The notes under the pieces: generated by a model
Databases searched by the model: none
What the model was told of the DNA's origin: nothing
The model's input: only the letters and a program-made list of their open reading frames with translations
Shown: positions 1 through 64,000 of the stretch, one piece after another
Position numbering within the stretch: the first letter of the stretch is position 1
Layout of the letters: each line of letters begins with the position of its first letter
Source of the DNA: Methanoculleus receptaculi
Lineage (GTDB): Archaea; Halobacteriota; Methanomicrobia; Methanomicrobiales; Methanoculleaceae
Assembly (NCBI RefSeq): GCF_033472595.1
Contig: NZ_CP137642.1
Coordinates: forward strand, 1,426,001 to 1,490,000
Direction: 5' to 3'
DNA: 64,000 nt
Translations under genes and position numbers: made by a program

Positions 1-121
1 ACTTGAACCGCACCCACTCTGCGACCACGATCTCGTGGGCCGCTATCCGCCGCGGCTCCGCCCCCCGGTCTCGCGCCAGGGACGAGAGTTTCTCGATCTC
101 CTCCTCCAGTTCGACCCGCAC
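1..121 (-). CDS. DUF2284-like metal-binding protein, N-terminus only
   Basis: Partial gene: only the first 40 codons lie in the window, reading leftwards off position 1. A GTG start at 121 is preceded by a GAGGCGAGGAGA purine-rich ribosome site. The peptide is a charged helix (RVELEEEIEKLSSLARDRG) followed by HEIVVAEWVRFK. In DUF2284 proteins a similar EIVVAEWVR.KC segment leads into the first cysteine cluster of a predicted Fe-S binding protein. The cysteines themselves are outside the window, so the family is inferred from this short stretch only. Confidence 0.45.
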   Translation of the reverse strand, partial: MRVELEEEIEKLSSLARDRGAEPRRIAAHEIVVAEWVRFK

Positions 122-265
122 GTCTCCTCGCCTCGATGATGTGTATCATCCATATCCCACTATTTATAGGTTACTTGAGAACCGGGTCTGAGATCTCTCG
201 GGCAAGGGAGAGATAAAACGCGAGGATCGGGGATCGAACTATGCCGTCATGGGCGAAATTGAGAC

Positions 266-1405
266 TCAATGGTGCTCTGGATTCCAGTCTGTGCAGACGT
301 CCATTCCCGGATCGAGCAGCACCTTGTGCGGGAGACCGATGAGTGAGACCGCCGCGAGCGCCCCTATAACACCACGCCCACCGTGGAGGTGCACCCCGAA
401 CCGCCTGGCGGTGACCTCGGCCTCCTCCCGCTCGATCACCGCCTCTCTTGCGACCTTACCGTAAGCGCGGAGGTCACGAGGTACCACAAATCCCTCCCGG
501 AGAGCGATTCCCCACTCTGGGGACGCCGCCTCCCCGGCGACAAACCGCACCGCGGCCTCCTCTATCCGAGGGATCATTGAGGGTTCCACCGCAACCTCGA
601 TGCAACTGCAGGAGTTTCCGGCAGTCCTGGGCTCGAGGTGGGGGTTAAGCATCGCGACGCGGTGACCGATCGGCATGACGCCATCGAGTTTCGTGAGATG
701 TTGAAGGAGGGCGAGGGCCAGGGCGAAGGTTGCGCCCTCCGCAGCAGTATCGGTGTCATCGATACCAATAGCGACGTAAGCAAGCGCCCGGGTGACCACC
801 TCTCCCTCGACCAGAGGCCCCTCGCGGTGGACGGTTACGCCACACACACCCTCTGCAAAGGACATCATATCGGTGAGAGAGTAAGCCGGGCCGCCGATAC
901 ACCTGATCTGCTGACGGATAAGGCCATCTTCGTAGAAGACGCCGAGAATCCCCACTGCCGGCGCAGGATCAAGACCCACAGCGACCTCCTGCCGTCCGAG
1001 GTGCGCCCGCTCACGGAGCAGCGTCCCGTCTCGCCAGACAGACTGGAGAGCACCACCCGCGCGGGCGTGATGGAATTCGCAGAACGCAGCGCACCCACCG
1101 CTCATGCACTCGTGATAGATCTCGACCTCCTCACCATCAATCGTGGTGAATACCCGGCGGCAAGCGCTCTCCGGCATCACGCTGATCGCCACATACCGCG
1201 CAGCGTGCCGACCCCGCTGCTCTTCCAGCAGAGCGACGCAGCCCTCCTCGATGAGACGGTTGACCCAGTCCTGGATGGTGCTCCGGGGGATGCCGGTTGC
1301 TTCAGCGATACCGGCGACCGTGAAGTAACCGTTATCCAGCGTTGCCTGACGCATCAGTCGCATCAGTTGCTTTCTCCGCTCAAGAACCCTGGACATACCT
1401 GTCAC
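266..1405 (-). CDS. HTH domain fused to methanogenesis marker protein 11-like (TiaS-like) domain
   Basis: A 379-residue protein. Residues about 10-70 look like a winged helix-turn-helix (FTVAGIAEATGIPRSTIQDW). The rest resembles methanogenesis marker protein 11, a family restricted to methanogens and related to the DDTD nucleotide-binding domain of the tRNA(Ile2) agmatidine synthase TiaS. The signature GIDDTDT is at about 214-220, and a glycine-rich GGRGVIGALAA segment is near the C-terminus. CSC-type cysteines are present (CMSGGCAAFC, NSCSC). It overlaps the end of homoserine dehydrogenase by 26 nt if the first start (1405) is used; MSRV at 1396 is an alternative. It is the last gene of an operon with hom and the ACT protein. 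The biochemical role of marker 11 is unknown, and DNA binding is inferred from the HTH only. Confidence 0.7.
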   Translation of the reverse strand: MTGMSRVLERRKQLMRLMRQATLDNGYFTVAGIAEATGIPRSTIQDWVNRLIEEGCVALLEEQRGRHAARYVAISVMPESACRRVFTTIDGEEVEIYHECMSGGCAAFCEFHHARAGGALQSVWRDGTLLRERAHLGRQEVAVGLDPAPAVGILGVFYEDGLIRQQIRCIGGPAYSLTDMMSFAEGVCGVTVHREGPLVEGEVVTRALAYVAIGIDDTDTAAEGATFALALALLQHLTKLDGVMPIGHRVAMLNPHLEPRTAGNSCSCIEVAVEPSMIPRIEEAAVRFVAGEAASPEWGIALREGFVVPRDLRAYGKVAREAVIEREEAEVTARRFGVHLHGGRGVIGALAAVSLIGLPHKVLLDPGMDVCTDWNPEHH

Positions 1406-2369
1406 GGATGTAGAGTATATCGCCGATCACAGCACTGGCGGTCTCGATGGAGCCCGCGCCCTTGCCGATGAACGTGAGGTCACCGGCGAGATCCGTCTCC
1501 ACCGTAACGGCGTTGAGTGTCCCCTCGACGACGAGGGGGTGCGTCTTTGTGATTATACGTGGCGATACACGAAGCACTCCAGCCGCCGGGACGATCTCAC
1601 CTATCAGCCGGATGGTACAGTCCTGCTCTTCTGCCAGGTGGAGGGCCTCGGGCGTCAGAAGGGATATTCCCGTCCTATCCACCCTATCAAGCGTGGTCTG
1701 CATATCGAGGACGGTATTTGCCAGGATTACCAGTTTGATCGCCGCGTCGATCCCTTCAACATCGTATGTGGGGTCTGCCTCTGCATACCCGAGTTCACGG
1801 GCTTCGGCCAGAGCCTGTGCGTAGGTGAGACCTTCTGCAGCCATCCGGGTGAGGATGTAGTTGCAGGTGCCGTTAAATACTCCGTAGAGCCGGGAGATGG
1901 TGTTGCCGGCAAGCCCTTCCTGCATGGCATGTATGAGCGGGATCGCACCGCAGACCGTTGCCTCGTACCTGAGGGTGACGCCATTCTCCTCGGCAAGCAC
2001 TCGCAGTTCCGGGTATGCGAGTGCGATTGGGCCCTTATTTGATGTGACAACGTGTTTCTTCCGCTGCAAAGCCGTCTGGATATGGTTGAGTGCAGGCCCA
2101 CCGTTCTCCACGTTTGTAGGTGTCACCTCTACCAGGATATCATAGTCTGCCCCGGTCACCACATCGATCGGCCGAATATCCGGACTGCCACATGGAGCAC
2201 CCTCTTCCTTTCGGGCAAGTGCTGCTTCAATGTCGATCCCGGCAGGATCGATCATTCCACTTCGTGAGTCAGCAAGACCGGTGACAAGGATATCAAGGTT
2301 TTTTGCAAGTATCACACGGGCTATGCCGCGACCAACGGACCCGAAGCCGAGTATGGCGATCCGTATCAT
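1380..2369 (-). CDS. hom: Homoserine dehydrogenase
   Basis: NAD(P)-dependent homoserine dehydrogenase, 329 residues. It reduces aspartate semialdehyde to homoserine, at the branch to threonine and methionine. The Rossmann glycine motif LGFGSVGRG is at the N-terminus, the catalytic NKG segment at about 111-113, GVFNGTCNYILTRM from 163, and the substrate-binding EADPTYDVEGIDAAIK from about 198. There is no C-terminal ACT domain. That function may be supplied by the separate ACT protein encoded just upstream, whose TGA overlaps this ATG (ATGA). The open frame extends further upstream, but start 2369 is chosen because of the ATGA overlap and because the Rossmann strand begins there. Confidence 0.95.
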   Translation of the reverse strand: MIRIAILGFGSVGRGIARVILAKNLDILVTGLADSRSGMIDPAGIDIEAALARKEEGAPCGSPDIRPIDVVTGADYDILVEVTPTNVENGGPALNHIQTALQRKKHVVTSNKGPIALAYPELRVLAEENGVTLRYEATVCGAIPLIHAMQEGLAGNTISRLYGVFNGTCNYILTRMAAEGLTYAQALAEARELGYAEADPTYDVEGIDAAIKLVILANTVLDMQTTLDRVDRTGISLLTPEALHLAEEQDCTIRLIGEIVPAAGVLRVSPRIITKTHPLVVEGTLNAVTVETDLAGDLTFIGKGAGSIETASAVIGDILYIRDRYVQGS

Positions 2370-2854
2370 ACGCTCTCCAGAGGCTCGATTATGAGAATGT
2401 TCTTCTGCTCCGCGACCCTGCGCAGGATCCGGATTGCCCTCTCCATCTCCGTCCGGGTTGTTGAACGGATGGTGATGCGCGCAGACGATGGTGAGTCGAT
2501 CGCCGGCATGACAAGCGAGAGTTCCGTCACCTCGGCCGAACCTGTTGTGTCGATCTGGTCGACCGTGTCGGATATGTCCGTGTGCATCAGATGCCCGATC
2601 ATGATCAGCGTACACTCGTAGAGGAGGCGTTCTTCCCCTATACGCACGACTTTGACACCCTGCTGCCTTAGCAGGGCAAGAAGCTTCTCGAGGCGCCCCT
2701 CCGGAAGTTCCAGCACGATCTGTACATCAAGCACCTCTGTAGCCGCGTGGGGTTCTCTCTGGTGAATGACCGCGATGATGTTTCCGCCGACTGCTGAGAT
2801 CGGCTGCAGGGCTGCGACCAGCTGGCCAGGCTGGTCTTTCATCTCGAGCTTCAT
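2366..2854 (-). CDS. ACT domain amino-acid-binding regulatory protein
   Basis: A 162-residue protein with an ACT domain at its N-terminus (KLEMKDQPGQLVAALQPIS, then GGNIIAVIHQRE), a second beta-rich region (ECTLIMIGHLMHTDISDTVD) and a C-terminal alpha/beta segment. ACT domains bind amino acids to control metabolic enzymes. Co-transcription with an ACT-less homoserine dehydrogenase (4-nt overlap) suggests it acts as a separate allosteric subunit sensing threonine or another product; that is inference. Start 2854 is chosen where the first ACT strand begins; the longer frame back to 2956 has no family support. Confidence 0.8.
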   Translation of the reverse strand: MKLEMKDQPGQLVAALQPISAVGGNIIAVIHQREPHAATEVLDVQIVLELPEGRLEKLLALLRQQGVKVVRIGEERLLYECTLIMIGHLMHTDISDTVDQIDTTGSAEVTELSLVMPAIDSPSSARITIRSTTRTEMERAIRILRRVAEQKNILIIEPLESV

Positions 2855-2970
2855 GGATACCCGCAAAAAAAACCACCTGATGAATTGTTGATCTGCCGTG
2901 GAGATAAGCCTTCTACCACGCAGCAGCCCTCGTGTGGTGGTGATACCGCTTTTCATTGCGATTGGGATCT

Positions 2971-3047
2971 ATTTTACGAAGAAAAGAGGCAGAAAACTCC
3001 CACAAGAGGGGGGAAAGCAGTCTTAACCTCTGCGGCGGGGAAAAACC
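2971..3047. repeat. Dispersed structured intergenic motif (family 3), copy 1
   Basis: Seen between the pan 3' end and the ACT gene. The stretch runs TTTACGAAGAAAAGAG..., then a CTCCC/GGGGG inverted repeat separated by a short ACAAGAG-type loop, then GCAGTC, then AACCTCTGCGGCGG. The same order of blocks recurs at 4880-4965 and 15497-15575. It lies downstream of pan, so it might act as a processing or termination structure. Confidence 0.5.
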
Positions 3048-3063
3048 GGGGGGATGGGGGCCC

Positions 3064-4242
3064 TCAGATATACATGCGGGCGTCTGGCGCTGGCGCCTCG
3101 CGCTTCACCTTCCGGATAGCCGCGATGAAATCTTCCTGGCCGACGGCGTCGGCGTTCCGCCGGATTGCCATCATCCCGGCCTCCCGGCAGATCGCCTGCA
3201 GATCTGCACCGGTGGTTTTTCCGGCGAGTTCCGCAACAACGGCCAGATCCACCTTCCGGGAGAGTGTCATCTTTGCGCTGTGGATCTTCAGGATCTCTAT
3301 GCGCGCCTCGGCATCCGGGAGCGGGATCTCGATGATCCGGTCAAACCGCCCGGGGCGGAGGAGCGCGGGATCAAGCATATCGATCCGGTTCGTTGCCGCC
3401 ATGATCCTGATGTTGCCGCGGTTCCCGAAGCCATCCATCTCGGCCAGGAGCTGCATCAGCGTCCGCTGGACCTCGGCACTGCCGGAGGTGCCGTCGTTTG
3501 TACGCATGCTCCCTATAGCGTCGATCTCGTCGATGAAGACGATGGCCGGAGCGCGCTCCCTGGCGAGTGTGAAAAGTTCGCGCACGAGCTGAGCGCCTTC
3601 ACCGATGTACTTGTGGACGAGTTCGCTTCCCGACATCCTGATGAAACACGCCCTGGACTGGCGGGCAACCGCCTTGGCGATCAGGGTCTTCCCGGTCCCG
3701 GGTGGGCCGTAGAGGAGGATGCCCTTTGGCGGTTCAACACCTATACGCTTGTAGATCTCGGGTTTTGTGAGCGGGTACTCAACCGCCTCCCGGACCTCCT
3801 CGATCTCCTCTCTCAGCCCTCCGATCTGGTCAAACGTCACGTTTGGCTGCTCATCGAGCTCCATGACCCTGACACGTGCATCGTATATGTTTCCGATAAT
3901 CTTGACGATCGAGAGGGTGTTGTTCACCGCCACCTTCATCCCGGGTTTGAGGGTGCTGTGCAGTTTATCGTTGACTACCGTGAGGTATTCCTGGTTGTTA
4001 CCCTGCTGCCGGAGGTAGACTTCGCCGTTCTCGAGCACATCGACCACAGCGGCAACAAACAGCGGCACCCGTTTTAGCTGAGCATTTTCTTTGCGGAGCT
4101 GCCTGACTTCTTTTTCCAGCAACTCGTTCTTGAGTTTGTAGTCCAGGACCTGCGCCTTCAAATCCTGGATCTGGAGTGTGAGCATATCGTGCTCGTTACT
4201 GCTGCTGGAACTGTTGCCAATGGTTTCGTCCATGCCAATCAT
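3064..4242 (-). CDS. pan: Proteasome-activating nucleotidase (PAN)
   Basis: Hexameric AAA+ ATPase that unfolds proteins and threads them into the archaeal 20S proteasome; 392 residues. An N-terminal coiled coil covers about 20-58, followed by an OB-fold region and the ATPase domain: Walker A GPPGTGKT at 179-186, Walker B IVFIDEID at about 234-241, SRH arginines in RPGRFDR. The last three residues are M-Y-I, matching the hydrophobic-Tyr-X motif that docks into proteasome alpha pockets. It is divergent from the DUF126 gene with only 29 nt between the outermost starts. MDET at 4233 is an alternative start. Length and motifs are normal for the family. Confidence 0.96.
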   Translation of the reverse strand: MIGMDETIGNSSSSSNEHDMLTLQIQDLKAQVLDYKLKNELLEKEVRQLRKENAQLKRVPLFVAAVVDVLENGEVYLRQQGNNQEYLTVVNDKLHSTLKPGMKVAVNNTLSIVKIIGNIYDARVRVMELDEQPNVTFDQIGGLREEIEEVREAVEYPLTKPEIYKRIGVEPPKGILLYGPPGTGKTLIAKAVARQSRACFIRMSGSELVHKYIGEGAQLVRELFTLARERAPAIVFIDEIDAIGSMRTNDGTSGSAEVQRTLMQLLAEMDGFGNRGNIRIMAATNRIDMLDPALLRPGRFDRIIEIPLPDAEARIEILKIHSAKMTLSRKVDLAVVAELAGKTTGADLQAICREAGMMAIRRNADAVGQEDFIAAIRKVKREAPAPDARMYI

Positions 4243-4271
4243 ATAGTTAAATCTCCACCTACATTATTACT
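4243..4271. promoter_or_regulatory. Overlapping divergent promoters of pan and DUF126
   Basis: The two start codons face away from each other across 29 nt. On the plus strand an AT-rich ATATAGTTAAAT lies about 26-29 nt before the GTG pair at 4272/4275, the usual distance for a leaderless archaeal transcript. On the minus strand AATAATG (about 4262-4268) lies about 24 nt before the pan ATG. Each TATA-like block therefore sits at or beside the other gene's start. These positions are read from sequence; no transcript data are available. Confidence 0.45.
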
Positions 4272-4688
4272 GTGGTGCAGGTCATCATGCAGGGCAGAGG
4301 CATATCCAGGGGTCGCGGAACCGGAGAACTCCTAGTATCACCTGAACCCATATCTTTCCTCTCCGGCGTCGACCCCGAGACCGGCGTAGTGGTTGAGCAC
4401 GACCATCCGCTCGAGGGGCAGTCGGTCACCGGAAAGGTGCTGGTCTTCCCCTACGGCAAGGGATCGACGGTAGGCTCATACGTGATCTACGCGTTGAAGC
4501 AGAACGGGGTTGCACCGGCCGCTATAATCAACCAGGAGGCCGAACCTATCATAGCGGTCGGCGCCATCATCGCCGGGATACCGATGGTCGACCGTCTGCC
4601 GCCGGAGTTCTATAAACTCTCACCTGGCAGGAAGGTGACGGTGAACGGGGATACGGGGGAGGTCTGCCTGGACGGGGAGACCGGATAG
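4272..4688 (+). CDS. DUF126 / phosphomevalonate dehydratase small subunit-like
   Basis: A 138-residue aconitase-X swivel-type domain. Residues QGRGISRGRGTGELLVS open the family, and the core VLVFPYGKGSTVGSYVIY matches the conserved glycine- and serine-rich stretch of DUF126. In archaea this small subunit pairs with an aconitase-X large subunit to dehydrate 5-phosphomevalonate in the modified mevalonate pathway of lipid synthesis. No large subunit is in this window. The start is uncertain: GTG at 4272 or 4275 fits a leaderless transcript, while ATG at 4287 directly precedes the conserved QGRGIS. Confidence 0.85.
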   Translation: MVQVIMQGRGISRGRGTGELLVSPEPISFLSGVDPETGVVVEHDHPLEGQSVTGKVLVFPYGKGSTVGSYVIYALKQNGVAPAAIINQEAEPIIAVGAIIAGIPMVDRLPPEFYKLSPGRKVTVNGDTGEVCLDGETG

Positions 4689-4719
4689 GGGTTGAAGCGT
4701 TTTACCTGACCTGATTCTT

Positions 4720-4815
4720 GCCGGCGGGCAGTGATTGACGATTGACCCTGGATAGCCGTGCACAGGAGAGAGACAGGATCTCTCAGAATTGTCAGATGAG
4801 ACCCCGAAGGGGCCG
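4720..4815 (+). repeat. Diverged copy of the 266-bp repeat family (family 1)
   Basis: The sequence GGCGGGCAGTGATTGACGATT, then GCCGTGCAC, GACAGGATCT, and GTCAGATGAGACC(C)CGAAG matches block by block the units at 59.5 kb (GGCGGGCAGTGCATGGCGATT, ACCGTGCAC, GGCAGGATCT, GTCAGGTGAGACCGCGAAG). Only about 100 nt of the unit is recognisable. It lies in the 518-nt gap before the TPR gene, which otherwise holds a family-3 motif and an ATCAAACCAG hairpin. Confidence 0.5.
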
Positions 4816-4879
4816 GCAGGCCCACGCGACCTCGCCGCCCGAGGTCGGTGCGGCCTTACAAGGTCTGCTGCAGCATCTT

Positions 4880-4965
4880 TTTTTACGAAGAACAGAAAGC
4901 AGGATGCCCCCGACGAGAGGAGGGGGAGCAGTCACAAAACCTCCGCCGCCCATCCTGCAGTGAAA
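4880..4965. repeat. Dispersed structured intergenic motif (family 3), copy 2
   Basis: The best-formed copy. TTTTTTTACGAAGAACAG leads into an outer stem GCAGGATG/CATCCTGC enclosing CCCCC-GACGAGAGGA-GGGGG, then GAGCAGTCACAAAACCTCCGCCGCC. Shared blocks with 2971-3047 and 15497-15575 are TTTACGAA, the C5/G5 inverted repeat with an ACGAGAG-type loop, a GTC, and a CTC.GCCGC tail. A shorter match (GAGGGGGAGCAGTCAC) occurs near 11120. Confidence 0.55.
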
Positions 4966-5001
4966 CATCCCTCCAAGAGCGGAGCCGCTAAAATCACGGC
5001 C

Positions 5002-5039
5002 ATCAAACCAGTTCTCCGGGGCCTGTGCCCTGGTTTGAT
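5002..5039. repeat. ATCAAACCAG inverted-repeat hairpin
   Basis: Perfect 10-bp inverted repeat ATCAAACCAG / CTGGTTTGAT with an 18-nt GC-rich loop, about 170 nt upstream of the TPR gene. Similar hairpins occur at 15329-15362, 29801-29834 and 51246-51273, always between genes. It could be a binding site, a terminator-like structure or a transposon-derived end. Confidence 0.5.
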
Positions 5040-5206
5040 CCGCCTCACGATGATGAGATATCCCGCCGGCGGGATATGTATCGCCGAGGATCGTTTCAAC
5101 CGGGATGCCGGGCTCTGAGTGGCTGGCCGATAAAAGACGTACAGGGCGGATGATCCAAAGTTGTGAATACTCTCCATGCAAAAGATAGAGCATCGGATGA
5201 TGCCTG

Positions 5207-8200
5207 ATGGATCTCTTCGGTAATATCCTTGGTTCCGGTAAGGGTGCAAACCCCGCGGTAAAACAGGGCCTCTCGCAGTTTGAGGCCGGGAACTACACCG
5301 AGGCGGTGAAAAGTTTCGAGAAGGCGTTCAGGGTTGAACCCGATAACCGTCTGGTCTGGCAGATGATGGGCCAGGCGCTTGCCTGCCTTGGCAGAGACAC
5401 CGAGGCCGCGGAATGGCTTCGAAAGGTCATCAAGGTATCTCCGGACGATACCGGGGTGCTGCGCACGCTTGGCCATCTCCTTGCCCGCACCGGTGAGTAT
5501 GAGGAGGCGGCCGCCTGTTTTGCACGGATCCTCGAGGAGAACCCTGGAGACGCCGATGCCGCATACTGGCAGGCGGAGATGCTCGAGAGGCTCGGCCGGT
5601 ATGCCGATGCGGCAGCAGCATACGCAGAGGCGCTGGGTGCAAACCCGGAAGACGTTCTCCTGCGGGAGAAGTACGGGACGATGCTCGAGCGGTCCGGGAA
5701 CTACCGGCAGGCGGCGATCTCCTTTGAGAAGGTCTACCGGTCAAACCCTGACCGCAGCGACGCTCTGGCGCGGGCGGGGGCTGCATTCCTTGGTATGGGG
5801 GATTACCAAAGCGCTGTGGAGACTTTTGACCGCCTGCTCAAAACCGGGCAGCATAAACTCGACGCACTCTACGGCAAAGCCCGGGCGCTTGAGAACCTGG
5901 GGCTATTCCAGGATGCCGCCGGCTGTTGGGAAGAGATCCTGGCCCTCGATCCCGGGAACGTCGCCGCCTGGTATCAACGTGGCTCGGTTCTCCTCCGCGC
6001 AGGAAGACCGGCAGAAGCAATCGAGTGCTTCGAGAAGGTGACCATCGCCGATCCAGACCATATAGCGGCCCGTTATGCCATGGGGCTGGCCTGTGAGGTG
6101 CTCGGCCGTCACGACCGCGCGGTCAAGAACTTCGACCAGATCCTCAAGCACGACCAGAACCAGGTTCAGGTATGGTACGCCCGCGGTATGGCGCTCATGC
6201 ACCTCTCCCGCTACGAGGAGGCCATACAGTCGTTTGACCGCGTGCTCGAGGGCCAGGCGTCTGCCGGGACGAGGTTGATCTCGGGAGGTGCCGACCTTGC
6301 GCTCTTTGAGCGCGAAGACCTGGCCGAGAAACAAAAACGCATCTCACTGAAGTTCGATGCACCGGCTCGCGTTCTCCACACCTGCCGGGGGACGGCGCTG
6401 ATGCACCTCTCCCGCTACGCTGAGGCAGAGAAGGAGTTTGACTGCGTTCTCGAGTCCGATCCCGGCAACGTTCCCATCATGGCGCAGAGCGGCATCGCGC
6501 TCCTCCACCTTGGCAGGTATGACGCAGCGGTCCGCCGCCTGGAGACTGTCCTCGAGACCGAACCCGGCAACATCGCCGTCCGGTCGATGCTAGCAGAAGC
6601 GCTTGCCAGCCTTGGGAGGTATGATGAGGCGCTTGCGTACCTGGGCGAGAGCGGAAACCTCTGCCGTAAAGGCGAGATGCTGCTGCACCTTGCGCGGTAT
6701 GCCGGGGCGGTAGAGGCTTTTGAGGGCTTCCTTGAGATCTGCCCCCGCGATCCGGTGGCAGAGATCGGCTGTGGCGAGGCGCTGATGCACCTCTCCCGCT
6801 ACGATGAGGCTGCTGGATGTTATGAGGCGGTGCTGGAATCCGACCCCAACAATCGGGCGGCGCTGCTCGGGCACGGCATGGCGCTCTTCTGCCAGGGGCG
6901 CTACCAGGAGGCGCTTGAGTCAGTCGATCACCTGGTGGAGGCCGATGCCGGAGCGCTCCTGCTGAAAGCCCGTCTCCAGGAGGCCCTGGGGCGCTACGCC
7001 GCGGCTGCGGAGTGCTACGAGACGCTTCTTGAGACCGAACCCGACGCCGCGGGCTACCAGGTGAACCTGGGGTTCGTTCTTGCCGCGCTCGGGCGCTTCG
7101 AGGAGGCCGCCACGTGGTTTGGGAAGGCCGCAAAAGCCAGGCCCGGGGATCTCTTTGCCTGGTACGGCAGGGGGCAGGCCCTGGAGAGGCTGGGGCGCCA
7201 CGCCGCGGCTGCGGAATGCTACACCACGGTCGTCCGCGAGCGGCCGGATGATACCGCCGTCGTCTCCGCGCTTGCCGCCATTCTCGCACATCTCGGCAGA
7301 CACCGGGAGGCGATCGAGTGCTGTGAGAAGGTGCTCGCCGCCGATCCCTCAAATCTCGCGGCCGCCCGCCTCAGGGCCGGGATCTTCGAGGCTCTCGGAG
7401 AGCACGAGGAGGCGGCAAAGGCCTACGAGCGTTACCTTGACCTCGTGCCCGGTGACCGCGACGCCAGGATGGCGTTCGGGATGACGCTTGAGCGCGGCGG
7501 CAGGTTTGATGACGCGATCCGGCAGTATGCGCTTCTACTCAAGAAAGACGAAGACGATATGGGGGCGTGGTATGCCCTGGAGAGCGCCCTGATGCACATG
7601 GGCAGGTATGATGAAGCGCTCCAGTGTTCTGAAAAGATCGTCGAGGCGAACCCCGATAACGTGGCCGCCTGGCAGCGGCGGGGGGAGATCTTGATCTGGC
7701 TCGGCCGGTATGCCGATGCGGCGGGATGCCTCGAGAGGGTGACCGCGGCCGATCCGGAAGACCTCGTAAGCCTGCGCCTGCTCGGCGAGGCTTACGAGAA
7801 GGCCGGCAGATACCAGGACGCTCTTTCGGTCTACACGGCGTTGCTGGAGAGGGAACCTGCCAGCATCGAGACACTGTATGCCCGCGCCTCCGCCCTAGTC
7901 CATCTCGGGCGTTACGGCGAGGCGGTCAGGTCGATTGACAGGATAATCGCAATCCAGGAGGAGAACCCTGCCGCGCTCTTCATGCGGGGGGCGGTGCTTG
8001 AGAGGGTCGGGAGGTATGACGAGGCTCTTGCAACCTACGAAAAAGCGCTCGAGATCGACCAGGAGAACGCGGCCGTCTGGATGGCTGCCGGGATCCTCAT
8101 GGATGGAGTGGGGCGGCACAATGATGCCGTCAGAGCGTTTGACCGGGCGATTGACCTCGGCGGTGGCGGCGTCCACGCCTGGCTCTGCAGGGGTATCGCC

Positions 8201-8377
8201 CTCGACCACCTGGGTAAACCCGATCAGGCCATCGCCTGCTACGATAAGGTTCTTGAGGTCGATCCGCACCAGGCCCGGGCGTGGTACCTCAAAGGCCGGG
8301 CGCTCGACCGCCTGGGCAGGTTTGCCGATGCGGTGGCGTGTTTCAACTCTGCGCTCGAAAATGAGCAGGATGCGTGA
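5207..8377 (+). CDS. Large tetratricopeptide-repeat protein
   Basis: A 1056-residue protein made almost wholly of about 34-residue TPR units (consensus LGRYDEAL.CYEKVLE.DP.N..AW), roughly 30 in number. There is no signal peptide, membrane segment or other recognisable domain, so it is probably a cytosolic protein-protein scaffold. One unit region near residues 355-390 (GTRLISGGADLALFERE) departs from the consensus and looks like an insertion between repeats. The partner is unknown. The gene stands alone: a 518-nt gap with repeat DNA precedes it, and the FGase gene follows 71 nt later on the same strand. The ATG at 5207 directly precedes a plausible N-cap (MDLFGNILGSGKG). Confidence 0.9.
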   Translation: MDLFGNILGSGKGANPAVKQGLSQFEAGNYTEAVKSFEKAFRVEPDNRLVWQMMGQALACLGRDTEAAEWLRKVIKVSPDDTGVLRTLGHLLARTGEYEEAAACFARILEENPGDADAAYWQAEMLERLGRYADAAAAYAEALGANPEDVLLREKYGTMLERSGNYRQAAISFEKVYRSNPDRSDALARAGAAFLGMGDYQSAVETFDRLLKTGQHKLDALYGKARALENLGLFQDAAGCWEEILALDPGNVAAWYQRGSVLLRAGRPAEAIECFEKVTIADPDHIAARYAMGLACEVLGRHDRAVKNFDQILKHDQNQVQVWYARGMALMHLSRYEEAIQSFDRVLEGQASAGTRLISGGADLALFEREDLAEKQKRISLKFDAPARVLHTCRGTALMHLSRYAEAEKEFDCVLESDPGNVPIMAQSGIALLHLGRYDAAVRRLETVLETEPGNIAVRSMLAEALASLGRYDEALAYLGESGNLCRKGEMLLHLARYAGAVEAFEGFLEICPRDPVAEIGCGEALMHLSRYDEAAGCYEAVLESDPNNRAALLGHGMALFCQGRYQEALESVDHLVEADAGALLLKARLQEALGRYAAAAECYETLLETEPDAAGYQVNLGFVLAALGRFEEAATWFGKAAKARPGDLFAWYGRGQALERLGRHAAAAECYTTVVRERPDDTAVVSALAAILAHLGRHREAIECCEKVLAADPSNLAAARLRAGIFEALGEHEEAAKAYERYLDLVPGDRDARMAFGMTLERGGRFDDAIRQYALLLKKDEDDMGAWYALESALMHMGRYDEALQCSEKIVEANPDNVAAWQRRGEILIWLGRYADAAGCLERVTAADPEDLVSLRLLGEAYEKAGRYQDALSVYTALLEREPASIETLYARASALVHLGRYGEAVRSIDRIIAIQEENPAALFMRGAVLERVGRYDEALATYEKALEIDQENAAVWMAAGILMDGVGRHNDAVRAFDRAIDLGGGGVHAWLCRGIALDHLGKPDQAIACYDKVLEVDPHQARAWYLKGRALDRLGRFADAVACFNSALENEQDA

Positions 8378-8448
8378 GTGGCGGGTTTTCCCGCCCCTCC
8401 AGACCGCTGCACTTTTGTGATGGGCGGCCGATATGACCTGCAGGGTAG

Positions 8449-9276
8449 ATGATCGACCGGTATCCCTTCCTTATATCGATCCCGCACGGGGGCACCAGCG
8501 TTCCGCCGGAGGTCCGCGGTCTAGTCAACCTCAGCCATAAGGAGATAATCTACAACAGCGACCCAGGGACGCGTTTCCTCTACGGGTTTGACGACTCCGT
8601 TGAGGCGGTGATCGATTTTGAGGTCTCCCGGATCTTCGTCGACACCAACCGTCCGCCTTACGCTTACCCGCCGCGGAGTCAGGACGGCGTTGTCAAGGTC
8701 ATCACCCAGGACGGGACGCCGGTCTTTCGGAATGGCCAGGCGCCCGGGAGGGAGGTGGTTTCTGCCCTCCTGAAGAACTATTACCACCCCTTCCATGCAA
8801 GACTGGCCGGGGCGTTCGAGAACCACCCCATAGGGATTGCCTTTGACTGCCACAGCATGCTCCCGAGATCGCCGCCGGTTCAGCGGGATGCCGGACGTGA
8901 ACGCCCGATCATCTGCCTTGGCAATCACGGTGACCGAAACGGGAGACCTGCGGCGAAGAACCGCCCCGTGACCTGTCCCCCTCCATGGCTCCAGGCGCTC
9001 GCCCGCTCGTTTGAGGAAGAGTTTGCGGGAGAGGGTAGGGTCGCGATGAACGATCCGTTCCGGGGCGGGTTCATAGCGGCTGCACACCACCGGCGGACGC
9101 GCGTCCCCTGGGTTCAGATCGAGGTGAACCGTGCACTCTACGAGACGGAGGACGGCGAGGTTGTGCAGGAGAGGCTCGTTGAACTCCGGGATCGGATCTT
9201 TGCCGCCATAACGCGCTTCTGGGACGGCGTCTCCGGGGAAGATGCTATGCCGGTTGAGCGCCCATCTAGGAGTTGA
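8449..9276 (+). CDS. N-formylglutamate amidohydrolase family protein
   Basis: A 275-residue member of the FGase (HutG-type) metallo-amidohydrolase family. Family motifs seen are SIPHGGTSVP near the N-terminus, DTNRPP, FDCHSMLPRSPP with the metal-ligand type D.H, NDPFRGGFIAAAHHR and QIEVNRALY. Bacterial members hydrolyse N-formyl-L-glutamate in histidine breakdown. No hut genes are nearby, so the true substrate here is unknown. Its stop overlaps the recQ start (TGATG), so the two are probably translated together. Confidence 0.85.
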   Translation: MIDRYPFLISIPHGGTSVPPEVRGLVNLSHKEIIYNSDPGTRFLYGFDDSVEAVIDFEVSRIFVDTNRPPYAYPPRSQDGVVKVITQDGTPVFRNGQAPGREVVSALLKNYYHPFHARLAGAFENHPIGIAFDCHSMLPRSPPVQRDAGRERPIICLGNHGDRNGRPAAKNRPVTCPPPWLQALARSFEEEFAGEGRVAMNDPFRGGFIAAAHHRRTRVPWVQIEVNRALYETEDGEVVQERLVELRDRIFAAITRFWDGVSGEDAMPVERPSRS

Positions 9277-10496
9277 TGGATCGGCTGCACCTGATCCTGG
9301 AACGCTACTTCGGGTATCAGGCGTTTTACCCATACCAGCGCGAGATCATCCAGGATCTCCTTGCGGGCCGCGATGTCCTGGCGGTTCTTGCAACGGGGGC
9401 CGGGAAATCGCTCTGCTACCAGGTTCCCGCAGTTCTCGGTGATGGGGTAACCCTGGTGGTCTCTCCCCTTATCGCCCTGATGAAGGACCAGGTCGACAGC
9501 CTGCAGGCGAGGGGGATCGGCGCGGCAACCCTGAACTCCTCGACCACCTACGCGGCCAGGCGGCGGACGCTTGCCGAACTCGAGGAGGGTTCTGTCCAGG
9601 TCCTCTACGTATCGCCGGAGAGAGCGGTCAGCGAGGATTTTCTCGAGTTCATCGCAACTCTGCACCTCAACCTGATCGCGGTCGACGAGGCGCACTGCAT
9701 ATCGATGTGGGGGCACCAGTTCCGTCCGGAGTACCGGGCGCTTGCCGTCCTCAAGGAGCGTTTCCCCAGCGTGCCGATGGTCGCCCTGACGGCGACCGCA
9801 ACGCCGGATGTCCGCCAGGATATCGTGCGCCAGCTCAGGCTGGCGGATCCCGCCGTTTATGTCGGGAGTTTCAACCGCGAGAACCTCCGTTACGTTGTTG
9901 TCCGGAAAAACGGCGATGCCTTCAGGCGGCTCCGCGATTACCTGCTTATGCGTCGGGGCGAGGCCGGGATCGTATACCTGGCAACCCGCGAGGGGGCGCG
10001 TGAGATTGCGGGCGGTCTCCGCGCTGATGGTATCCCGGCGGAACCTTACCACGCCGGTATGGCGGCCTCCGCTCGTGGGGAGACGCATGATCGGTTCGCC
10101 AGGGGGGAGGCGGTGGTCGTCTGCGCGACAAGCGCGTTTGGCATGGGTATCGACAGGCCGGATGTGCGGTTTGTCGTCCACTACGATATACCGGAGACGC
10201 TTGAGGCCTACTACCAGGAGAGCGGTCGGGCCGGGAGGGACGGCAGGCCGGCTGACTGTATTCTCTTCTACGACGAAGGGGATGCACGCCGCCTCAGGTC
10301 GTTCATCGACCGCGACCTGGCTTCTGACTTCCAGCGCGAGGTCGCTCGCTCGAAACTCCAGGGGATGGTGGATTACTGCACCACCAGAAGATGCCGGAGG
10401 AGGTTTCTCCTGGACTATTTTGGTGAGCGGCTCGATGCGCCCTGCGGAGGCTGCGATATCTGTGCTCCGGGCGGGGATCGCTGCTTCATGCAATAA
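9276..10496 (+). CDS. recQ: RecQ-type ATP-dependent DNA helicase
   Basis: A 406-residue 3'-5' DNA helicase. Motif I is LATGAGKSLCYQ, the DEAH box is VDEAHCISMWGHQFRPEYR, then TATATPDVRQDI and the motif VI segment QESGRAGRDG. A C-terminal zinc-binding segment with four cysteines (CTTRRCRRRF...CGGCDIC) is kept, but the protein ends there. It lacks the winged-helix RQC and HRDC domains of long bacterial RecQ. ATG 9276 overlaps the preceding gene's stop by one base. It probably acts in repair or recombination, like the resection operon 8 kb away. Confidence 0.93.
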   Translation: MDRLHLILERYFGYQAFYPYQREIIQDLLAGRDVLAVLATGAGKSLCYQVPAVLGDGVTLVVSPLIALMKDQVDSLQARGIGAATLNSSTTYAARRRTLAELEEGSVQVLYVSPERAVSEDFLEFIATLHLNLIAVDEAHCISMWGHQFRPEYRALAVLKERFPSVPMVALTATATPDVRQDIVRQLRLADPAVYVGSFNRENLRYVVVRKNGDAFRRLRDYLLMRRGEAGIVYLATREGAREIAGGLRADGIPAEPYHAGMAASARGETHDRFARGEAVVVCATSAFGMGIDRPDVRFVVHYDIPETLEAYYQESGRAGRDGRPADCILFYDEGDARRLRSFIDRDLASDFQREVARSKLQGMVDYCTTRRCRRRFLLDYFGERLDAPCGGCDICAPGGDRCFMQ

Positions 10497-10751
10497 CCCA
10501 TCAAACCGGTTTCATCAGGCTGCGCCCGGGTTCTGATGATCCCGCAAGACCTCTGCCTGGACGGAGTCCGGGGAGCGTCCATCGCCGGCGCAGATACTCC
10601 ATAGATGCGGTGCCCCGCGGGGTGGGGGTGTCCCGGCGAAGGCATATACCGTTTCCAGAGACTGCAAGAGAGGGGGGTCGGGTGATGCGACGCCCCCCGG
10701 TAGGAAACACCTTTTTAGGGGTTGGGATGAAGAGATATCTCCGGAGAGATC

Positions 10752-10976
10752 ATGAAGAAGCTGACCCGTTCAAGGACCAACCGGTGGATCGCCGGGGTAT
10801 GTGGCGGCGTTGGAGAATACCTGGATATTGACCCGAACATCATCCGGGCGGTCTACATAATCTTCACCGTGCTCACCAGGTTTGCTGCAGGGCTTATCAT
10901 CTACATCCTGCTCTGGATAATCATCCCTGATGGCGCAGAGGAGAGTCCGGCGGAAGCGCCTCCTGCTGATGCATAA
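10752..10976 (+). CDS. PspC domain membrane protein
   Basis: A 74-residue protein matching the PspC family almost throughout: RSRTNRWIAGVCGGVGEYLDIDP followed by one hydrophobic membrane segment (FAAGLIIYILLWIIIP) and a short acidic, Pro/Ala tail. PspC proteins are linked to membrane stress responses in bacteria; the archaeal role is not established. No psp partner is next to it. The 255 nt upstream (10497-10751) carry no recognisable gene but include AAACCGGTTT near 10505 and a T-rich CCTTTTTA block about 40 nt before the start. Confidence 0.85.
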   Translation: MKKLTRSRTNRWIAGVCGGVGEYLDIDPNIIRAVYIIFTVLTRFAAGLIIYILLWIIIPDGAEESPAEAPPADA

Positions 10977-11104
10977 CCGGGACACCGGCAGGTCTATACA
11001 TATCCCGCCGGTTCTCTCCCGGAGCCCGGCGCGAAGGGCGCCTGCGGCTGAATAAGGCTGCTCAGGTCCGGAGATCAGGCTCAATCCGGCCCGAGTCAGG
11101 AGAG

Positions 11105-11150
11105 TTTGGGGTTTGCAATCAGAGGGGGAGCAGTCACGGCCGTCGCCGGC
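11105..11150. repeat. Partial family-3 motif
   Basis: The stretch TTTGCAATCAGAGGGGGAGCAGTCACGGCCGTCGCCGG shares GAGGGGGAGCAGTCAC with the copy at 4880-4965, followed by a similar GC-rich tail. The 5' half (TTTACGAA and the C5 arm) is not recognisable. It lies in the 214-nt gap before the DUF5714 gene. Confidence 0.3.
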
Positions 11151-11190
11151 AGCGTACGCTTATTGGTGGTGGTGACGCAACCATACATCC

Positions 11191-11892
11191 ATGGAGCAGA
11201 GGACTGGATGCCTGATCTGCGGTCGTGACATCCTGTACAGCGAAGAGTCACGCGACCTTGCATGCACCATCTGCGGCGAGGTTGTGAGCACCACCGCCGC
11301 CTGCGAGGCCGGGCACTTTGTCTGCGACCGCTGTCATGGCCTTGAAGCAGTCGACCTGATCGAGCAGTTCTGTCTCACAACCGAACTTGACGACCCGATT
11401 GCCATCGCCTGTATACTGATGCGGAACCCTGCGGTCAGGATGCACGGCCCGGAGCACCATTTTCTCGTGCCAGCGTCTCTCATAGCCGCTTACTGCAACC
11501 ACCGCGGTGAACCCGGGCGAAAAGGCGGCCTCCTTGCCCGCGCCCGCGAGAGAGCCAGCAGGGTTCCCGGGGGTTTCTGTGGAACCCACGGCACCTGCGG
11601 TGCGGCGATCGGGACGGGCATATTTGTCAGCCTGATCACCGGGTCAACCCCGCTGAAGAGGCAGGAATGGTCGCTATCAAACCAGATGACAGCCCGCAGC
11701 CTGATGGCGATCGCCCGGCATGGCGGGCCCAGATGCTGCAAACGCAACTCATGGCTTGCGATCCGCACCGCGGTCACATTCCTTGAGGAACGGTTCGGTG
11801 CAACCCTCCCGGTGGATGGGCCGGTGCGATGCGGGTTCAGCGAGATCAACCGTGAGTGCCTCCTCAAGGAGTGCCCCTTCTACGCCGGTTAG
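11191..11892 (+). CDS. DUF5714 domain protein, cysteine-rich
   Basis: A 233-residue protein. The N-terminus has zinc-ribbon-like pairs (CLICG, CTICG, HFVCDRCH) and the centre carries the conserved GGFCGTHGTCGAAIGTGIF segment typical of DUF5714. Further cysteines occur at GGPRCCKR and in a C-terminal RECLLKECPF. Fourteen or so cysteines suggest metal or Fe-S binding. The function of the family is unknown; it is common in anaerobic archaea and bacteria. ATG 11191 follows a TTATTGG block at a leaderless distance. It stands alone between PspC and the DUF457 protein. Confidence 0.8.
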   Translation: MEQRTGCLICGRDILYSEESRDLACTICGEVVSTTAACEAGHFVCDRCHGLEAVDLIEQFCLTTELDDPIAIACILMRNPAVRMHGPEHHFLVPASLIAAYCNHRGEPGRKGGLLARARERASRVPGGFCGTHGTCGAAIGTGIFVSLITGSTPLKRQEWSLSNQMTARSLMAIARHGGPRCCKRNSWLAIRTAVTFLEERFGATLPVDGPVRCGFSEINRECLLKECPFYAG

Positions 11893-12013
11893 GCGGAAGG
11901 AGAGGGAGGCGACCAGGAGTGACAAGGTATCCGCACCTGCAGGGGATCGATTGTTTTTGTGATCGCGCAGATCAGCGGGGATTATTAACCCGGCGGCGGC
12001 ACACTAATTAGAG

Positions 12014-12694
12014 ATGTTCCTCGCCTGCCACCTCTTTTTCGGCCTCGTGCTGGGTCTCGCGCTTGCCGGTCGCACGGGCGAGCGGCGGCTCGTCGGCTTC
12101 GCCGCTCTCGGGGCTGTAATCCCCGACCTTCTCGATAAACCGGTCGGCCACATCCTGTTTGCGGAGACCCTTGACTCCGGTCGTCTCTTCGGGCACGGGC
12201 TGCTCTTCGTCTTCATCCTCCTCATGGCAGGTCTCATCAGTCACCGGAGACGGGGCTCGTTTGCGGTCCTGGCGGTTGCGGCTGGCGTCTTCTCGCACCA
12301 GATCCTGGATGCAATGTGGGCTATGCCCGTCACCTGGTACTTCCCGCTGCTTGGAGGCTACGAGCCCCAGGAATACGTAAACTACTTTGGCGGAGCCCTC
12401 ATGGCAGAGGTCTCCTCGCTCTCGGAATGGGTATTCCTGGCAGCATCGGCAGTTATAGCCCTTGCAGTCACCAGGGGTCTCCCCGCTGCAGTCATCCGCG
12501 TATCCGCCGCGATTCTTGGGCTCCTTGCCCTCCTCTCACTCGTTCTCTTTGCCTCAGGCAGCCCTGAGACCGTCCTGATGGCCGGGGCGGGTCCGGTGGA
12601 CTACCTGCTGCTTGCGGTGACGGCGGCAGCCGGTGTGATAGTGGTCTCCCGGCTCCAGCGTGGTGGTCTCATTCAAGACGGGTCAGCGGGGTGA
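12014..12694 (+). CDS. DUF457-type membrane-bound metal-dependent hydrolase
   Basis: A 226-residue protein with about six membrane segments. The first part carries the family pattern of metal ligands in or near membrane: H6, AVIPDLLDKP, GHGLLF, SHQILDAMW. These D/H residues define the YdjM/DUF457 (LexA-binding, putative hydrolase) family. Substrate unknown. The promoter is probably ATTATTAACC, about 32 nt before ATG. The 3' end overlaps the convergent archaellin gene by 26 nt. Confidence 0.8.
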   Translation: MFLACHLFFGLVLGLALAGRTGERRLVGFAALGAVIPDLLDKPVGHILFAETLDSGRLFGHGLLFVFILLMAGLISHRRRGSFAVLAVAAGVFSHQILDAMWAMPVTWYFPLLGGYEPQEYVNYFGGALMAEVSSLSEWVFLAASAVIALAVTRGLPAAVIRVSAAILGLLALLSLVLFASGSPETVLMAGAGPVDYLLLAVTAAAGVIVVSRLQRGGLIQDGSAG

Positions 12695-13250
12695 TGCAGC
12701 CCGGGACGGTCCGCTCGACCCGGAGCGCCACGCTGCCGGCCGGTTTGATCTCGAGAGCAAACGTCCGGGAGGGGCTGCAGTCCTGGCGGTTCATCGGTGT
12801 TATGCAGAGGATGTAGCTCTCTCCGGGCTCCAGGAGATGGTTGTCGTCGCTGTTGATCCGCTCCCTGACGCTCCAGTGCCCGTATTCAGGAAAAACACCG
12901 ATCAGTGGATCGTTCCTGTAGATCTCCTCCATGTGCGCAGAGCCCACAAGGCGGATCGAGACTGTATTGATATCGATCGGTTCCGAACCTGCGGTGAGAC
13001 CTATTGGGATGATGATGGTATCGATCCTCTCTGCACTGCTGCTGATACCGTAGACGGAACCTGCCGCAATGAGGCCTGACCCCGCCTGCCGGACGCTCTG
13101 GTGGACGACAGACCGGCTCTCCCCGGCAAAGATGAGACCTGTTCCAAGGACAGCATGAGCAAAGGTTGCTGCAACGACGACAAACGCCATGAGCACTATG
13201 GCAGCCTCAAGCCCTGTGAATCCAGCCTCAGAATAGTTCGAGGTAGACAT
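12669..13250 (-). CDS. Archaellin-like protein (distal of a pair)
   Basis: A 193-residue archaellin/type IV pilin-like protein. A short N-terminal leader (MSTSNYSEAG) precedes FTGLEAAIVLMAFVVVAATFAHAVLG, the hydrophobic filament-core helix with the invariant Glu. Cleavage is expected between G and F by a FlaK-type peptidase. The beta-rich C-terminal part is diverged from its neighbour. The start overlaps the upstream archaellin gene by 23 nt (MLTR at 13262 is a longer alternative), so both are made from one transcript. No other fla/arl genes are adjacent. Confidence 0.85.
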   Translation of the reverse strand: MSTSNYSEAGFTGLEAAIVLMAFVVVAATFAHAVLGTGLIFAGESRSVVHQSVRQAGSGLIAAGSVYGISSSAERIDTIIIPIGLTAGSEPIDINTVSIRLVGSAHMEEIYRNDPLIGVFPEYGHWSVRERINSDDNHLLEPGESYILCITPMNRQDCSPSRTFALEIKPAGSVALRVERTVPGCITPLTRLE

Positions 13251-13788
13251 TCTTGTCAGCACCCGCTGGAACTCTCCGGCTCAGCGAAACGATCGCTCCA
13301 TCTGCGGCGGTTATCTCGATGCTGAACGTATCGCCGCGGCCGATGGCCGCATCAGCCGCGTTCAGTCTCACCGCGATAACCTCTCCAGCCTCAAGAAGGC
13401 CTCCATCGTCTCTTCGGTAGCGCCAGGTTATGCCTGCACGGGGATCACCGGGAGGAATCGTGACCACGGTCTCCTCTGTTGCTATGGTGTATCTCAGTCC
13501 CCCTGGATCGATTGCGGCGATATCGGTCACGGTCTCAAGATCGAACACGACGAACCTGACATAACCCCGATCGTTGTCCAGTTTGACGATGACAGAGTCA
13601 CCCGTGCGCAGGCCTGAGGCAGCCTCACCGAGAGCGGCATACATCGTCTGCTGGCTCTTCTGCGATGCGGCCATGCCTGCCCCGATAACGGCGTATGCAA
13701 AAACAGATGCAACGACGACGATGGCGATCAGAACGATTGCTGTTTCCAGTCCGGTAAACGCCCGATCGTTCCGATCCCTCTGGTGCAT
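13228..13788 (-). CDS. Archaellin-like protein (proximal of a pair)
   Basis: A 186-residue archaellin-like protein. Leader MHQRDRNDRA is followed by FTGLETAIVLIAIVVVASVFAYAVIGAG, the conserved helical core. The C-terminal half is an all-beta domain (YVRFVVFDLETVTD, ITWRYRRDDGG, DTFSIEITAADG) as in the surface domain of archaellins. Start 13788 is chosen over 13842 because it gives a normal class III signal peptide and because CCTTTTATCG lies about 27 nt upstream. It is probably a filament subunit; minor versus major status cannot be told from sequence. Confidence 0.86.
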   Translation of the reverse strand: MHQRDRNDRAFTGLETAIVLIAIVVVASVFAYAVIGAGMAASQKSQQTMYAALGEAASGLRTGDSVIVKLDNDRGYVRFVVFDLETVTDIAAIDPGGLRYTIATEETVVTIPPGDPRAGITWRYRRDDGGLLEAGEVIAVRLNAADAAIGRGDTFSIEITAADGAIVSLSRRVPAGADKNVYLELF

Positions 13789-13810
13789 AGACGAAATTTT
13801 GCACTCAATT

Positions 13811-13820
13811 CGATAAAAGG
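13811..13820 (-). promoter_or_regulatory. TATA box of the archaellin pair
   Basis: CCTTTTATCG on the minus strand, centred about 27 nt before the ATG at 13788. The spacing predicts a transcript with little or no leader. Confidence 0.5.
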
Positions 13821-13982
13821 CTGCTGATATGGAGCCCATCAAATCAACGATCTGGCTTATAAATTCTTCTCTCTTTTCCGGTAGTATGCGCGCCTCTGGC
13901 GCACCTTGCCAGTTTATCTGGTTTTTACCGGAGATTTACCAGGTCTGCTAATTTTTTTGCGCCTCGGTAAGAGGTGTTCCGG

Positions 13983-13998
13983 CAGGTATATATACCTG
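13983..13998. promoter_or_regulatory. Palindromic TATA promoter of the transposase
   Basis: CAGGTATATATACCTG is a perfect 16-bp palindrome containing an archaeal TATA box, centred about 24 nt before the transposase ATG at 14014. The symmetry could let a dimeric protein, such as the transposase itself, cover the promoter; that is inference. Confidence 0.5.
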
Positions 13999-14013
13999 GC
14001 CCCAAAATGGCTC

Positions 14014-15111
14014 ATGGCCTTTAACACCGAGTTTTTGGCAAAAGAAGGCGGATTTGAAGAGATTGAACCAGGGTTCTCTCTCACGGAGTTCCTCAGTTCG
14101 CCCTATCTGGACACCATTGCACAGACTATTGAACGAGAATACTACTCCAGACAGGTCTCTCGGTTCCATTATCCGGTTATTCTTATGATCAAACTACTTG
14201 TCATCAAGTGTTTCAGGAAACAGTCCTATGTCCGGACAATTCGTCTCCTGACAGAGGATGATTGTTTCAACCTTGGTGCAGAGAAGACTGAAGCAGGGTA
14301 TCTATTGCCCAATCCTGCAACACTCCACAATTTTGTGAAATATCGTCTCGGCGTCGAAGGTGTGGAACGGCTCATGCATCTTGTCGGTGAGGCAATTGTT
14401 CTCTGGGCACAGAAGGAGAGGGTTGGGATCATCGATTCAACTCCAATCGAAGCATCCCGGTATGACAGATATGCTCTTTTTCACCCGCATTACCAGGTTA
14501 AGATGGATAAAGCGCATATCTTCCATCTCGGACCATACCCACTCACCATGGTCTACTCGAATGGGACTGATGCGGATTTAACCCACCTTTTTCCACTTAT
14601 CGAGAGAGTGGAGGCGCTGAAACCCAAACTCAGTCTTGTGCTGCTTGATACCGGATACGACTCATACGAGGCACATGCACACCTCTGGTATCACCTGAAT
14701 GCTCGACCCTGTATTGATACCCGGGATGGGGCAGTGATCCAGGAAGAAGGGACGGAAACACGCATCCGGCATTGGGTCAACAAACTCTGGAGAGCAGGGG
14801 GAGATATCCATGCTCCCCTGACTCAACAGTTGCGATTCCTATACCAGCATGGAAGAGTTGAACAGGTCGGGATGCATTTGCGAAACAAGAATCTTCTCGA
14901 CCCGGAATTCCCAACTCTCATACAAAGCCGCGGTGAGTGTGAACGGATACATGGCCGGATTAAGGCTTCTGTAACCTTTCACCTCAAAGGGATCCGACAT
15001 GAGAGCCGGAAACTCTATATGACTCTCAACTTCGTTGCATATCAAATTCTCCTTCTGTTCGGGTTGCGCGCGGGACTGAAGAATCCAACGCACCTGAGTG
15101 CACTGGTCTGA
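14014..15111 (+). CDS. DDE transposase (IS5/IS1182-like)
   Basis: Intact 365-residue transposase. An N-terminal region (FHYPVILMIKLLVIKCFRKQSYVRTIRLL) resembles the DUF772-type domain of IS5/IS1182 elements. The likely catalytic triad is D in GIIDSTPIEASRYD, D in LVLLDTGYDSYEAH, and E in RGECERIHGRIKAS near the C-terminus, with the adjacent R/K spacing seen in these families. The frame is open back to 13906, but ATG 14014, about 24 nt after a palindromic TATA box, is the likely start. The sequence is less GC-rich than its neighbours, consistent with transfer. Terminal inverted repeats could not be fixed by eye. Confidence 0.88.
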   Translation: MAFNTEFLAKEGGFEEIEPGFSLTEFLSSPYLDTIAQTIEREYYSRQVSRFHYPVILMIKLLVIKCFRKQSYVRTIRLLTEDDCFNLGAEKTEAGYLLPNPATLHNFVKYRLGVEGVERLMHLVGEAIVLWAQKERVGIIDSTPIEASRYDRYALFHPHYQVKMDKAHIFHLGPYPLTMVYSNGTDADLTHLFPLIERVEALKPKLSLVLLDTGYDSYEAHAHLWYHLNARPCIDTRDGAVIQEEGTETRIRHWVNKLWRAGGDIHAPLTQQLRFLYQHGRVEQVGMHLRNKNLLDPEFPTLIQSRGECERIHGRIKASVTFHLKGIRHESRKLYMTLNFVAYQILLLFGLRAGLKNPTHLSALV

Positions 15112-15144
15112 GGGAATCTGATACTAAGTCGGAGTTGAGGGAAC

Positions 15145-15362
15145 TTTCCCCCCCGAAATATGGGGGGACATGAAGAGCGGGAGCTGTCTTCAGTTTTCCA
15201 GGTTCTGCCACAATTTGCTCTCAAGGCTCGAGGTATCGTCTCTATGAGAGGGTGGGAGATGAGGGGAGGATTCTAATTATACAGAGGGTGGGGGATGAGG
15301 GAGGGATCTTGCGTGGTCGCTTAAAGTTGCCATCAAACCAGTGAGGGCATTGGATTGATGGC
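15145..15362 (+). repeat. Composite dispersed repeat (family 2), full-length copy A
   Basis: About 215 bp downstream of the transposase. The first part (GAAGAGCGGGAGCTGTCTTC, TTTGCTCTCAAGGCTCGAGG, GAGAGGGTGGGAGATGAG) recurs inverted at 33955-34105. The second part (ATTATACAGAGGGTGGGG, GATGAGGGAGGGAT, GTGGTCGCTTAAAGTTGCC) recurs inverted at 29801-29890. It ends in the stem GCCATCAAACCA / TGGATTGATGGC. Inside are two direct repeats of about 27 nt beginning GAGGGTGGGAGATGAGG and GAGGGTGGGGGATGAGG. No coding potential is evident. Confidence 0.6.
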
Positions 15363-15496
15363 CTCGATATGAACTGGCAGTTTCCTCGCCATCCGTCTAT
15401 GGCTGCCTCTGGATTTCACCTGAACGCCGGTTCGCGGGGAGTGGGGCAAAGCGGGAGGTCCGGCGTAGCAATCTCCAGCATAAGATCAGGGGCTAA

Positions 15497-15575
15497 ATTA
15501 CAAAACTTTACGAATAGCAGAGACAAAAGCCCCCACGAGAGAGGGGGGGCGTCGCAAAACTCGCCGCCCTTTCCA
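15497..15575. repeat. Dispersed structured intergenic motif (family 3), copy 3
   Basis: TTTACGAATAGCAGAGAC is followed by AAAGCCCCCACGAGAGAGGGGGGGC, a C5/G5 inverted repeat with an ACGAGAGA loop, then GTCGCAAAACTCGCCGCCC. Blocks and order match the copies at 2971 and 4880. It sits between a family-2 and a family-1 repeat in the 777-nt gap before thiI. Confidence 0.5.
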
Positions 15576-15589
15576 GGTAGTATGCGCGG

Positions 15590-15775
15590 CGACCGCCCCG
15601 CCGTCCACGGGGCGGGCAGTGCGTGGTGATTGCTTTGATGGCTGTGCTCGGGTGGAGGCAGGGCTTTCGATAATGGTTCAAAGCAACACAACGAGCCGAT
15701 ATTTCTCCCTGGCACCGTGGGGGTGGCGGAGACGCTCCCCCGCCACTGTCTCCGAGTGTCACCCCAAAACGGTTT
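15590..15775 (+). repeat. Diverged copy of the 266-bp repeat family (family 1)
   Basis: GGGGCGGGCAGTGCGTGGTGATT, then GATGGCTGTGC, GGAGGCAGGGCTTTC, a GGCACCGTGGGGGTGGCGG block and CCCCCGCCACTGTCTC line up with the units at 59.4-60.5 kb. The middle has diverged. Together with the family-2 and family-3 elements before it, it explains most of the gap 15112-15888, in which no gene was found. Confidence 0.5.
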
Positions 15776-15888
15776 TCCAGGCATGACTTTCCCTGCGGGC
15801 GCAACCTGAACGAACTCGTCTGATAGCCCCGGACAATCTGCCAGATTCACGAAGATTCATCAGGGACAACCAGGCACATGATAGGGTG

Positions 15889-17103
15889 ATGATAGGGGGT
15901 GAACCTGTGGAAGCGGTGATGGTCAGGTACGGCGAGGTCTTTCTCAAGAGCGAGCGGGTGAAACGAAGGTTTGTCTCGGCCATGGCAGAGAACATCGGCC
16001 TTGCGCTGGAGGCAGAAGGGTTCGCCCACCGGATCGAGACCTACCGCGGACGGATACTTATATACGGCGATGACCCCGCCAGGATCGCCAAAACGGCCGC
16101 CAGAGTCTTTGGGGTGGTGAGCGCGAGCGTCTGCACCGTGACGACGGCCGATATAGAAGGTATAACAACCGCAGCCCTCAAACGCGCAGAGCGTCGCCTC
16201 CGTCCCGGGATGTCGTTTGCTGTCCGGGCACGGCGGTCGGGCGTCCCGGGTTTCTCCAGCCAGGAACTTGCGGCGGCGGTCGGGTCGGCCATCCTCGAAC
16301 GGTTTGACGGGGTCGGGGTTGACCTGACACACCCCGATTACGAGGTCTCAGTCGAGGCAAGGGAGTTCGGGGGTCTCGTCTACGACGAGAAGATCCCCGG
16401 GCCGGGCGGACTCCCCTACGGGACACAGGGGGAGGTCATCACCCTCCTGTCGGCGGGGATAGACTCGCCGGTTGCGTCCTGGCTGATGATGCGCCGGGGG
16501 TGCCGCATGCTCCACATCAACATGCACGGCGGCCGGTTTGGCGGGGCCGATGTCGGGCGAAAAGTCCTGCAGAACCACGCTCGCCTCTCCTCCTGGGTGC
16601 CGGGCCGCGCCCTCGACCTTCTGGTTGTCGATATGGAACCCTTCTTTGAGGTTATCACCGCCTTAAAAGAGCCGCGTTACCGCTGCGTCCTCTGCAAACG
16701 GTTCATGCTCCGGGTGGCAGGCATCCTTGCAGAGGAACGGGGGGCACACGCCATCGTCACCGGCGACAACCTGGGGCAGGTGGCCTCCCAGACGCTCGCC
16801 AACATGGCGGTGATATCCGCCGCAACGACCCTCCCCGTGCTCCGGCCGCTGATCGGGTTTGACAAGGATGAGGTTGTCGGGCGCGCCCGCAGCATCGGAA
16901 CGTTTGAGGCCAATCCCGGGGAGATCGGGTGTGCGGTCGCCCCCCGTTACCCCTCGACGGCAGCGCCCGCAGAGACCATCGCCCGGATCGAGGAGGAGAT
17001 CGATGCCGTGGGGCTGGCAGAACGGGCGGCGGCAAGTGTGCGGGTGATCCGCGCAAAGAACGGTGCGGTAGAGGAAGCAGCCCCCACCTCAGACGATACT
17101 TAA
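15889..17103 (+). CDS. thiI: tRNA 4-thiouridine synthase ThiI
   Basis: A 404-residue sulfurtransferase that makes 4-thiouridine in tRNA and may supply sulfur for thiamine. It has an N-terminal ferredoxin-like part, a THUMP domain (about 60-165) and a PP-loop ATPase with SAGIDSPVASW. There is no C-terminal rhodanese domain, as in other methanogens. A CxxC pair in RYRCVLCKRFM matches the cysteines that in methanogen ThiI are needed for activity and bind an Fe-S cluster. The start is uncertain: ATG 15889, or GTG 15907 behind GGGGGTGA. The 3' end overlaps the convergent SepCysS gene by 15 nt; both enzymes handle sulfur on tRNA. Confidence 0.92.
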   Translation: MIGGEPVEAVMVRYGEVFLKSERVKRRFVSAMAENIGLALEAEGFAHRIETYRGRILIYGDDPARIAKTAARVFGVVSASVCTVTTADIEGITTAALKRAERRLRPGMSFAVRARRSGVPGFSSQELAAAVGSAILERFDGVGVDLTHPDYEVSVEAREFGGLVYDEKIPGPGGLPYGTQGEVITLLSAGIDSPVASWLMMRRGCRMLHINMHGGRFGGADVGRKVLQNHARLSSWVPGRALDLLVVDMEPFFEVITALKEPRYRCVLCKRFMLRVAGILAEERGAHAIVTGDNLGQVASQTLANMAVISAATTLPVLRPLIGFDKDEVVGRARSIGTFEANPGEIGCAVAPRYPSTAAPAETIARIEEEIDAVGLAERAAASVRVIRAKNGAVEEAAPTSDDT

Positions 17104-18267
17104 CCCGTTCTCACGCGCAATCGCTATAAAAGCCTCCGAGAGATGCCGGATCTGTTTTTCCGTCAGCCCGAAGGTGTTGAACTTCCAGACCCGCGTGGAG
17201 CCCGGGATGACGCCGATAACACCCCTCTTCTTGAGGTCGTTTGAGAGGAAATAGCCCCTCTTCTTGTGCTGCTGCGCAACGCGGTCAAACGACTCGCGTG
17301 TATCGATCCGGGTCAGGGTGTGTCTTCTCGGGTATTCAGAGAGCACTCTCGTCCCCTCGATTGAGAGAAGGCCGTCGACAACCGCCTGAGAGTGTGCAAC
17401 CTCGGTCTCCCAGTGATTCACCCGCTCCTGGACATGGGGGAACGAGGCCATCATACCGACGACGGTAACGCCCATCAGGGTGCAGCCCATCATCTCAACC
17501 TCCTTTATGCCGAACGTCCTGCCGGTCAGATCACCCCTCGCCTCTGTCGTCCGAAATACCTTCCCGGCGTACTCCTCCGCTGCCGCGAGAACCCCCGATG
17601 GTGCGGGGGCGGCCATGCTCTTGTGCCCTGAGCCCACCAGAAAATCGGCGCCTAGCGCCTTCCCGTCGACAGGCATGATCCCCACCGTGTAGGCGCCGTT
17701 GACCAGCGCCGGGATGTCATACTGGTGGGCGGTCTTTATGATCCCCTTAACGTCGTGGACGTTCCCGTACTGGTAATCGACATGGTCGATGAAGAGGAGC
17801 GGCGGTGTCCTTGAAAACTCCCGGGTCACCTCCTCTATCCTCTCCGCCGCGGCATCGGCGGTGATCCTGTTTGAGTCATCCTTCGGGATCTCACGCGGGA
17901 TCCCGCCAGCCTCCTCGATCGCCAGGAACTCCGTGTAGTGGGCAAGCGAGGTCAGGATGACCGGGTCGCCCCTCTCCACAAGACTGCTCGCGACCGCCTG
18001 GAACCCCCGGCGCGCTCCGGGGATCACCCGGACAGCGTCCATATTCAGCCACCGTGCAAGGTCGGCGTGGAACTGAGCGATCGGAGGTTTCTGGATATAA
18101 TCAAGCCGGAATGGGCTACGGCAGTTGTCACAGACCGAGTAGCCGTCGGCGTATGCTATCACCGCCTTCATGGCGTCCGCGGTCAGCCGTCCACCAACCT
18201 GGATGGGGTCGATGTTGATGTACATCTCCTCCACATCGCGGGCCTCGATATCGGAGGCGCACCTCAC
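17089..18267 (-). CDS. pscS: O-phospho-L-seryl-tRNA:Cys-tRNA synthase (SepCysS)
   Basis: A 392-residue PLP enzyme that converts phosphoseryl-tRNA(Cys) to cysteinyl-tRNA(Cys), the second step of the tRNA-dependent cysteine route of methanogens. The N-terminal INIDPIQVGGRLT, the cysteines of YSVCDNCRSPFRLDYI, and the PLP-binding lysine at K216 in GSGHKSMAAPAPSG are all present. GTG at 18267 overlaps the stop of the upstream 65-codon gene; MYINIDP fifteen residues in is an alternative start. SepRS is not in the window. It converges on thiI. Confidence 0.95.
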   Translation of the reverse strand: MRCASDIEARDVEEMYINIDPIQVGGRLTADAMKAVIAYADGYSVCDNCRSPFRLDYIQKPPIAQFHADLARWLNMDAVRVIPGARRGFQAVASSLVERGDPVILTSLAHYTEFLAIEEAGGIPREIPKDDSNRITADAAAERIEEVTREFSRTPPLLFIDHVDYQYGNVHDVKGIIKTAHQYDIPALVNGAYTVGIMPVDGKALGADFLVGSGHKSMAAPAPSGVLAAAEEYAGKVFRTTEARGDLTGRTFGIKEVEMMGCTLMGVTVVGMMASFPHVQERVNHWETEVAHSQAVVDGLLSIEGTRVLSEYPRRHTLTRIDTRESFDRVAQQHKKRGYFLSNDLKKRGVIGVIPGSTRVWKFNTFGLTEKQIRHLSEAFIAIARENGLSIV

Positions 18268-18461
18268 CCGACCATCTCCTCTTCAAGGATTGCAACCTGC
18301 CGTTTCACCTTCTCCAGGGTTGTTGCGGCACGTTCACGCTGCCCCTCGTCCAGTTCGTGGTCGGGAGCGGTCTCCCGGAGCAGGAACCGGATATCGGTTA
18401 AGAGGAATAGTGCCTGAAAAACTGCATCCACGGCCCGTTTTGACACAATATCACCATACAA
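18264..18461 (-). CDS. Small conserved-looking protein co-transcribed with SepCysS
   Basis: A 65-residue, mainly helical charged protein (AVFQALFLLTDIRFLLRETAPDHELDEGQRERA...LEKVKRQVAILEEEMVG). It is not recognised as a named family. Its stop overlaps the SepCysS GTG by 3 nt, a spacing that favours translational coupling, so it may be an accessory subunit; that is inference. A CTAATATATCC block at 18473-18483 is its likely TATA box. That places the transcript start close to or inside the first codons, so a GTG at 18446 (VSKRAVDAVF) could be the real start. Confidence 0.65.
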   Translation of the reverse strand: MYGDIVSKRAVDAVFQALFLLTDIRFLLRETAPDHELDEGQRERAATTLEKVKRQVAILEEEMVG

Positions 18462-18531
18462 ATATCAGCGAGGATATATTAGACTACGCGTATTATGGGC
18501 CTGCGAACACTTTCGCACCGCGCAGATCAGG

Positions 18532-18540
18532 CTTTTATAC
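18532..18540 (+). promoter_or_regulatory. TATA box of the mre11-rad50-nurA-herA operon
   Basis: CTTTTATAC, centred about 31 nt before the mre11 ATG, the only good promoter-like signal ahead of four overlapping genes. A leaderless or very short leader is predicted. The gap to the divergent 65-codon gene is 105 nt. Confidence 0.5.
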
Positions 18541-18566
18541 TCTGGCCGCAGGGAGAATTATAAGGC

Positions 18567-19730
18567 ATGAAGATCGTTCACCTGGCAGACACACACCTTG
18601 GATTATCGGCATTCAGCCGCGTCGACCCGGAGACCGGGATGAACCTGCGTGAACAACTCATCTACAACAACTTCCTCGCCGCCATCGACCGGATAATCGC
18701 CATCCGCCCCGATGCGCTCGTCCACGCCGGCGACCTCTTCCACCAGGTCAAACCAAAGACCCGCGCCTACACGACGGCGCTCGACGCCCTCTCCCGGCTG
18801 CATGAGGCAGGGATTCCCATGCTCGTTGTCGCGGGAAACCACAGCATGGCCAGGACGCGTTACACGGCGTCGCCGTTTGAGGTGCTGGAGCGCGGCGGCT
18901 ATCGTGCAGCAGACCTCTACGTCGCCCACAACAACCGTTACCGGAGGGTCGAACTCGGGGAGACGGTCTTTCACCTCATCCCGAACATGATCGAGCCCGC
19001 GGGCTATCGGAGGGCGTTTGAGGAGATCGAATTCACCGGCGGCGGCACGAATGTGCTTGTCACCCACGGGCTTGCAACCATCCTCTCCGACCGGCGGCTT
19101 CACACCGTCGCCGAGCACGAACTTGACGCAACCATCCTCTCCGACCGGTTCGACTACATCGCGCTCGGCCACTACCACGGCCAGGTCCAGGTCGCGGAGA
19201 ACGCCTGGTACAGCGGTTCGCTTGAGTACTGCAACTACGGCGAGATCGGTGACACGAAGGGCGGACTCCTGGTGAATCTTGCCACCGGCGATATCGAGCA
19301 TATCGACCTTCCGCACACACCGATGCTCAACCTGGGCCGTGTCAACTCTGACGGTCTGACGGCCGGGGAGGTTGTCGCGTCCATCCTGGAAGCGGCCGAT
19401 GCCCGGTGGGAAGAGATCGAGGGCGCGATCTGTCAGGTCACGCTCGATGGGATACGCCGCGAGACGCTCCGCGCCATCGACCAGAAAGCCCTCCAGGACC
19501 TCCGGAACCGCACCCTGGACCTGAGGCTGCAGGCCCTGACCGTTGATGACCCATACCACGTCTTTCACCAGGACTCGCTTGCAGGTCTGGACTACGTCAC
19601 CGAGTTCGAGAAGTTTGTGGAGAGGAAGCACCTTGCGCCTGCCGACGCAGAGTTTGTGAAGAAGACCGGGACGGATCTTCTCCGGTCGGTCATCGCACGC
19701 CACAGGGAGGGAGAGAGTGCTGCTGAATAG
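18567..19730 (+). CDS. mre11: DNA double-strand break repair nuclease Mre11
   Basis: A 387-residue Mre11 nuclease, the Mn-dependent exo/endonuclease of the Mre11-Rad50 complex that trims DNA ends. Phosphoesterase motifs are in order: HLADTHLG (motif I), HAGDLFH (II), VAGNHS (III), VTHG (about 170) and GHYHG. The C-terminal part (about 270-387) holds the Rad50-binding region. It leads a four-gene operon with 14-nt overlap into rad50. Confidence 0.95.
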   Translation: MKIVHLADTHLGLSAFSRVDPETGMNLREQLIYNNFLAAIDRIIAIRPDALVHAGDLFHQVKPKTRAYTTALDALSRLHEAGIPMLVVAGNHSMARTRYTASPFEVLERGGYRAADLYVAHNNRYRRVELGETVFHLIPNMIEPAGYRRAFEEIEFTGGGTNVLVTHGLATILSDRRLHTVAEHELDATILSDRFDYIALGHYHGQVQVAENAWYSGSLEYCNYGEIGDTKGGLLVNLATGDIEHIDLPHTPMLNLGRVNSDGLTAGEVVASILEAADARWEEIEGAICQVTLDGIRRETLRAIDQKALQDLRNRTLDLRLQALTVDDPYHVFHQDSLAGLDYVTEFEKFVERKHLAPADAEFVKKTGTDLLRSVIARHREGESAAE

Positions 19731-22700
19731 GCTCTGGATGAAGAACTTCAAGCGGTTCCGCGACCAGGAGATAATCTTCCAGGACGGTATAACCGGGATC
19801 ATCGGGAACAACGGCGCCGGGAAGAGCAGCATAGTCAGCGCCATCCTGTTTGCGCTCTACGGTCTCCAGAGCACGGGGCTTGACGGCGATTACATCGTCA
19901 GCTCGTTTGCGGGCCCGCAGGACGTCTGCGATGTCCGCCTGGACTTCTCTGTCGGCGGCAACGACTACACAGTTCTCCGGAGGTTCAAACGCCGCCCATC
20001 CTCGACCCTGCATGAGGCAAACCTCTACATGAACCAGAAACTCCTGGCAAACAGCGTCCAGAAAGTGGCATCGGAGATCCAGCGGATCGTCGGGATGGGG
20101 GCGGGCGACTTCCGAAACACCATCTACGCCGGGCAGAAGGAACTTCTTGCCCTGCTGGAGAGTCGTGCGGGGTCAAGGAAAGACTGGTTCATGCAGGTTC
20201 TGGGCATCGATTACCTCAAGAAGGACAGCATGGAGTGTCTCAAAGAACTCATAGATGCCCGGGAGGGGACATGCCGGGAACTCTCCGGAAGGCTCCAGGA
20301 ACTGGATCCCGACGGGATTCGCGGGCGCCTTCTGGAACTGCGGACTGCGGTTGCCGGTGCGGAGGAAGAGGCAGCAAACGCCCGGACCGCGGAGACCGGC
20401 GCCCGTGAAGAACTTGAGAGTGCTCGCCGCGAGTACGAGAGGCTGCTTGACCTGCGCGAACGCTGCCGGGAACTTGAACGTGAGGAGGAGAGGCTCACAG
20501 CCGATATCGAGCGGCTGCGTGCCGAGTGCCGGGATATGGAGACCGAGATCGCGGACCGGCAGCGGCTGCAGGCCTACCTTGACGAACTTCAACCGATCGT
20601 CGAGCGCTACGAGTCGCTGAAGGCGGAGGTCGCCACACTTGCAGAGGAGAAGGCGCACGCAGAACGCCTGAACCTCGAAGCAGCCAGTCTTGAGGAGCAG
20701 ATCCGTGACCACGCTGACCGGCGTTCAAGGCTTGAGACCGACCTTGCGGCGCTTGCAGAGGACGAACGGACGGTTGCCGCACTTGAAGAGGATGTCAGGA
20801 GCGCCCGGGCTCTTCGCGAGCGTATTGCGGCGATGAAAGCCCTCCAGCCGGAGTATGACGCCCTCCGTGAGGAGATCGCCAGGCTGGACGAGCGGTTTGC
20901 TCACCTGGAGAAGCGCGTCCTGGAGAACCGGGCCGATATCCAGGAGCTTGAAGAGAAGGAGAGGCATCTCCGTGCGCTCGAGGAGGAGACGGCGGACTAC
21001 GAGAGCCTTCTCGCCCGCCTGGAGGTTTATCAGGAGGCGCAGGAGCACGCCCGGCAGGTGGAGCGGTCTCTGCACGAGGCCGAGGCCGCATCCGCGGCGG
21101 CGCGCCGGACCGAGAGCGAGATCACCGATCTTTCCAGGCAGATCGCTGAACTCGAGGGTGTCGAGGAGCGGATCGAGGCGGCGGAGCGCAGAAAGGACGA
21201 CCTTACATCGCGGATCAGCGCCTTCGCCGAACGCCGGGAGGCGATCAGCCGGGAGATCCAGAAGGTGGCCGGGCACAGGGAAGAGATCCTGGCCGCCGGG
21301 CCCGAGGGGACGTGCCCCATGTGCCGCCAGAGCCTCGGTGACCACTACCACGACCTCCTCGCAGACCTGGCATCTACCGCTGGATCTCTGGATAGAGCCC
21401 TTGCCGATCTCGAGGAGGAGTATGGCCTGGCGGTCGCCGGGCAGAAAAGGCTTGCCGCCGAACTGAAGAGGCTGTACGCTCAGCGGGCGGCCCTCCAGCG
21501 CCTGAAAGAACAGCACGCTCTCGCAGCATCCCGCTACGAGCAGAGCGTCGACCTGATGAGACGCTGGCAGGCCGAGGCGGATGACCACCGGGCCGAGATC
21601 CAGGCTCTCGGTCTCGAAGGAGGTTACGACCCGGCGGAGCACGAATCTCTCAGGGAACGGATCCGTCTCCTTGCCGGGAAACGGGCGACGGCCGATACCC
21701 TGCGGGGCGAGTGCAGCCGTCTCCCTGCCCTCCTGGAGGAGAGAGAGCGACTCATCGCCGATGCTGCGGATCACCTGGCCCAGCGGGATGAGGCCGAGAC
21801 CAGGCTCTCCAGGCTCGGGTTCGACCCGGAGGCTCTGAAGCGCCTGGAAGCGGAGGCAGGGGCCCTGGAACCCGTATCCCGGGCATATACCGAGGCGCAG
21901 ACCAGACTTGCGCGGCGGCCGGCGTTAAAAGAGGATCTGAACGCCATTACCGCGAGGCTTGATGGTCTCCAGGAACGGCTGCGGGGTGTCAGGGGCGAAC
22001 TTGCCGGTCTCTCGTTCGACCCGGAGCGGTTCGAACGCCTCAGTCAGGAGTACAGCCGCGCCGAATCGGCGCACCGGCGGGCGCTCGAACTCCGCGTCCG
22101 TCTTGAAGAGGTCCCACGACTGGTGGAGAGCCTCGGTTCCAGGCGCGATCTCCTTGCAGAGAGGGAGGCCGAACTGCTCCGCGTCCGGGCTGCTATCGAG
22201 GAACTCGGGTTTGACGGGTCGATGGTAAAGGCGGCAGAGGAGAGGGTTGCCGGGTCTGAACAGAGGCTTACGGCTGCACGGGAGCGTATGTATGCCGCCA
22301 CCCTCCGGATAAGCAGCCTGGAGGCGGAGATCGAGCATGAGACCGCAAGACTCTCCCGCGCAGAAGAACTCGTCCGGCAGCGTGACGCGCTCACGGAGGA
22401 GATCGAGCGGTTGAAACTGACCCGGTCGCTGATCAGGGACTACATCGACTACCTCCTCCAGGTCGTCCGGGGCAGGATCGAGGAGGAGGCGGGCCGGGTG
22501 CTTGCAGAGATCACCGACGGGCGTTACAACACGGTCATGCTGGACGACGACTTCAGCGTCCTTGTCCACGACATGGGTGAAGACTACCCGGCCGACCGGT
22601 TCAGCGGCGGGGAACAGGACGATATCGCCATCGCTCTCCGGGTGGCCCTCTCCCGGTTCATCGCCGAGGTGAACCAGGTGCACGACTCCACGTTCCTGAT

Positions 22701-22893
22701 CTTTGATGAGATCTTCGGGAGCCAGGACGAGGAGCGGCGTGCAAACCTCCTCCGGGCACTCCGGACGCAGGAGGCGTATTTCCCACAGATCATACTCATA
22801 TCCCATATAAGCGAGGTCCAGGACGAGTTCTCGACGGCGCTGCTCGTCGAGATGGGCCCGGACCAGATAAGTCAGGTCAGGGTGGTCGACTGA
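19717..22893 (+). CDS. rad50: DNA double-strand break repair ATPase Rad50
   Basis: A 1058-residue SMC-like ATPase. Walker A is GNNGAGKSS near residue 29. A long coiled coil covers about 170-900, broken at the zinc hook CPMC (Cys533 and Cys536). The C-terminal lobe carries the signature FSGGEQDDIAIALRVALSRF and Walker B FLIFDEIFGSQDEERR. Rad50 tethers DNA ends and gates Mre11. GTG 19717 lies inside the mre11 3' end; the stop abuts nurA (TGATG). Size and domain order are normal for archaea. Confidence 0.96.
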   Translation: MLLNRLWMKNFKRFRDQEIIFQDGITGIIGNNGAGKSSIVSAILFALYGLQSTGLDGDYIVSSFAGPQDVCDVRLDFSVGGNDYTVLRRFKRRPSSTLHEANLYMNQKLLANSVQKVASEIQRIVGMGAGDFRNTIYAGQKELLALLESRAGSRKDWFMQVLGIDYLKKDSMECLKELIDAREGTCRELSGRLQELDPDGIRGRLLELRTAVAGAEEEAANARTAETGAREELESARREYERLLDLRERCRELEREEERLTADIERLRAECRDMETEIADRQRLQAYLDELQPIVERYESLKAEVATLAEEKAHAERLNLEAASLEEQIRDHADRRSRLETDLAALAEDERTVAALEEDVRSARALRERIAAMKALQPEYDALREEIARLDERFAHLEKRVLENRADIQELEEKERHLRALEEETADYESLLARLEVYQEAQEHARQVERSLHEAEAASAAARRTESEITDLSRQIAELEGVEERIEAAERRKDDLTSRISAFAERREAISREIQKVAGHREEILAAGPEGTCPMCRQSLGDHYHDLLADLASTAGSLDRALADLEEEYGLAVAGQKRLAAELKRLYAQRAALQRLKEQHALAASRYEQSVDLMRRWQAEADDHRAEIQALGLEGGYDPAEHESLRERIRLLAGKRATADTLRGECSRLPALLEERERLIADAADHLAQRDEAETRLSRLGFDPEALKRLEAEAGALEPVSRAYTEAQTRLARRPALKEDLNAITARLDGLQERLRGVRGELAGLSFDPERFERLSQEYSRAESAHRRALELRVRLEEVPRLVESLGSRRDLLAEREAELLRVRAAIEELGFDGSMVKAAEERVAGSEQRLTAARERMYAATLRISSLEAEIEHETARLSRAEELVRQRDALTEEIERLKLTRSLIRDYIDYLLQVVRGRIEEEAGRVLAEITDGRYNTVMLDDDFSVLVHDMGEDYPADRFSGGEQDDIAIALRVALSRFIAEVNQVHDSTFLIFDEIFGSQDEERRANLLRALRTQEAYFPQIILISHISEVQDEFSTALLVEMGPDQISQVRVVD

Positions 22894-23930
22894 TGGACGC
22901 AGAGACAGCCTACCGCCAGGCGATCCGGCGCGTGGCGGCGAGGATCCGGGGGTGCGTCCCGGCAGACATTTCCACGCGGTTTGCAGCCGCAGGCGGGTTT
23001 GATGCGGCCTCCTACACCCATTTCAAGCCCGGGTTTGAAGGGGCTGTCTGTGCGGTGGACGGGAGCAACGCCATCATCCTTGACGCCGGGAGTTTTGCCA
23101 TCGCCGCCATCAGGGCCTCGGTCAGCGCCTTTGCCCGCGGCAGGCGCCTCTACCGCCGGACAACACCGCTGCACGTCATCACGGTCAACCCCGGCGCCGG
23201 GAACGAGGACTTCGACGAGATCTTCTACGACTGTTTCCGCCGCCGCCCCGGGGCGCGGCTTGACCACGACGACCCCGCCCGGAACGCCGCTGTCATCCGG
23301 GACACGCTGGAGCTCTGGTCGGCGATGGAGATGGCCGCAGAACTCGATACCGGCGACCTCCTCATCCTGGACGGCACGCTCCAGGTCCGGCACGCAAGCC
23401 ACGCCGAGGTCATCGAGGCTCTCCTGAACCTCTGCAACCTGCGCGGGGTTCTCATAGCCGCCGTGACAAAACGGACATCCCTGACCTGGGGCGGTGGGCA
23501 CCCGATCGTCCCGGCGGCGGAAGGGCTTGCACGCGGCGTTGGCGTTGCCGCACCCTGGTATCTCTCCGTCTCCGGCGCGAGCGGCCTGATCGATCGCCAG
23601 GAGACGCAGACCTGGAAACTGCGGGGGGAGCAGTACGTTGCGCGGCTTCACCCGCGTGCAGCGCGGGCGTTCAAGGTTGAGATCCCGGGCCACTACACCC
23701 CCGATATGGTCGATGCGGTCTTCTCCGGGCTTGCGGCCTACTCCGACGACGGGAGGGTGACGGGCTACCCCTACCCCCTCCTCGACGCCCATCTCACAAC
23801 AAGGATAACGCAGGACGCGGTCGAGCAGATCCGCCAGGACATCATCCATGGTCTGGACATGCTCGGGATGAGCCTTGCCGACTACATCGGCATATTTGGT
23901 GATTACCATGACGAGTTTGATCGATATTGA
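22893..23930 (+). CDS. nurA: 5'-3' nuclease NurA
   Basis: A 345-residue NurA nuclease, partner of the HerA hexamer in producing 3' single-stranded ends for recombination. The first active-site aspartate is in AVDGSNA near residue 53, and a second acidic motif is LLILDGTL. The C-terminal DAHLTTRITQD and a terminal helix fit the family. It overlaps rad50 by one base (TGATG) and herA by 23 nt, so expression is coupled. Confidence 0.92.
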   Translation: MDAETAYRQAIRRVAARIRGCVPADISTRFAAAGGFDAASYTHFKPGFEGAVCAVDGSNAIILDAGSFAIAAIRASVSAFARGRRLYRRTTPLHVITVNPGAGNEDFDEIFYDCFRRRPGARLDHDDPARNAAVIRDTLELWSAMEMAAELDTGDLLILDGTLQVRHASHAEVIEALLNLCNLRGVLIAAVTKRTSLTWGGGHPIVPAAEGLARGVGVAAPWYLSVSGASGLIDRQETQTWKLRGEQYVARLHPRAARAFKVEIPGHYTPDMVDAVFSGLAAYSDDGRVTGYPYPLLDAHLTTRITQDAVEQIRQDIIHGLDMLGMSLADYIGIFGDYHDEFDRY

Positions 23931-25506
23931 CGGCGATGACGCCTCGAAGTACCGGCTGATCGGAGATCGGGTGCTCAGTTACCGGTTTGCAGTGCCGCAT
24001 GATGAGAGGCTCTATCTCGGGGATGTGTTGAAGATCACAGATAACGTCAAGCGTCTGACTTTCTTTGCAAAGGTGAACGACCTTGTCCACGATTGCAACT
24101 TCTCCGACCCGAAATGGGACACACGCCCCCATACCGAGCATTTCTACGGCATGGGTGAGGATGTCTTCATCCTGGTCGAGGCGACACCGCTCGGCTACGT
24201 CGGAGACGACGGCCTGTTCCGCAAACCAAGGACAATACCGGCGAAGTTCTCCCGCGTGGAGCGGCCGGAGCCCCGTGATTTTGAGTTTCTGCAACAGGTT
24301 ATGGGGGATATCGAGGTCGGGGTGATGAAGAACGGTGAGGGCGAATTTAGAGATGTCAGGGTTGCGCTCCACGCACCGGTGATGCGCCAGCACATGGGCG
24401 TCTTCGCAACGACCGGCATGGGGAAGAGCAACTTCATGAAGGTCTTCTGCGCCTCGTGCATGCGCGCCCGCAGGTTCGGGCTCCTGATAGTCGACCCGCA
24501 CGGGGAGTACGTGGCTGGCGGCCGGTCCTCGAGCGGCGAGGCTACCCGGGGGCTCCTCCACTACCAGGCCGGCAGGGATGGGCTTGCGGTCTTCTCCACC
24601 AGAGGGGATGATTTCATAAAGAAGTACCACCTAAACCGGCTCTACCTTGACCACGACGATTTCAGCGCGCCGGACCTGCTCCTGCTCTACGAGCACTCAA
24701 CGCCCCAGCGGGAGGTTGTGGAGATGCTTGCGGACAGACCTGGTTCGGATCTGATCGAGTTCTTCCTGGAGACCGATTTTGCGACGTTCGATGCCGGGAC
24801 GTACAGGGGGCCGCATGCCGGGATTGCACGCGACCTCAAGAACTTCTCGTTGAGCACCCTCTCGGTTATGCAGCGGCGTATCGCGGGCATGATGAACCGG
24901 AACCGGCGTTTCTTCAGAAAGCAGGGTTCATCGATCCCCGATATCTTAAAAGAACTCCACAAGAACAGGGTTGTCCTGATCGACATACCCGGTATGAGCG
25001 AGCAGAGCGAGCTCTTTGTCCTCTCGATCATAACGCGCAAAATAATGCGGAGCCATCAGGAGGAGGAGACCGGTGGCGAGAAGGAGCCAGGACAGGTGCT
25101 GATAACCATCGAGGAGGCACAGCGGGTGCTGGGTTCAGGCTACGGGAGCACAAGGACGTTCCGGGAGGCGGCGATGGAGGGGCGGAAGTTCGGCGTGGGC
25201 CTCTGTGTGGTCACCCAGCAACCAAAGAACATCGATGCCCGCGTCCTCGCGCAGATAAACACGTTTGTTGTTATGGGCCTCTCCGATCGCGGCGATAGAG
25301 AGATCATAGCAGGCAGTGCAAAACAGGACCTCTCCCACATGGATACCGAGATCCAGACCCTTGAAAGGGGAGAAGCGGTCATCAGCACCATCGGGATACC
25401 TTTCCCCGTGAGCACCAGGATCCATCTTTACGAGGACTATATCGAGGAACTCAACGGGAGACCTGCGGCACGGGCAATAGACGAGGGTCTTGAAAAGACG
25501 TTTTAG
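23908..25506 (+). CDS. herA: Bipolar DNA translocase/helicase HerA
   Basis: A 532-residue FtsK/HerA-type ATPase. A beta-barrel HAS-like domain forms the N-terminal 140 residues; Walker A is TTGMGKSN near residue 170, Walker B is LLIVDPHGEY, and an RecA-like C-terminal part has ITIEEAQRVLG. ATG 23908 follows GGTGAT by four bases and is preferred to an upstream in-frame start at 23875. It overlaps nurA by 23 nt and ends the resection operon. With Mre11, Rad50 and NurA all archaeal end-processing factors are present together. Confidence 0.95.
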   Translation: MTSLIDIDGDDASKYRLIGDRVLSYRFAVPHDERLYLGDVLKITDNVKRLTFFAKVNDLVHDCNFSDPKWDTRPHTEHFYGMGEDVFILVEATPLGYVGDDGLFRKPRTIPAKFSRVERPEPRDFEFLQQVMGDIEVGVMKNGEGEFRDVRVALHAPVMRQHMGVFATTGMGKSNFMKVFCASCMRARRFGLLIVDPHGEYVAGGRSSSGEATRGLLHYQAGRDGLAVFSTRGDDFIKKYHLNRLYLDHDDFSAPDLLLLYEHSTPQREVVEMLADRPGSDLIEFFLETDFATFDAGTYRGPHAGIARDLKNFSLSTLSVMQRRIAGMMNRNRRFFRKQGSSIPDILKELHKNRVVLIDIPGMSEQSELFVLSIITRKIMRSHQEEETGGEKEPGQVLITIEEAQRVLGSGYGSTRTFREAAMEGRKFGVGLCVVTQQPKNIDARVLAQINTFVVMGLSDRGDREIIAGSAKQDLSHMDTEIQTLERGEAVISTIGIPFPVSTRIHLYEDYIEELNGRPAARAIDEGLEKTF

Positions 25507-25579
25507 GATCAAAACGCTGAATGTGAGTGAGGCTGGAAATCACCCTCTTTCCTTAGCCCCTTCGCTGAATTGAATGACG

Positions 25580-26089
25580 TCAGGATTGCTGATTCTTCTT
25601 GACTTTCCTTATTGAGACGCAGTTTATGGCTGCATCCCCCGCCAGGATGTAGCGTTTGACGACCGTCCCGAGCACCTCGACCAGATCCCCTTCGTGAATG
25701 TCTTCTGCCGGTGAGGTGAACATCTTGACCGATATCTCACCTGTCCGGTCGGCTACAAGGTACTGCGGCCGGTTGAGGAACTGGAAGTAAACCCGCTCGA
25801 CAACGCCCTTTATGCGCACCGGTTCACCAAGCATATTCAGGTTTATCGCCCGGACCCTGACGGGTTTTGCCTCCTCTTCATACATCGGCACCAGCGATGC
25901 ATACTGCTTCTGGCTCATGTAGTTGAGCGCTGCAGGTATGATCAGGAGCAGGGCAAGGAGCGGTACCCCGAGGATAAGGATCGATAGATCCCCGGTAACG
26001 GCAACCGTAACGATTAAAAAAAGTGTGAAGATACCAAAAACGACCAGAGATATGGTCGATATCTTCACATCGATTCCTTTGATCTTCAT
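25580..26089 (-). CDS. Membrane protein with OB-fold-like soluble domain
   Basis: A 169-residue protein. Two membrane segments near the N-terminus (ISLVVFGIFTLFLIVTVAV and ILGVPLLALLLIIPAAL) are followed by a soluble beta-rich domain (VRIKGVVERVYFQFL, YLVADRTGEISVKMF, DLVEVLGTVVKRYIL) with the strand pattern of an OB fold of the single-strand-binding/tRNA-binding type. No named family is recognised. Start 26089 is chosen because the charged MKIKGIDVK leads directly into the first membrane segment; it begins 11 nt after the formate channel gene and may share its transcript. Confidence 0.7.
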   Translation of the reverse strand: MKIKGIDVKISTISLVVFGIFTLFLIVTVAVTGDLSILILGVPLLALLLIIPAALNYMSQKQYASLVPMYEEEAKPVRVRAINLNMLGEPVRIKGVVERVYFQFLNRPQYLVADRTGEISVKMFTSPAEDIHEGDLVEVLGTVVKRYILAGDAAINCVSIRKVKKNQQS

Positions 26090-26100
26090 CAGGTATCTCG

Positions 26101-26973
26101 TTACTTGAGTGCCGCAATCTCCTTGCGGAAGGAGACCCAGTAGAGCACACCCACGAAGAAGAGACCACCGATTATGTTGCCGATGGTTGCTCCGATAAGG
26201 TTGTTCGTCCACATCGTCACCCAGTTCAGGCCTTCAAGTTTCGCGGCACCGAAGGTGGCAACCTGGTCAGCACTCAGGTAGCCCTTTGTCAGGAGACCTG
26301 CAGGGATGAAGTACATGTTTGCGACACAGTGCTCAAACCCGGTGGAAACGAAGGCCATGATCGGGAACCAGATACCGACGATCTTGCCTATGGCGTCGTC
26401 AGCACAGATACCGAGCAGGATGGCCAGGTTGACAAGCCAGTTACAGGCGATACCTTTGAGCAGAAGAGACCACTGTCCCATCGTACCGGCATAGGCCACC
26501 TTACCCAGCGCGATGTTCACGGCAGTGAGACCGAAAGCGTTAGCGGTCCCGACACCCGCTGCACTGAAGTTTGTCAGCGGCCCGTTGGCCATGATGTAGG
26601 CGAACACGATCGACCCGATCAGGTTACCGATGTACACCAGGATCCATAGTTTGATCACACTTGCCCAGCTGACCCTGTGGATAAACGCTGCCATGGGAGC
26701 GAGCATCGCATCGCCGGTGAAGAGCTCCGCACCGGTCAAAACGATGATAATAAGCCCAACAGGGAAGACACCACCAAGAATCAGTTTTCCTACACCAGGA
26801 CCCAGGAAATCCGCCGCACCGGTACTGCAGACCGTTGCGAGGGCGGCACCCATGGCGATGTATGCTCCTGCCATGAATCCACGCAGGATCATGTTCCATG
26901 CCGGTAGCGTGGTTTTGTACTTCCCGGCATCACCAGCTTTTGCAACGATTGCAACTGGGGGATGGAATACCAT
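26101..26973 (-). CDS. fdhC: Formate/nitrite transporter family channel, probably formate
   Basis: A 290-residue FNT pentameric channel. Six membrane segments, the conserved GAALATVCSTG start, GAELFTGDAM, NWLVNLA and the central-histidine segment FEHCVANMYF are all present. FNT channels pass formate or related anions; in a hydrogenotrophic methanogen formate uptake for methanogenesis is the likely role. No formate dehydrogenase genes are adjacent. A GAGAGGTGTG ribosome site precedes the ATG. Upstream 26974-27180 is unusually AT-rich and probably holds the promoter and regulatory sites. Confidence 0.92.
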   Translation of the reverse strand: MVFHPPVAIVAKAGDAGKYKTTLPAWNMILRGFMAGAYIAMGAALATVCSTGAADFLGPGVGKLILGGVFPVGLIIIVLTGAELFTGDAMLAPMAAFIHRVSWASVIKLWILVYIGNLIGSIVFAYIMANGPLTNFSAAGVGTANAFGLTAVNIALGKVAYAGTMGQWSLLLKGIACNWLVNLAILLGICADDAIGKIVGIWFPIMAFVSTGFEHCVANMYFIPAGLLTKGYLSADQVATFGAAKLEGLNWVTMWTNNLIGATIGNIIGGLFFVGVLYWVSFRKEIAALK

Positions 26974-27623
26974 TCTTCACACACCTCTCTGAAACGTCCT
27001 ACCTATGCCATCAGGTAATTCAAATGGATAGGTCTAATTGATCAGTAATTAGAGGATGCTATTAATACATTTCGAAATGATTGCCTCACTTGAGGGGTGT
27101 TATCAGAATCGGCGCTGAATTGAGATGGTTATCTCTGTCTCAAGTTAATTACCATAGTTAAACATGAAAGATCGATATACGATGTTCTGGTCGTTGTTTC
27201 TAAACGGCGTGGACTGCAGATGATTCCAGAGAGGTTTTGAAGAAGTATGCAGAAGCAGGCGCGCAGATCTGCCCTCCTTCATTCAGGGGACCATGACGGG
27301 AAATGGACGCACGGTAAAACGGCTTTCGTTCTCTGTTTGCCACTATATGCTCTGGAAAACGGGTATCAGCACCTCCTGGACCGGAGTGACGCCCGGGGTG
27401 GATGTCGGGCATCTCCGGCGATGCCTCCTCTACCGGGATGGACTGGAGGAAACGTAATCCCCTGCCCTCTGTCTCCAAGGTGCTTCCCGGATGGTGTATC
27501 TCGTGTTGACTCACCTCCATTGCGGATCTGGAAACCCTGCCGGGCTGCGAGAGCGAGACAACCTGATGAAACGATCATATCTCCGGCACTCAGTTCTCGG
27601 AAAACCGCCTCGCGGCGGTTGGG
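26974..27623. other. 650-nt gap without a recognisable gene
   Basis: The right-hand 200 nt next to fdhC are AT-rich, with GTATTAATAG (minus strand) and inverted AATTGATCAGTAATT-type sequence, and are the probable control region for the formate channel. From about 27200 to 27600 the sequence is GC-rich. A 106-codon open frame on the minus strand (27200-27520) has no family-like features and is not called. A short GCCGCGAGGCGG palindrome near 27610 follows the GntP gene end and may be part of its terminator. Confidence 0.4.
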
Positions 27624-28859
27624 TTATAGAGCCTGGATCAACAGCGCTGCCGCGAGCGTGACCACCCCGGCTACCGATAGCGGGAGGGTGTAGTTTCGTA
27701 CAACCGCCGCGAAATCGTCGCCCGTCGTTTGCTTTAGCAGCCAGAAGAAGGGATCGCTAGCGTAGGAGAACATAAACGCCCCCGCGGATACCATGAGCAC
27801 CAGGGCAAACGGGTTGATCACAAGAACGGCCGGGATGGTGGCAAGGATGGTCGCGGTGACGGTGGCGGTGACCACCCTTGAACCCTGCGCTGCCTGCACC
27901 AGGGCGGCGATGACGAAGGGGAGGAGGGTTATGGGGAGATAACCCGTGACAAGCGCTGTAACGTCTGCTGAGAATGCGCTTGCGGCGATGACGCCGCCGA
28001 ACGCCCCGGCACCGGCGAGGTCAAAGATGATGATCCCGGCGTTCTTTGTCCCCCGTGCAAGCGCCCGCTCCCTGACATCGCCGGGAACGCTGATGAGGGC
28101 GGCAAATAGGCCGGCAAGGAGAGCCAGGTTGACATTTGCAAGAGCGTGGAGCGAGGGGATGAGTGTGCCACATGCAAGCGCAGCCAGTATGACCAGGAAC
28201 GGCAGCCAGGCGCGAGGGTGCCAGCCGGTCGTAGTTGTCTCAGGCGGCGCCGGTGGAGGAATTCCCCGGGACCGCAGGACAACAAAGAGACCGGCGAGGA
28301 TGATGAAGGAGACGGGGATGGCAAGAAGGTTGAACTTCCAGGGATTGGCGGAAAAGAGCCCTGGCGTGGCCATCATGGAGTATACCACGGGGGCGGGGTA
28401 GAGGAGGACGTAGGAGATCATCCCGGCGATGCCAGCGCAGTAGAGGAGGGCCTTTGAGGCCTCCCCGTCGGTTTGGAGGTGTGATATGATTGGGGCAAGG
28501 ATGAGAAACGAGGTTATGCCGCACATAAGCGGCACTGAGAGGAGGTAGCCGGCCGTTCCTGCCGTGGCAAGCGGCCGCCGAACCGCGCCGCGGATATCGG
28601 CGACTATCTCTTCTATGCGGCCGCTCTCGCGGAGGACCTGCGCTATACCGACACCGGAGAATATGACCACCCCAAGGGTTGCAAATATCCTGCCGGCCCC
28701 GCCCGTGATGGACGTAATGACCATCTCCGCCGGCAGACCGGCAAGGAGGCCAAATACGATGGATGTCCCGACGAGGGAGAGAAACGGCGGGAGGCGGTAC
28801 CTGAGGGATGCAATGGTGATCAGAACAAAGGCGAGGGCAAAGGGGATAATGGTGTTCAT
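27624..28859 (-). CDS. GntP-type permease
   Basis: A 411-residue membrane protein with about 12 segments and the ion-transporter pattern of the GntP/gluconate permease family ([57 protein letters not shown]). Substrate unknown; GntP relatives carry sugar acids or other carboxylates. ATG 28859 overlaps the DNA methyltransferase stop (ATGA), so the start is taken there rather than at 28892. Pairing with a methyltransferase in one transcript is odd and may have no functional meaning. Confidence 0.8.
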
Positions 28860-29731
28860 GGGGCGTTTCCGGGTTCTCCTCTCCTGCGGCACTCTTCTTC
28901 GATCCTGGTCTCTGCGATCTCGTGGTATGCCGGGTCGATCTCAAACCCTATGTAATCCACGCCAAGCGAGATCGCTGCAACCGCCGTGCTGCCGATCCCC
29001 ATGAAGGGGTCCAGGACGATCAGCCCCGGCCGGCAGCCATGGAGCCGGATGCACATCTCCGGTAGTTTTACCGGGAAGGTTGTGGGGTGGGGGAGTGAAG
29101 AACGGATGGTCGGATACGGGATGAACCAGGTGTTCCCCCGGTCGCGGAGGTCGCGTTTCGCTGCCTTCCAGCGGCCGATGTTGCTCTTGTCCTGGTAAGC
29201 CACGCCGATAGCCAGTTTGTCGATCTTCACATCGCCATTCTTTGTTAGATGAAAGATGTGCTCGTGGCACTGACTCAGGTAGCGCGGACTGTTCACCGGC
29301 TGGTAGTGGCCGACGGCGATGTCCCCGGTGATCCTGTCGTAATCGCCCACATCCTCCTTCTCGATCGCGATCGACTTGATCCAGTGGATGACGTTCTGGA
29401 GCAGAAAGTGCGGCCGGAACCTCTGGACGACGTCGAAGGGTATCCAGGGGTCCATGGGTTTACCGCCGACGTTGAGGAAGAACGAACCGTCGTCGGCAAG
29501 GACGCGCGCCGCTTCGGCGGCAACATCTCCCATCCAGTCGAGGTAGTCCTGGCGCGGTTTTCGGTCATGATACGAGTTGTAGTTCTTCCCGATGTTGTAG
29601 GGCGGCGATGTGACTATGACATCGACAGAGCCTGCAGGAAGGCGCCGCATGCCCTCGATGCAGTCCATGATATGGATTCTGTTTATGGCCAGTCCGCCGG
29701 GCTCATCCACCTCTCTCTCCCCTTCTACCAC
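28856..29731 (-). CDS. Site-specific DNA methyltransferase, N4-C/N6-A beta class, orphan
   Basis: A 291-residue type II-style DNA methyltransferase. The catalytic motif [13 protein letters not shown] (about 41-51) precedes the SAM-binding motif [14 protein letters not shown] near the C-terminus, the beta-class order. TSPPY fits N4-cytosine or N6-adenine transfer. No restriction nuclease is next to it, so it is an orphan methylase that may serve regulation, repair marking or defence immunity. The target is unknown; CTAG-type archaeal methylases are one comparison to try. It heads a two-gene unit with the GntP permease. Confidence 0.88.
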
Positions 29732-29800
29732 TCAGATCAACTACAGGTTTCTCTCGCCTCTGACTAAAAGGTGAGCGGGTTCGGATCTCGTAAGCCCGCG

Positions 29801-29890
29801 GCCATCAATCCAACGGCCTCACTGGTTTGATGGCAACTTTCAGCGACTACGTAGAATCCCTCCCTCATCCCCTCACTCTGCATAATTTAT
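29801..29890 (-). repeat. Composite dispersed repeat (family 2), copy B
   Basis: Inverted relative to copy A. Read on the minus strand it shows AAATTATGCAGAGTGAGG, GATGAGGGAGGGAT, TAGTCGCTGAAAGTTGCC, and then the hairpin GCCATCAAACCA / TGGATTGATGGC (arms at 29801-29812 and 29823-29834). It covers the second half of copy A at 15270-15362 and lies beside the IS630 remnant. Confidence 0.6.
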
Positions 29891-29991
29891 ACATAACGTC
29901 TTGACTAATTACGCATAATTGAGCCAGGGCGGTATTCGGTTGACTCCAGCTCTCAAATTGAATTTCAATCGCAGAAGCGAGATCCGAGAGG

Positions 29992-30728
29992 GTGGAGAAA
30001 TAAGTCCTGGAAAGTGGTTGCATTGAAAGTCTCACTTAACCGGTGCACCAAGCGACCAGTTCCAATCGCCACTGCCCCGAAGACACTGATATGGAATCGC
30101 GTGGGTTCCTGCAATACCACTGGACCCCTCTCCTCTGGAGGTATCCACATGGTGCACCGCGACCCATGCTGCGGAAAGTGGCACTCATCCAACCTCCAGA
30201 TCTCGAGAGTCTCGTCCTTCTCCAGTTCTGCAAGTTTTTTTAAACGCCTCTTGAGCGACCGGGTCACCTCGTGAGATAACTGGTCGGGGTTTTCGCTGTC
30301 GGAATCCCAGTTGATGGAAGAGGCGCTGGGCCTGTCTAATCCCGAGTGTGATCTGGTATCTCTCCTTCAGGTGATGGCTCAGGAGCTTCCCGTCCCACAG
30401 GTTCTGCGAATATCCTAAATCTCGGGGATTCTTCCGAAGGTCATGGTCAATCTGGTCCTTTACTGCGTCCGAGATTCGGGACGGTCTTCCCGGACGACTG
30501 TCATCGTGCAGCCCTTCCACACCACGGGTATTGTATGTATTTACCCAGTTCTCGATAGTTGTAGGGGAGTGCCCCAGGATCTCTGCTACCTCGTAACAAT
30601 CGTAACCCTTCGCTACGAGAAGAACTCCATGTAACCGGGGAAGCGTACCGTGCGTCTTCCGATCGACCGATCTGCTGCTGGATCACCCGGACTGCTGATG
30701 CGGCGTCCTTCACCATGAGTTTTCGCAA
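29992..30728 (-). pseudogene. IS630-family transposase remnant, frameshifted and truncated
   Basis: Three reading frames must be joined. The N-terminus from 30728 (MRKLMVKDAASAVRVIQQQIG) shifts before an HTH-like part, continues at 30520 (DDSRPGRPSRISDAVKDQI, GIRQAQRLFHQLGFRQRKPRP), and shifts again to the DDE start at 30267 (EIWRLDECHFPQHGSRCTMW, GAVAIGTGRLVHRLSE). It stops after TTFQDLFLH, so the second and third catalytic acids are lost. At least two frameshifts and a 3' truncation make it inactive. The matches are to the IS630/Tc1-mariner group. Confidence 0.8.
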
Positions 30729-31154
30729 TTGTATCCCCGTATTCTGGATGTGATGTGATAGACTATATTAATATACTGTAGGAATTATGACGCTACGTAG
30801 CATAAGACGGTGAAAGAGGGTGCGATATGCAAAGGAGAGTCGGACGAGGTCTTTGATCTGTTCCTGCCCGGATGCTGTGACCCTGCTGTGGATCATTTTA
30901 TTCCGTGCTTTTATTGCCTTCCTCTCCAGTGTTGTCACTGGCGGTGAGAGGCGTTTGTGAGGCAACGAAATGTTTCTTTTCGGCGGTCTGTTGAATGAGA
31001 TGAGTGAGGGACGAGAACCGGGTCGGTGGAGGAGGAGACATAAGAGATATGTGGAAATGAGCCTCCGCACCGGCGAGGGAGAGCATTCAGCCTGCTCTCC
31101 CATGCAAACGTTATTAGGGGACAGGTGCCATCTATGGACAAGGGAGTTTTCGGG
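30729..31154. other. Gap between transposase remnant and mntA
   Basis: No supported gene. A 42-codon minus-strand frame (about 30900 down to 30772; HSRVTASGQEQIKDLVRLSFAY) has protein-like composition and might be the worn tail of a gene, but nothing recognisable precedes it. The plus-strand end of the gap holds CGTTATTAGG near 31108-31120, a possible promoter for mntA. Confidence 0.3.
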
Positions 31155-31503
31155 ATGAGAACAGCGGAGCGGGACGTCCGGCACGCACTTGAGCGGCTTA
31201 AGACCGTCGAGGGATTCGATAAGGTCCGCTTCATCATCCTCTACGGCTCCGTCGCCGAAGGGCGAGCGAGAGCAACGTCTGATGTCGATCTCGCCGTCTA
31301 CTACGATGGGAACCATGAGGAGGCCGCCAGGTTCCGGTTTGCGGCTCTCTCCGAACTTGCAGACGACCGCTACGACATCCAGATCTTTTCCCATCTGCCG
31401 CTCTACGTCCGGACGGAGGTCCTCCGCGGACGGGTCGTCTACTGCACCGACGAGCGTTTCCTCTACGACGTCGCGTATCGGACGATCCGGGAGTTCGACG
31501 ACT

Positions 31504-31660
31504 GTGAACTACCCCGCCCTTCAGGGCGGGGCTTCCTGCTTCATGGCCAACACTTGCACCACAGAGATGTGATGTAGAGGTCTTGGCTCCACAGGCTCAA
31601 AGGGCTGTTCCATCCCCACGCGGTGGATATTTACCGCAGCATTGTAATCTCTATCGGCAA
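31504..31660 (-). ncRNA. Predicted TnpB omega (reRNA) guide RNA region
   Basis: In known IS605 elements the TnpB guide RNA covers the 3' end of tnpB and the right end, and its guide is the flanking DNA. Here that region ends in the CCCCGCCCT hairpin at 31510-31530. A transcript running out of the element would carry mntA sequence (AGTCGTCGAACTC...) as its guide. The placement follows family knowledge; the 5' limit is a guess. Confidence 0.35.
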
Positions 31661-32696
31661 CAAACCCACAGTATGGGCATTCGTGGACTCTCTCGGAGAG
31701 CGTCTTTTTCACGATGCTTCCGCAGTTCGAACACATCTGTGTCGTGTCGCGGGGATCGACTTTGACGAGTTCCGTACCAGCACTTTCAGCCTTGTACGAG
31801 AGGTAAGAATAAAATCGTCCCCACGACGCACTGTGGATACTTCTCCGGAGCCCGCGAGATTTGCCGTTCTCTTTCAAATACTTGATATTCAGGTCTTCAA
31901 CACAGATCGTCGCATAGGTGTCAACATAATGACGGGAGAGTTTGTGCAGGAAATCGTTCTTCTGGTTGGTGACATGATCATAGACCTTCTCCAGTTTCCT
32001 TTTTGCCTTCTTCCAGTTTTTCGAGAACCGTTGTTTCCGGGCAAGACTCCGCTGGATCTTCTTGATCCTGCCCAGAGAATGTTCATAGAACCTGGGGTTC
32101 TCGATCACTGCACCGTCACTATCGACCGCAAACGAGTTCAGACCGACATCGATACCGACAGACTGCCCTTCACGCTTTGACTTGTAGACCTCCTGCTCTG
32201 TCTGAATGATCACATACCATCTATCGCCGGAACGGGTGATCAGGACACCCTTCACCTTCCCGGTGTAGGGTCGGTGCATGTTGAACGGAATCGTTCCGAT
32301 CTTCGAGAACGTAATCGAACTATGCTCGCGATCGATCTTGAAACCCGACTGATTATAATTGATCGTCCGGTACCGGGCTGCACTCTTGAATCGGAGTTTG
32401 CCGATCTTCCGTCCTCTCTTCTTTGTCTGCGAGAGTGCAGCGATGTTGCTCCAGAGGGTATAGTTGACCATCTGGAGCACTTTAGAGTATACGTCCTTGA
32501 GTGCAGGATTCTCCTCTTTCAGCGTGACGATCCGCGCCTGCGTTCCCCGCATCGTCGGAGAGATTCCATTCTCTCGTGCCGTGTTGCATTCTTCGAGAAG
32601 TTTGTTGTAGAGCCACCTACAGGTATCAAGTGCAGTGTTCAGCCGTGTTTCCACGGTTGCGTCTGGATACGCTCGGTACTTGTAGGAAACGATCAT
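31521..32696 (-). CDS. tnpB: RNA-guided endonuclease TnpB
   Basis: A 391-residue TnpB. All parts look intact: N-terminal helix-rich region with SYKYRAYPDATVETRLN, RuvC-I GIDVGLNSFAVDSDG, RuvC-II ICVEDLNIKYL, a zinc ribbon CSNCG/CPYCG, and RuvC-III VADRDYNAAVNI. The D, E and D catalytic acids are all present. ATG follows the tnpA TAA with no gap (TAAATG). TnpB cuts DNA next to a transposon-associated motif and helps the element persist; the predicted motif here ends in TTAA. Confidence 0.93.
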   Translation of the reverse strand: MIVSYKYRAYPDATVETRLNTALDTCRWLYNKLLEECNTARENGISPTMRGTQARIVTLKEENPALKDVYSKVLQMVNYTLWSNIAALSQTKKRGRKIGKLRFKSAARYRTINYNQSGFKIDREHSSITFSKIGTIPFNMHRPYTGKVKGVLITRSGDRWYVIIQTEQEVYKSKREGQSVGIDVGLNSFAVDSDGAVIENPRFYEHSLGRIKKIQRSLARKQRFSKNWKKAKRKLEKVYDHVTNQKNDFLHKLSRHYVDTYATICVEDLNIKYLKENGKSRGLRRSIHSASWGRFYSYLSYKAESAGTELVKVDPRDTTQMCSNCGSIVKKTLSERVHECPYCGFVADRDYNAAVNIHRVGMEQPFEPVEPRPLHHISVVQVLAMKQEAPP

Positions 32697-33104
32697 TTAC
32701 TTCTCCATCTGCGAGTCAACATACTCTTTCAGCGCATCGAGGCTTACCTGTCCTGATGTTGCAAGGAAATACGACGGAGACCAGAAGGAATCTCCCCCTG
32801 GCAAATTTTTCGTTGCAGGGAACTCCTGCCGTAATCTCCGTGCCGATACTCCCTTGATCACGTTGACAACATTGACGAGGTTGGTTTTCGGAGTCGCCTT
32901 GAAGAGAAGATGATAGTGATCTTCCGCAGGTTCGTGAGCAACAACGTCTATACCCAATTCGTCCGATAGGTTCCACACGATATCTTTCAGACGCTCTCGA
33001 ATATCGTCAGAATACAACGCTTTCCGGCGATATTTCACTACTATCACCAGATGATAGTAGAGAGCAAAGACCGAATGTGCAGACCTATCAAGTTTATGCT
33101 TCAT
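32697..33104 (-). CDS. tnpA: IS200-type Y1 transposase TnpA
   Basis: A 135-residue HUH single-strand transposase. The metal-binding HUH motif is HYH in EDHYHLLFKAT; the catalytic tyrosine is in the C-terminal helix KEYVDSQ. ALYYHLVIVVKYRRKAL is the conserved N-terminal strand. Length and motifs are complete, so the element may still move. It is directly followed by tnpB. Confidence 0.93.
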   Translation of the reverse strand: MKHKLDRSAHSVFALYYHLVIVVKYRRKALYSDDIRERLKDIVWNLSDELGIDVVAHEPAEDHYHLLFKATPKTNLVNVVNVIKGVSARRLRQEFPATKNLPGGDSFWSPSYFLATSGQVSLDALKEYVDSQMEK

Positions 33105-33271
33105 GTTGGGTATACCATATTATGATACCCAAGATGATATATCTATCGCAGGAAGGAAGGGCGGCTCCGCTTTCATCCCCATCGTGAACGGTGGGGACTT
33201 CCCGCTCCGCCCCCTTCACCCCCACAAGTTAAACATAGACTCTACGATTACATCGGGAAGGAGGTGATGAC

Positions 33272-33694
33272 GTGACGGAGGGGATCAGGGACACGGTCAT
33301 CCGCATCAAACTTCAGGAGATGGGCGAGAGCGTCGATATGGTCAGGGAGCACCTTCCCGATTCAATCGAGTCGTTCGGACGGCTCGGCATCATAAAGGAT
33401 GGCATCTATAAGCGTATCGAGTATGCCATCGTGAACGCAGACCTCCGCCTCGGCGTCCCGGCTACCGACGAGGATATACTCGAGAACCTCGTGCGCCACG
33501 GAGTATTCGGCCCTGAGATGCGGCAGAGCCTGAAGGCGATGAAGGGGTTCCGGAATATCGTCGTCCACCGCTATGGAGCAATCGATGACGCCCTTGCCTT
33601 CTCGATATTGACGGAGCGCATCGGGGATTTCGCTCTTTTCCGGCAGGAGGTTGAAAGGTTCCTGCAGTCGCCGGAGGCACGGGGCTCTACCTGA
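33272..33694 (+). CDS. hepT: HepT-like HEPN toxin (DUF86)
   Basis: A 140-residue HEPN-domain protein. The catalytic R-x4-H-x-Y motif is RNIVVHRY near residue 100, with preceding helices (IRDTVIRIKLQEMGESVDMVREHL). HepT toxins are RNases held in check by MntA, which AMPylates the tyrosine of this motif. GTG 33272 overlaps the mntA stop and follows an ideal GGAGGTGAT ribosome site. The cognate mntA upstream is split by an IS, so HepT may now be cut off from its promoter as well as from an intact antitoxin. Confidence 0.9.
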   Translation: MTEGIRDTVIRIKLQEMGESVDMVREHLPDSIESFGRLGIIKDGIYKRIEYAIVNADLRLGVPATDEDILENLVRHGVFGPEMRQSLKAMKGFRNIVVHRYGAIDDALAFSILTERIGDFALFRQEVERFLQSPEARGST

Positions 33695-33819
33695 ACTCCG
33701 GCAATAGTTTCTACGCCGGATGTTCATACCCTCAAACCCCCCGCAGATGGTGTTGTTTGTGAGGGGCCGGCTCCCGGGCAACGAAGAGAGAGCCCCGGGG
33801 GCAGAAGCCCCAGAAACAG

Positions 33820-33955
33820 TTATTCCTGCCCCTCTCCCCTGTTCAGGAGCACCATGCTCGTGAAGATGCCGGATAAGACAACCTGCATCCCGGCGAGGAA
33901 GAGCGGGCCGAGGAGGTTTGGGATCTCGAGGAAGTTGCAGGTGTCACCCGCATCC
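33820..33955 (-). pseudogene. C-terminal fragment of a membrane protein, possibly a glycosyltransferase
   Basis: A minus-strand frame ends at TAA 33820-33822 and encodes NFLEIPNLLGPLFLAGMQ followed by VVLSGIFTSMVLLNRGEGQE. The single membrane helix and short polar tail look like the end of a family 2 glycosyltransferase, but that is a resemblance only. Upstream (higher coordinates) the frame runs straight into a family-2 repeat at about 33955, which seems to have replaced the rest of the gene. Confidence 0.35.
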
Positions 33956-34105
33956 CGCTCACTCTGCACAATTTGAATCCTCCACCTCATCTCCCACCCT
34001 CACAGAGGGGCAGCACCTCGAACCTTGAGAGCAGATGGTGGCAGATACTGCAAAACAGAAGACATCTCCCGCTCTTCATGCCCCTTGTATCTCGGGGAGG
34101 CAGGC
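33955..34105 (-). repeat. Composite dispersed repeat (family 2), copy C
   Basis: Read on the minus strand it gives GAAGAGCGGGAGATGTCTTC, TCTGCTCTCAAGGTTCGAGG, GAGGGTGGGAGATGAG, GGAGGATTCAAATTGTGCAG, matching the first half of copy A at 15145-15290. It therefore overlaps the part of copy A that copy B lacks. Confidence 0.6.
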
Positions 34106-34117
34106 CGGGGCGCAACC

Positions 34118-34285
34118 CCATGAACTTTTACCCCCTCTCCCCATCAGCGCCTCCCCAAAGGGGGTGATTCCCCATCGATATAGTCTCCATGAAGCGGGCA
34201 GTCTCGTTGCGGTCTCATCTAACACCCCACAGAAATCCTGTTTCTGCCCGTGGCACGGCCTCCAGGGAGAATCGCCCCGTTTTAC
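34118..34285 (-). repeat. Diverged copy of the 266-bp repeat family (family 1)
   Basis: In inverse orientation to the 15.6-kb copy: CCCCAAAGGGGGTGATTCCCCATCGATA, GCGGTCTCATCTAACACCCC, AGAAATCCTGTTTC and CCCGTGGCACGG correspond to the TGATTCCCCAT.GATA, GGTCTCACCTGACACCCC, AAGATCC and CCGTGCACGG blocks of the 59.5-kb array. Together with copy C of family 2 it fills most of the gap 33956-34339. Confidence 0.5.
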
Positions 34286-34339
34286 AACTTATCTTTCAGC
34301 CACGACCTGTTTAGAGCCGGTGATCTGCAAACCCCGGAC

Positions 34340-35650
34340 CTACCCCTCATCTCCCGCCCGTTCAACAAGCGCGTGCGCTGCAGCAGCAGCCTCCCGGATG
34401 ATCTCCTCCTCTCCCGGCACCTCCCGCTCGTGCATCAGGATCCTCCCCTGGCAGAGGACTGTCCTGACCGCTCCGCCGTTGCAGGCATAGACGATGTTTG
34501 AGTCGGCGTGGAATAGCGGTGTGTTGCAGACTGCCCGTGTATCCAGGAGGGCGATATCAGCCGGAGCGCCGACTGCAAGCGTCCCGGGCCCGGTGCCGAG
34601 CGCGCGGGCGCCCCCTGCGGTCGCCATCGTGAAGACCTCGCCTGCGGGGAGGAGGGTCGGGGAGTTCCAGGCGAACTTCTGCAGCAGTGCTGCAAACTTC
34701 ATCTCCTCAAATAGATCCAGGTTGTTGTTTGAGGAGCAGCCGTCTGTCCCCAGGGTGAGACCCGCCCCATACTGCTTGAGCCAGTGGCACGGCATCGCCC
34801 GGTTTACGGCAAGTTTCATGTTGCTTGCCGGGTTGTGGGAGGCGTGGACGCCGCGCTGCCCGAGTAGACGGCACTCAGACTCGTCAAGCCAGCAGCAGTG
34901 CGCGGCGACGGTGCGGGTGGTGAGACAACCGCAATCGTCGAGGAGATGCGCCGGGCGCTTTCCATACTGCGCCAGGCAGTCGGTGACCTCCTTCCCGGTC
35001 TCGGAGAGGTGGACGTGGATACCGATATTCTGCTCTTTTGCAAACCCGGCGCACCAGGAGAGACCCGCGAGAGAGACGGTGTAGACGGAGTGGGGGCCGA
35101 CGGCCGCCCGGATACGTGGGTTGTTGAGCGAGGCGATGCGGCGGACAAGTGCCTCCGTCGCCCTGATCTCGGTCTCGCGTTTATCCTCCATACCGAGATC
35201 GATGAACCCGTAGGCGAGCGTTGCCTTCAGCCCCATCTCATCGACCGCCGCTGCGGCCCGGTCCATGAAGAAGTACATGTCGTTGAACGCGACGGTGCCG
35301 CTCCTGATCATCTCCAGGCAGGCGAGTCTCGTCCCCGCGTATACGTCGTCGCCGGAGAGGTGGGCCTCGAGCGGCCAGATCTTCTGCGAGAGCCAGTCCT
35401 GGAGCAGCATATCGTCCGCATACCCTCGCAGCAGACTCATGGCGGCGTGGGTGTGGGTGTTGACCAGTCCGGGTATTGCGAGCCTCTCAGAACCGTCGAT
35501 TATGATATCGGCATCGATCGCGCCTCTTGCGTCATCCCCGATCGCGACTATGGTGCCGGTCTCGTCGATCGCTATATCAGCGGTCGATCCATCGATGGTG
35601 GTGACCCCGGCGATCAGGATCGAACCACGTGCGGAAAAGGTATCGTTCAT
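34340..35650 (-). CDS. dadD: 5'-deoxyadenosine deaminase (DadD/MtaD family)
   Basis: A 436-residue amidohydrolase. Metal ligands are in LVNTHTHAAMSLLRGYADD, HVHLSET, and TLGTDGCSSNNNLDLFEEM. This archaeal family deaminates 5'-deoxyadenosine, methylthioadenosine and S-adenosylhomocysteine, clearing by-products of radical SAM and SAM reactions. It overlaps the MTI phosphorylase gene (ATGA at 35647-35650), which would take up the deaminated methylthioinosine, so the two steps of one salvage path are coupled. Confidence 0.88.
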   Translation of the reverse strand: MNDTFSARGSILIAGVTTIDGSTADIAIDETGTIVAIGDDARGAIDADIIIDGSERLAIPGLVNTHTHAAMSLLRGYADDMLLQDWLSQKIWPLEAHLSGDDVYAGTRLACLEMIRSGTVAFNDMYFFMDRAAAAVDEMGLKATLAYGFIDLGMEDKRETEIRATEALVRRIASLNNPRIRAAVGPHSVYTVSLAGLSWCAGFAKEQNIGIHVHLSETGKEVTDCLAQYGKRPAHLLDDCGCLTTRTVAAHCCWLDESECRLLGQRGVHASHNPASNMKLAVNRAMPCHWLKQYGAGLTLGTDGCSSNNNLDLFEEMKFAALLQKFAWNSPTLLPAGEVFTMATAGGARALGTGPGTLAVGAPADIALLDTRAVCNTPLFHADSNIVYACNGGAVRTVLCQGRILMHEREVPGEEEIIREAAAAAHALVERAGDEG

Positions 35651-36321
35651 GCAAGTTGCTCCACAATCTTCTCAAGGATCCTCTCTGTCCTCCGGGCGTT
35701 CGCCCTGGAGACTGCAAGGATATGCTCATAGGTCAGGGTCTCTCCACCAAGACCGTTTGCATAGTTATCCACGGTGCAGATGGCGGCAAACCGCATCCCG
35801 AGTTCCAGGGCAAGCGTCGCTTCACTTGCAACGGTCATCCCGACGAGATCCGCCACACCTGCGAGAGCCCGTACCTCGGCGACGGTCTCTATCCTGGGCC
35901 CGCGAGTCTGGGCGTAGACCCCGCCGACCCTGGCCTCCGGCACCAGGTCGCCAAGGGTGCGAACGAGGTCTGCGTCGAGTTCCGGCCGGATGTGTTCGAT
36001 GGTGAAGTCGTATATGGACGGGATCTCGGTGACGCTGATGTAGTCTGTCGGGATGGCGATCGAACCGGGCTCGATCTCGTGCTTCAGCGACCCTGATGAA
36101 CCGAACGCGACGATCTCATCCACCCCCAGAACCGCAAGAGCGGCGAGGCAGGCGCGGTAGTTGATCCGGTGCGGCGGAAGGTTGTGCTGGTGGCGCATCA
36201 GCAGCGCAAACTCTTCTCCGGTGTGCACCTCCGCCTTCCCGTAAGGAGTGGCGACGTCTCTCTTCTCAAGCGCCGGCAGGTCGGCGAAGAGCAGGCTGGT
36301 GCCCCCGATTATCCCGAGCAT
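35647..36321 (-). CDS. S-methyl-5'-thioinosine phosphorylase (MTAP family)
   Basis: A 224-residue nucleoside phosphorylase of the MTAP/PNP family. Motifs: GIIGGTSLL at the N-terminus, the phosphate-binding MRHQHNLPPHRINYRA, FGSSGSL and GMTVASEATLALELGM. In methanogens the MTAP homologue uses methylthioinosine made by DadD rather than methylthioadenosine. Placement directly before dadD with a 4-nt overlap supports that role. A free methylthioribose phosphate product would result. Confidence 0.86.
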   Translation of the reverse strand: MLGIIGGTSLLFADLPALEKRDVATPYGKAEVHTGEEFALLMRHQHNLPPHRINYRACLAALAVLGVDEIVAFGSSGSLKHEIEPGSIAIPTDYISVTEIPSIYDFTIEHIRPELDADLVRTLGDLVPEARVGGVYAQTRGPRIETVAEVRALAGVADLVGMTVASEATLALELGMRFAAICTVDNYANGLGGETLTYEHILAVSRANARRTERILEKIVEQLA

Positions 36322-36473
36322 CAGAACCGCTCCAGGTCGGCCGGCGTTGCGGCATTCGTTTCTCCATCAGACATACTCTCTACAAGGGTGGACTTCCCGG
36401 CTGAAAAAGGCTCACCATACGATGCCCCGGGGTCGGTAAAGATTTACATCCCCCTGCGTCAACCGGAATACTT

Positions 36474-37601
36474 ATGGGCTGGTTTGAGGTGGTCGGCGAG
36501 GATGCGATCAGGAACGGCGAGTGCACAGATGTCTACTTCAAGCGAGTGGTGGAGGTCATGGAGCGGGACGGCGTCAACCCGCAGGTCACGATGGAGGTGA
36601 CTGCTGCATCGCTCCCGGATCCCTGGGCGGTCTTCTGCGGTCTGGATGATGTAATCAAACTTCTCGAGGGTCTCCCGGTGGACGTGGATGCGATGCCGGA
36701 GGGCACGATCTTCTGCCCGAACGAGCCGGTACTCCGGATCTCCGGGCGCTACAGGGACTTCGCGGTCTACGAGACCGCAATCCTGGGTTTTCTCTGCCAC
36801 GCGTCGGGGGTGGCGACGGCTGCCGCCCACATGAAGGTGGCTGCGGCGGGGCGGCCGGTATACTCGTTTGGCTCGCGCCGGCAGCACCCGGCGATCGCGG
36901 CAATGATCGAGCGGGCGGCCTGGATCGGCGGGGTGGACGGCGTGAGCAACACCGCTGCGCCGGAGGGGATCCCCCTTGCCGGGACGATGCCGCACGCGTT
37001 TGTGATGTGTTACCCGACGCCGGAGGACGCCTGGCTTGCGTTTGCACATAGTGCGGGCCCTGATGTGCCGCGGGTGATGCTTGCAGACACCTTCTCTGAT
37101 GAGAAGGATGAGGCTGTCAGGGCGGCGGCCTGCGGGGCGGAGGCTGTCCGGCTTGACACGCCACGGTCTCGCCGGGGTGATCTGAGGGCGATAGTTGAGG
37201 AGGTGCGCTGGGAACTGGATATACACGGATACCCGGAGGTGAAGATCTTCCTTTCCGGCGGCCTGACCCGTGCGGATGTCGCAGCCTGCCACAACGTTGC
37301 TGACGCCTTCGGTATCGGCGGCGCGATCGCAAACGCTCCGGTGATAGATTTTGCCCTGGATATTGTGGAACTCAAGGGCCGGGCGTTTGCAAAGCGGGGG
37401 AAGCGGAGCGGCGTGAAACAGGTCTACGAACTTCCCGGCGGCCATCGCCTGACGCTCCCGGCCCAGACCCCAGCACCGAAAGATGCGGTGCCGCTCCTCG
37501 TGCCGTCTGTCAGGAACGGTGCGCCCGTCGTGCGCCCGAGGATGGAGGATGCGCGGGAACGGGTTCTCTCCCGGCTCAGGGCTCCTGCCGGGAGAGGATA
37601 G
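36474..37601 (+). CDS. pncB: Nicotinate phosphoribosyltransferase
   Basis: A 375-residue NAPRTase of the archaeal type, making nicotinate mononucleotide from nicotinate and PRPP for NAD salvage. Seen are YFKRVVEVMERDG near the start, FGSRRQHPAIAAMIERAAW with the catalytic-site RRQHP, GTMPHAF, and IFLSGGLTRADV for phosphate binding. ATG 36474 is preceded by AAGATTTACA about 25-30 nt upstream, so the transcript may be leaderless. It lies divergent to the MTIP-dadD pair. Confidence 0.88.
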   Translation: MGWFEVVGEDAIRNGECTDVYFKRVVEVMERDGVNPQVTMEVTAASLPDPWAVFCGLDDVIKLLEGLPVDVDAMPEGTIFCPNEPVLRISGRYRDFAVYETAILGFLCHASGVATAAAHMKVAAAGRPVYSFGSRRQHPAIAAMIERAAWIGGVDGVSNTAAPEGIPLAGTMPHAFVMCYPTPEDAWLAFAHSAGPDVPRVMLADTFSDEKDEAVRAAACGAEAVRLDTPRSRRGDLRAIVEEVRWELDIHGYPEVKIFLSGGLTRADVAACHNVADAFGIGGAIANAPVIDFALDIVELKGRAFAKRGKRSGVKQVYELPGGHRLTLPAQTPAPKDAVPLLVPSVRNGAPVVRPRMEDARERVLSRLRAPAGRG

Positions 37602-37659
37602 CGCGGCAATCTGCCCGAACCCTTATTATGTGATCGGGGCCAACGTTATAGGGTAACAG

Positions 37660-37731
37660 GGGCCGATAGATCAGGGGGAGATCGCTACCTTGGCATGGTA
37701 GAGGCCGCGGGTTCAAATCCCGCTCGGTCCA
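37660..37731 (+). tRNA. tRNA-Ala(GGC)
   Basis: A 72-nt cloverleaf. The acceptor stem GGGCCGA/TCGGTCC contains the G3:U70 pair that marks alanine tRNAs. The D arm is GATC/GATC, the anticodon stem CTACC/GGTAG with loop TTGGCAT gives anticodon GGC at 37692-37694, and the T arm GCGGG/CCCGC has loop TTCAAAT. The discriminator is A and CCA is not encoded. CTTATTATG at 37622-37630 is the likely TATA box. No intron is seen. Confidence 0.95.
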
Positions 37732-37840
37732 TCTTGTTTTGGCGATATCACGTTGCGAGCGGGCTTATTTTATACAATACGGCCATGCCCCTGCTCAATA
37801 AGCACATCGGGGGCAGTTTATGCTGTATTTTAGACACCTT

Positions 37841-37878
37841 GTGAACTGCCCCACCCTGAAGGCTCTGGGTCTTCCCGC
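37841..37878 (+). repeat. Solitary IS605-like end
   Basis: GTGAACTGCCCCACCCTGAA followed by GGCTCTGGGTCTTCCCGC matches the right-end layout of the element at 31504 (GTGAACTACCCC, hairpin, GGGGCTTCCTGC). No transposase gene is near. It is either the scar of a lost copy or a small non-autonomous relative. It lies between tRNA-Ala and wecB; the rest of 37732-37923 shows nothing else but a CTGCTC/GGGGCAG-type inverted repeat. Confidence 0.5.
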
Positions 37879-37923
37879 AGGATAAATATAACCTGTTTTT
37901 GGCAAGGCGCTGAAAAGAGCCCC

Positions 37924-39003
37924 TCACCCGGTCCGCGTATCCAGCCACCTGCCGAGGAACTTCCTGATCAGAAGACTGGCGTTCCCCTCCCCAAAGAGGT
38001 TCTTCTGCCGCGCCAGCGGTGAAAAATGCCGAACAGCATCGAGAATCCGATCCCGCTGCGCACCGACAAGCACGTTCCATCCGCTCTCGACCGTCTCGAC
38101 CCATTCGGTATTCTCACGGAGGGTGATGCAGGGCACACCGAGCAGGTAGGCCTCCTTCTGGATGCCGCCGGAGTCGGTCAGGATCTTCTCCGCATGCGCC
38201 ATCAGCCTGATCATATCAAGGTAACCGAGCGGTTCGGTCAGGATGACGTTACCGGGTATCTTCCCGAGAAGACCGTATCCATCCAGGAACTTCCGCGTCC
38301 GGGGGTGGACCGGGAAGACGACAGGTCGCCCGGCCTCCCCCAGGGCGCCCAGTATGGCAGCCATACTCTCACGGCTGTCGGTGTTTGACGGCCGGTGGAC
38401 GGTGACCGCCAGGTAGTCGCCCGGTTCAACACCCACGTCCTCCAGGATCCGGGAACGTTCTTCCGCGATACCGCGGTTATAGTTCATAGCATCGACCATG
38501 ACGTCCCCCACCAGGAAGACACCATTCCTGATCCCCTCGGCCGCAAGGTTAGAGACCGCCGTCTCCGTCGGGCAGAAGAGGATCTCCGAGCAGTGGTCGG
38601 TGAGCACCCGGTTCACCTCCTCGGGCATCCGGCGGTCGAAACTCCTGAGCCCGGCCTCCACGTGCGCCACAGGTATATTGAGTTTTGCTGCCGCAAGCGC
38701 TCCTGCAAGTGTGGAGTTTGTGTCACCGTAGACCAGGACCACATCCGGCCTCTCTCCATCCAGGACGTCCTCGATCGCCGCAAGCATCGCCCCCGTCTGG
38801 TGGCCGTGCGTCCCCGATCCTATCCCCAGGTTGTAGTCGGGTTTCGGGATGCCGAGTTCCTCGAAGAAGACCCCCGACATCCCGTGGTCGTAGTGCTGCC
38901 CGGTATGGATGAGAACCTCCCGATCTTCTCTCCGGAGTTCACGGGAGACCGGTGCAGACTTTATGAACTGCGGCCTGGCGCCGACGATCGATGCGACCTT
39001 CAT
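37924..39003 (-). CDS. wecB: UDP-N-acetylglucosamine 2-epimerase (non-hydrolysing)
   Basis: A 359-residue WecB-type epimerase that turns UDP-GlcNAc into UDP-ManNAc. Family motifs: GARPQFIKSAP at the N-terminus, HTGQHYD, VLVYGDTNSTLAGALAA, HVEAGLRSFDRRMPEE and TDSGGIQKEAYLLGVP. It follows wecC by three bases, and WecC would oxidise its product to UDP-ManNAcA. ManNAcA is a known building block of methanogen archaellin and surface glycans. Confidence 0.95.
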   Translation of the reverse strand: MKVASIVGARPQFIKSAPVSRELRREDREVLIHTGQHYDHGMSGVFFEELGIPKPDYNLGIGSGTHGHQTGAMLAAIEDVLDGERPDVVLVYGDTNSTLAGALAAAKLNIPVAHVEAGLRSFDRRMPEEVNRVLTDHCSEILFCPTETAVSNLAAEGIRNGVFLVGDVMVDAMNYNRGIAEERSRILEDVGVEPGDYLAVTVHRPSNTDSRESMAAILGALGEAGRPVVFPVHPRTRKFLDGYGLLGKIPGNVILTEPLGYLDMIRLMAHAEKILTDSGGIQKEAYLLGVPCITLRENTEWVETVESGWNVLVGAQRDRILDAVRHFSPLARQKNLFGEGNASLLIRKFLGRWLDTRTG

Positions 39004-39006
39004 GGA

Positions 39007-40440
39007 CTACCGCCGGATCGGATGGCTGTTCTTATCGCCCCGGCCGATGCCCTTGTAGATGAACCCGGCCTCGATGAACGCGTCGGGGTCGATGACGTTC
39101 CTGCCGTCCACGACCACCGGGTGCTCGCTGCCGGAGAGTTCCGCTGCCCGTGCAGGTTCAAGGGAGAAATACTGCCTATGACCGGTGAAGATCGTGATCA
39201 CATCCGCACCCGCCAGGGTTGCATCAATGTCGTGTGAGACCTCGATCCCCGGGTACTCATCCACATACGGGTCGTGGACGCGGACGTCTGCACCCGCCTC
39301 TTTCATCGCCTCAAGGTATGGCTCTGCCGGGGTGTTTCGGGTATCATCGGAGTTCTGGATGAACGCCCACCCGAGGAGCGCCACCTTCGCGCCCTCCGCC
39401 GACTTACCGGCGCGTTTGAGCCCCTCGATCGTCAGGTGCACCATGTGCTTTGGCATGAACTCGTTTATCCTGCGCGCGGCACCAAAGATCGATTCCGTCC
39501 CGTGCGGATACCACAGGTCGCCGCCGAGGAGGACGGCGCCACGCTCAAGGTGCCAGGTATCTTTTGTCAGACAGTGGCCGCCGACACCCGCACCCGGCCA
39601 GAGGACCGCGCGTGTGATACCCTCACCCTTGAGCGAGTCGATCCCCCTCCGAACATCGTAGACGTTGACGCCCATCGCCTCACAGTGGAGGGCAAGCTGG
39701 TTGACGGCGGCTATCTGGAGGTCGCGGAAGGCGTTCTCGGCGGTCTTTGTCACCTCGGCCGCGGTCGCTGTCATGGGGATTATCCTGCCGGTTGTAAGGA
39801 CCGGCCAGTAGAGTTCAACCGCCCGCGCTGTGCTCACATCGTCTATCCCGCCGACAATCCGGTCGTGTTCGCGGATGTTCCTGATCAGCCGTCCGACCAT
39901 CACCCGTTCAGGAGCATGAGCAAGCGCGAAATCCTCGCCGGCGGCCAGACCCGACTCCTTCTCCAGGATCTCGCGGGCCATCCCGGCGGTTGTGCCGGGG
40001 GTGACGGTCGACTCGAGCACCACAAGCGCTCCTTTTGTAAGATGCCTTCCCACCTGCCGGAGCCCCTCGGAGAGCGCCGAAAAGTCCGGGATCAGGTCTT
40101 TCGGGTTCTTGAACGGGGTCTGGATGGCGAGCGTCACCGCATCGCACTCCGCGATCCGGGAGAAGTCCGATGTGCACCGGAACTTTCCCGCATCGAGGAC
40201 CTTCACGAGCAGTTCTTCCAGACCCGGCTCCTCGCCGCGAAGCGGGGACTCGCCACGGTTGAGCATGTCAATCTTGTAGCCGGAAGACCGCGAATCGCGC
40301 TGGAAACCATAGACAAACTCAAACTCTGGCGCGTCGGCGAAAAGCACCGCGGCCGGTATGCCGACATACCCCATCCCGACCACGCCTATCTTTCTGATCG
40401 GGCCCCGGGCATTGATGATTGACTCCAACCTGCTGCTCAT
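39007..40440 (-). CDS. wecC: UDP-N-acetyl-D-mannosamine dehydrogenase
   Basis: A 477-residue UDP-sugar dehydrogenase of the UDP-Glc/GDP-Man DH family. The Rossmann motif is IGVVGMGYVGIPAAVLFA; ESTVTPGTTAGMA and the catalytic-cysteine segment PGAGVGGHCLTKDTWHL mark the central part; DTRNTPAEPYLEAM and HDPYVDEYPG mark the C-terminal domain. Start 40440 is chosen because the upstream extension to 40548 is not protein-like. It sits between the Gfo/Idh dehydrogenase (13 nt) and wecB (3 nt) in one operon. Confidence 0.93.
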   Translation of the reverse strand: MSSRLESIINARGPIRKIGVVGMGYVGIPAAVLFADAPEFEFVYGFQRDSRSSGYKIDMLNRGESPLRGEEPGLEELLVKVLDAGKFRCTSDFSRIAECDAVTLAIQTPFKNPKDLIPDFSALSEGLRQVGRHLTKGALVVLESTVTPGTTAGMAREILEKESGLAAGEDFALAHAPERVMVGRLIRNIREHDRIVGGIDDVSTARAVELYWPVLTTGRIIPMTATAAEVTKTAENAFRDLQIAAVNQLALHCEAMGVNVYDVRRGIDSLKGEGITRAVLWPGAGVGGHCLTKDTWHLERGAVLLGGDLWYPHGTESIFGAARRINEFMPKHMVHLTIEGLKRAGKSAEGAKVALLGWAFIQNSDDTRNTPAEPYLEAMKEAGADVRVHDPYVDEYPGIEVSHDIDATLAGADVITIFTGHRQYFSLEPARAAELSGSEHPVVVDGRNVIDPDAFIEAGFIYKGIGRGDKNSHPIRR

Positions 40441-40453
40441 ATAAAAACCATCC

Positions 40454-41368
40454 TTATACCGCAAAGCATTGGCTGATCTCTTCACAGATCTCCATGTTAA
40501 GCAGCGCCTGCTCCGGGGTGACCGGGAACTCCCGTCCCCTCGCAACACACTCGATAAACGTCGAGAGCTCGAGTTTCAGGGGTTCCTGTTTGTTCACGAG
40601 CACCTTCTCTATGATGTTCTCCTGGACATAGCGCTCGTCCTCGACGGCATACTGCCCGGGTTTGCGGTGGATGTAGACCTCCTGTGCCATGAAGTCGCCC
40701 TCGATGGTAAACTCTTCCTCCTCGATGTAGACCATCCTGATCTTCTTTGAGGACTTCCTGCTCGCGGAGAGGTAGACCGGTGTTTCATTAAAGGAGAAGA
40801 GGGCGCTGCATACGTCCTGGTTGCCGCTCCCGGCCAGCCGGTATGAGCCCTCCGGGAGGAGGACGTTTCGCATGATATCGATATCGTGGATCATCAGGTC
40901 CTCAACCACCGATGACCCGCTCACGCGGGAGGAGGCAGGGTTGTGCCGTTTCATCTCGACGTAGAGCGGCTCGCGGACAATCTTCTTGATCTCGGGGACG
41001 ATCGGGTTGAAACGCTCGATATGCCCAACACCGACGACAAGGTCTTCGGGTATCATCCCGATGAGCTGCCGGCTCTCCTCTGCCGTCGCGCAGATGGGTT
41101 TCTCGATCAGAAACGGCACCCCTGCATCGAGCGCCTGCCCTGCCACAGAGAGATGGAATGGTGTAGGGACGCAGATGCTCACGGCGTCCACATTTGCAAG
41201 CAGGTCTTCAACGCCGGTTGAGACGGTTGCCCCGAATGCGTCAGCAAGGTCGCGTGCAGCCTTCCCGTTGATGTCATATAGGTAGAGCGAGTCCACCGCC
41301 TTCAGTTCTGAGTATACGCGGGCATGGTTCCTGCCCATCATTCCAACACCGATTACACCTGCGTCCAA
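40454..41368 (-). CDS. Gfo/Idh/MocA family sugar-nucleotide dehydrogenase
   Basis: A 304-residue NAD(P)-dependent dehydrogenase. GVIGVGMMGRNHARVYSEL is the nucleotide fold, IEKPICAT the conserved EKP, and EDLMIHDIDIMRN carries the usual D-x-x-x-H active-site pair. Related enzymes such as WlbA oxidise the 3-position of UDP-GlcNAcA-type sugars before amination, so it may modify the WecB/WecC product. The start is TTG, supported by GGCGGTGAAAGA just ahead of it. It heads the wecC-wecB operon. Confidence 0.82.
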   Translation of the reverse strand: MDAGVIGVGMMGRNHARVYSELKAVDSLYLYDINGKAARDLADAFGATVSTGVEDLLANVDAVSICVPTPFHLSVAGQALDAGVPFLIEKPICATAEESRQLIGMIPEDLVVGVGHIERFNPIVPEIKKIVREPLYVEMKRHNPASSRVSGSSVVEDLMIHDIDIMRNVLLPEGSYRLAGSGNQDVCSALFSFNETPVYLSASRKSSKKIRMVYIEEEEFTIEGDFMAQEVYIHRKPGQYAVEDERYVQENIIEKVLVNKQEPLKLELSTFIECVARGREFPVTPEQALLNMEICEEISQCFAV

Positions 41369-41585
41369 TCTTTCACCGCCGGCAGCATGAGTTTGCTCTG
41401 AGTATTTGAGCGTCGTAAGGTATTACTATACCGTTTGTGTTCGCTCTGATATGAATGATAGGCCGAGGACAACCATGTGGATGCGGCAGACCCGCGCCCC
41501 TCGCTCAGGTTCGGTTCAAAAGAGATATGCTTTTTTAAGCCAAACCCGTCTTGTGTTTCGCCCCTCCGCTTACGTCGGCCGCGTC

Positions 41586-43031
41586 ATGCGCATCGACCCC
41601 GTGAGGCGCCAGAGCGTGATAAGTCTTGGCTCAACGCTCGCGCTGACCGCGATCGGGTTCCTCTCCACTATGTTCTTTGCACATACCGTGGGTCCCGCCA
41701 TACTTGGTGCTTACTTCCTCTTCGTCGCCTACTACAGCGTCTTCAACCTGATCGGGGACGGGGGGTTCGGGGGTGCCGCGGTCAAACGGATCAGCGAGGG
41801 TGTGGACCAGAACGCATACTTCACCGCGTTTGTATTCCTCCGGGTGATGCTGCTCGTTGCCTCGGTGGGTCTCCTCCTTCTGCTGCGCCCGCTCCTCGTC
41901 GATCTCACCGCATCAGGGGCCTTTCCCTGGCTTCTTGCTGCACTGGTCGTCAGCGTCTTTACCAATGTTGCAGCAAATGGCGTATATGGGACCGGGAAGG
42001 TCGGCATCAACCAGATCGGTAACCTGATCGACACCCTGGTCAGGATAATCATCCAGGTCATTGCGGTCATCCTGGGTTACGGGATTGCAGGCCTTGCCGG
42101 CGGGTTTGTCGCCGGGCTCATCGCCTACGGTCTCTTCACCTTCCGGTTCCTGGACCTCTCGCCTGCACCGTTCGGGCTGCCGCATCTCCGCAGCCTCTTC
42201 TCCTTCTCGGTCTGGACGTTCCTCAGTTCGAGCGGCTACCTTGTCTTCTCGTATGCGGATACGATCATGATCGGCTACTTCATGACCGACGTCGATGTAG
42301 GGATATACCGTGTGGCGCTCCAGTTAACCTCGATCGCGACTTTTGTCACGCTTGCACTCCATACCACACTCTTCCCGAAGATCAGTTACTGGGGAAAACA
42401 GGGAGAACTATCTCAGGTGGAGCACGCCATCGCCAGGGGGTTCACATACTCGCTCCTGCTCGCGGTTCCGGTGGTCTTTGGCGGCTGGCTCCTCGGTGAA
42501 CGGCTCCTCTACTTCTTCTACGGGGCGGCGTTCTCGGTCGGGGCGGGCGCTCTCGCCATACTCCTGCCCGTCCAGATAGCCCATGTCTTTATGTTCCTCC
42601 AGACGATGTCCCTCAACGCCCTCAACCGGCCGCAGGACTCGTTCCGGGTGACGGCTATCGCTGTCTGTGCAAACATCCTCCTGAACATGACCCTCATCCC
42701 GTTATACGGCATCACCGGGGCTGCGATGGCGACGCTCATCACCATGGTGCTGAACGCGACCCTTGCCGGCCGCAGCCTCTCAAGGTGCATCCGCGTGCGG
42801 GTGGAGTCCCGGCCGGTGGCAAAGATCATCCTTGCCGCTCTTGTCATGAGCGCTGCTGTTGCGGCGTTTTCATATATCATCCCCCTCAGAAACGTCTTCG
42901 TCCTTCTGGGCGCGATCGCACTCGGCGGGCTTGCGTATATGCTGGTTCTCCTCAAACTCGACCGCGGCATCCGTGACGACCTGAAAGACCTTGCAGAAGG
43001 TCTTGGCATCCCCTGGCCGGGGATGCTCTGA
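41586..43031 (+). CDS. Oligosaccharide flippase-like membrane protein
   Basis: A 481-residue protein with about 14 membrane segments in the polysaccharide-transport (MATE/Wzx) fold: SVISLGSTLALTAIGFLSTM, YADTIMIGYFMTDVDVGIYR and SLNALNRPQDSFRVTAIAV are typical. It probably moves lipid-linked glycan across the membrane. ATG 41586 is preferred; the frame is open back to 41406 but the extra 60 residues are arginine-rich and unlike the family. It diverges from the wecC operon and completes the glycan cluster. No ligase (AglB) is in view. Confidence 0.87.
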   Translation: MRIDPVRRQSVISLGSTLALTAIGFLSTMFFAHTVGPAILGAYFLFVAYYSVFNLIGDGGFGGAAVKRISEGVDQNAYFTAFVFLRVMLLVASVGLLLLLRPLLVDLTASGAFPWLLAALVVSVFTNVAANGVYGTGKVGINQIGNLIDTLVRIIIQVIAVILGYGIAGLAGGFVAGLIAYGLFTFRFLDLSPAPFGLPHLRSLFSFSVWTFLSSSGYLVFSYADTIMIGYFMTDVDVGIYRVALQLTSIATFVTLALHTTLFPKISYWGKQGELSQVEHAIARGFTYSLLLAVPVVFGGWLLGERLLYFFYGAAFSVGAGALAILLPVQIAHVFMFLQTMSLNALNRPQDSFRVTAIAVCANILLNMTLIPLYGITGAAMATLITMVLNATLAGRSLSRCIRVRVESRPVAKIILAALVMSAAVAAFSYIIPLRNVFVLLGAIALGGLAYMLVLLKLDRGIRDDLKDLAEGLGIPWPGML

Positions 43032-43119
43032 GGCGCAAAGAAAATAGAATGACCACCTGCTCTGCCACGCTGCTTTCAAAGGAGGAGTGGCTAAACCAGT
43101 ATTCTGGCAGCCTGTGGCC

Positions 43120-43190
43120 GTGAACCATCCCGTCCTGAAGGGTGGGGTCTTCCCGCTCCGCCCTCCTTCTCACCCTTCCCCGTCTCACCC
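43120..43190 (+). repeat. Solitary IS605-like left end
   Basis: GTGAACCATCCCGTCCTGAA followed by GGGTGGGGTCTTCCCGCTCC and a pyrimidine-rich GCCCTCCTTCTCACCC run parallels the left end of the 31.5-33.2 kb element (CGTGAACGGTGGGGACTTCC, CGCTCCGCCCCCTTCACCC). The CCCGTCC/GGGTGGG arms form a 7-bp stem with two G-T pairs. No transposase is present. It lies between the convergent flippase and peptidase genes. Confidence 0.55.
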
Positions 43191-43202
43191 GGGTAAAATA
43201 CA

Positions 43203-44240
43203 TCAGAGCGCGGGTTTGGTCCTCAGCGCCTCGACCAGGAGGTTGATAGCCGCCTCGATATCACCTATGTCCACCACCTCGACCGGGGAGTGGATGTAGC
43301 GCGCGGCAATAGAGAGCGGGACGCTCGGGATACCTCCGCGCTCAAGATGGATTATCGTCGCATCGGTGTTTCCGCCTGTTCCCACCTCGACCTGGCATGG
43401 GATCTTCTTCCTCTCCGCCGTCTCACGCAGCCAGGCAACCATCCTGGGGTCGGATATGAGTCCGCGCCCGCTCGCGTTGACGATGCTCACGACAGGCCCC
43501 CTGCCCATCTCAACGCTTGCATCCTTCTTCTCGATCCCGGGATGATCGCCGGGGATGGTGACATCGGTTGCGATGGCACAGTCGGGATTCAGGGAGTATG
43601 CGCTCACCTTCGCCCCCTTGAGTCCCACCTCCTCCTGGACGGTGAAGACGGCGTAGACGGTGTGGGGCGACTCCATCCGCTGCAGCGCCCGTATGAGCAT
43701 CGCAACACCAACCCGGTTGTCGAGCGCTTTTCCGGTGACGCGGTTGCCGGCAAGGTCCGTGAACTCACGGTCGATGGTGATGGGGGTGCCGATCTCGATC
43801 CCGAGGCTCTTTACCTCATCCTCGCTTGCAGCACCCACATCGACAAACATATCCTCGATCTTGATCTCCTTCTTGCGCTCCTCCTCTTTCAGCATGTGCG
43901 GCGGTTTCGCGCCGAGAACACCCATGACCGGGCCGTTTTTGCCGTGCAGGATCACCCGCTGCGTGTAGAGCACCGGCCCGAACCATCCCCCGATCGGGAC
44001 GACCCTGATGAAACCCTTCTCATCGATATACTGGACCATCAGCCCTATCTCGTCCATGTGGGCGGCAAGCATGATCGAGAAGTCATCGCCGCGCTTAACA
44101 GCGATCAGGTTGCCCATACTGTCCTCCCGGATCTCGTCGACCGAACCGGCAACCTCAGCCCTTATGATATCCCTGATGCTCCCCTCACAGCCCGAGACGC
44201 CATGGGCGTCGGACAACTTCCGCAACAACTCTTTTACCAT
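43203..44240 (-). CDS. M42 family metallopeptidase (TET-type aminopeptidase)
   Basis: A 345-residue zinc/cobalt aminopeptidase. Metal and catalytic residues of the M42 family are visible: AAHMDEIGLMV (His, catalytic Asp), ALDNRVG (bridging Asp), VQEEVGLKGA (Glu pair), ATDVTIPGD (Asp), and ARYIHSPVE (His). M42 enzymes form large tetrahedral complexes that finish peptide breakdown after the proteasome, so functionally it links to PAN. GGTGAG precedes the ATG. It is seven bases from the aminotransferase gene in a probable three-gene operon. Confidence 0.92.
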   Translation of the reverse strand: MVKELLRKLSDAHGVSGCEGSIRDIIRAEVAGSVDEIREDSMGNLIAVKRGDDFSIMLAAHMDEIGLMVQYIDEKGFIRVVPIGGWFGPVLYTQRVILHGKNGPVMGVLGAKPPHMLKEEERKKEIKIEDMFVDVGAASEDEVKSLGIEIGTPITIDREFTDLAGNRVTGKALDNRVGVAMLIRALQRMESPHTVYAVFTVQEEVGLKGAKVSAYSLNPDCAIATDVTIPGDHPGIEKKDASVEMGRGPVVSIVNASGRGLISDPRMVAWLRETAERKKIPCQVEVGTGGNTDATIIHLERGGIPSVPLSIAARYIHSPVEVVDIGDIEAAINLLVEALRTKPAL

Positions 44241-44247
44241 TCTTCGC

Positions 44248-45357
44248 TCACCTCATCAACTCCCCCAGACGCGCGATCGCCCTGGTGAGGTTCTGTCTCG
44301 ATGTCGCGTAACTGATACGCGCGTAATCTGGCGCCCTGGAACCAAAAGCATCACCCGGCACGATTATGACACCGTTTGCAATGGCCTTCTGTATCAGGTT
44401 CTGCCCCATAGGAACAAACATATAGAACGCACCCTCGGGTCGCGGGAAATCAAACCCGAGCCCGGTGAGCCCCTCGTAGAGCAGGTCGCGCCGCGCACGA
44501 TACTCCTCCCGCATCCGTGCAACAGGCGTCTGGTCGCCTGTGTATGCGGCGACCGCGGCATACTGCGATATTGATGTCGCGCACGCCTGAGCATACTGGT
44601 GCACCTTGAGCAACTGCGGGATGTAGTCTTCTGAGGGGGCTGCCAGGTAGCCTACCCTCCAGCCGGTCATGGCGTAGGTCTTGCTTGCGGCGTTGACGGT
44701 GATGACATCGTCACCAAAACGGGCCGCGCTGACGTGTTTCTTCTCGTAAACGAAGTGTTCGTAGACCTCGTCCGAGACGACGGTAACCCCGCGGTCGTTT
44801 GCATACTCCACAAGGGCGCGGATAGACTCCTCGCTCTCGACAGCACCCGTCGGGTTTCCCGGCGAGTTCAGGACAAGGAGCCGGGCCCCGTCCATCAGTT
44901 CTTTCGCCTGTTCAACGTCCACATGAAGGTTCGAGTCGAGTGGAACACCAACGGGGCGCCCGCCGGCGATGACCGCAAGGGCAGCGTAGGAGAGGAAACC
45001 CGGGTCAGGGACCAGGACACGGTCGCCCGGGTTTACAAGCGCCTCCATGACCAGGTGGAGCGCCTCGCTCCCTCCTGCCGTGACCAGGATCTGCTCCGGC
45101 AGGTATGTTAGATTGTTCTCGCGTGCAAACTTCCCGCAGATCGCCTCCCGGAGTTCCGGAATCCCTGCGTTCGGCGTGTAACCCGTTCTACCCTCTCTTA
45201 TGGCGGCGATTGCTGCCATCTTGATATGGTCGGGCGTGTCAAAGTCCGGCTGCCCGATGCCAAGGTTGATCGCGTCCTGTCCACCGGCATCAAAGAGCCT
45301 GCGGATCCCGGACATCTCTACCCCCAGCACCCGGTCGGCATACCTGTGTTCTTTCAT
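44248..45357 (-). CDS. Class I/II PLP-dependent aminotransferase
   Basis: A 369-residue fold-type I aminotransferase of the AspC family. LGIGQPDFDTPDHIK opens the protein; NSPGNPTGAV, SDEVYEHFVY and the PLP-lysine segment NAASKTYAMTGWRVGY are in order, and the C-terminal arginine is in ARISYATSRQ. Aspartate or aromatic amino acids are likely substrates; specificity cannot be fixed. A GAGGTAAGTGT ribosome site precedes the ATG. It lies between hxlB and the M42 peptidase. Confidence 0.9.
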   Translation of the reverse strand: MKEHRYADRVLGVEMSGIRRLFDAGGQDAINLGIGQPDFDTPDHIKMAAIAAIREGRTGYTPNAGIPELREAICGKFARENNLTYLPEQILVTAGGSEALHLVMEALVNPGDRVLVPDPGFLSYAALAVIAGGRPVGVPLDSNLHVDVEQAKELMDGARLLVLNSPGNPTGAVESEESIRALVEYANDRGVTVVSDEVYEHFVYEKKHVSAARFGDDVITVNAASKTYAMTGWRVGYLAAPSEDYIPQLLKVHQYAQACATSISQYAAVAAYTGDQTPVARMREEYRARRDLLYEGLTGLGFDFPRPEGAFYMFVPMGQNLIQKAIANGVIIVPGDAFGSRAPDYARISYATSRQNLTRAIARLGELMR

Positions 45358-45366
45358 ACACTTACC

Positions 45367-45966
45367 TCACTCAATGTTTGCGTGCCGGCACTGGAGATCC
45401 TCCGGCCGGCAGCTCATGATCTCCATCAATCTGGAGATGATCGCGTCTGCAAAGACCATGGCAGCCGTCTCAAAGATGGTGCCAAGCGGCGCAAACGATC
45501 TATGCTCCCCCATCATCTGCCGGATCTCGAACTCTGCAGACTCGTCAGCCACCTTGTCGCGCTGGCTCTCGATGATGACGACACAATCAGCGATTCGGGC
45601 GATTCGTGAGTCTCTCTTTGAGGTGATGAGGCAGAGCCTTCCGCCGATCCCCTTTGCAGTCTCAGCGATATCCGCAATCGTCCTGGTCGCGCCAGACCCC
45701 GAGAAGACGATGATGAGATCTCCCGGCTTCATGGCCGGTGTCACCGTCTCCCCGACGACATACGCCGTGAACCCGAGGTGCATCAGGCGCATGGCAAACG
45801 CTTTTGCCACGAGCCCTGAACGGCCGGCGCCCATGGTATAGACACGGTTTGCGTTCAGGATCTCAGAGATCAACGCCTCGATCTCCTCATCGGAGATCTC
45901 GTCTGCGGTGGTTATGATCCTGGCCGCCATCAACCGCATCATCTTCTTAACCGGGTGATCAGTCAT
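45367..45966 (-). CDS. hxlB: 6-phospho-3-hexuloisomerase
   Basis: A 199-residue SIS-domain isomerase. VYTMGAGRSGLVAKAFAMRLMHLGF and IVFSGSGATRTIADIAETAK are the two sugar-phosphate loops. In archaea lacking the oxidative pentose path, HxlB and hexulose-6-phosphate synthase run the ribulose monophosphate path in reverse to make ribulose 5-phosphate. The synthase is not in this window. ATG 45966 has GGAG five bases ahead and is preferred to 46002. The 250 nt upstream hold no recognisable gene. Confidence 0.9.
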   Translation of the reverse strand: MTDHPVKKMMRLMAARIITTADEISDEEIEALISEILNANRVYTMGAGRSGLVAKAFAMRLMHLGFTAYVVGETVTPAMKPGDLIIVFSGSGATRTIADIAETAKGIGGRLCLITSKRDSRIARIADCVVIIESQRDKVADESAEFEIRQMMGEHRSFAPLGTIFETAAMVFADAIISRLMEIMSCRPEDLQCRHANIE

Positions 45967-46216
45967 ACTAACTCCGGAGTTAAGTTTAAGCGAATCATAC
46001 ATTAGAATATCCCGGTCACTCTGGAGCGGAAAGGATCAGGATGTTACGCACGGGTTTGATTGAACCGCCGCGGTATCCACCTGGAACTCGACCATCACTG
46101 GAGTTGCCCGCCACGGATGTTAACCCTATCGGATCCCCCTGATGATGCAGTTTGACGGTTTCAGGGAGGCGCGATCCACAACCCGGCAGGGGAGGGGTGA
46201 TGATCTGTCAAAGGCA

Positions 46217-47053
46217 TCAGTATTTATACCACCGCCCCTTCTCATCGAATTCCCCCTGCAACTCCTGCAACCGCGCCGCACCAGAGGCGCGGTTGCTGAA
46301 AAAACTCGCCTTGTATGTGTAGTGGAACGCCGAAAAAATGAAGATCACAACGGCATAGACGATTGCAGTTATCCATACCCCCTCTGTCCCGATGAGGGCC
46401 AGGAGGTCCTCCGGCATCAGCGTCTGAAGTTCTGCCGGGCTCATGCTGACGAGCGGTTCAAGTTTGTCCACGAGGAGGGCCGACCAGGCAAAGAGGGCCA
46501 GAAAACCGAGAACGACCAGAACGAGTATGTTTATCAGGTAGAAGGCCAGGACGCCCCAGAGGTTGTTCATGACGAACTCAACGCTCCTCCGGATCGACTC
46601 AAAGACCTTCGTCCCCTCAAAGACCGCTGCGGTGTCGTAGAAGAACGTGAAGAAAGCAATCGAGAGAGCCACGCCGAGGATGAGTGCAGCCATGTTTGCC
46701 GCGATGCCCCCACCGATAAGCGCGAGCGGGATCGCAAGCAGAAAGACCGTCAGCATGATGGCAAAGTAGATCACAAACGATGGCAGGAGTATACGGAAGT
46801 AGCAGTGCTTCCCCGATCGCACAAACTCTGAGCCTGAGAAATTCTTCTCCTTGATCACACCGTAAACCCCGCCGGCAACGAATGGCATCACGAGAACCTG
46901 CAGGAGCAGCAGCGGTTGCGCATAGAACGTCCCGACCTCGAGCGGAACGACAAGATCGAGGACGGCGAGAACGCCCATGACAAGACCGATCAACCAGAGG
47001 ATGGGGTGCCGCCGGAGCAGGCCGGCGGCATCGGTGACCGATTTGAGCGCCAT
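46217..47053 (-). CDS. Multi-pass membrane protein of unknown function
   Basis: A 278-residue protein with about six membrane segments (ILWLIGLVMGVLAVLDLVV, VIYFAIMLTVFLLAIPLALIGGG, ALIGTEGVWITAIVYAVVIFIFSAFHYTYKASF) and a soluble C-terminal tail. It resembles archaeal DUF4013/DUF7847-type integral membrane proteins; no substrate is known. ATG 47053 with GGTGA just upstream is preferred to GTG 47059, which overlaps the stop of the pyruvate-kinase-like gene. Either way translation is coupled to that gene. Confidence 0.7.
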   Translation of the reverse strand: MALKSVTDAAGLLRRHPILWLIGLVMGVLAVLDLVVPLEVGTFYAQPLLLLQVLVMPFVAGGVYGVIKEKNFSGSEFVRSGKHCYFRILLPSFVIYFAIMLTVFLLAIPLALIGGGIAANMAALILGVALSIAFFTFFYDTAAVFEGTKVFESIRRSVEFVMNNLWGVLAFYLINILVLVVLGFLALFAWSALLVDKLEPLVSMSPAELQTLMPEDLLALIGTEGVWITAIVYAVVIFIFSAFHYTYKASFFSNRASGAARLQELQGEFDEKGRWYKY

Positions 47054-47055
47054 GT

Positions 47056-47646
47056 TCACCGATTCCTTGGCATGGCAACGATCTCGCGCACCTGCAGATC
47101 GAAGAAAGATGCGGTGTGTGCAGGGCGGATGACACAGACTGTATCAGCACCGCTGGCGGTGCCGCCTGCCGCGACCACCTCTTCATCGACGCCGACCACA
47201 CCCTGGTCGGCCGCGATAAGAACGCACTCAACCGCGACCTTCAGGCCGACCGCGAGAATGCGCCGCAGCGCCTCGGCGATCGCCTCGGTGCGGGAAGATC
47301 CCCCAAGCCGCTGTGAACGTGATATGGCGCGTTCAAGCCCGGAGAGAGCATGCGTTCCGGTGACGATCTTAACACCGTCCGCACGGAGAGCCGCGGCAGC
47401 CTCAGGTGAGAACTCCCACTCACCGGATTTTGAGAAACCGACCACATGGGTGACAACGATGAGTTCAAGACCCGTTCCCTTCATGGCATCCCGGAAGAGA
47501 AGCGCTGTGCGGCCGGTGGTGCTCGCGACAACGATCTTCTTGATCCCGAGTTCCTGTGCCCGCTCGACGGCAAAATGGGCTGCATCGTGCGTGTTCTCCG
47601 CGCCGGGTGAGTCAAAGTAGTAGGTATTCCGCGTTACAAAGCCCAT
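47056..47646 (-). CDS. Stand-alone pyruvate kinase C-terminal-like domain protein
   Basis: A 196-residue protein equivalent to the alpha/beta C-terminal domain of pyruvate kinase alone: HDAAHFAVERAQELGIKKIVVASTTGRTALLF and a second half VECVLIAADQGVVGVDEEVVAAGG. The catalytic barrel of pyruvate kinase is absent, so kinase activity is not expected. In full-length enzymes this domain binds regulators such as sugar phosphates, so a sensor role is possible. It is the first of two genes; the second encodes the membrane protein. Confidence 0.78.
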   Translation of the reverse strand: MGFVTRNTYYFDSPGAENTHDAAHFAVERAQELGIKKIVVASTTGRTALLFRDAMKGTGLELIVVTHVVGFSKSGEWEFSPEAAAALRADGVKIVTGTHALSGLERAISRSQRLGGSSRTEAIAEALRRILAVGLKVAVECVLIAADQGVVGVDEEVVAAGGTASGADTVCVIRPAHTASFFDLQVREIVAMPRNR

Positions 47647-47759
47647 GCACTCATGTTGTCATTCCTCCTAATTGAATCTCCCCCCAGGGCCGGCGGGAAA
47701 GAAGATGATAAATGGTGGTTGCCCCAACACTACTCCCAACGCTAACAGGAGACACCCTC

Positions 47760-48929
47760 ATGATCAGACTGGCCATTGCAGGAAAACCGAACTGCGGGAA
47801 ATCAACGTTTTTTAAGGCGGCAACCCTGGCTCAGGCTGAGATTGCCAGTTACCCGTTCACAACCATCGATGCCAACCACGGCGTCGCGTATGTAAGGACA
47901 GTCTGCCCCTGCAAGGAGATGCATGTCCCGTGTGAGAACTGTGTGGACGGTATCCGATTTGTTCCTGTCGGGCTGATCGATGTGGCAGGTCTTGTCCCCG
48001 ATGCTCACCTGGGGAGGGGGCTTGGAAACCAGTTCCTGGACCATCTCAGGCAGGCAGATGCGATTCTGCACATAGTGGATGCCAGCGGTGCGACGGACGC
48101 TGAAGGAAACCCGGTTGAGATCGGGTCGCGTGACCCCATAAAGGACATCGAGTTCCTGCAGTATGAGATCTCGATGTGGATGTACGGCATCCTCTCGCGA
48201 AACTGGGCGAAACTCCAGCGCCAGGCCCAGGCACGGGAATTCTCACTGGCAACAGCGATTGCGGAGGTGTTTGCCGGTCTTGGTATAACCTATGAACACG
48301 TTCACGATGCCACCAAAACGGTCGGGGTGGACCTGCGAACGGCGGGAGAGGAGGAGATGGTGGAGTTCTGCCGTGAGTTGATGAGGATCAGCAAACCAAT
48401 GCTGATCGTCGGGAACAAGGCCGATCAGGCGCCGAAAAAGTGCCTTGACCGGCTGGCGGGGCGCGATCTCATCTTTGCAAGCGCGGCCGGTGAACTTGCC
48501 CTCAGGATGGCCGCAGAGGGGAAGTTTATCCGCTATCTCCCGGGTGATCGGAATTTTGAGATTCTTTCCGGCGCAAACCTCAGCGCTGCCCAGCGTGCCG
48601 CCCTGCAGAAGATAGCCGTTTTCATGGAGATGTTTGATGGGACAGGCGTCCAGAAGGCGCTGGATACGGCGGTCTTCAAACTTCTGGACCGGATCGTGGT
48701 CTTCCCGGTCGAGGATGAGCATAAACTCACCGACAGCAAGGGGAGGGTGCTTCCAGATGCGTTCCTGATGAAGCGCGGGTCCACTCCTCGCGACCTTGCC
48801 TACCAGGTTCACTCAGATATCGGTGAGGGGTTCCTCTACGCCATCGACGCGAGGACCGGGATGCGGGTCAGGGATACTCACGAACTCAAGAACGGTGATA
48901 TCATCAAGATCGTAAGTGTCCGCAGGTGA
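47760..48929 (+). CDS. OBG/YchF-type GTPase/ATPase with TGS domain
   Basis: A 389-residue P-loop NTPase. G1 is AIAGKPNCGKSTFF, G2-G3 region covers SYPFTTIDANHG and GLIDVAGLVPDAHLGRG, G4 is IVGNKAD, and the C-terminal TGS domain starts with VFPVEDEHKLTDSKGR. Archaeal members act near the ribosome; the exact role is not known. A CPCKEMHVPCENC insert with four cysteines between G2 and G3 suggests metal binding. ATG 47760 follows AGGAGACACC; the upstream start at 47712 adds residues with no family support. Confidence 0.9.
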   Translation: MIRLAIAGKPNCGKSTFFKAATLAQAEIASYPFTTIDANHGVAYVRTVCPCKEMHVPCENCVDGIRFVPVGLIDVAGLVPDAHLGRGLGNQFLDHLRQADAILHIVDASGATDAEGNPVEIGSRDPIKDIEFLQYEISMWMYGILSRNWAKLQRQAQAREFSLATAIAEVFAGLGITYEHVHDATKTVGVDLRTAGEEEMVEFCRELMRISKPMLIVGNKADQAPKKCLDRLAGRDLIFASAAGELALRMAAEGKFIRYLPGDRNFEILSGANLSAAQRAALQKIAVFMEMFDGTGVQKALDTAVFKLLDRIVVFPVEDEHKLTDSKGRVLPDAFLMKRGSTPRDLAYQVHSDIGEGFLYAIDARTGMRVRDTHELKNGDIIKIVSVRR

Positions 48930-49021
48930 ACACCTGGGTTCAGGGGGGTATGATGCAGGCGGTTCTTACCGCGCGATCAAACCGATAAGCATTTATGCAA
49001 AATCGGGGATAAACGATTGTC

Positions 49022-49342
49022 ATGGGCGGCGAGGTCTACCAGGCCCAGGTTCTCCGGAACTTCTTTGACACCATCACCGGGACGGACAGGAACCTGACGA
49101 GGATCTACATGTGCGTGGTTAGCCTTGCCAAACTTCGGATGGAGCCACCCGAGAAGATGACGTTTCTGATCGATCAACTCCGCAAGTCGAGACAGAAACG
49201 TGAACTCTCTGTTGATATCATCGATTATATGTGCGACGTGGCGCGTGACCTTGAAATCACCACCGTCCAGACGGCGTTTGGCGTCAGGGACGTCAACAGG
49301 GTGGCGGATGAGTTCAGCGGAATAAGTCTTGACTCGCTCTGA
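49022..49342 (+). CDS. Small helical protein, uncharacterised
   Basis: A 106-residue soluble, mainly helical protein (YQAQVLRNFFDTITGTDRNL, TFLIDQLRKSRQKRELSVDI, DYMCDVARDLEITTVQTAFG). It is not recognised as a named family. CATTTATGC about 30 nt before the ATG fits a TATA box, and a clear T-run terminator follows, so it is a short one-gene transcript. Base use matches its neighbours. Confidence 0.75.
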   Translation: MGGEVYQAQVLRNFFDTITGTDRNLTRIYMCVVSLAKLRMEPPEKMTFLIDQLRKSRQKRELSVDIIDYMCDVARDLEITTVQTAFGVRDVNRVADEFSGISLDSL

Positions 49343-49344
49343 TC

Positions 49345-49387
49345 TTTTTTCCCGCTGATCCGGCAGGTATGACATGGTCTTTTTTTT
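49345..49387 (+). terminator. T-rich terminator
   Basis: CTTTTTTC (49344-49351) and an eight-T run (49380-49387) follow the stop of the 106-codon gene at once. Oligo-T tracts end archaeal transcripts. The remaining gap to 49618 shows only a CCCTGCGGGGGCAGGG inverted repeat. Confidence 0.55.
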
Positions 49388-49618
49388 GATGGAGGATGAG
49401 CATGGCGGCGCGGGTATAGCCGTCCGATATCCATCGATGGTGCGGAGAGATACCGCCAGCATTCCGGCAGAGGGGGAAAAGAGGGTCAGCAGGGATCTTT
49501 TCTATCCCTGCGGGGGCAGGGTGGGGCGGAAGCGGGATGCCCCCAAATGGCGGTGTAGAAGACGAAGATCTCTTGAGGAACCCAACCCTTATCGATCTTC
49601 CCTACGCACAACTATGCG

Positions 49619-50068
49619 ATGAATGTCCTCCTCATACAGTCCGAGGGGGTCGACCTCTATACGACGCTGCTTGCCTCCGAGACCAGCAGGCGAGCCCTTC
49701 GTTTTTACCGTCCTGACCGACTCACATATGGTATCCGTATCCGGACGGCGTCGCTTGGGAGTGCACTTGCCCTGGTCTCCGAACTTCGGTGGTACATCCA
49801 GCGTTACGTTCAGGATGTCCTTTTTGAGCCCGCGGACGGCATCTTCTACTCGTCCGCGCTTGCCCGGCAGGTATACGAACGTGACGTACGGCCTTCACAC
49901 CCGTGGAGTCACCGCCGCCTCTACAGGGTTGCCAATGACCGGTTGATCGATCTCATATGGATGGAGGAGGGGACGAGACCTGAGTCATACAGCGACCGCA
50001 CCGAGCGAGGGGATACGTTGCTTGAGGTCTGGTGCACCGCTGAGGAGGCACCGGCGGAAGGGTCATGA
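49619..50068 (+). CDS. DUF5804 family protein
   Basis: A 149-residue protein. The N-terminal NVLLIQSEGVDLYTTLLASETSRRALRFY and the conserved ASLGSALALVSELRWYIQRYV resemble DUF5804, a family also found in haloarchaea. The C-terminus is acidic. Function unknown. ATG 49619; no clear ribosome site, so a leaderless transcript is likely. It ends just before the convergent methyltransferase gene. Confidence 0.65.
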   Translation: MNVLLIQSEGVDLYTTLLASETSRRALRFYRPDRLTYGIRIRTASLGSALALVSELRWYIQRYVQDVLFEPADGIFYSSALARQVYERDVRPSHPWSHRRLYRVANDRLIDLIWMEEGTRPESYSDRTERGDTLLEVWCTAEEAPAEGS

Positions 50069-50075
50069 TGCGCTA

Positions 50076-50714
50076 TCATCGACCGCTCCCCCCTCGCCCT
50101 TTCAGGAAGACCCCTTCCACCTCGGCGCGGGGGAGGTCGGTGCCCCTGACCCGCATCTGCCAGCGGTCTGTCCGGAGCGAGACGGGGACTAGCGGCGCAA
50201 AGAGTTCCAGGGCCTCGGTCTCTGTGAAGTAGTGGGTTATTATCCCGCTCCCCCGCCGGAACGTCTTCGGTTCAACCTCCACCCCCTTCCCGGCACGCAT
50301 GTCCTCGATAGAGAAGGCCCTGAAGATGAGCGCGCCGCCGGCTGCGAGCACCCGGCGGACCTCCGATGCCAGGGTGAGACGGTCGCGGGCGGGCAGGTGG
50401 CCGGCGAGATGAACCAGGAAGACCATATCAAACACTCCATCCCGGAAGGGGAGGTGGCGGGCATCGGCCAGGACGAAGCCTGCCGCCGCCGTCGCGGGGT
50501 GCCGGCGGGCGAGGAGGAGAGCCTCCCTGGAGATCTCGACCGCAATCACGTGCAAAGAGCGTTGGGCGAGCGCCGCCAGGGTCTTTCCGTTCCCGCAGCC
50601 GAGTTCGAGGACGGTGGCATCGGCGGGGATCTCCGGGAGCGGCGCCGGAGCTCCTCCCCAGAGGCTCCCCCGCCTGCGGTAGTCCTCGTCCCACGTGGAT
50701 GGATCGGCGGTCAC
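50076..50714 (-). CDS. Class I SAM-dependent methyltransferase
   Basis: A 212-residue Rossmann methyltransferase. SAM motif I is VLELGCGNGKTLAALA, the acidic tip VIAVEISREAL, then DARHLPFRDGVFDMVFLVH and a post-motif VLAAGGALIFRAFS. The substrate cannot be told from sequence; the layout is that of small-molecule methyltransferases. It is convergent with the DUF5804 gene (7 nt apart). Confidence 0.82.
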   Translation of the reverse strand: MTADPSTWDEDYRRRGSLWGGAPAPLPEIPADATVLELGCGNGKTLAALAQRSLHVIAVEISREALLLARRHPATAAAGFVLADARHLPFRDGVFDMVFLVHLAGHLPARDRLTLASEVRRVLAAGGALIFRAFSIEDMRAGKGVEVEPKTFRRGSGIITHYFTETEALELFAPLVPVSLRTDRWQMRVRGTDLPRAEVEGVFLKGRGGSGR

Positions 50715-50852
50715 GGATCAGAGGTCGACGCTCCCCGGCATAACGTTTCGGACGTGTGCACCATCGCGGGGTGTTCGGAGACGGCATTTTGTTCCCTGCG
50801 TTGAGAGCATCGAACCACCACTCTCCCCCTGCTTGGCGGATATCTTCCGGGG

Positions 50853-51215
50853 CGGTATCTGGCAGTCTCGCCGCGGTCTCGCCCGACACTCCTGAAAGAT
50901 CCTGTTTCCTCTCCGTGCACGGCCACCGGGTCAATCGCCACGCACTGCCCGCCCCCTCTGGAGGGGGTGATCTATAAATACCGTTCAACGGGAAACGCGA
51001 GCGACAGGGGAGGGGGATGTTCCACCCCCTCCCCGGCGAGCCCCACCCCAGGGGGCGATTCCCCATCGACACAGTTCCACGGCGGAGATCCTCTCTCTGC
51101 CGTCGATGTGAACACCCTGCCGAAATCCGGTCTCCGTCCCCGTGCACGGCTATCCGGACTATCACCACAGACTGCCCGCCCGCCTCGAGAGGGGGTGGTC
51201 TACCTCGCACGGAAA
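50853..51215 (+). repeat. Two-unit array of the 266-bp repeat family (family 1)
   Basis: Two successive, incomplete units inverted relative to the 59.4-60.5 kb array. Unit 1 runs CGGTCTCGCCCGACACTCCTG, AAGATCCTG, CCGTGCACGG, CAATCGCCACGCACTGCCC, GCCCCCTCTGGAGGGGG. Unit 2 starts with TCTATAAATACCGTTCAACG, then GAGGGGGATGTTCC, TGATTCCCCAT-like GCGATTCCCCATCGACAC, CCGTCGATGTGAACACCCTG and ACTGCCCGCCC. It accounts for most of the gap 50715-51336, in which no gene is supported. Confidence 0.65.
50971..50982 (+). promoter_or_regulatory. TATA box inside the repeat unit
   Basis: TCTATAAATACC, an excellent archaeal TATA element, directed into the second unit of this array. The equivalent minus-strand site in the other array is GTCTATAAATACC at 60508-60520. 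Intermediate units there carry CTATGAACACC instead, a weakened version. It suggests that at least some units are, or once were, transcribed. Confidence 0.45.
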
Positions 51216-51245
51216 AGGGTCTCCAGCGCGGCGGTGATTCGAGTG

Positions 51246-51273
51246 ATCAAACCATGAATTGACCTGGTTTGAT
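51246..51273. repeat. ATCAAACCA inverted-repeat hairpin
   Basis: Perfect 9-bp inverted repeat ATCAAACCA / TGGTTTGAT with a 10-nt loop, about 35 nt ahead of the TATA box of the following exported-protein gene. The same arms occur at 5002-5039, 15331-15360 and 29803-29832. Near a promoter this copy could be an operator. Confidence 0.5.
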
Positions 51274-51336
51274 GGGCTCGCGCTGAGACCGGGAAACCCG
51301 GTAAATCTTTTTAACTCAGACGATCGACCTACCAGC

Positions 51337-52494
51337 GTGGACCTGACGGATGCCGCCGCAATGATGCTCGCCATGTTGATATTTGCGGGTATAGTTCTCG
51401 GGCCCATCATGGCAGAGACAGCCTGGCCCGAAGCCCCCGAACCGGAGGAACCGGAGGGTCTCGCCACCGTCTTAACCGGTCTCAACGAGAGGATCGTGGG
51501 CGGCAACTCCATCAACCTGACACCTCTAACCATGCCGGACACGGCAGCCGCGCTGATAATCCCTGACGAGAACGAAACGGCCGCACTGGATGAGAACAGC
51601 ACGCCAGTCATGCCTGAATATGATGACGACGAACTGATCGGTCTGGTTGAGAACCGCAGCGTCTCGCTCATGCTGCTTGCCATGCAGAACGCTCACGCCC
51701 TCTACGCCTGGGATGAAAGAGCGGTCAGGGAGCACGCCGCAACACTCCAGAGTTTCGCGAGGAGCACCCTGAAAGAATCGGCCGGCTTTAGCGTCTCAAG
51801 CGACCTGGAGGACGTGAAGACCTGTTTCACCCTTGCCCTTGAGTCTTATGCGGCATATGCTGATATCGTGCAGCAAAACGACAAACTTAACGAAACGCAG
51901 GTGGATCTGGCGTTTCAGGAACTTGAACGAGGTTCGCGATATCTGCGCGAGGCTCTTGATGGCCTTGACCAGCAGACCCTTCACGTGCCAGCAGAGGTTG
52001 TGGATGTCAATCTCTCGGTAGTGCAACCCTCTGCCGTCCCTGCCGATGCGCTGATGCTGATGCAGCGGTACGTCTACGACGACCGGATCGGGGCAAACGA
52101 GATATCGCTCACTCTGGAGTCGGCAGGTATAATCCATGCCTACTGCCTGAAAGGGGAGGAGATCGCGGCTGAACCGGGGCGGGCGTTCCTGGTGGTGGAG
52201 GTGAAGGTCGTGAACCTCGGCCATAAGGGAGACCGGCGCGTATACACTATCCGGACGCCTGATGCCAGTGCATTCACGCTCCATTACCGCGGAAACAGTT
52301 ACCCACCGATAAAACTGGTGCCCGGGACGACGCTTGGCGAGCCGTATGCCGGAGTGACGCTGGATCGATACGAGAAGAAGCATGGCTACATCGTATTTGA
52401 TGTCCCGGACGCGATCAACCTGAGTGAGTGCTTCATACGGGTCAACCTGGGTGAGGCGGGCTCACCCGTCTGGGCACTGAGAAAGACTGGCTGA
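51337..52494 (+). CDS. Exported protein A of a tandem paralogue pair
   Basis: A 385-residue protein. A hydrophobic N-terminal segment (MMLAMLIFAGIVLGPIMA) acts as signal or anchor. The middle is a helical region (about 110-235); the C-terminal beta domain carries AFLVVEVKVVNLGHKG, RVYTIRTPDASAFTLHYRG, GYIVFDVPD and a final SPVWAL. It resembles the DUF4352 type of extracellular Ig-like domain. GTG 51337 lies about 27 nt after TCTTTTTA (51306-51313), so it is preferred to ATG 51259. The next gene encodes a paralogue with the same C-terminal domain. Function unknown. Confidence 0.72.
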   Translation: MDLTDAAAMMLAMLIFAGIVLGPIMAETAWPEAPEPEEPEGLATVLTGLNERIVGGNSINLTPLTMPDTAAALIIPDENETAALDENSTPVMPEYDDDELIGLVENRSVSLMLLAMQNAHALYAWDERAVREHAATLQSFARSTLKESAGFSVSSDLEDVKTCFTLALESYAAYADIVQQNDKLNETQVDLAFQELERGSRYLREALDGLDQQTLHVPAEVVDVNLSVVQPSAVPADALMLMQRYVYDDRIGANEISLTLESAGIIHAYCLKGEEIAAEPGRAFLVVEVKVVNLGHKGDRRVYTIRTPDASAFTLHYRGNSYPPIKLVPGTTLGEPYAGVTLDRYEKKHGYIVFDVPDAINLSECFIRVNLGEAGSPVWALRKTG

Positions 52495-52718
52495 GGTGCG
52501 GTATTTGAAATGATGCCCCCCACTCTTTCTCAGCACAGTTCTGCCCGCGTGATTGACACATCCCGGCAATCGCCTCAGGTATGGCCGTGATGGTTGAAGT
52601 TTGCAGCCGGCCAAAGAAGGGCAGGGGGCAGTGTATGGGAACGGCCGGAAGATGCCCCCCCTCCCAGGCCGGACACAAAGAATATTCCTGTTGCGGGGCA
52701 TAGGTTTTTCCAGTGGCT

Positions 52719-53783
52719 ATGAGACGCTCGCGCGCGGCAATGGTCGTTGTGGCATGCTGTATTGGAGCAGCCTGTCTCATATTTGTCCTCGTCCCCTCGA
52801 TCAGTGCGGCGGTCTTTCCTCATCTCCGGGCAGAGGCGCCGGGTCCCGACAGCGTTAATGAGAGCGATCTTACAGCCGCAATCGTGCCCCCAACCGATGA
52901 CGAGAGGCTGGAGTCGCTGATCGCCGGGGGGAGCGTCAGGCTTCTTGAACTCTCCGTCGGCAAGGTAGGTGCCCTGCATGCCGGTAATGATTCCCTTCTC
53001 CGCAGCCAGGCTGCCGGGATGGTCTCTCTTGCGGAGCAGCTCCGCCTCGACGCTGCCGCTCTTTGGGTTTCGCCTGAAAACGAGTCGGTGCGATCGCAGT
53101 TCATCGACGCGCTGGATGAGTTTGCAACAGCCGGCAGCATGCTTGAAGACGGCATCCCCACAGACCGAAGCGTGAGGGACGATGCACTGGAGCATCTTGC
53201 CCGCGGGACAGATGTTCTCTCTGAGACGCTGCAGGGCTACACCCCCACTCCAACCGTGGAACCGGAGGGTTCCATCGTACCGGCAGACCTCGCCGCTGAG
53301 GCCGTTCCAGAGTTTCCTGGCGCTCTGAGACCTGGTGAACGGTTCGTTTATGACGATTCAAGCGGGGACAACACCGCCTCGATAATCATCGGGGGGTTAA
53401 CCACGTCGAACGGTTTTGAGACGATTGGAACAAAACCGGTGGAGTATACGCCTGGGCCAGGGAATGTATATCTCCTGGTCACCGTTCAGGTGACGCACCT
53501 TGGATACAGGGGAGAGGGCACAAGCAGCCGTATAAGGACACCGGCGGAGAGCGCTTTCACCCTCCACTACAACGGTGAGACCTATCGCCCATTGCAGGCG
53601 CCAGGGCAGACATCCCGGGGAGGGTCGTACTCGAGCCTGGTTCTTGAGAGGCACGAGTCGAGGGCTGGATACCTCTTCTTTGAGGTGCCGGAAGACTTTG
53701 ACCCGGCAAACGCCTACCTACAGGTCAGGGTCGGCAGCAACAGCCCGGTCTGGCACCTTGACCCTGCGAAGGCCGCAGGGTAG
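52719..53783 (+). CDS. Exported protein B of a tandem paralogue pair
   Basis: A 354-residue protein with a signal peptide or anchor (MRRSRAAMVVVACCIGAACL...), a helical middle part and a C-terminal beta domain paralogous to protein A: VYLLVTVQVTHLGYRGEG, RIRTPAESAFTLHYNGETY, GYLFFEVPED and terminal SPVWHL. A TPTPTVEPEG linker separates the two parts. Sequence outside the C-terminal domain has diverged more. GTG 52713 is two codons upstream and also possible. It was probably produced by tandem duplication; its role at the cell surface is unknown. Confidence 0.72.
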   Translation: MRRSRAAMVVVACCIGAACLIFVLVPSISAAVFPHLRAEAPGPDSVNESDLTAAIVPPTDDERLESLIAGGSVRLLELSVGKVGALHAGNDSLLRSQAAGMVSLAEQLRLDAAALWVSPENESVRSQFIDALDEFATAGSMLEDGIPTDRSVRDDALEHLARGTDVLSETLQGYTPTPTVEPEGSIVPADLAAEAVPEFPGALRPGERFVYDDSSGDNTASIIIGGLTTSNGFETIGTKPVEYTPGPGNVYLLVTVQVTHLGYRGEGTSSRIRTPAESAFTLHYNGETYRPLQAPGQTSRGGSYSSLVLERHESRAGYLFFEVPEDFDPANAYLQVRVGSNSPVWHLDPAKAAG

Positions 53784-53880
53784 CATCCCGTTCCCACCGA
53801 TCCGCACCGTTCGGGTTGAATCATCCTCTTATCGCCGAGAGGGTGTCTTCTTCGCTGGATCATCCCTCACGCGGCCGGCG

Positions 53881-54192
53881 GTGCGGAAAGAATCATTCAA
53901 TTCTGTGACGGTCTTCTGGCTTGATACGGATCTTGTCCACGAACGGCTGCAAGCAGCGGTGGAGAGGCTGGCTTTTGATCCAAACGTCCTCCGCGTTGTC
54001 CTTTTTGGGTCGTTTGCCGATGGGCGGGCTGTTCCCGGAAGCGATCTTGATATCATGATCGTCCTTGTGCACGATGAACACCCCTTCCTTGAGCGGGTCT
54101 CTGCGTACCACACCTGTTTCTCCGGGATCGGGATCGGTATCGATCTCTTCCCCTACACCCTGCTCTTCTCCCGGCAAAAGACCCGGCCGTGA
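53881..54192 (+). CDS. MNT-type nucleotidyltransferase without a HEPN partner
   Basis: About 103 residues with the minimal nucleotidyltransferase core RVVLFGSFADGRAVPGSDLDIMIVL (shown here only for its GS-x9-DxD pattern) and IGIGIDLFPYTLLF. Such proteins are usually antitoxins or AMPylators paired with HEPN toxins, but no HEPN gene adjoins it. The start is doubtful: no ATG is near, and GTG at 53881 or 53905 are the options. The frame is open far upstream through the paralogue B gene, which is not meaningful. The 325-nt gap that follows (54193-54517) shows no gene. Confidence 0.65.
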   Translation: MRKESFNSVTVFWLDTDLVHERLQAAVERLAFDPNVLRVVLFGSFADGRAVPGSDLDIMIVLVHDEHPFLERVSAYHTCFSGIGIGIDLFPYTLLFSRQKTRP

Positions 54193-54485
54193 CGGCGTGA
54201 GATCGCCGGTTCTCAGGGTGCTGGATCTGAAGGCTCACCCTCCTCTCGTTCTCCGCTGGCGGACGGTGGAAAAGCCGTGCCAGGGACGCGGGTGAGACCT
54301 CCGCGGGGTCTAACCGGTAACCGACGGAGAACACCCCGTTCATCCGTTCCGGAGATAGTTTCTCCTGCAAAAACCAGCCACATCATCATACAGGTGGAGA
54401 GCGGCCTGCAGCGATGGAGATCCACCGGAATCCATCCAGGAAGAGGTTATAACGCTATCCAGGTCCTGCTCCCGTCTCCGTATCC

Positions 54486-54494
54486 CTTATATAC
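54486..54494 (+). promoter_or_regulatory. TATA box of the lipoprotein gene
   Basis: CTTATATAC centred about 28 nt before the ATG at 54518, giving a leaderless transcript. Confidence 0.55.
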
Positions 54495-54517
54495 TTCCCC
54501 GGCCGAAATGCTTCATC

Positions 54518-54982
54518 ATGGGAGGTCTCTCAATCGCGGTGAAGAGCCTCATGAGCCTTCTGCTCCTGGGGTGCCTTCTCTGGGCTGCTGTATCTGCAGG
54601 CTGCATGGAGACCTCCCCCACGCCGGCGACGCCGACACCGACACCGACACCGGGAACGGCATACACCATCTACTCACCCGTCGGGCCGAAACCCGCATTC
54701 TCGTCCAGCATCACCTCGCTCCAGAAACGCATGCGCAGCGACGGGTCCTGCTACTGGACGGTTGCCGGGAGCGTGACCAACGAGGGGGATGGAACTGCAA
54801 GAAACGTTGTCATCAGGTTCATGCTGATCGACGACGAGGCTAGCATGATCCGCGCGACCGAGACCATTTTTGTACCCCGGTTCCCGGCAGGCGAGACGAA
54901 GGCATTCACGGTCGATGCGCTCCCGGGCGAGTGTGACCGGCAATACCACGCCGAGATCGAGGCCACCTGCGACATCCCGTAA
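54518..54982 (+). CDS. Lipoprotein with Thr/Pro-rich linker and Ig-like domain
   Basis: A 154-residue exported protein. A signal peptide (SLMSLLLLGCLLWAAVSAGC) ends in a lipobox-like AVSAGC with Cys29 as the likely lipid site. A PTPATPTPTPTP linker follows, then one beta-sandwich domain (SCYWTVAGSVTNEGDGTARNV, RFPAGETKAFTVDALPGECD) of the FxLyD/CARDB type. Surface-anchored, ligand unknown. Its short transcript may read on into the flavoprotein gene 67 nt later. Confidence 0.78.
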   Translation: MGGLSIAVKSLMSLLLLGCLLWAAVSAGCMETSPTPATPTPTPTPGTAYTIYSPVGPKPAFSSSITSLQKRMRSDGSCYWTVAGSVTNEGDGTARNVVIRFMLIDDEASMIRATETIFVPRFPAGETKAFTVDALPGECDRQYHAEIEATCDIP

Positions 54983-55049
54983 GGCCTGTGCTGTCTGGTG
55001 CGCACGAGGGGTGGCGGACGCATGGATGCTGCAAAGAGGTGAGAAGAGA

Positions 55050-55724
55050 ATGAAGATAATTGGAATTAACGGAAGCCCCAGGGGTCCGGAAAGCAGGACC
55101 CGAAAACTCGTCCAGGCTGTCCTGGACGGGGCAAAGAGCGCCGGGGCGGATGTGGAACTCGTGGACGTCTCCAGACTCCAGATCGAGTACTGCAACGGCT
55201 GTCATATCTGCTATGAACAGGGGAAGTGCATAAACGACGACGATTTCACCGAACTCTACGAGAGTATGCTCGATAGCGACGGAATCGTCCTGGGCTCACC
55301 CAACTACGTAAACTCGGTCACCGCCCAGATGAAGACCATGCTCGACCGGATAACGGATGCCATCCACTGCCAGATGTTCCTCGGGAAGTACGGCTGCGCC
55401 GTCTCCACCGCCGGCGGTTCAGGGGCGGATGAGGTCGCGGCATACCTGAACCGCGTCCTGCTGAGCCTTGGCGCAAACACCGTTGGCAGCGTGGACGTCG
55501 TCGTCGGCACAGAGACCGACACGGCAGCGATGGAGGCCGCCGCGAAGAAGGCTTACGACCTCGGCAGGAGACTGGTGCAGGCCATCGAGAACCGCGAGAC
55601 CTACCCGGAACAGGAGAAGATCCATGCCGATATGATCGAGCACATGGTGGCGCTCGTCACGGCAAACAAGGACCGCTGGCCCCACCAGTACAACCACTGG
55701 AAAGAGGCGGGGCGGATACCCTAA
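55050..55724 (+). CDS. Iron-sulfur flavoprotein, NADPH-dependent FMN reductase-like
   Basis: A 224-residue flavodoxin-fold protein. FMN-binding GINGSPRGPESRTRKL is at the N-terminus. The compact cysteine motif YCNGCHICYEQGKC near residues 50-63 matches the [4Fe-4S] site of archaeal Isf proteins. GSPNYVNSVTAQMKTMLDR and SVDVVVG complete the fold. Isf proteins shuttle electrons and detoxify oxygen species in methanogens. GAGGTGAGAAGAG before ATG 55050 decides the start; the longer frame to 54870 is rejected. The last 4 nt overlap the convergent HEAT gene. Confidence 0.88.
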   Translation: MKIIGINGSPRGPESRTRKLVQAVLDGAKSAGADVELVDVSRLQIEYCNGCHICYEQGKCINDDDFTELYESMLDSDGIVLGSPNYVNSVTAQMKTMLDRITDAIHCQMFLGKYGCAVSTAGGSGADEVAAYLNRVLLSLGANTVGSVDVVVGTETDTAAMEAAAKKAYDLGRRLVQAIENRETYPEQEKIHADMIEHMVALVTANKDRWPHQYNHWKEAGRIP

Positions 55725-58700
55725 CCCTCCTCCACCACATTTCTGGCGCGGATCTCATCGATGATCCGCTGCAGCGTCTCCCGCTCCTTGCCCTCCATTT
55801 CCTCGAGCGCCTCTTCAAGTCCCGGCAGTGCTGCCTCTCCCATCTCGACAAGACCACGTTCTGCCCGTTTCCTGACCATGAACGTCTCGTCCCGGAGCGC
55901 GTGGATAAGGAGGGGGACAGACTCCCCGCCCCCGATCCTGTTTATGGCCCGAACCGCGTTTGCCCTGACCTCAACCACCGGGTCATCGAGCGCCTCTGCG
56001 AGAACCGGGAGCGCATCGGCACCGATCTCCTCCACCTCGCTCCAGCGGTTCATGGCCATCAGGTAGAGGACGCGCTGCTCTGTTGTCTCCGGCACCCAGC
56101 CGCCCGCCTCCAGCGCCTCGGCAACCCCTGCCCTGAACCCCTCGTCACCCGACCGGAGGGCACCGATCAGGCTGCGGCGCATCGTCTCATCGGGATACTT
56201 CAGCGCTTCGAGCGCGGCATGCCTGACCCGGTCATCAACATCGCGGAGCGCATGGATGAGCGGTTCCAGGGCACGGAGGTCGCCGATGTAGCCAAGCGAC
56301 CTTGCGGCGGCGACCTGGACGCGTTCGTCACGGTCCTGGAGCGCAAGTGAGAGCGGTTCTATAGCCTGTCTGCTCCCCATGTAACCCAGGCCCTCCACCA
56401 CCGCCGTCCTGACCTCGGGATCGGTCTCCCTGTGCAGGGCGCTGATCAGGGCCTCGATGGCACGTTTGTTCCCGATCTTGCCCAGGTTCTGGGCGGCAAC
56501 GATCCGGACAAACCGGTCGCTGTCGTCCAGGGCGTCCATGAGCGGTTCGACCGCGGTCTCACGCATCTCCCCCAGTATACCTGCAGCGGCGGCCTGGATC
56601 TCCGGATCCTCAGTCCTGAGCGCCCGGATGAGGCCGTCAACAGCAGGTTTCCCCATCATGATGAGACGCGTGGCGACGTTGAGCTGCATCTGCCAGTCCT
56701 TCTCCTTGAGCGCCGAGATGAGCTTCCCGACCTCCTGAGGCCCGGAACGCTCAAACGCTTTCCTGTCTTCCTGCCGGATCGGTTTTTTCTTCTTCTTTGG
56801 AGCCTGCACCTCCTCCTGAACCTGTTGGCCCAGCGCGCTCCGCCAGACATCGATCACCTGCCGTTTCTTGAGAGCGGCTGCCGCCTTCTCCCTCACCTCT
56901 TCATCTTCATCATCGAGTGCCTGGCGCAGAAGGTCAACCACACGCTCATCCTCGATCTCCCAGAGGGCATCGATCGCCGCAAGACGCATATCCCTGCTCC
57001 CCCTCCTCATCACAAGGGAGAGTGGATCGATAACCGGGGGCCCGAAATCGGCCAGGGCACGGGCAACGCTCCACCTGACCTCCGGCGCCGGGTCGCCCAG
57101 GTGATCTATCAAGACCGGGATCGACTCCATCACCCCGATCAGCCCGATAGCCCGCGCTGCCGTCACCCGGACGACGGTCACGGGATCGGAGAGAGCCTCC
57201 TCGAGCGCTTCAAGCGCGGCACGCCCGAAAACCGCGACCGCGTCCGCTGCGGCGACCCTTACACCGTGGTAGCGGTCGGCAAAGAGGTGGATCAGCGGCT
57301 GGATCGATCTCCGGTCGCCGATACGCGCGAGAGCAGAGGCTGCCGCGATCCGCACGTCCTCTCTCTCGTCGTGGGTGGCCTGGATCAGGGGATCTACGGC
57401 ATCCGCATCCCCCATCTGGCCGAGCGCATCCGCCGCGGCTACGCGTACCGCAGGGTGGGGGTCGTTGAGCGCCTGGATGAGGTATATGACCGCCTCCTTA
57501 CCCATTCCCTGCAGCGCTGCGACCGCCGCTGCCCTGACGGCCTCGTCAGGGCTCCGGAGGGCTTCAAGATACCGTTCCAGGGGTGACATCTGGGGAATGG
57601 GCTCAGGGGGTTCGGGTTCCTCCGGCGTCTCTGGAGCGATCTCGGGGATCTCGAGGGGCTGAGGTTCACGGTCTTCCTCATCGGAGAGGAGAACGCTTCC
57701 ACCCTCCTCACCCCCGGCCTCATCCATCCCGACAATCGCCTCCTCGAAATCGTGGGGGATGAGGTTTTCCAGCGGGATGGCGCCTTCAGGAGCCGACCTC
57801 TCGGCCTTCCACCGCTCTTTGACCCGTGCCCACGCCTCTTCCGCCATCCTGCTCTCCCTGATTATCTCATCAAGGTTCATCTCTTTTTTGGGGTTCACCG
57901 GGGCTGGGGCAGCGGGACTCTCCTGTTTCGGGGGTTCTGCCTCACGTTTCTGTGGTTTTCCGGAACCCTCTGTGACGGGGGTGTATCTTGGCCGTCCGAA
58001 GAGCTTCTCAAACCGTTTCTGGATGGCAAGCCCTTCTTTGAGTTCACGCTCGTAGCGGGAGGGGTCTTCCTCGACGGGCCGGGTAAGGGTCTCCTCTTCC
58101 TGGCGCCGCTGGATGTAGTGGAGAGCGGTCTTTGCCCGCTGCCGACGGCCGGGATCTTTTGAGGAGGACTCCGCCTTCAGGGCGCTTATCGCGGGCTGCC
58201 CCATCCTGCGCAGCGCTTCCGTCGCACCGATGCGGACGCCCGAGTAATCGATCTTGAGCGCCCGGATGAGGGAGGGGATGGCGGCTCTCCCCATGCTGGC
58301 AAGTTCGCTCCAGCGCTCTTTGGCAATCAGGTAGTCCACCCGCTGGAGGTTGCTCTGCGGCACCCAGCCCAGGCGGTCAAGCGCCCACGCCGCCTCCATC
58401 CGCACCTCGTGCCGGGGGTCGTTGAGCGCGTCGACCAGGATGGGCATCGCCTGGGGATCGCCTATATGGCCCAGCGCCTCGACGGCCCGCATGCGGACGT
58501 TCTCATTGCGGTCCTTCGCTGCTTTGGCAAGGGCAGGAGATGCCCGGAAATCGCGGATCCTGCCGAGTGTCCGTGCCGACTCAGAGCGTATACGCGGGTC
58601 TTTGCTCTCGAGGGCCTGAAGGAGGATCGGAACGGCCGCTCCCTGGAGTTTTGCAAGTTCTCCCCAGTCTTCAAGGAGGTAGTAGAACTCCACCTGCTCG

Positions 58701-59218
58701 GAGGTCTCTGTGGGCGTCCACCGCAGCCCGGCAAGCACGCGGGCGGCCTCTTTCCGCACGGCGGGGTTGCTGTCGTGGAGCGCCGGGGTGAGGTGGGGGA
58801 TTGCCTTTTTGCCCGCCCCCTGAAGAGCGATCACCGTTGCACGCCGGATCGCCGGCTGATCGTGCTGGAGGGCGGGCAACAAAGCCTCAAACATCGGTTC
58901 CCCCGCAGATGCGATCGCACTGGAGATTGCGGTCTGGAGCGCGGGGTCGGCACGGAGACTGAGGGTAAGGAGCAGGGGGATGGAGGGTGTGCCGACTGAG
59001 ACGAGCGCGCCGAGCATCCGGGTCTGTGAGGCGGGGCGGGCTCTCTCCAGGCTCCGGAGGAGGGTTGGGATGGCGCCGATACCCAGGTTGCAGAGAGCGC
59101 GTGCTGCCTCGGTGCGGCCGGCGGGGTCATCGCTGTCGAGGATCGCGATCAGACCGGGGTAATCCTTCGCCTGACGCAGACTTTCAACATCTGTCCTTAA
59201 CCTGTCAAAGAGTGCCAT
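55721..59218 (-). CDS. Large HEAT-repeat protein
   Basis: A 1165-residue protein built from about 30-residue HEAT/PBS-lyase-type repeats (consensus DP.VRVAAA.ALG.IGD.RA...L..AL.D) in an N-terminal block (about 1-370) and a C-terminal block (about 570-1150). Between them is a charged, disordered linker with QPLEIPEIAPETPEEPEPPE. A KKKKKP patch near 820 interrupts the second block. No enzyme domain, signal or membrane segment is seen. It is probably a cytosolic scaffold and its partner is unknown. Together with the TPR protein this window has two unusually large repeat scaffolds. It stands alone upstream of the repeat array. Confidence 0.88.
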   Translation of the reverse strand: MALFDRLRTDVESLRQAKDYPGLIAILDSDDPAGRTEAARALCNLGIGAIPTLLRSLERARPASQTRMLGALVSVGTPSIPLLLTLSLRADPALQTAISSAIASAGEPMFEALLPALQHDQPAIRRATVIALQGAGKKAIPHLTPALHDSNPAVRKEAARVLAGLRWTPTETSEQVEFYYLLEDWGELAKLQGAAVPILLQALESKDPRIRSESARTLGRIRDFRASPALAKAAKDRNENVRMRAVEALGHIGDPQAMPILVDALNDPRHEVRMEAAWALDRLGWVPQSNLQRVDYLIAKERWSELASMGRAAIPSLIRALKIDYSGVRIGATEALRRMGQPAISALKAESSSKDPGRRQRAKTALHYIQRRQEEETLTRPVEEDPSRYERELKEGLAIQKRFEKLFGRPRYTPVTEGSGKPQKREAEPPKQESPAAPAPVNPKKEMNLDEIIRESRMAEEAWARVKERWKAERSAPEGAIPLENLIPHDFEEAIVGMDEAGGEEGGSVLLSDEEDREPQPLEIPEIAPETPEEPEPPEPIPQMSPLERYLEALRSPDEAVRAAAVAALQGMGKEAVIYLIQALNDPHPAVRVAAADALGQMGDADAVDPLIQATHDEREDVRIAAASALARIGDRRSIQPLIHLFADRYHGVRVAAADAVAVFGRAALEALEEALSDPVTVVRVTAARAIGLIGVMESIPVLIDHLGDPAPEVRWSVARALADFGPPVIDPLSLVMRRGSRDMRLAAIDALWEIEDERVVDLLRQALDDEDEEVREKAAAALKKRQVIDVWRSALGQQVQEEVQAPKKKKKPIRQEDRKAFERSGPQEVGKLISALKEKDWQMQLNVATRLIMMGKPAVDGLIRALRTEDPEIQAAAAGILGEMRETAVEPLMDALDDSDRFVRIVAAQNLGKIGNKRAIEALISALHRETDPEVRTAVVEGLGYMGSRQAIEPLSLALQDRDERVQVAAARSLGYIGDLRALEPLIHALRDVDDRVRHAALEALKYPDETMRRSLIGALRSGDEGFRAGVAEALEAGGWVPETTEQRVLYLMAMNRWSEVEEIGADALPVLAEALDDPVVEVRANAVRAINRIGGGESVPLLIHALRDETFMVRKRAERGLVEMGEAALPGLEEALEEMEGKERETLQRIIDEIRARNVVEEG

Positions 59219-59407
59219 GATATCTGGCTGGATATTCGTTTGTTCGGAGGAATGTTCGTCACCGCAACCAATAAAACTACTATTGCCGGCTCCTGTGAGA
59301 GACCGGTTCAGTGGCTCTCCGGGAGGAGCGGGTATGAATGTCCATAAAGCCAGGTCGCTCGTGGTGTGATGCCCAGGATCACCACGGCGCTGAGACGTCT
59401 TTTGCGT

Positions 59408-60537
59408 TTGCCCGGCCCTGTCTCATGCGTTTCAACCAGGAACGGTTTTCGCTGGATGGACCCCCACCTCCCGGCGCGCTACCGCGGCCTCCTTCCGCCC
59501 CCTGCAAGGGGGCGGGCAGTGCATGGCGATAGCACCGGATATACCGTGCACGGGGAGTGGAGGCAGGATCTTTGGAGGGGTGTCAGGTGAGACCGCGAAG
59601 AGACTGCCAGATCCCCAGAGACTGTATCCATGGGGAATCACCCCGTGGGGGTGGTGCTGACGGGGAGGGGGATGGAACATCCCCCGCCCCTGTCTCATGC
59701 ATCTCCGATTGAACGGTGTTCATAGACTACCCCCGCCACCCGGCCGCTCACGCGGCCTCCTCCCGCCCCCTGCAAGGGGGCGGGCAGTGTGGGGCGATTG
59801 GCCCGATGGCCGTGCCAGGGGCGGAGAGAGGATCTTTCAGGAGTGTCAGGTGAGGCTGCGACGAGACTGCCAAATCCCGGGACACTGCATCGATGGAGAA
59901 TCACCCCGCGGGGGTGGGGCTGACGGGGAGGGGATGGAACATCCCCTCCCCTGTCTCATGCGTCTCCCGTTGAACGGTGTTCATAGGCTACCCCCACCGC
60001 CCGGCCGCTCCGCGGCCTCCGCCCGCCCCCTCCCGAGGGGGCGGGCAGTGCATGGCGATTGACCGGATATACCGTGCACGGGGGAGAGGAGACGGGATTT
60101 CGGCAGGGTTTTCACGTTGACGGCAGAGAGGTTGTCTACCCCCTGGCACTGTATCGATGAGGAATCGCCCCCTGGGGAGGGGCTGACGGGGAGGGGGATG
60201 TTTCCATCCCCCGCCCCTGTCTCATGCGTCTCCCGTTGAACGGTGTTCATAGGCTACCCCCACCGCCCGGCCGCTCCGCGGCCTCCGCCCGCCCCCTCCC
60301 GAGGGGGCGGGCAGTGCATGGCGATTGACCGGATATACCGTGCACGGGGGAGAGGAGACGGGATTTCGGCAGGGTTTTCACGTTGACGGCAGAGAGGTTG
60401 TCTACCCCCTGGCACTGTATCGATGAGGAATCGCCCCCTGGGGAGGGGCTGACGGGGAGGGGGATGGAACATCCCCCGCCCCTGTCTCATGCGTCTCCCG
60501 TTGAACGGTATTTATAGACTACCCCCACCGCCCGGCC
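59408..60537 (-). repeat. Four-unit tandem array of a structured 266-bp repeat (family 1)
   Basis: Anchors GGCGGGCAGTG recur at about 59512, 59780, 60041 and 60307, giving spacings of 268, 261 and 266 bp. Units 3 and 4 are nearly identical; units 1 and 2 are diverged. Each has a perfect 11-bp stem GCCCGCCCCCT/AGGGGGCGGGC (60287-60312 in the last unit) and an 8-bp stem GGGGGATG-GAA-CATCCCCC (60459-60477). On the minus strand the outermost unit starts at a TATA box. Several minus-strand frames begin MRQGRGMFHPPP or similar but shift between units. Blocks GACAGCATGG-like are absent and no transposase is present, so it is neither CRISPR nor an IS. Confidence 0.8.
60508..60520 (-). promoter_or_regulatory. 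TATA box reading into the repeat array
   Basis: GTCTATAAATACC on the minus strand, followed by CGTTCAACGGGAGACGCATGAG. Spacing to the ATG (60490) is about 24 nt, which would allow a leaderless transcript. Units 2 and 3 have CTATGAACACC at this place. It is the same sequence as at 50971-50982. Confidence 0.45.
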
Positions 60538-60676
60538 CCAGATGGCCACTGTCTGAAACGAGGCCTGCAGCAACTGCACAACGGTCAGCGAGACGCCTGC
60601 GCTTACGCAACGCAACGGCACATCCCTACCCCCCGGGGGGCGCACCTTCTTACTCCCACAACCCCAACATACACTC

Positions 60677-61033
60677 ATGATCACCGACCGCGAGAAAGCG
60701 GCGTTTGAAGCCGGGATCAAGCTCGGCGCCCTCTACCACCAGTTCGTCGGGACGCCGATCTCCCGCGAGACCGCTGATTCCGTTGAGACGGCCATCGAGC
60801 AGGCGGTCAGTCTCCAGCCCTGCGTGACGGATGTCCGCGTCCGGTTGAACCGCGAGATGATGGTCTCAAACCGGTTCGGCTACTCGGAACTTGCCGGGAG
60901 GATGCTCGATGCGGAGGTCACGACCCGGGTCGGGACGGCCGTCTGCCGCGCCCGGCTGCACCTCCAGGACGACTACCCCATGATGGAGATCGTAGAGACC
61001 CATGAAACTGCCCGCGATACCGATCACCGATGA
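60677..61033 (+). CDS. mptD: 7,8-dihydroneopterin aldolase, archaeal MptD family
   Basis: A 118-residue protein of the archaeal dihydroneopterin aldolase family (formerly DUF372), which releases glycolaldehyde from dihydroneopterin on the way to methanopterin. TDREKAAFEAGIKLGALYHQF at the N-terminus and YSELAGRMLDAEVTTRVG in the middle are family segments, with the conserved EAGIKLGALYHQF. Its end overlaps the TatD-like gene by 32 nt, so the two are co-transcribed. The array of repeats directly precedes it. Confidence 0.88.
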   Translation: MITDREKAAFEAGIKLGALYHQFVGTPISRETADSVETAIEQAVSLQPCVTDVRVRLNREMMVSNRFGYSELAGRMLDAEVTTRVGTAVCRARLHLQDDYPMMEIVETHETARDTDHR

Positions 61034-61832
61034 CCATATCCATATCGACCCGCTGAACGGCCGGGGGATCGAAGCCGCGAAGGACTTCCGCCGCAGCGGC
61101 GGGACACACATCTTCCTGGTCACAAAACCCTCATGGTCGTCTGGCATAGAGCCATCCTCGGGAGAGGACTACCGCGAGGTCTTCGAGAGAACCCTCCGGG
61201 TTGCTGACGATATCCGGGAGGTCGGGGTTGTGGTCTACCCCGTCCTTGGCGTCCACCCGGCAGAGATCAGCCGTCTTGCCGGGAGGATGGGGCTTGAGGA
61301 GGCCGCCGGCGTGATGATGGCCGGGCTCGACCTTGCCGCCGCCTACGTCCAGGAAGGGGCGGCCGTGGCGCTAAAGAGCGGCCGGCCCCACTACGAGGCT
61401 GCACCTGAGGTGCTTGCAGCCTCAAACGCCGTCCTCTACCACGCGCTTGAACTCGGCGCCGACTGCGGTTGCGCCGTCCAGCTCCACGCCGAGAGCGGGC
61501 CGTGCATCGACGTTCTCCCGATGGCTAAGCGGGCTGGTATCCCGGTCGAGCGGGTCGTCAAACACTTTGCAACCCCTGACACCCCGCTCGTGCCGTCCCT
61601 GATCGCGCGTCACGAGGGTATCCCGGCGCTCGCCCGTGCAGGGCTGCGGTTCAGCATGGAGAGCGATTACATGGACGAGAACGCCCGGCCCGGCGCTGTT
61701 GTCGGGCCAAAATCTGTCCCGCGGTTCACGCGGCGATACCTTGAGGAGGGGCTCATCACCGAGGAGGATGCCTGGCGGATACATGCCGGGACGCCGTCAC
61801 GCACATACGGCGTCGAGATCTCGCTCCCCTGA
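61002..61832 (+). CDS. TatD-related metal-dependent hydrolase
   Basis: A 276-residue TIM-barrel hydrolase. ITDDHIHIDPLNG supplies the H-x-H metal site, VLGVHPAEISRL, QLHAESGPCIDVL, VVKHFATPD and the late aspartate in SMESDYMDE fit the TatD-like archaeal family (COG1099-type). Substrate unknown; bacterial TatD is a 3'-5' DNase. ATG 61002 is inside the mptD gene. The operon continues after 46 nt with the DUF424 gene. Confidence 0.82.
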   Translation: MKLPAIPITDDHIHIDPLNGRGIEAAKDFRRSGGTHIFLVTKPSWSSGIEPSSGEDYREVFERTLRVADDIREVGVVVYPVLGVHPAEISRLAGRMGLEEAAGVMMAGLDLAAAYVQEGAAVALKSGRPHYEAAPEVLAASNAVLYHALELGADCGCAVQLHAESGPCIDVLPMAKRAGIPVERVVKHFATPDTPLVPSLIARHEGIPALARAGLRFSMESDYMDENARPGAVVGPKSVPRFTRRYLEEGLITEEDAWRIHAGTPSRTYGVEISLP

Positions 61833-61878
61833 CCGGAACGGCGCACCTTTTTGAGATCTTCCGATCAAACAATCTACA

Positions 61879-62172
61879 ATGTACTTAAAAGTGCACCGCA
61901 TACCCGGCGCCGGCGAGGTGGTGGCCGCCTGCGACACCGACCTGATGGAGGTCACCCTGATGCACGGCGAGGTGGAGGTCCGCATCAGCGGCGGATTCTA
62001 CGGCACACAGACCGCCACGGAGGATGAGGTGCGGGAGGCGCTTGCCGACGCCGATAACGCCAACATCATAGGCAAAGAGGTCGTTGCCCTGGCCGTCTCC
62101 ATGGGGCTCATCGCCGAGAAGGACTGTATCATGATAGACGGCGTCCCCCACGCCCAGATATTCAGGATCTAA
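61879..62172 (+). CDS. DUF424 family protein
   Basis: A 97-residue archaeal protein. MYLKVHRIPGAGEVVAACD opens it, and GGFYGTQTATEDEVREALADADNANIIGKEVVALAVSMGLI is the conserved core of DUF424 (here named by its ANIIGKE stretch). The fold is expected to be small alpha/beta. Members often sit next to NMD3 or translation genes, as here, with only a 3-nt gap (TAAGGTATG) to nmd3, so a ribosome- or tRNA-related role is possible. Confidence 0.8.
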   Translation: MYLKVHRIPGAGEVVAACDTDLMEVTLMHGEVEVRISGGFYGTQTATEDEVREALADADNANIIGKEVVALAVSMGLIAEKDCIMIDGVPHAQIFRI

Positions 62173-62175
62173 GGT

Positions 62176-63225
62176 ATGACCACCGCCCAGACAAGCATCT
62201 GCCCCCGCTGCGGGAGACCGAGCGAAGATGGAGGGGTCTGCCCCGAGTGCCGGGCGGCAGATGTGCGGCTGCTCTCCTGCAAACCCTATGTGACCGCCGT
62301 CTACTGTCCGGTCTGCGGGTCGCAGAAACGCGGCAGCACCTGGTCAGACCTTGAGGTCTCGCGCGAAGACCTCATCGCTGAACTTGCCATATCGGCGGTG
62401 ACCATCCATCAGGACGCAAGGGATGCCCTGGTCACCATCCAGTCTGAGGATCCAACCTCAAACAGGACAGCCTGCACCATCGAGGTGGAGGCGGTGCTCT
62501 ACGGCGTCCCGGTGAGGGAGACCTGCAGAACGGAGATCCGCTGGCAGAAAGAGTCCTGCGACCGCTGCAGCCGCATCTCCGGCGGCTACTACGCCGGGAT
62601 AGTCCAGGTGCGGGCAACCGACCGAAAGATCAACGCCTACGAACGTGAGGTCGCCACAAACATAGCGGAACAGGCGGAGGAGTCGCTCCAGCAGTCGGGC
62701 GACCGCCTCTCGTTCATATCGGACCTCGACGACAGAAAAGACGGTCTCGATATCACCGTCGGGACACAGCACCTCGGCCAGGAGATAGCAAAACAGGTCA
62801 CGGGAGCGCTCGGCGGCCGGTTCACAACCCACCCGAAACTGATCGGGGAGAAGGACGGGAAGGGGCTGTACCGGGTCACGTACTCCATCCGTCTCCCCTA
62901 CTACCAGAAGGGCGACGTGGTTGTATCGAAGGGCAGATACTACGAGGTGCGTGAGATCGAGGGGCAGCGGCTCAGGGTGTTTGACCTCCAGAACGGCACG
63001 CCGCTGACGCTCAGGACCGACGATGCAGAACGCCTCATAGGCAACGTCCGTGAGGCCAGGTCGGCTCTCGTCGTCTTCACCCAGCCCGGTCTCGTGGGGC
63101 TGATGGACCCGGAGACCTACGTGACTCGCGAGGTCAACCCGGTGCCCTGGACGACGCCGGTGGAGGGGGACTACATCCGGGTGCTCCGCGACGACGAAGA
63201 CGATCGGCTGGTTATCGTGGGGTGA
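62176..63225 (+). CDS. nmd3: NMD3-related ribosomal protein
   Basis: A 349-residue archaeal homologue of the eukaryotic 60S export adaptor NMD3. Zinc-ribbon cysteines appear as CPRCG/CPEC and YCPVCG near the N-terminus and CDRCSR near residue 137; the OB-like and eIF5A-like domains follow (KGRYYEVREIEGQRLRVFDL). Archaea have no nucleus, so it likely acts in late assembly or surveillance of the large subunit. The nuclear export tail is absent. It lies in an operon with DUF424 and a Taw2-like enzyme. Confidence 0.92.
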   Translation: MTTAQTSICPRCGRPSEDGGVCPECRAADVRLLSCKPYVTAVYCPVCGSQKRGSTWSDLEVSREDLIAELAISAVTIHQDARDALVTIQSEDPTSNRTACTIEVEAVLYGVPVRETCRTEIRWQKESCDRCSRISGGYYAGIVQVRATDRKINAYEREVATNIAEQAEESLQQSGDRLSFISDLDDRKDGLDITVGTQHLGQEIAKQVTGALGGRFTTHPKLIGEKDGKGLYRVTYSIRLPYYQKGDVVVSKGRYYEVREIEGQRLRVFDLQNGTPLTLRTDDAERLIGNVREARSALVVFTQPGLVGLMDPETYVTREVNPVPWTTPVEGDYIRVLRDDEDDRLVIVG

Positions 63226-63231
63226 TGGGTT

Positions 63232-64000
63232 GTGCGGGTGCGAAGGCTGCCGGCATCGGTTCTGCCGCGTATCGCGGGCGAGGCGTGGGTCGATCCCGAC
63301 CGCCGGGCATACCTGCGTGACGGCGTCGCCTGCGTCCCGGTCAGGGATGGCTGCCCGGCGGATGAGGATCTCCCGGAAAGGAGTGTCTACCGCGGCCGGG
63401 GCTACCACCTCATCGGCGATGTCGCGGTCGTCCACGGCGACGCGCCTACAAAAGAGGAGATCGAGTCAATCGTGGCGCACCGCCACCCCCGCGGTGTCGT
63501 ATGGGTGAAGGGCTGCACCGGTGCCATGCGGATCCCGGAGGCGGTGGTGGTCTACGGGAGCGCCGGGGAGGTGCGGCACCGGGAGCAGGGCTGCACATTC
63601 ATCCTTGACCCTACACGGGTGATGTTTGCTCAGGGAAACCGCGTGGAGAAGGCAAGGATCGCCGCTCTTGTCCGGCCGGGGGAGCGCATCGCCGATATGT
63701 TTGCCGGGATCGGCTACTTCACCATCCCGGCGGCGCGCAGCGGTGCAAGCATCCATGCGATGGAGATAAACCCCGTAGCCTTTGACTACCTGAGGCGCAG
63801 CATCGCGGCAAACAGCGTCGCTGACCGGGTCACGCCGATGATGGGCGACTGCCGCGGCCTCCTCTCGGGGGTCTACGACCGCATACTGATGGGGCATTTC
63901 GAGGCGGCATCGTTCCTCCCCGACGCCCTCGCCCATGTCCGGCCGGGAAGCGTCATCCACGTCCACAGCATCGGGGACGCGACGGCGGTGATCCGGGAAC
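63232..64000 (+). CDS. Taw2/Trm5-family tRNA wybutosine enzyme, 3' end cut by the window
   Basis: Partial, 256 codons visible. GTG 63232 follows GGGGTGATGGGTT. The SAM-binding core is ERIADMFAGIGYFTIPAA and the preceding FILDPTRVMFAQGNRVEKAR has the GN-x-x-EK form typical of Taw2 (TYW2), which transfers aminocarboxypropyl to 4-demethylwyosine at G37 of tRNA-Phe; Trm5 has a different motif there. NPVAFDYLRRSIAAN and the end of motif IV region HFEAASFLPDAL are visible. It probably belongs to the nmd3 operon (6-nt gap). Confidence 0.82.
   Translation, partial: MRVRRLPASVLPRIAGEAWVDPDRRAYLRDGVACVPVRDGCPADEDLPERSVYRGRGYHLIGDVAVVHGDAPTKEEIESIVAHRHPRGVVWVKGCTGAMRIPEAVVVYGSAGEVRHREQGCTFILDPTRVMFAQGNRVEKARIAALVRPGERIADMFAGIGYFTIPAARSGASIHAMEINPVAFDYLRRSIAANSVADRVTPMMGDCRGLLSGVYDRILMGHFEAASFLPDALAHVRPGSVIHVHSIGDATAVIRE

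Follow-up and report, generated by a model that had tools for sequence, protein, structure and literature searches.

The array at 59408-60537 (minus strand) of the 64,000-nucleotide stretch of Methanoculleus receptaculi DNA analysed here, which we refer to as the window, is built from a polar composite unit consisting of hairpin A, hairpin A2, a G-rich linker and an H1 hairpin. The composites are arranged head-to-tail, with a variable spacer from each H1 to the A that follows, which gives rise to the period of ~266 bp. On balance, we favour the interpretation that the array is a non-coding, intergenic DNA repeat of Methanoculleus, similar in kind to REP and satellite sequences, that evolves by recombination without a recognisable transposase. 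A short G-quadruplex motif known from the literature now sits inside a much larger composite repeat, and what has to be explained is a polar, tandem and recombining unit that goes beyond a 45-nt G4.

Position and units of the array

TRF detected a single array in the window, at 59460-60537, with a period of 266 and 4.1 copies (85% matches) and, combined with the direct-repeat finder, this analysis resolves four ~266-bp units followed by a truncated fifth H1 start at 59408-59433. By choice, the minus strand of the window is taken as the sense strand of the array. All units lie on this strand and were delimited with the direct-repeat finder: unit 4, the first in the sense direction (60222-60486; family D5), which we bounded from GACAGG up to just before the following GACAGG; unit 3, nearly identical to its neighbour unit 4 (59956-60221; family D2); unit 2 (59695-59955); and unit 1 (59423-59694). 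The unit starts are spaced by 268/272, 261, 266 and 265 nt, which together with the TRF period bears out the four tandem units of the preliminary description. Its proposal of a recent local duplication of units 3 and 4 also holds, since these are identical over 258 of 258 nt (59943-60200 versus 60209-60466). A coding satellite was rejected because not every spacing (268/261/266) is a multiple of 3.

As initially described, the array (59408-60537) contains neither a gene nor a transposase. It fills most of a 1458-bp gap flanked by a divergent gene pair, namely a HEAT-repeat gene encoding a very long protein of 1165 aa (55721-59218, minus strand) and a dihydroneopterin aldolase gene (60677-61033, plus strand). 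In most other species, the orthologue of the HEAT-repeat gene and the aldolase gene are not neighbours. The proteins encoded beside the array have named matches at 80-90% identity that assign the genome to Methanoculleus, which bears out the initial guess of Methanomicrobiales. In the nearest relative without the array, Methanoculleus sp. Yes49-05 (L093), the gap is 454 bp long and is conserved over 62 bp and 42 bp at its ends, which from their position we infer to be the promoter regions of the two neighbouring genes. The array lies outside both of these promoters and is probably tolerated at this location, rather than being used as a gene or promoter. The TATA box that was considered to be built into the unit is real in so far as the TATA-like CTATAAATACC is present at 60508-60520 (minus strand), in the linker of the outermost unit, but just 6 of the 83 distinct linkers contain this sequence, the common forms being CCAGCGAAAACC or CTATGAACACC, and it is therefore not a defining part of the unit.

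A second cluster in the window, partly degraded and detected with nhmmer, comprises one full and one partial copy (50859-51198, plus strand; G000:1476859-1477198). The cluster is in plus-strand sense and is followed by a C module. The C module is a separate repeat of ~80-90 bp (GTCAGCCGCAAAAGACGT..CACCGCGGTGGTGAT..CATCAAACCATGAGC, e.g. L051:4171-4260 and L254-L262); a C-module query located it at 21 places here, where it often borders the 3' side of arrays, and had no match in the 36 other genomes searched. A weaker match to this module (..CAAAAGACGTCTCAGCGCCGTGGTGATC.., 59340-59407, minus strand) flanks the window array.

Hairpins of the composite unit

Read in the sense direction, the unit comprises GACAGGGG, the H1 hairpin, CCCCGTC, AGCCCC(T/A)CCCC with a small hairpin, GGCGAT(T/A) and the variable interior, and continues with ATCGCC, the CACTGCCC-hairpin A, the GGAGG-hairpin A2 and GGGAGGTGGGGGTG with the linker, up to the next GACAGGGG. 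This interior, which separates H1 from the following A, measures ~85-100 bp in this genome and is longer in others. Block A (with A2) and block B (with H1) are the parts found repeatedly in other species. Wherever both are found, A and H1 are strand-matched, and an inverted A was observed near H1 in 0 of 81 cores.

Hairpin A has a 12-bp stem in unit 4 (60287-60312; inverted repeat I18, also assessed by the arm-swap test below) and a perfect 12-bp stem in unit 3 (60021-60046, with arms 60021-60032/60035-60046; inverted repeat I17), and is located at 59762-59785 in unit 2 (inverted repeats I7 and I10) and at 59495-59517 in unit 1 (I7 and I8), in each case on the minus strand. Hairpin A2, on the same strand, occupies 60269-60283 in unit 4 (GGCCGC gga GCGGCC) and, as read from the sequence, 60003-60017 in unit 3, while the H1 hairpin of unit 1 is at 59663-59689 (plus strand; direct-repeat finder, family D6). 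Two stem-loops had originally been ascribed to every unit. The GC stem-loop is indeed present in all of them, although its length ranges from ~9 to 12 bp rather than being fixed at 11 bp, and the 8-bp GGGGGATG/CATCCCCC stem-loop is found in units 1, 3 and 4, whereas unit 2 carries a perfect 12-bp stem (59925-59951).

RNAalifold analysis of a MAFFT alignment was uninformative because the stems misalign, and we therefore used an alignment-free arm-swap test, in which the 3' arms are exchanged among copies and the loss of stability is scored as z. This gave values of -2.9 in this genome and -7.0 in relatives for A2, -2.6 and -5.6 for H1, and -1.7 and -2.2 for A, which is weaker than the other two, although all of these scores overstate independence because copies of one family share descent. 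Double changes among the A2 copies include GGCCGC/GCGGCC, GGCGCG/CGCGCC and GGCGCT/AGCGCC. Covariation, which the preliminary description proposed to examine, is thus apparent in A2 and H1 and to a lesser degree in A; the long-range helices P1, P2 and P3 show none among the copies of this genome. No covariation was detected at the variable pair of the GGCGAT/ATCGCC closure, and in relatives the interior closes better with its own partner, a weak result (z -2.5, n=11).

The H1 block corresponds to a published motif

The array had been thought to match no nameable repeat class, an assessment superseded by the finding that its H1 block, which on the plus strand is GGGGAGGGGCTGACGGGGAGGGGGATGGAACATCCCCCGCCCC, fits the plan of the rPQS motif published for Methanomicrobiaceae (PMC8044849). 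The rPQS/H1 cores are located on the plus strand at 60442-60482 in unit 4 (GGAGGGGCTGACGGGGAGGGGGATGGAACATCCCCCGCCCC, comprising the G-runs, the CTGAC loop and the C-tract), 60176-60217 in unit 3 and 59913-59951 in unit 2 (GGTGGGGCTGACGGGGAGGGG...CCCCTCCCC). Three units in the window have the published arrangement of G-runs, with a 1-nt first loop, a listed central loop of 3-5 nt, in this case CTGAC, and a single A as the third loop, and 36 of 60 units in this genome match a relaxed version of the plan. The C-tract (C3TC3) is likewise present 3' of the G-runs and complementary to the last two of them, as CATCCCCTCCCC in unit 2 and, with one substitution, as CCCCCGCCCC in units 1, 3 and 4, and there are many intergenic copies per genome, as in rPQS. 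In G036, which belongs to a different genus of the family, >100 pattern matches, overlaps counted, were obtained for a shorter core, for example GGGGAGGGGGTCTCCCCCTCCCC. The 266-bp unit has no match in that genome, despite the abundance of the related core.

Distribution in the genome and genus

A BLAST search of the whole 1,980,381-bp chromosome with the unit returned 102 matches, and two rounds of nhmmer defined ~49 clusters amounting to ~21.6 kb (1.09% of the genome), a census that represents a lower bound because nhmmer covered only the stretches that BLAST pointed to. The dozens of strong unit matches elsewhere in the genome place the array far above chance. Nor is the repeat local to this species, since the search of Methanomicrobiales genomes advocated in the preliminary description yielded copies in 31 of 35 Methanoculleus genomes (this one included) and in 0 of 26 genomes of the same family or order outside the genus; the four Methanoculleus genomes with no unit match are all drafts. 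The pattern GGTGGGG..GGGGAGGGG..CCCCTCCCC is also present in 31/35 genus genomes, and a reversed-pattern control gave 0 matches.

Of the 49 clusters, 19 are located in divergent, 9 in convergent and 20 in tandem gaps, with one at a fragment end, according to gene calls from a simple home-made coding model that may be wrong in individual cases; a predicted gene end is overlapped by one cluster only. In tandem-gene gaps, 10 arrays are sense and 10 antisense, a ratio that lends no support to a cis-acting RNA and on which a 5'- or 3'-UTR element was rejected.

Evolution and chromosomal position of the arrays

The nearest neighbour of a module is found within the same array for 14/38 B modules, 12/38 interiors and 8/38 A modules, compared with an expectation of 1.5, indicating local homogenisation. 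On the other hand, 32/58 units have B, interior and A modules whose nearest neighbours each belong to a different array, which gives the units a mosaic appearance. Copy number also differs at orthologous sites, with ~4 units in this genome versus ~2 in its nearest relative at L059/L204, and 5 versus 2 at L056/L208. At other sites an array in one species is missing in the other, in both directions, and at the site of the window array the nearest relative has no array and retains both flanking promoter regions. One array site (L039/L220) is common to this genome and the more distant G020. Since same-site copy number varies between species, the arrays may serve as typing markers and may be likely sites of rearrangement. 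This genome also differs from its nearest relative, G002, by an inversion, one junction of which coincides with arrays (L043/L203).

With the origin inferred from orc1/cdc6, and the positions of clusters in relatives taken from pattern matches, 34/40 clusters in this genome, 17/22 in G003 and 28/34 in G020 are located in the half of the chromosome distal to the main orc1/cdc6, compared with 19/40 in G029, which exhibits no positional trend. In G003, genes corresponding to window positions 46217-49354 adjoin genes from ~960.5 kb of the M. receptaculi chromosome (L215), which are ~0.5 Mb apart in the latter. Arrays are located near this join.

Our preference for a recombining repeat is based on its intergenic, genus-wide dispersal, the absence of TATA conservation and of orientation preference, the identity of units 3 and 4, the mosaic units, the change in copy number at orthologous sites, the inversion junction, the strict polarity, the compensated hairpins, the variable ends and the absence of copies from the virus, phage and plasmid records examined. 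Unequal recombination or slippage would change the size of arrays in both directions, and single-strand structures (hairpin, triplex or G4) may favour these events. Gene conversion or template switching would shuffle units between arrays, and the occasional seeding of new sites would keep the family dispersed. Selection on the structure, as opposed to mere tolerance of it, could explain the compensated hairpins and the presence of the L039/L220 site in a more distant species as well.

Function and mobility

A further possibility, which we consider unlikely although deserving of attention, is that the repeat is a DNA-structure element. Its H1/rPQS core would alternate among hairpin, triplex and G-quadruplex forms, and the element would act as an intergenic transcription terminator or insulator, or as a chromosome-organising site. 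Such a role would be in keeping with the intergenic siting, the co-varying hairpin arms, the lack of strand preference, as a DNA-level role predicts, and the origin-distal clusters in three of the four complete genomes. Moreover, G4, hairpin and triplex folding has been observed in vitro for oligonucleotides related to the core (PMC8044849; Front Microbiol 2021), although the folding experiments of that paper cover the GCA and ACC variants, not CTGAC. On the other hand, sites come and go between species, four (draft) genomes of the genus have no match, G029 lacks the positional trend and the same study found no regularity of rPQS relative to origins.

An enzyme encoded elsewhere in the genome might have moved the A-A2-linker-H1 composite as a MITE- or REP-like element, but this appears improbable. 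Imperfect inverted repeats, TATCGCCA/TGGCGATA, of up to 27 bp are located at the ends of some composites and would fit discrete transposition, as would the dispersal and high copy number. Single composites in relatives have imperfect inverted ends of 15-27 bp (e.g. L216, L215 and L243), with a mean inverted-end score of 19.0 versus 11.8 for shuffled sequences, and 5/12 exceed the 99th percentile of the shuffles. In this genome, however, only 3/11 composites do so, the ends are variable, with none fixed, and no target-site duplication was visible at the sites compared, where the species are too diverged to provide a clean empty site. The REP-type Y1 transposase PF01797 is absent from 28/35 genus genomes, including complete repeat-rich ones, and was rejected as the mover for this reason. 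Searches of viral, phage and plasmid collections returned no copies of the repeat. The dispersed copies and the short inverted repeats at the ends of some composites would thus be compatible with the non-autonomous mobile unit proposed earlier, but no fixed ends, target duplication or shared transposase was seen. An IS200-type Y1 transposase is encoded in the window at 32709-33074 (minus strand), one of three copies in the genome.

More speculatively, the family could represent a new kind of archaeal dispersed satellite, in which hairpins form a polar composite about a G-quadruplex core. An unrecognised enzyme or a replication-linked process would spread it, and it would accumulate distal to the origin and drive inversions and array expansion; we would give this scenario little weight.

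Finally, a structured non-coding RNA that each unit would produce as a minus-strand transcript, as also suggested initially, is very improbable: despite strong predicted folds, the co-varying A2, H1 and A stems and the interior closure in relatives, the linkers have no conserved promoter, gene-strand preference is absent, the long-range helices do not co-vary in this genome, Rfam gave chance-level matches only, at the gathering threshold and at E<=5, and the non-Watson-Crick departures in the stems (G-T 29 versus A-C 51 in this genome, 40 versus 35 in relatives) reveal no G-T excess, hence no G-U bias and no sign that one RNA strand is conserved.

Comparison with known repeat families

The Methanoculleus repeat resembles MITEs in its dispersal, its non-coding nature and the imperfect inverted repeats that some copies carry, but differs in that no fixed ends, target duplication or partner transposase were identified. 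It shares GC-rich palindromes, many intergenic copies and a mosaic layout of multiple palindromes with the REP/BIME sequences and REPINs of bacteria. In contrast to these, it is archaeal, has a unit of ~266 bp that is repeated head-to-tail rather than in alternation and lacks an associated REP-type Y1 transposase across the genus. Of the two features that characterise RAYT-mobilised REPs, the transposase is missing from most genomes of the genus, many of which carry the repeat, and the alternating palindrome of 20-40 nt is at odds with the 266-bp head-to-tail unit and the absence of inverted A.

Like prokaryotic satellites (PMC6749651), the repeat forms non-coding head-to-tail arrays, several per genome. 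The survey that defined these was restricted to >=4 tandem repeats with a unit length of 10-200 nt, which excluded a ~266-bp unit from the outset; the window array is tandem and non-coding with 4.1 copies, but its period of 266 falls outside that definition. Dispersed families of long non-coding satellites were reported in that survey only from Leptospira interrogans and Methanocella conradii. Our findings suggest that such satellites, reported to be rare in prokaryotes, are common in Methanoculleus, a genus of methanogens that matter in biogas plants; in this genome they involve ~1% of the chromosome.

The closest correspondence is with rPQS (PMC8044849), since the plus strand of H1 reads GGGG-A-GGGG-CTGAC-GGGG-A-GGGGG followed by the C-tract, CTGAC being among the central loops reported for Methanoculleus, and both are intergenic without orientation bias. 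Approximately half of the rPQS gaps are reported there as tail-to-tail and 11% as head-to-head, which differs from the predominance of divergent over convergent gaps among the arrays described above. The main text of that paper covers the short core only, and does not describe the A/A2 hairpins, the 266-bp composite, arrays, mosaics or orthologous copy-number change. What the present analysis adds is the polar A-A2-linker-H1 composite together with its tandem arrays and mosaics, the change in copy number at orthologous sites and the origin-distal clustering in three of four complete genomes.
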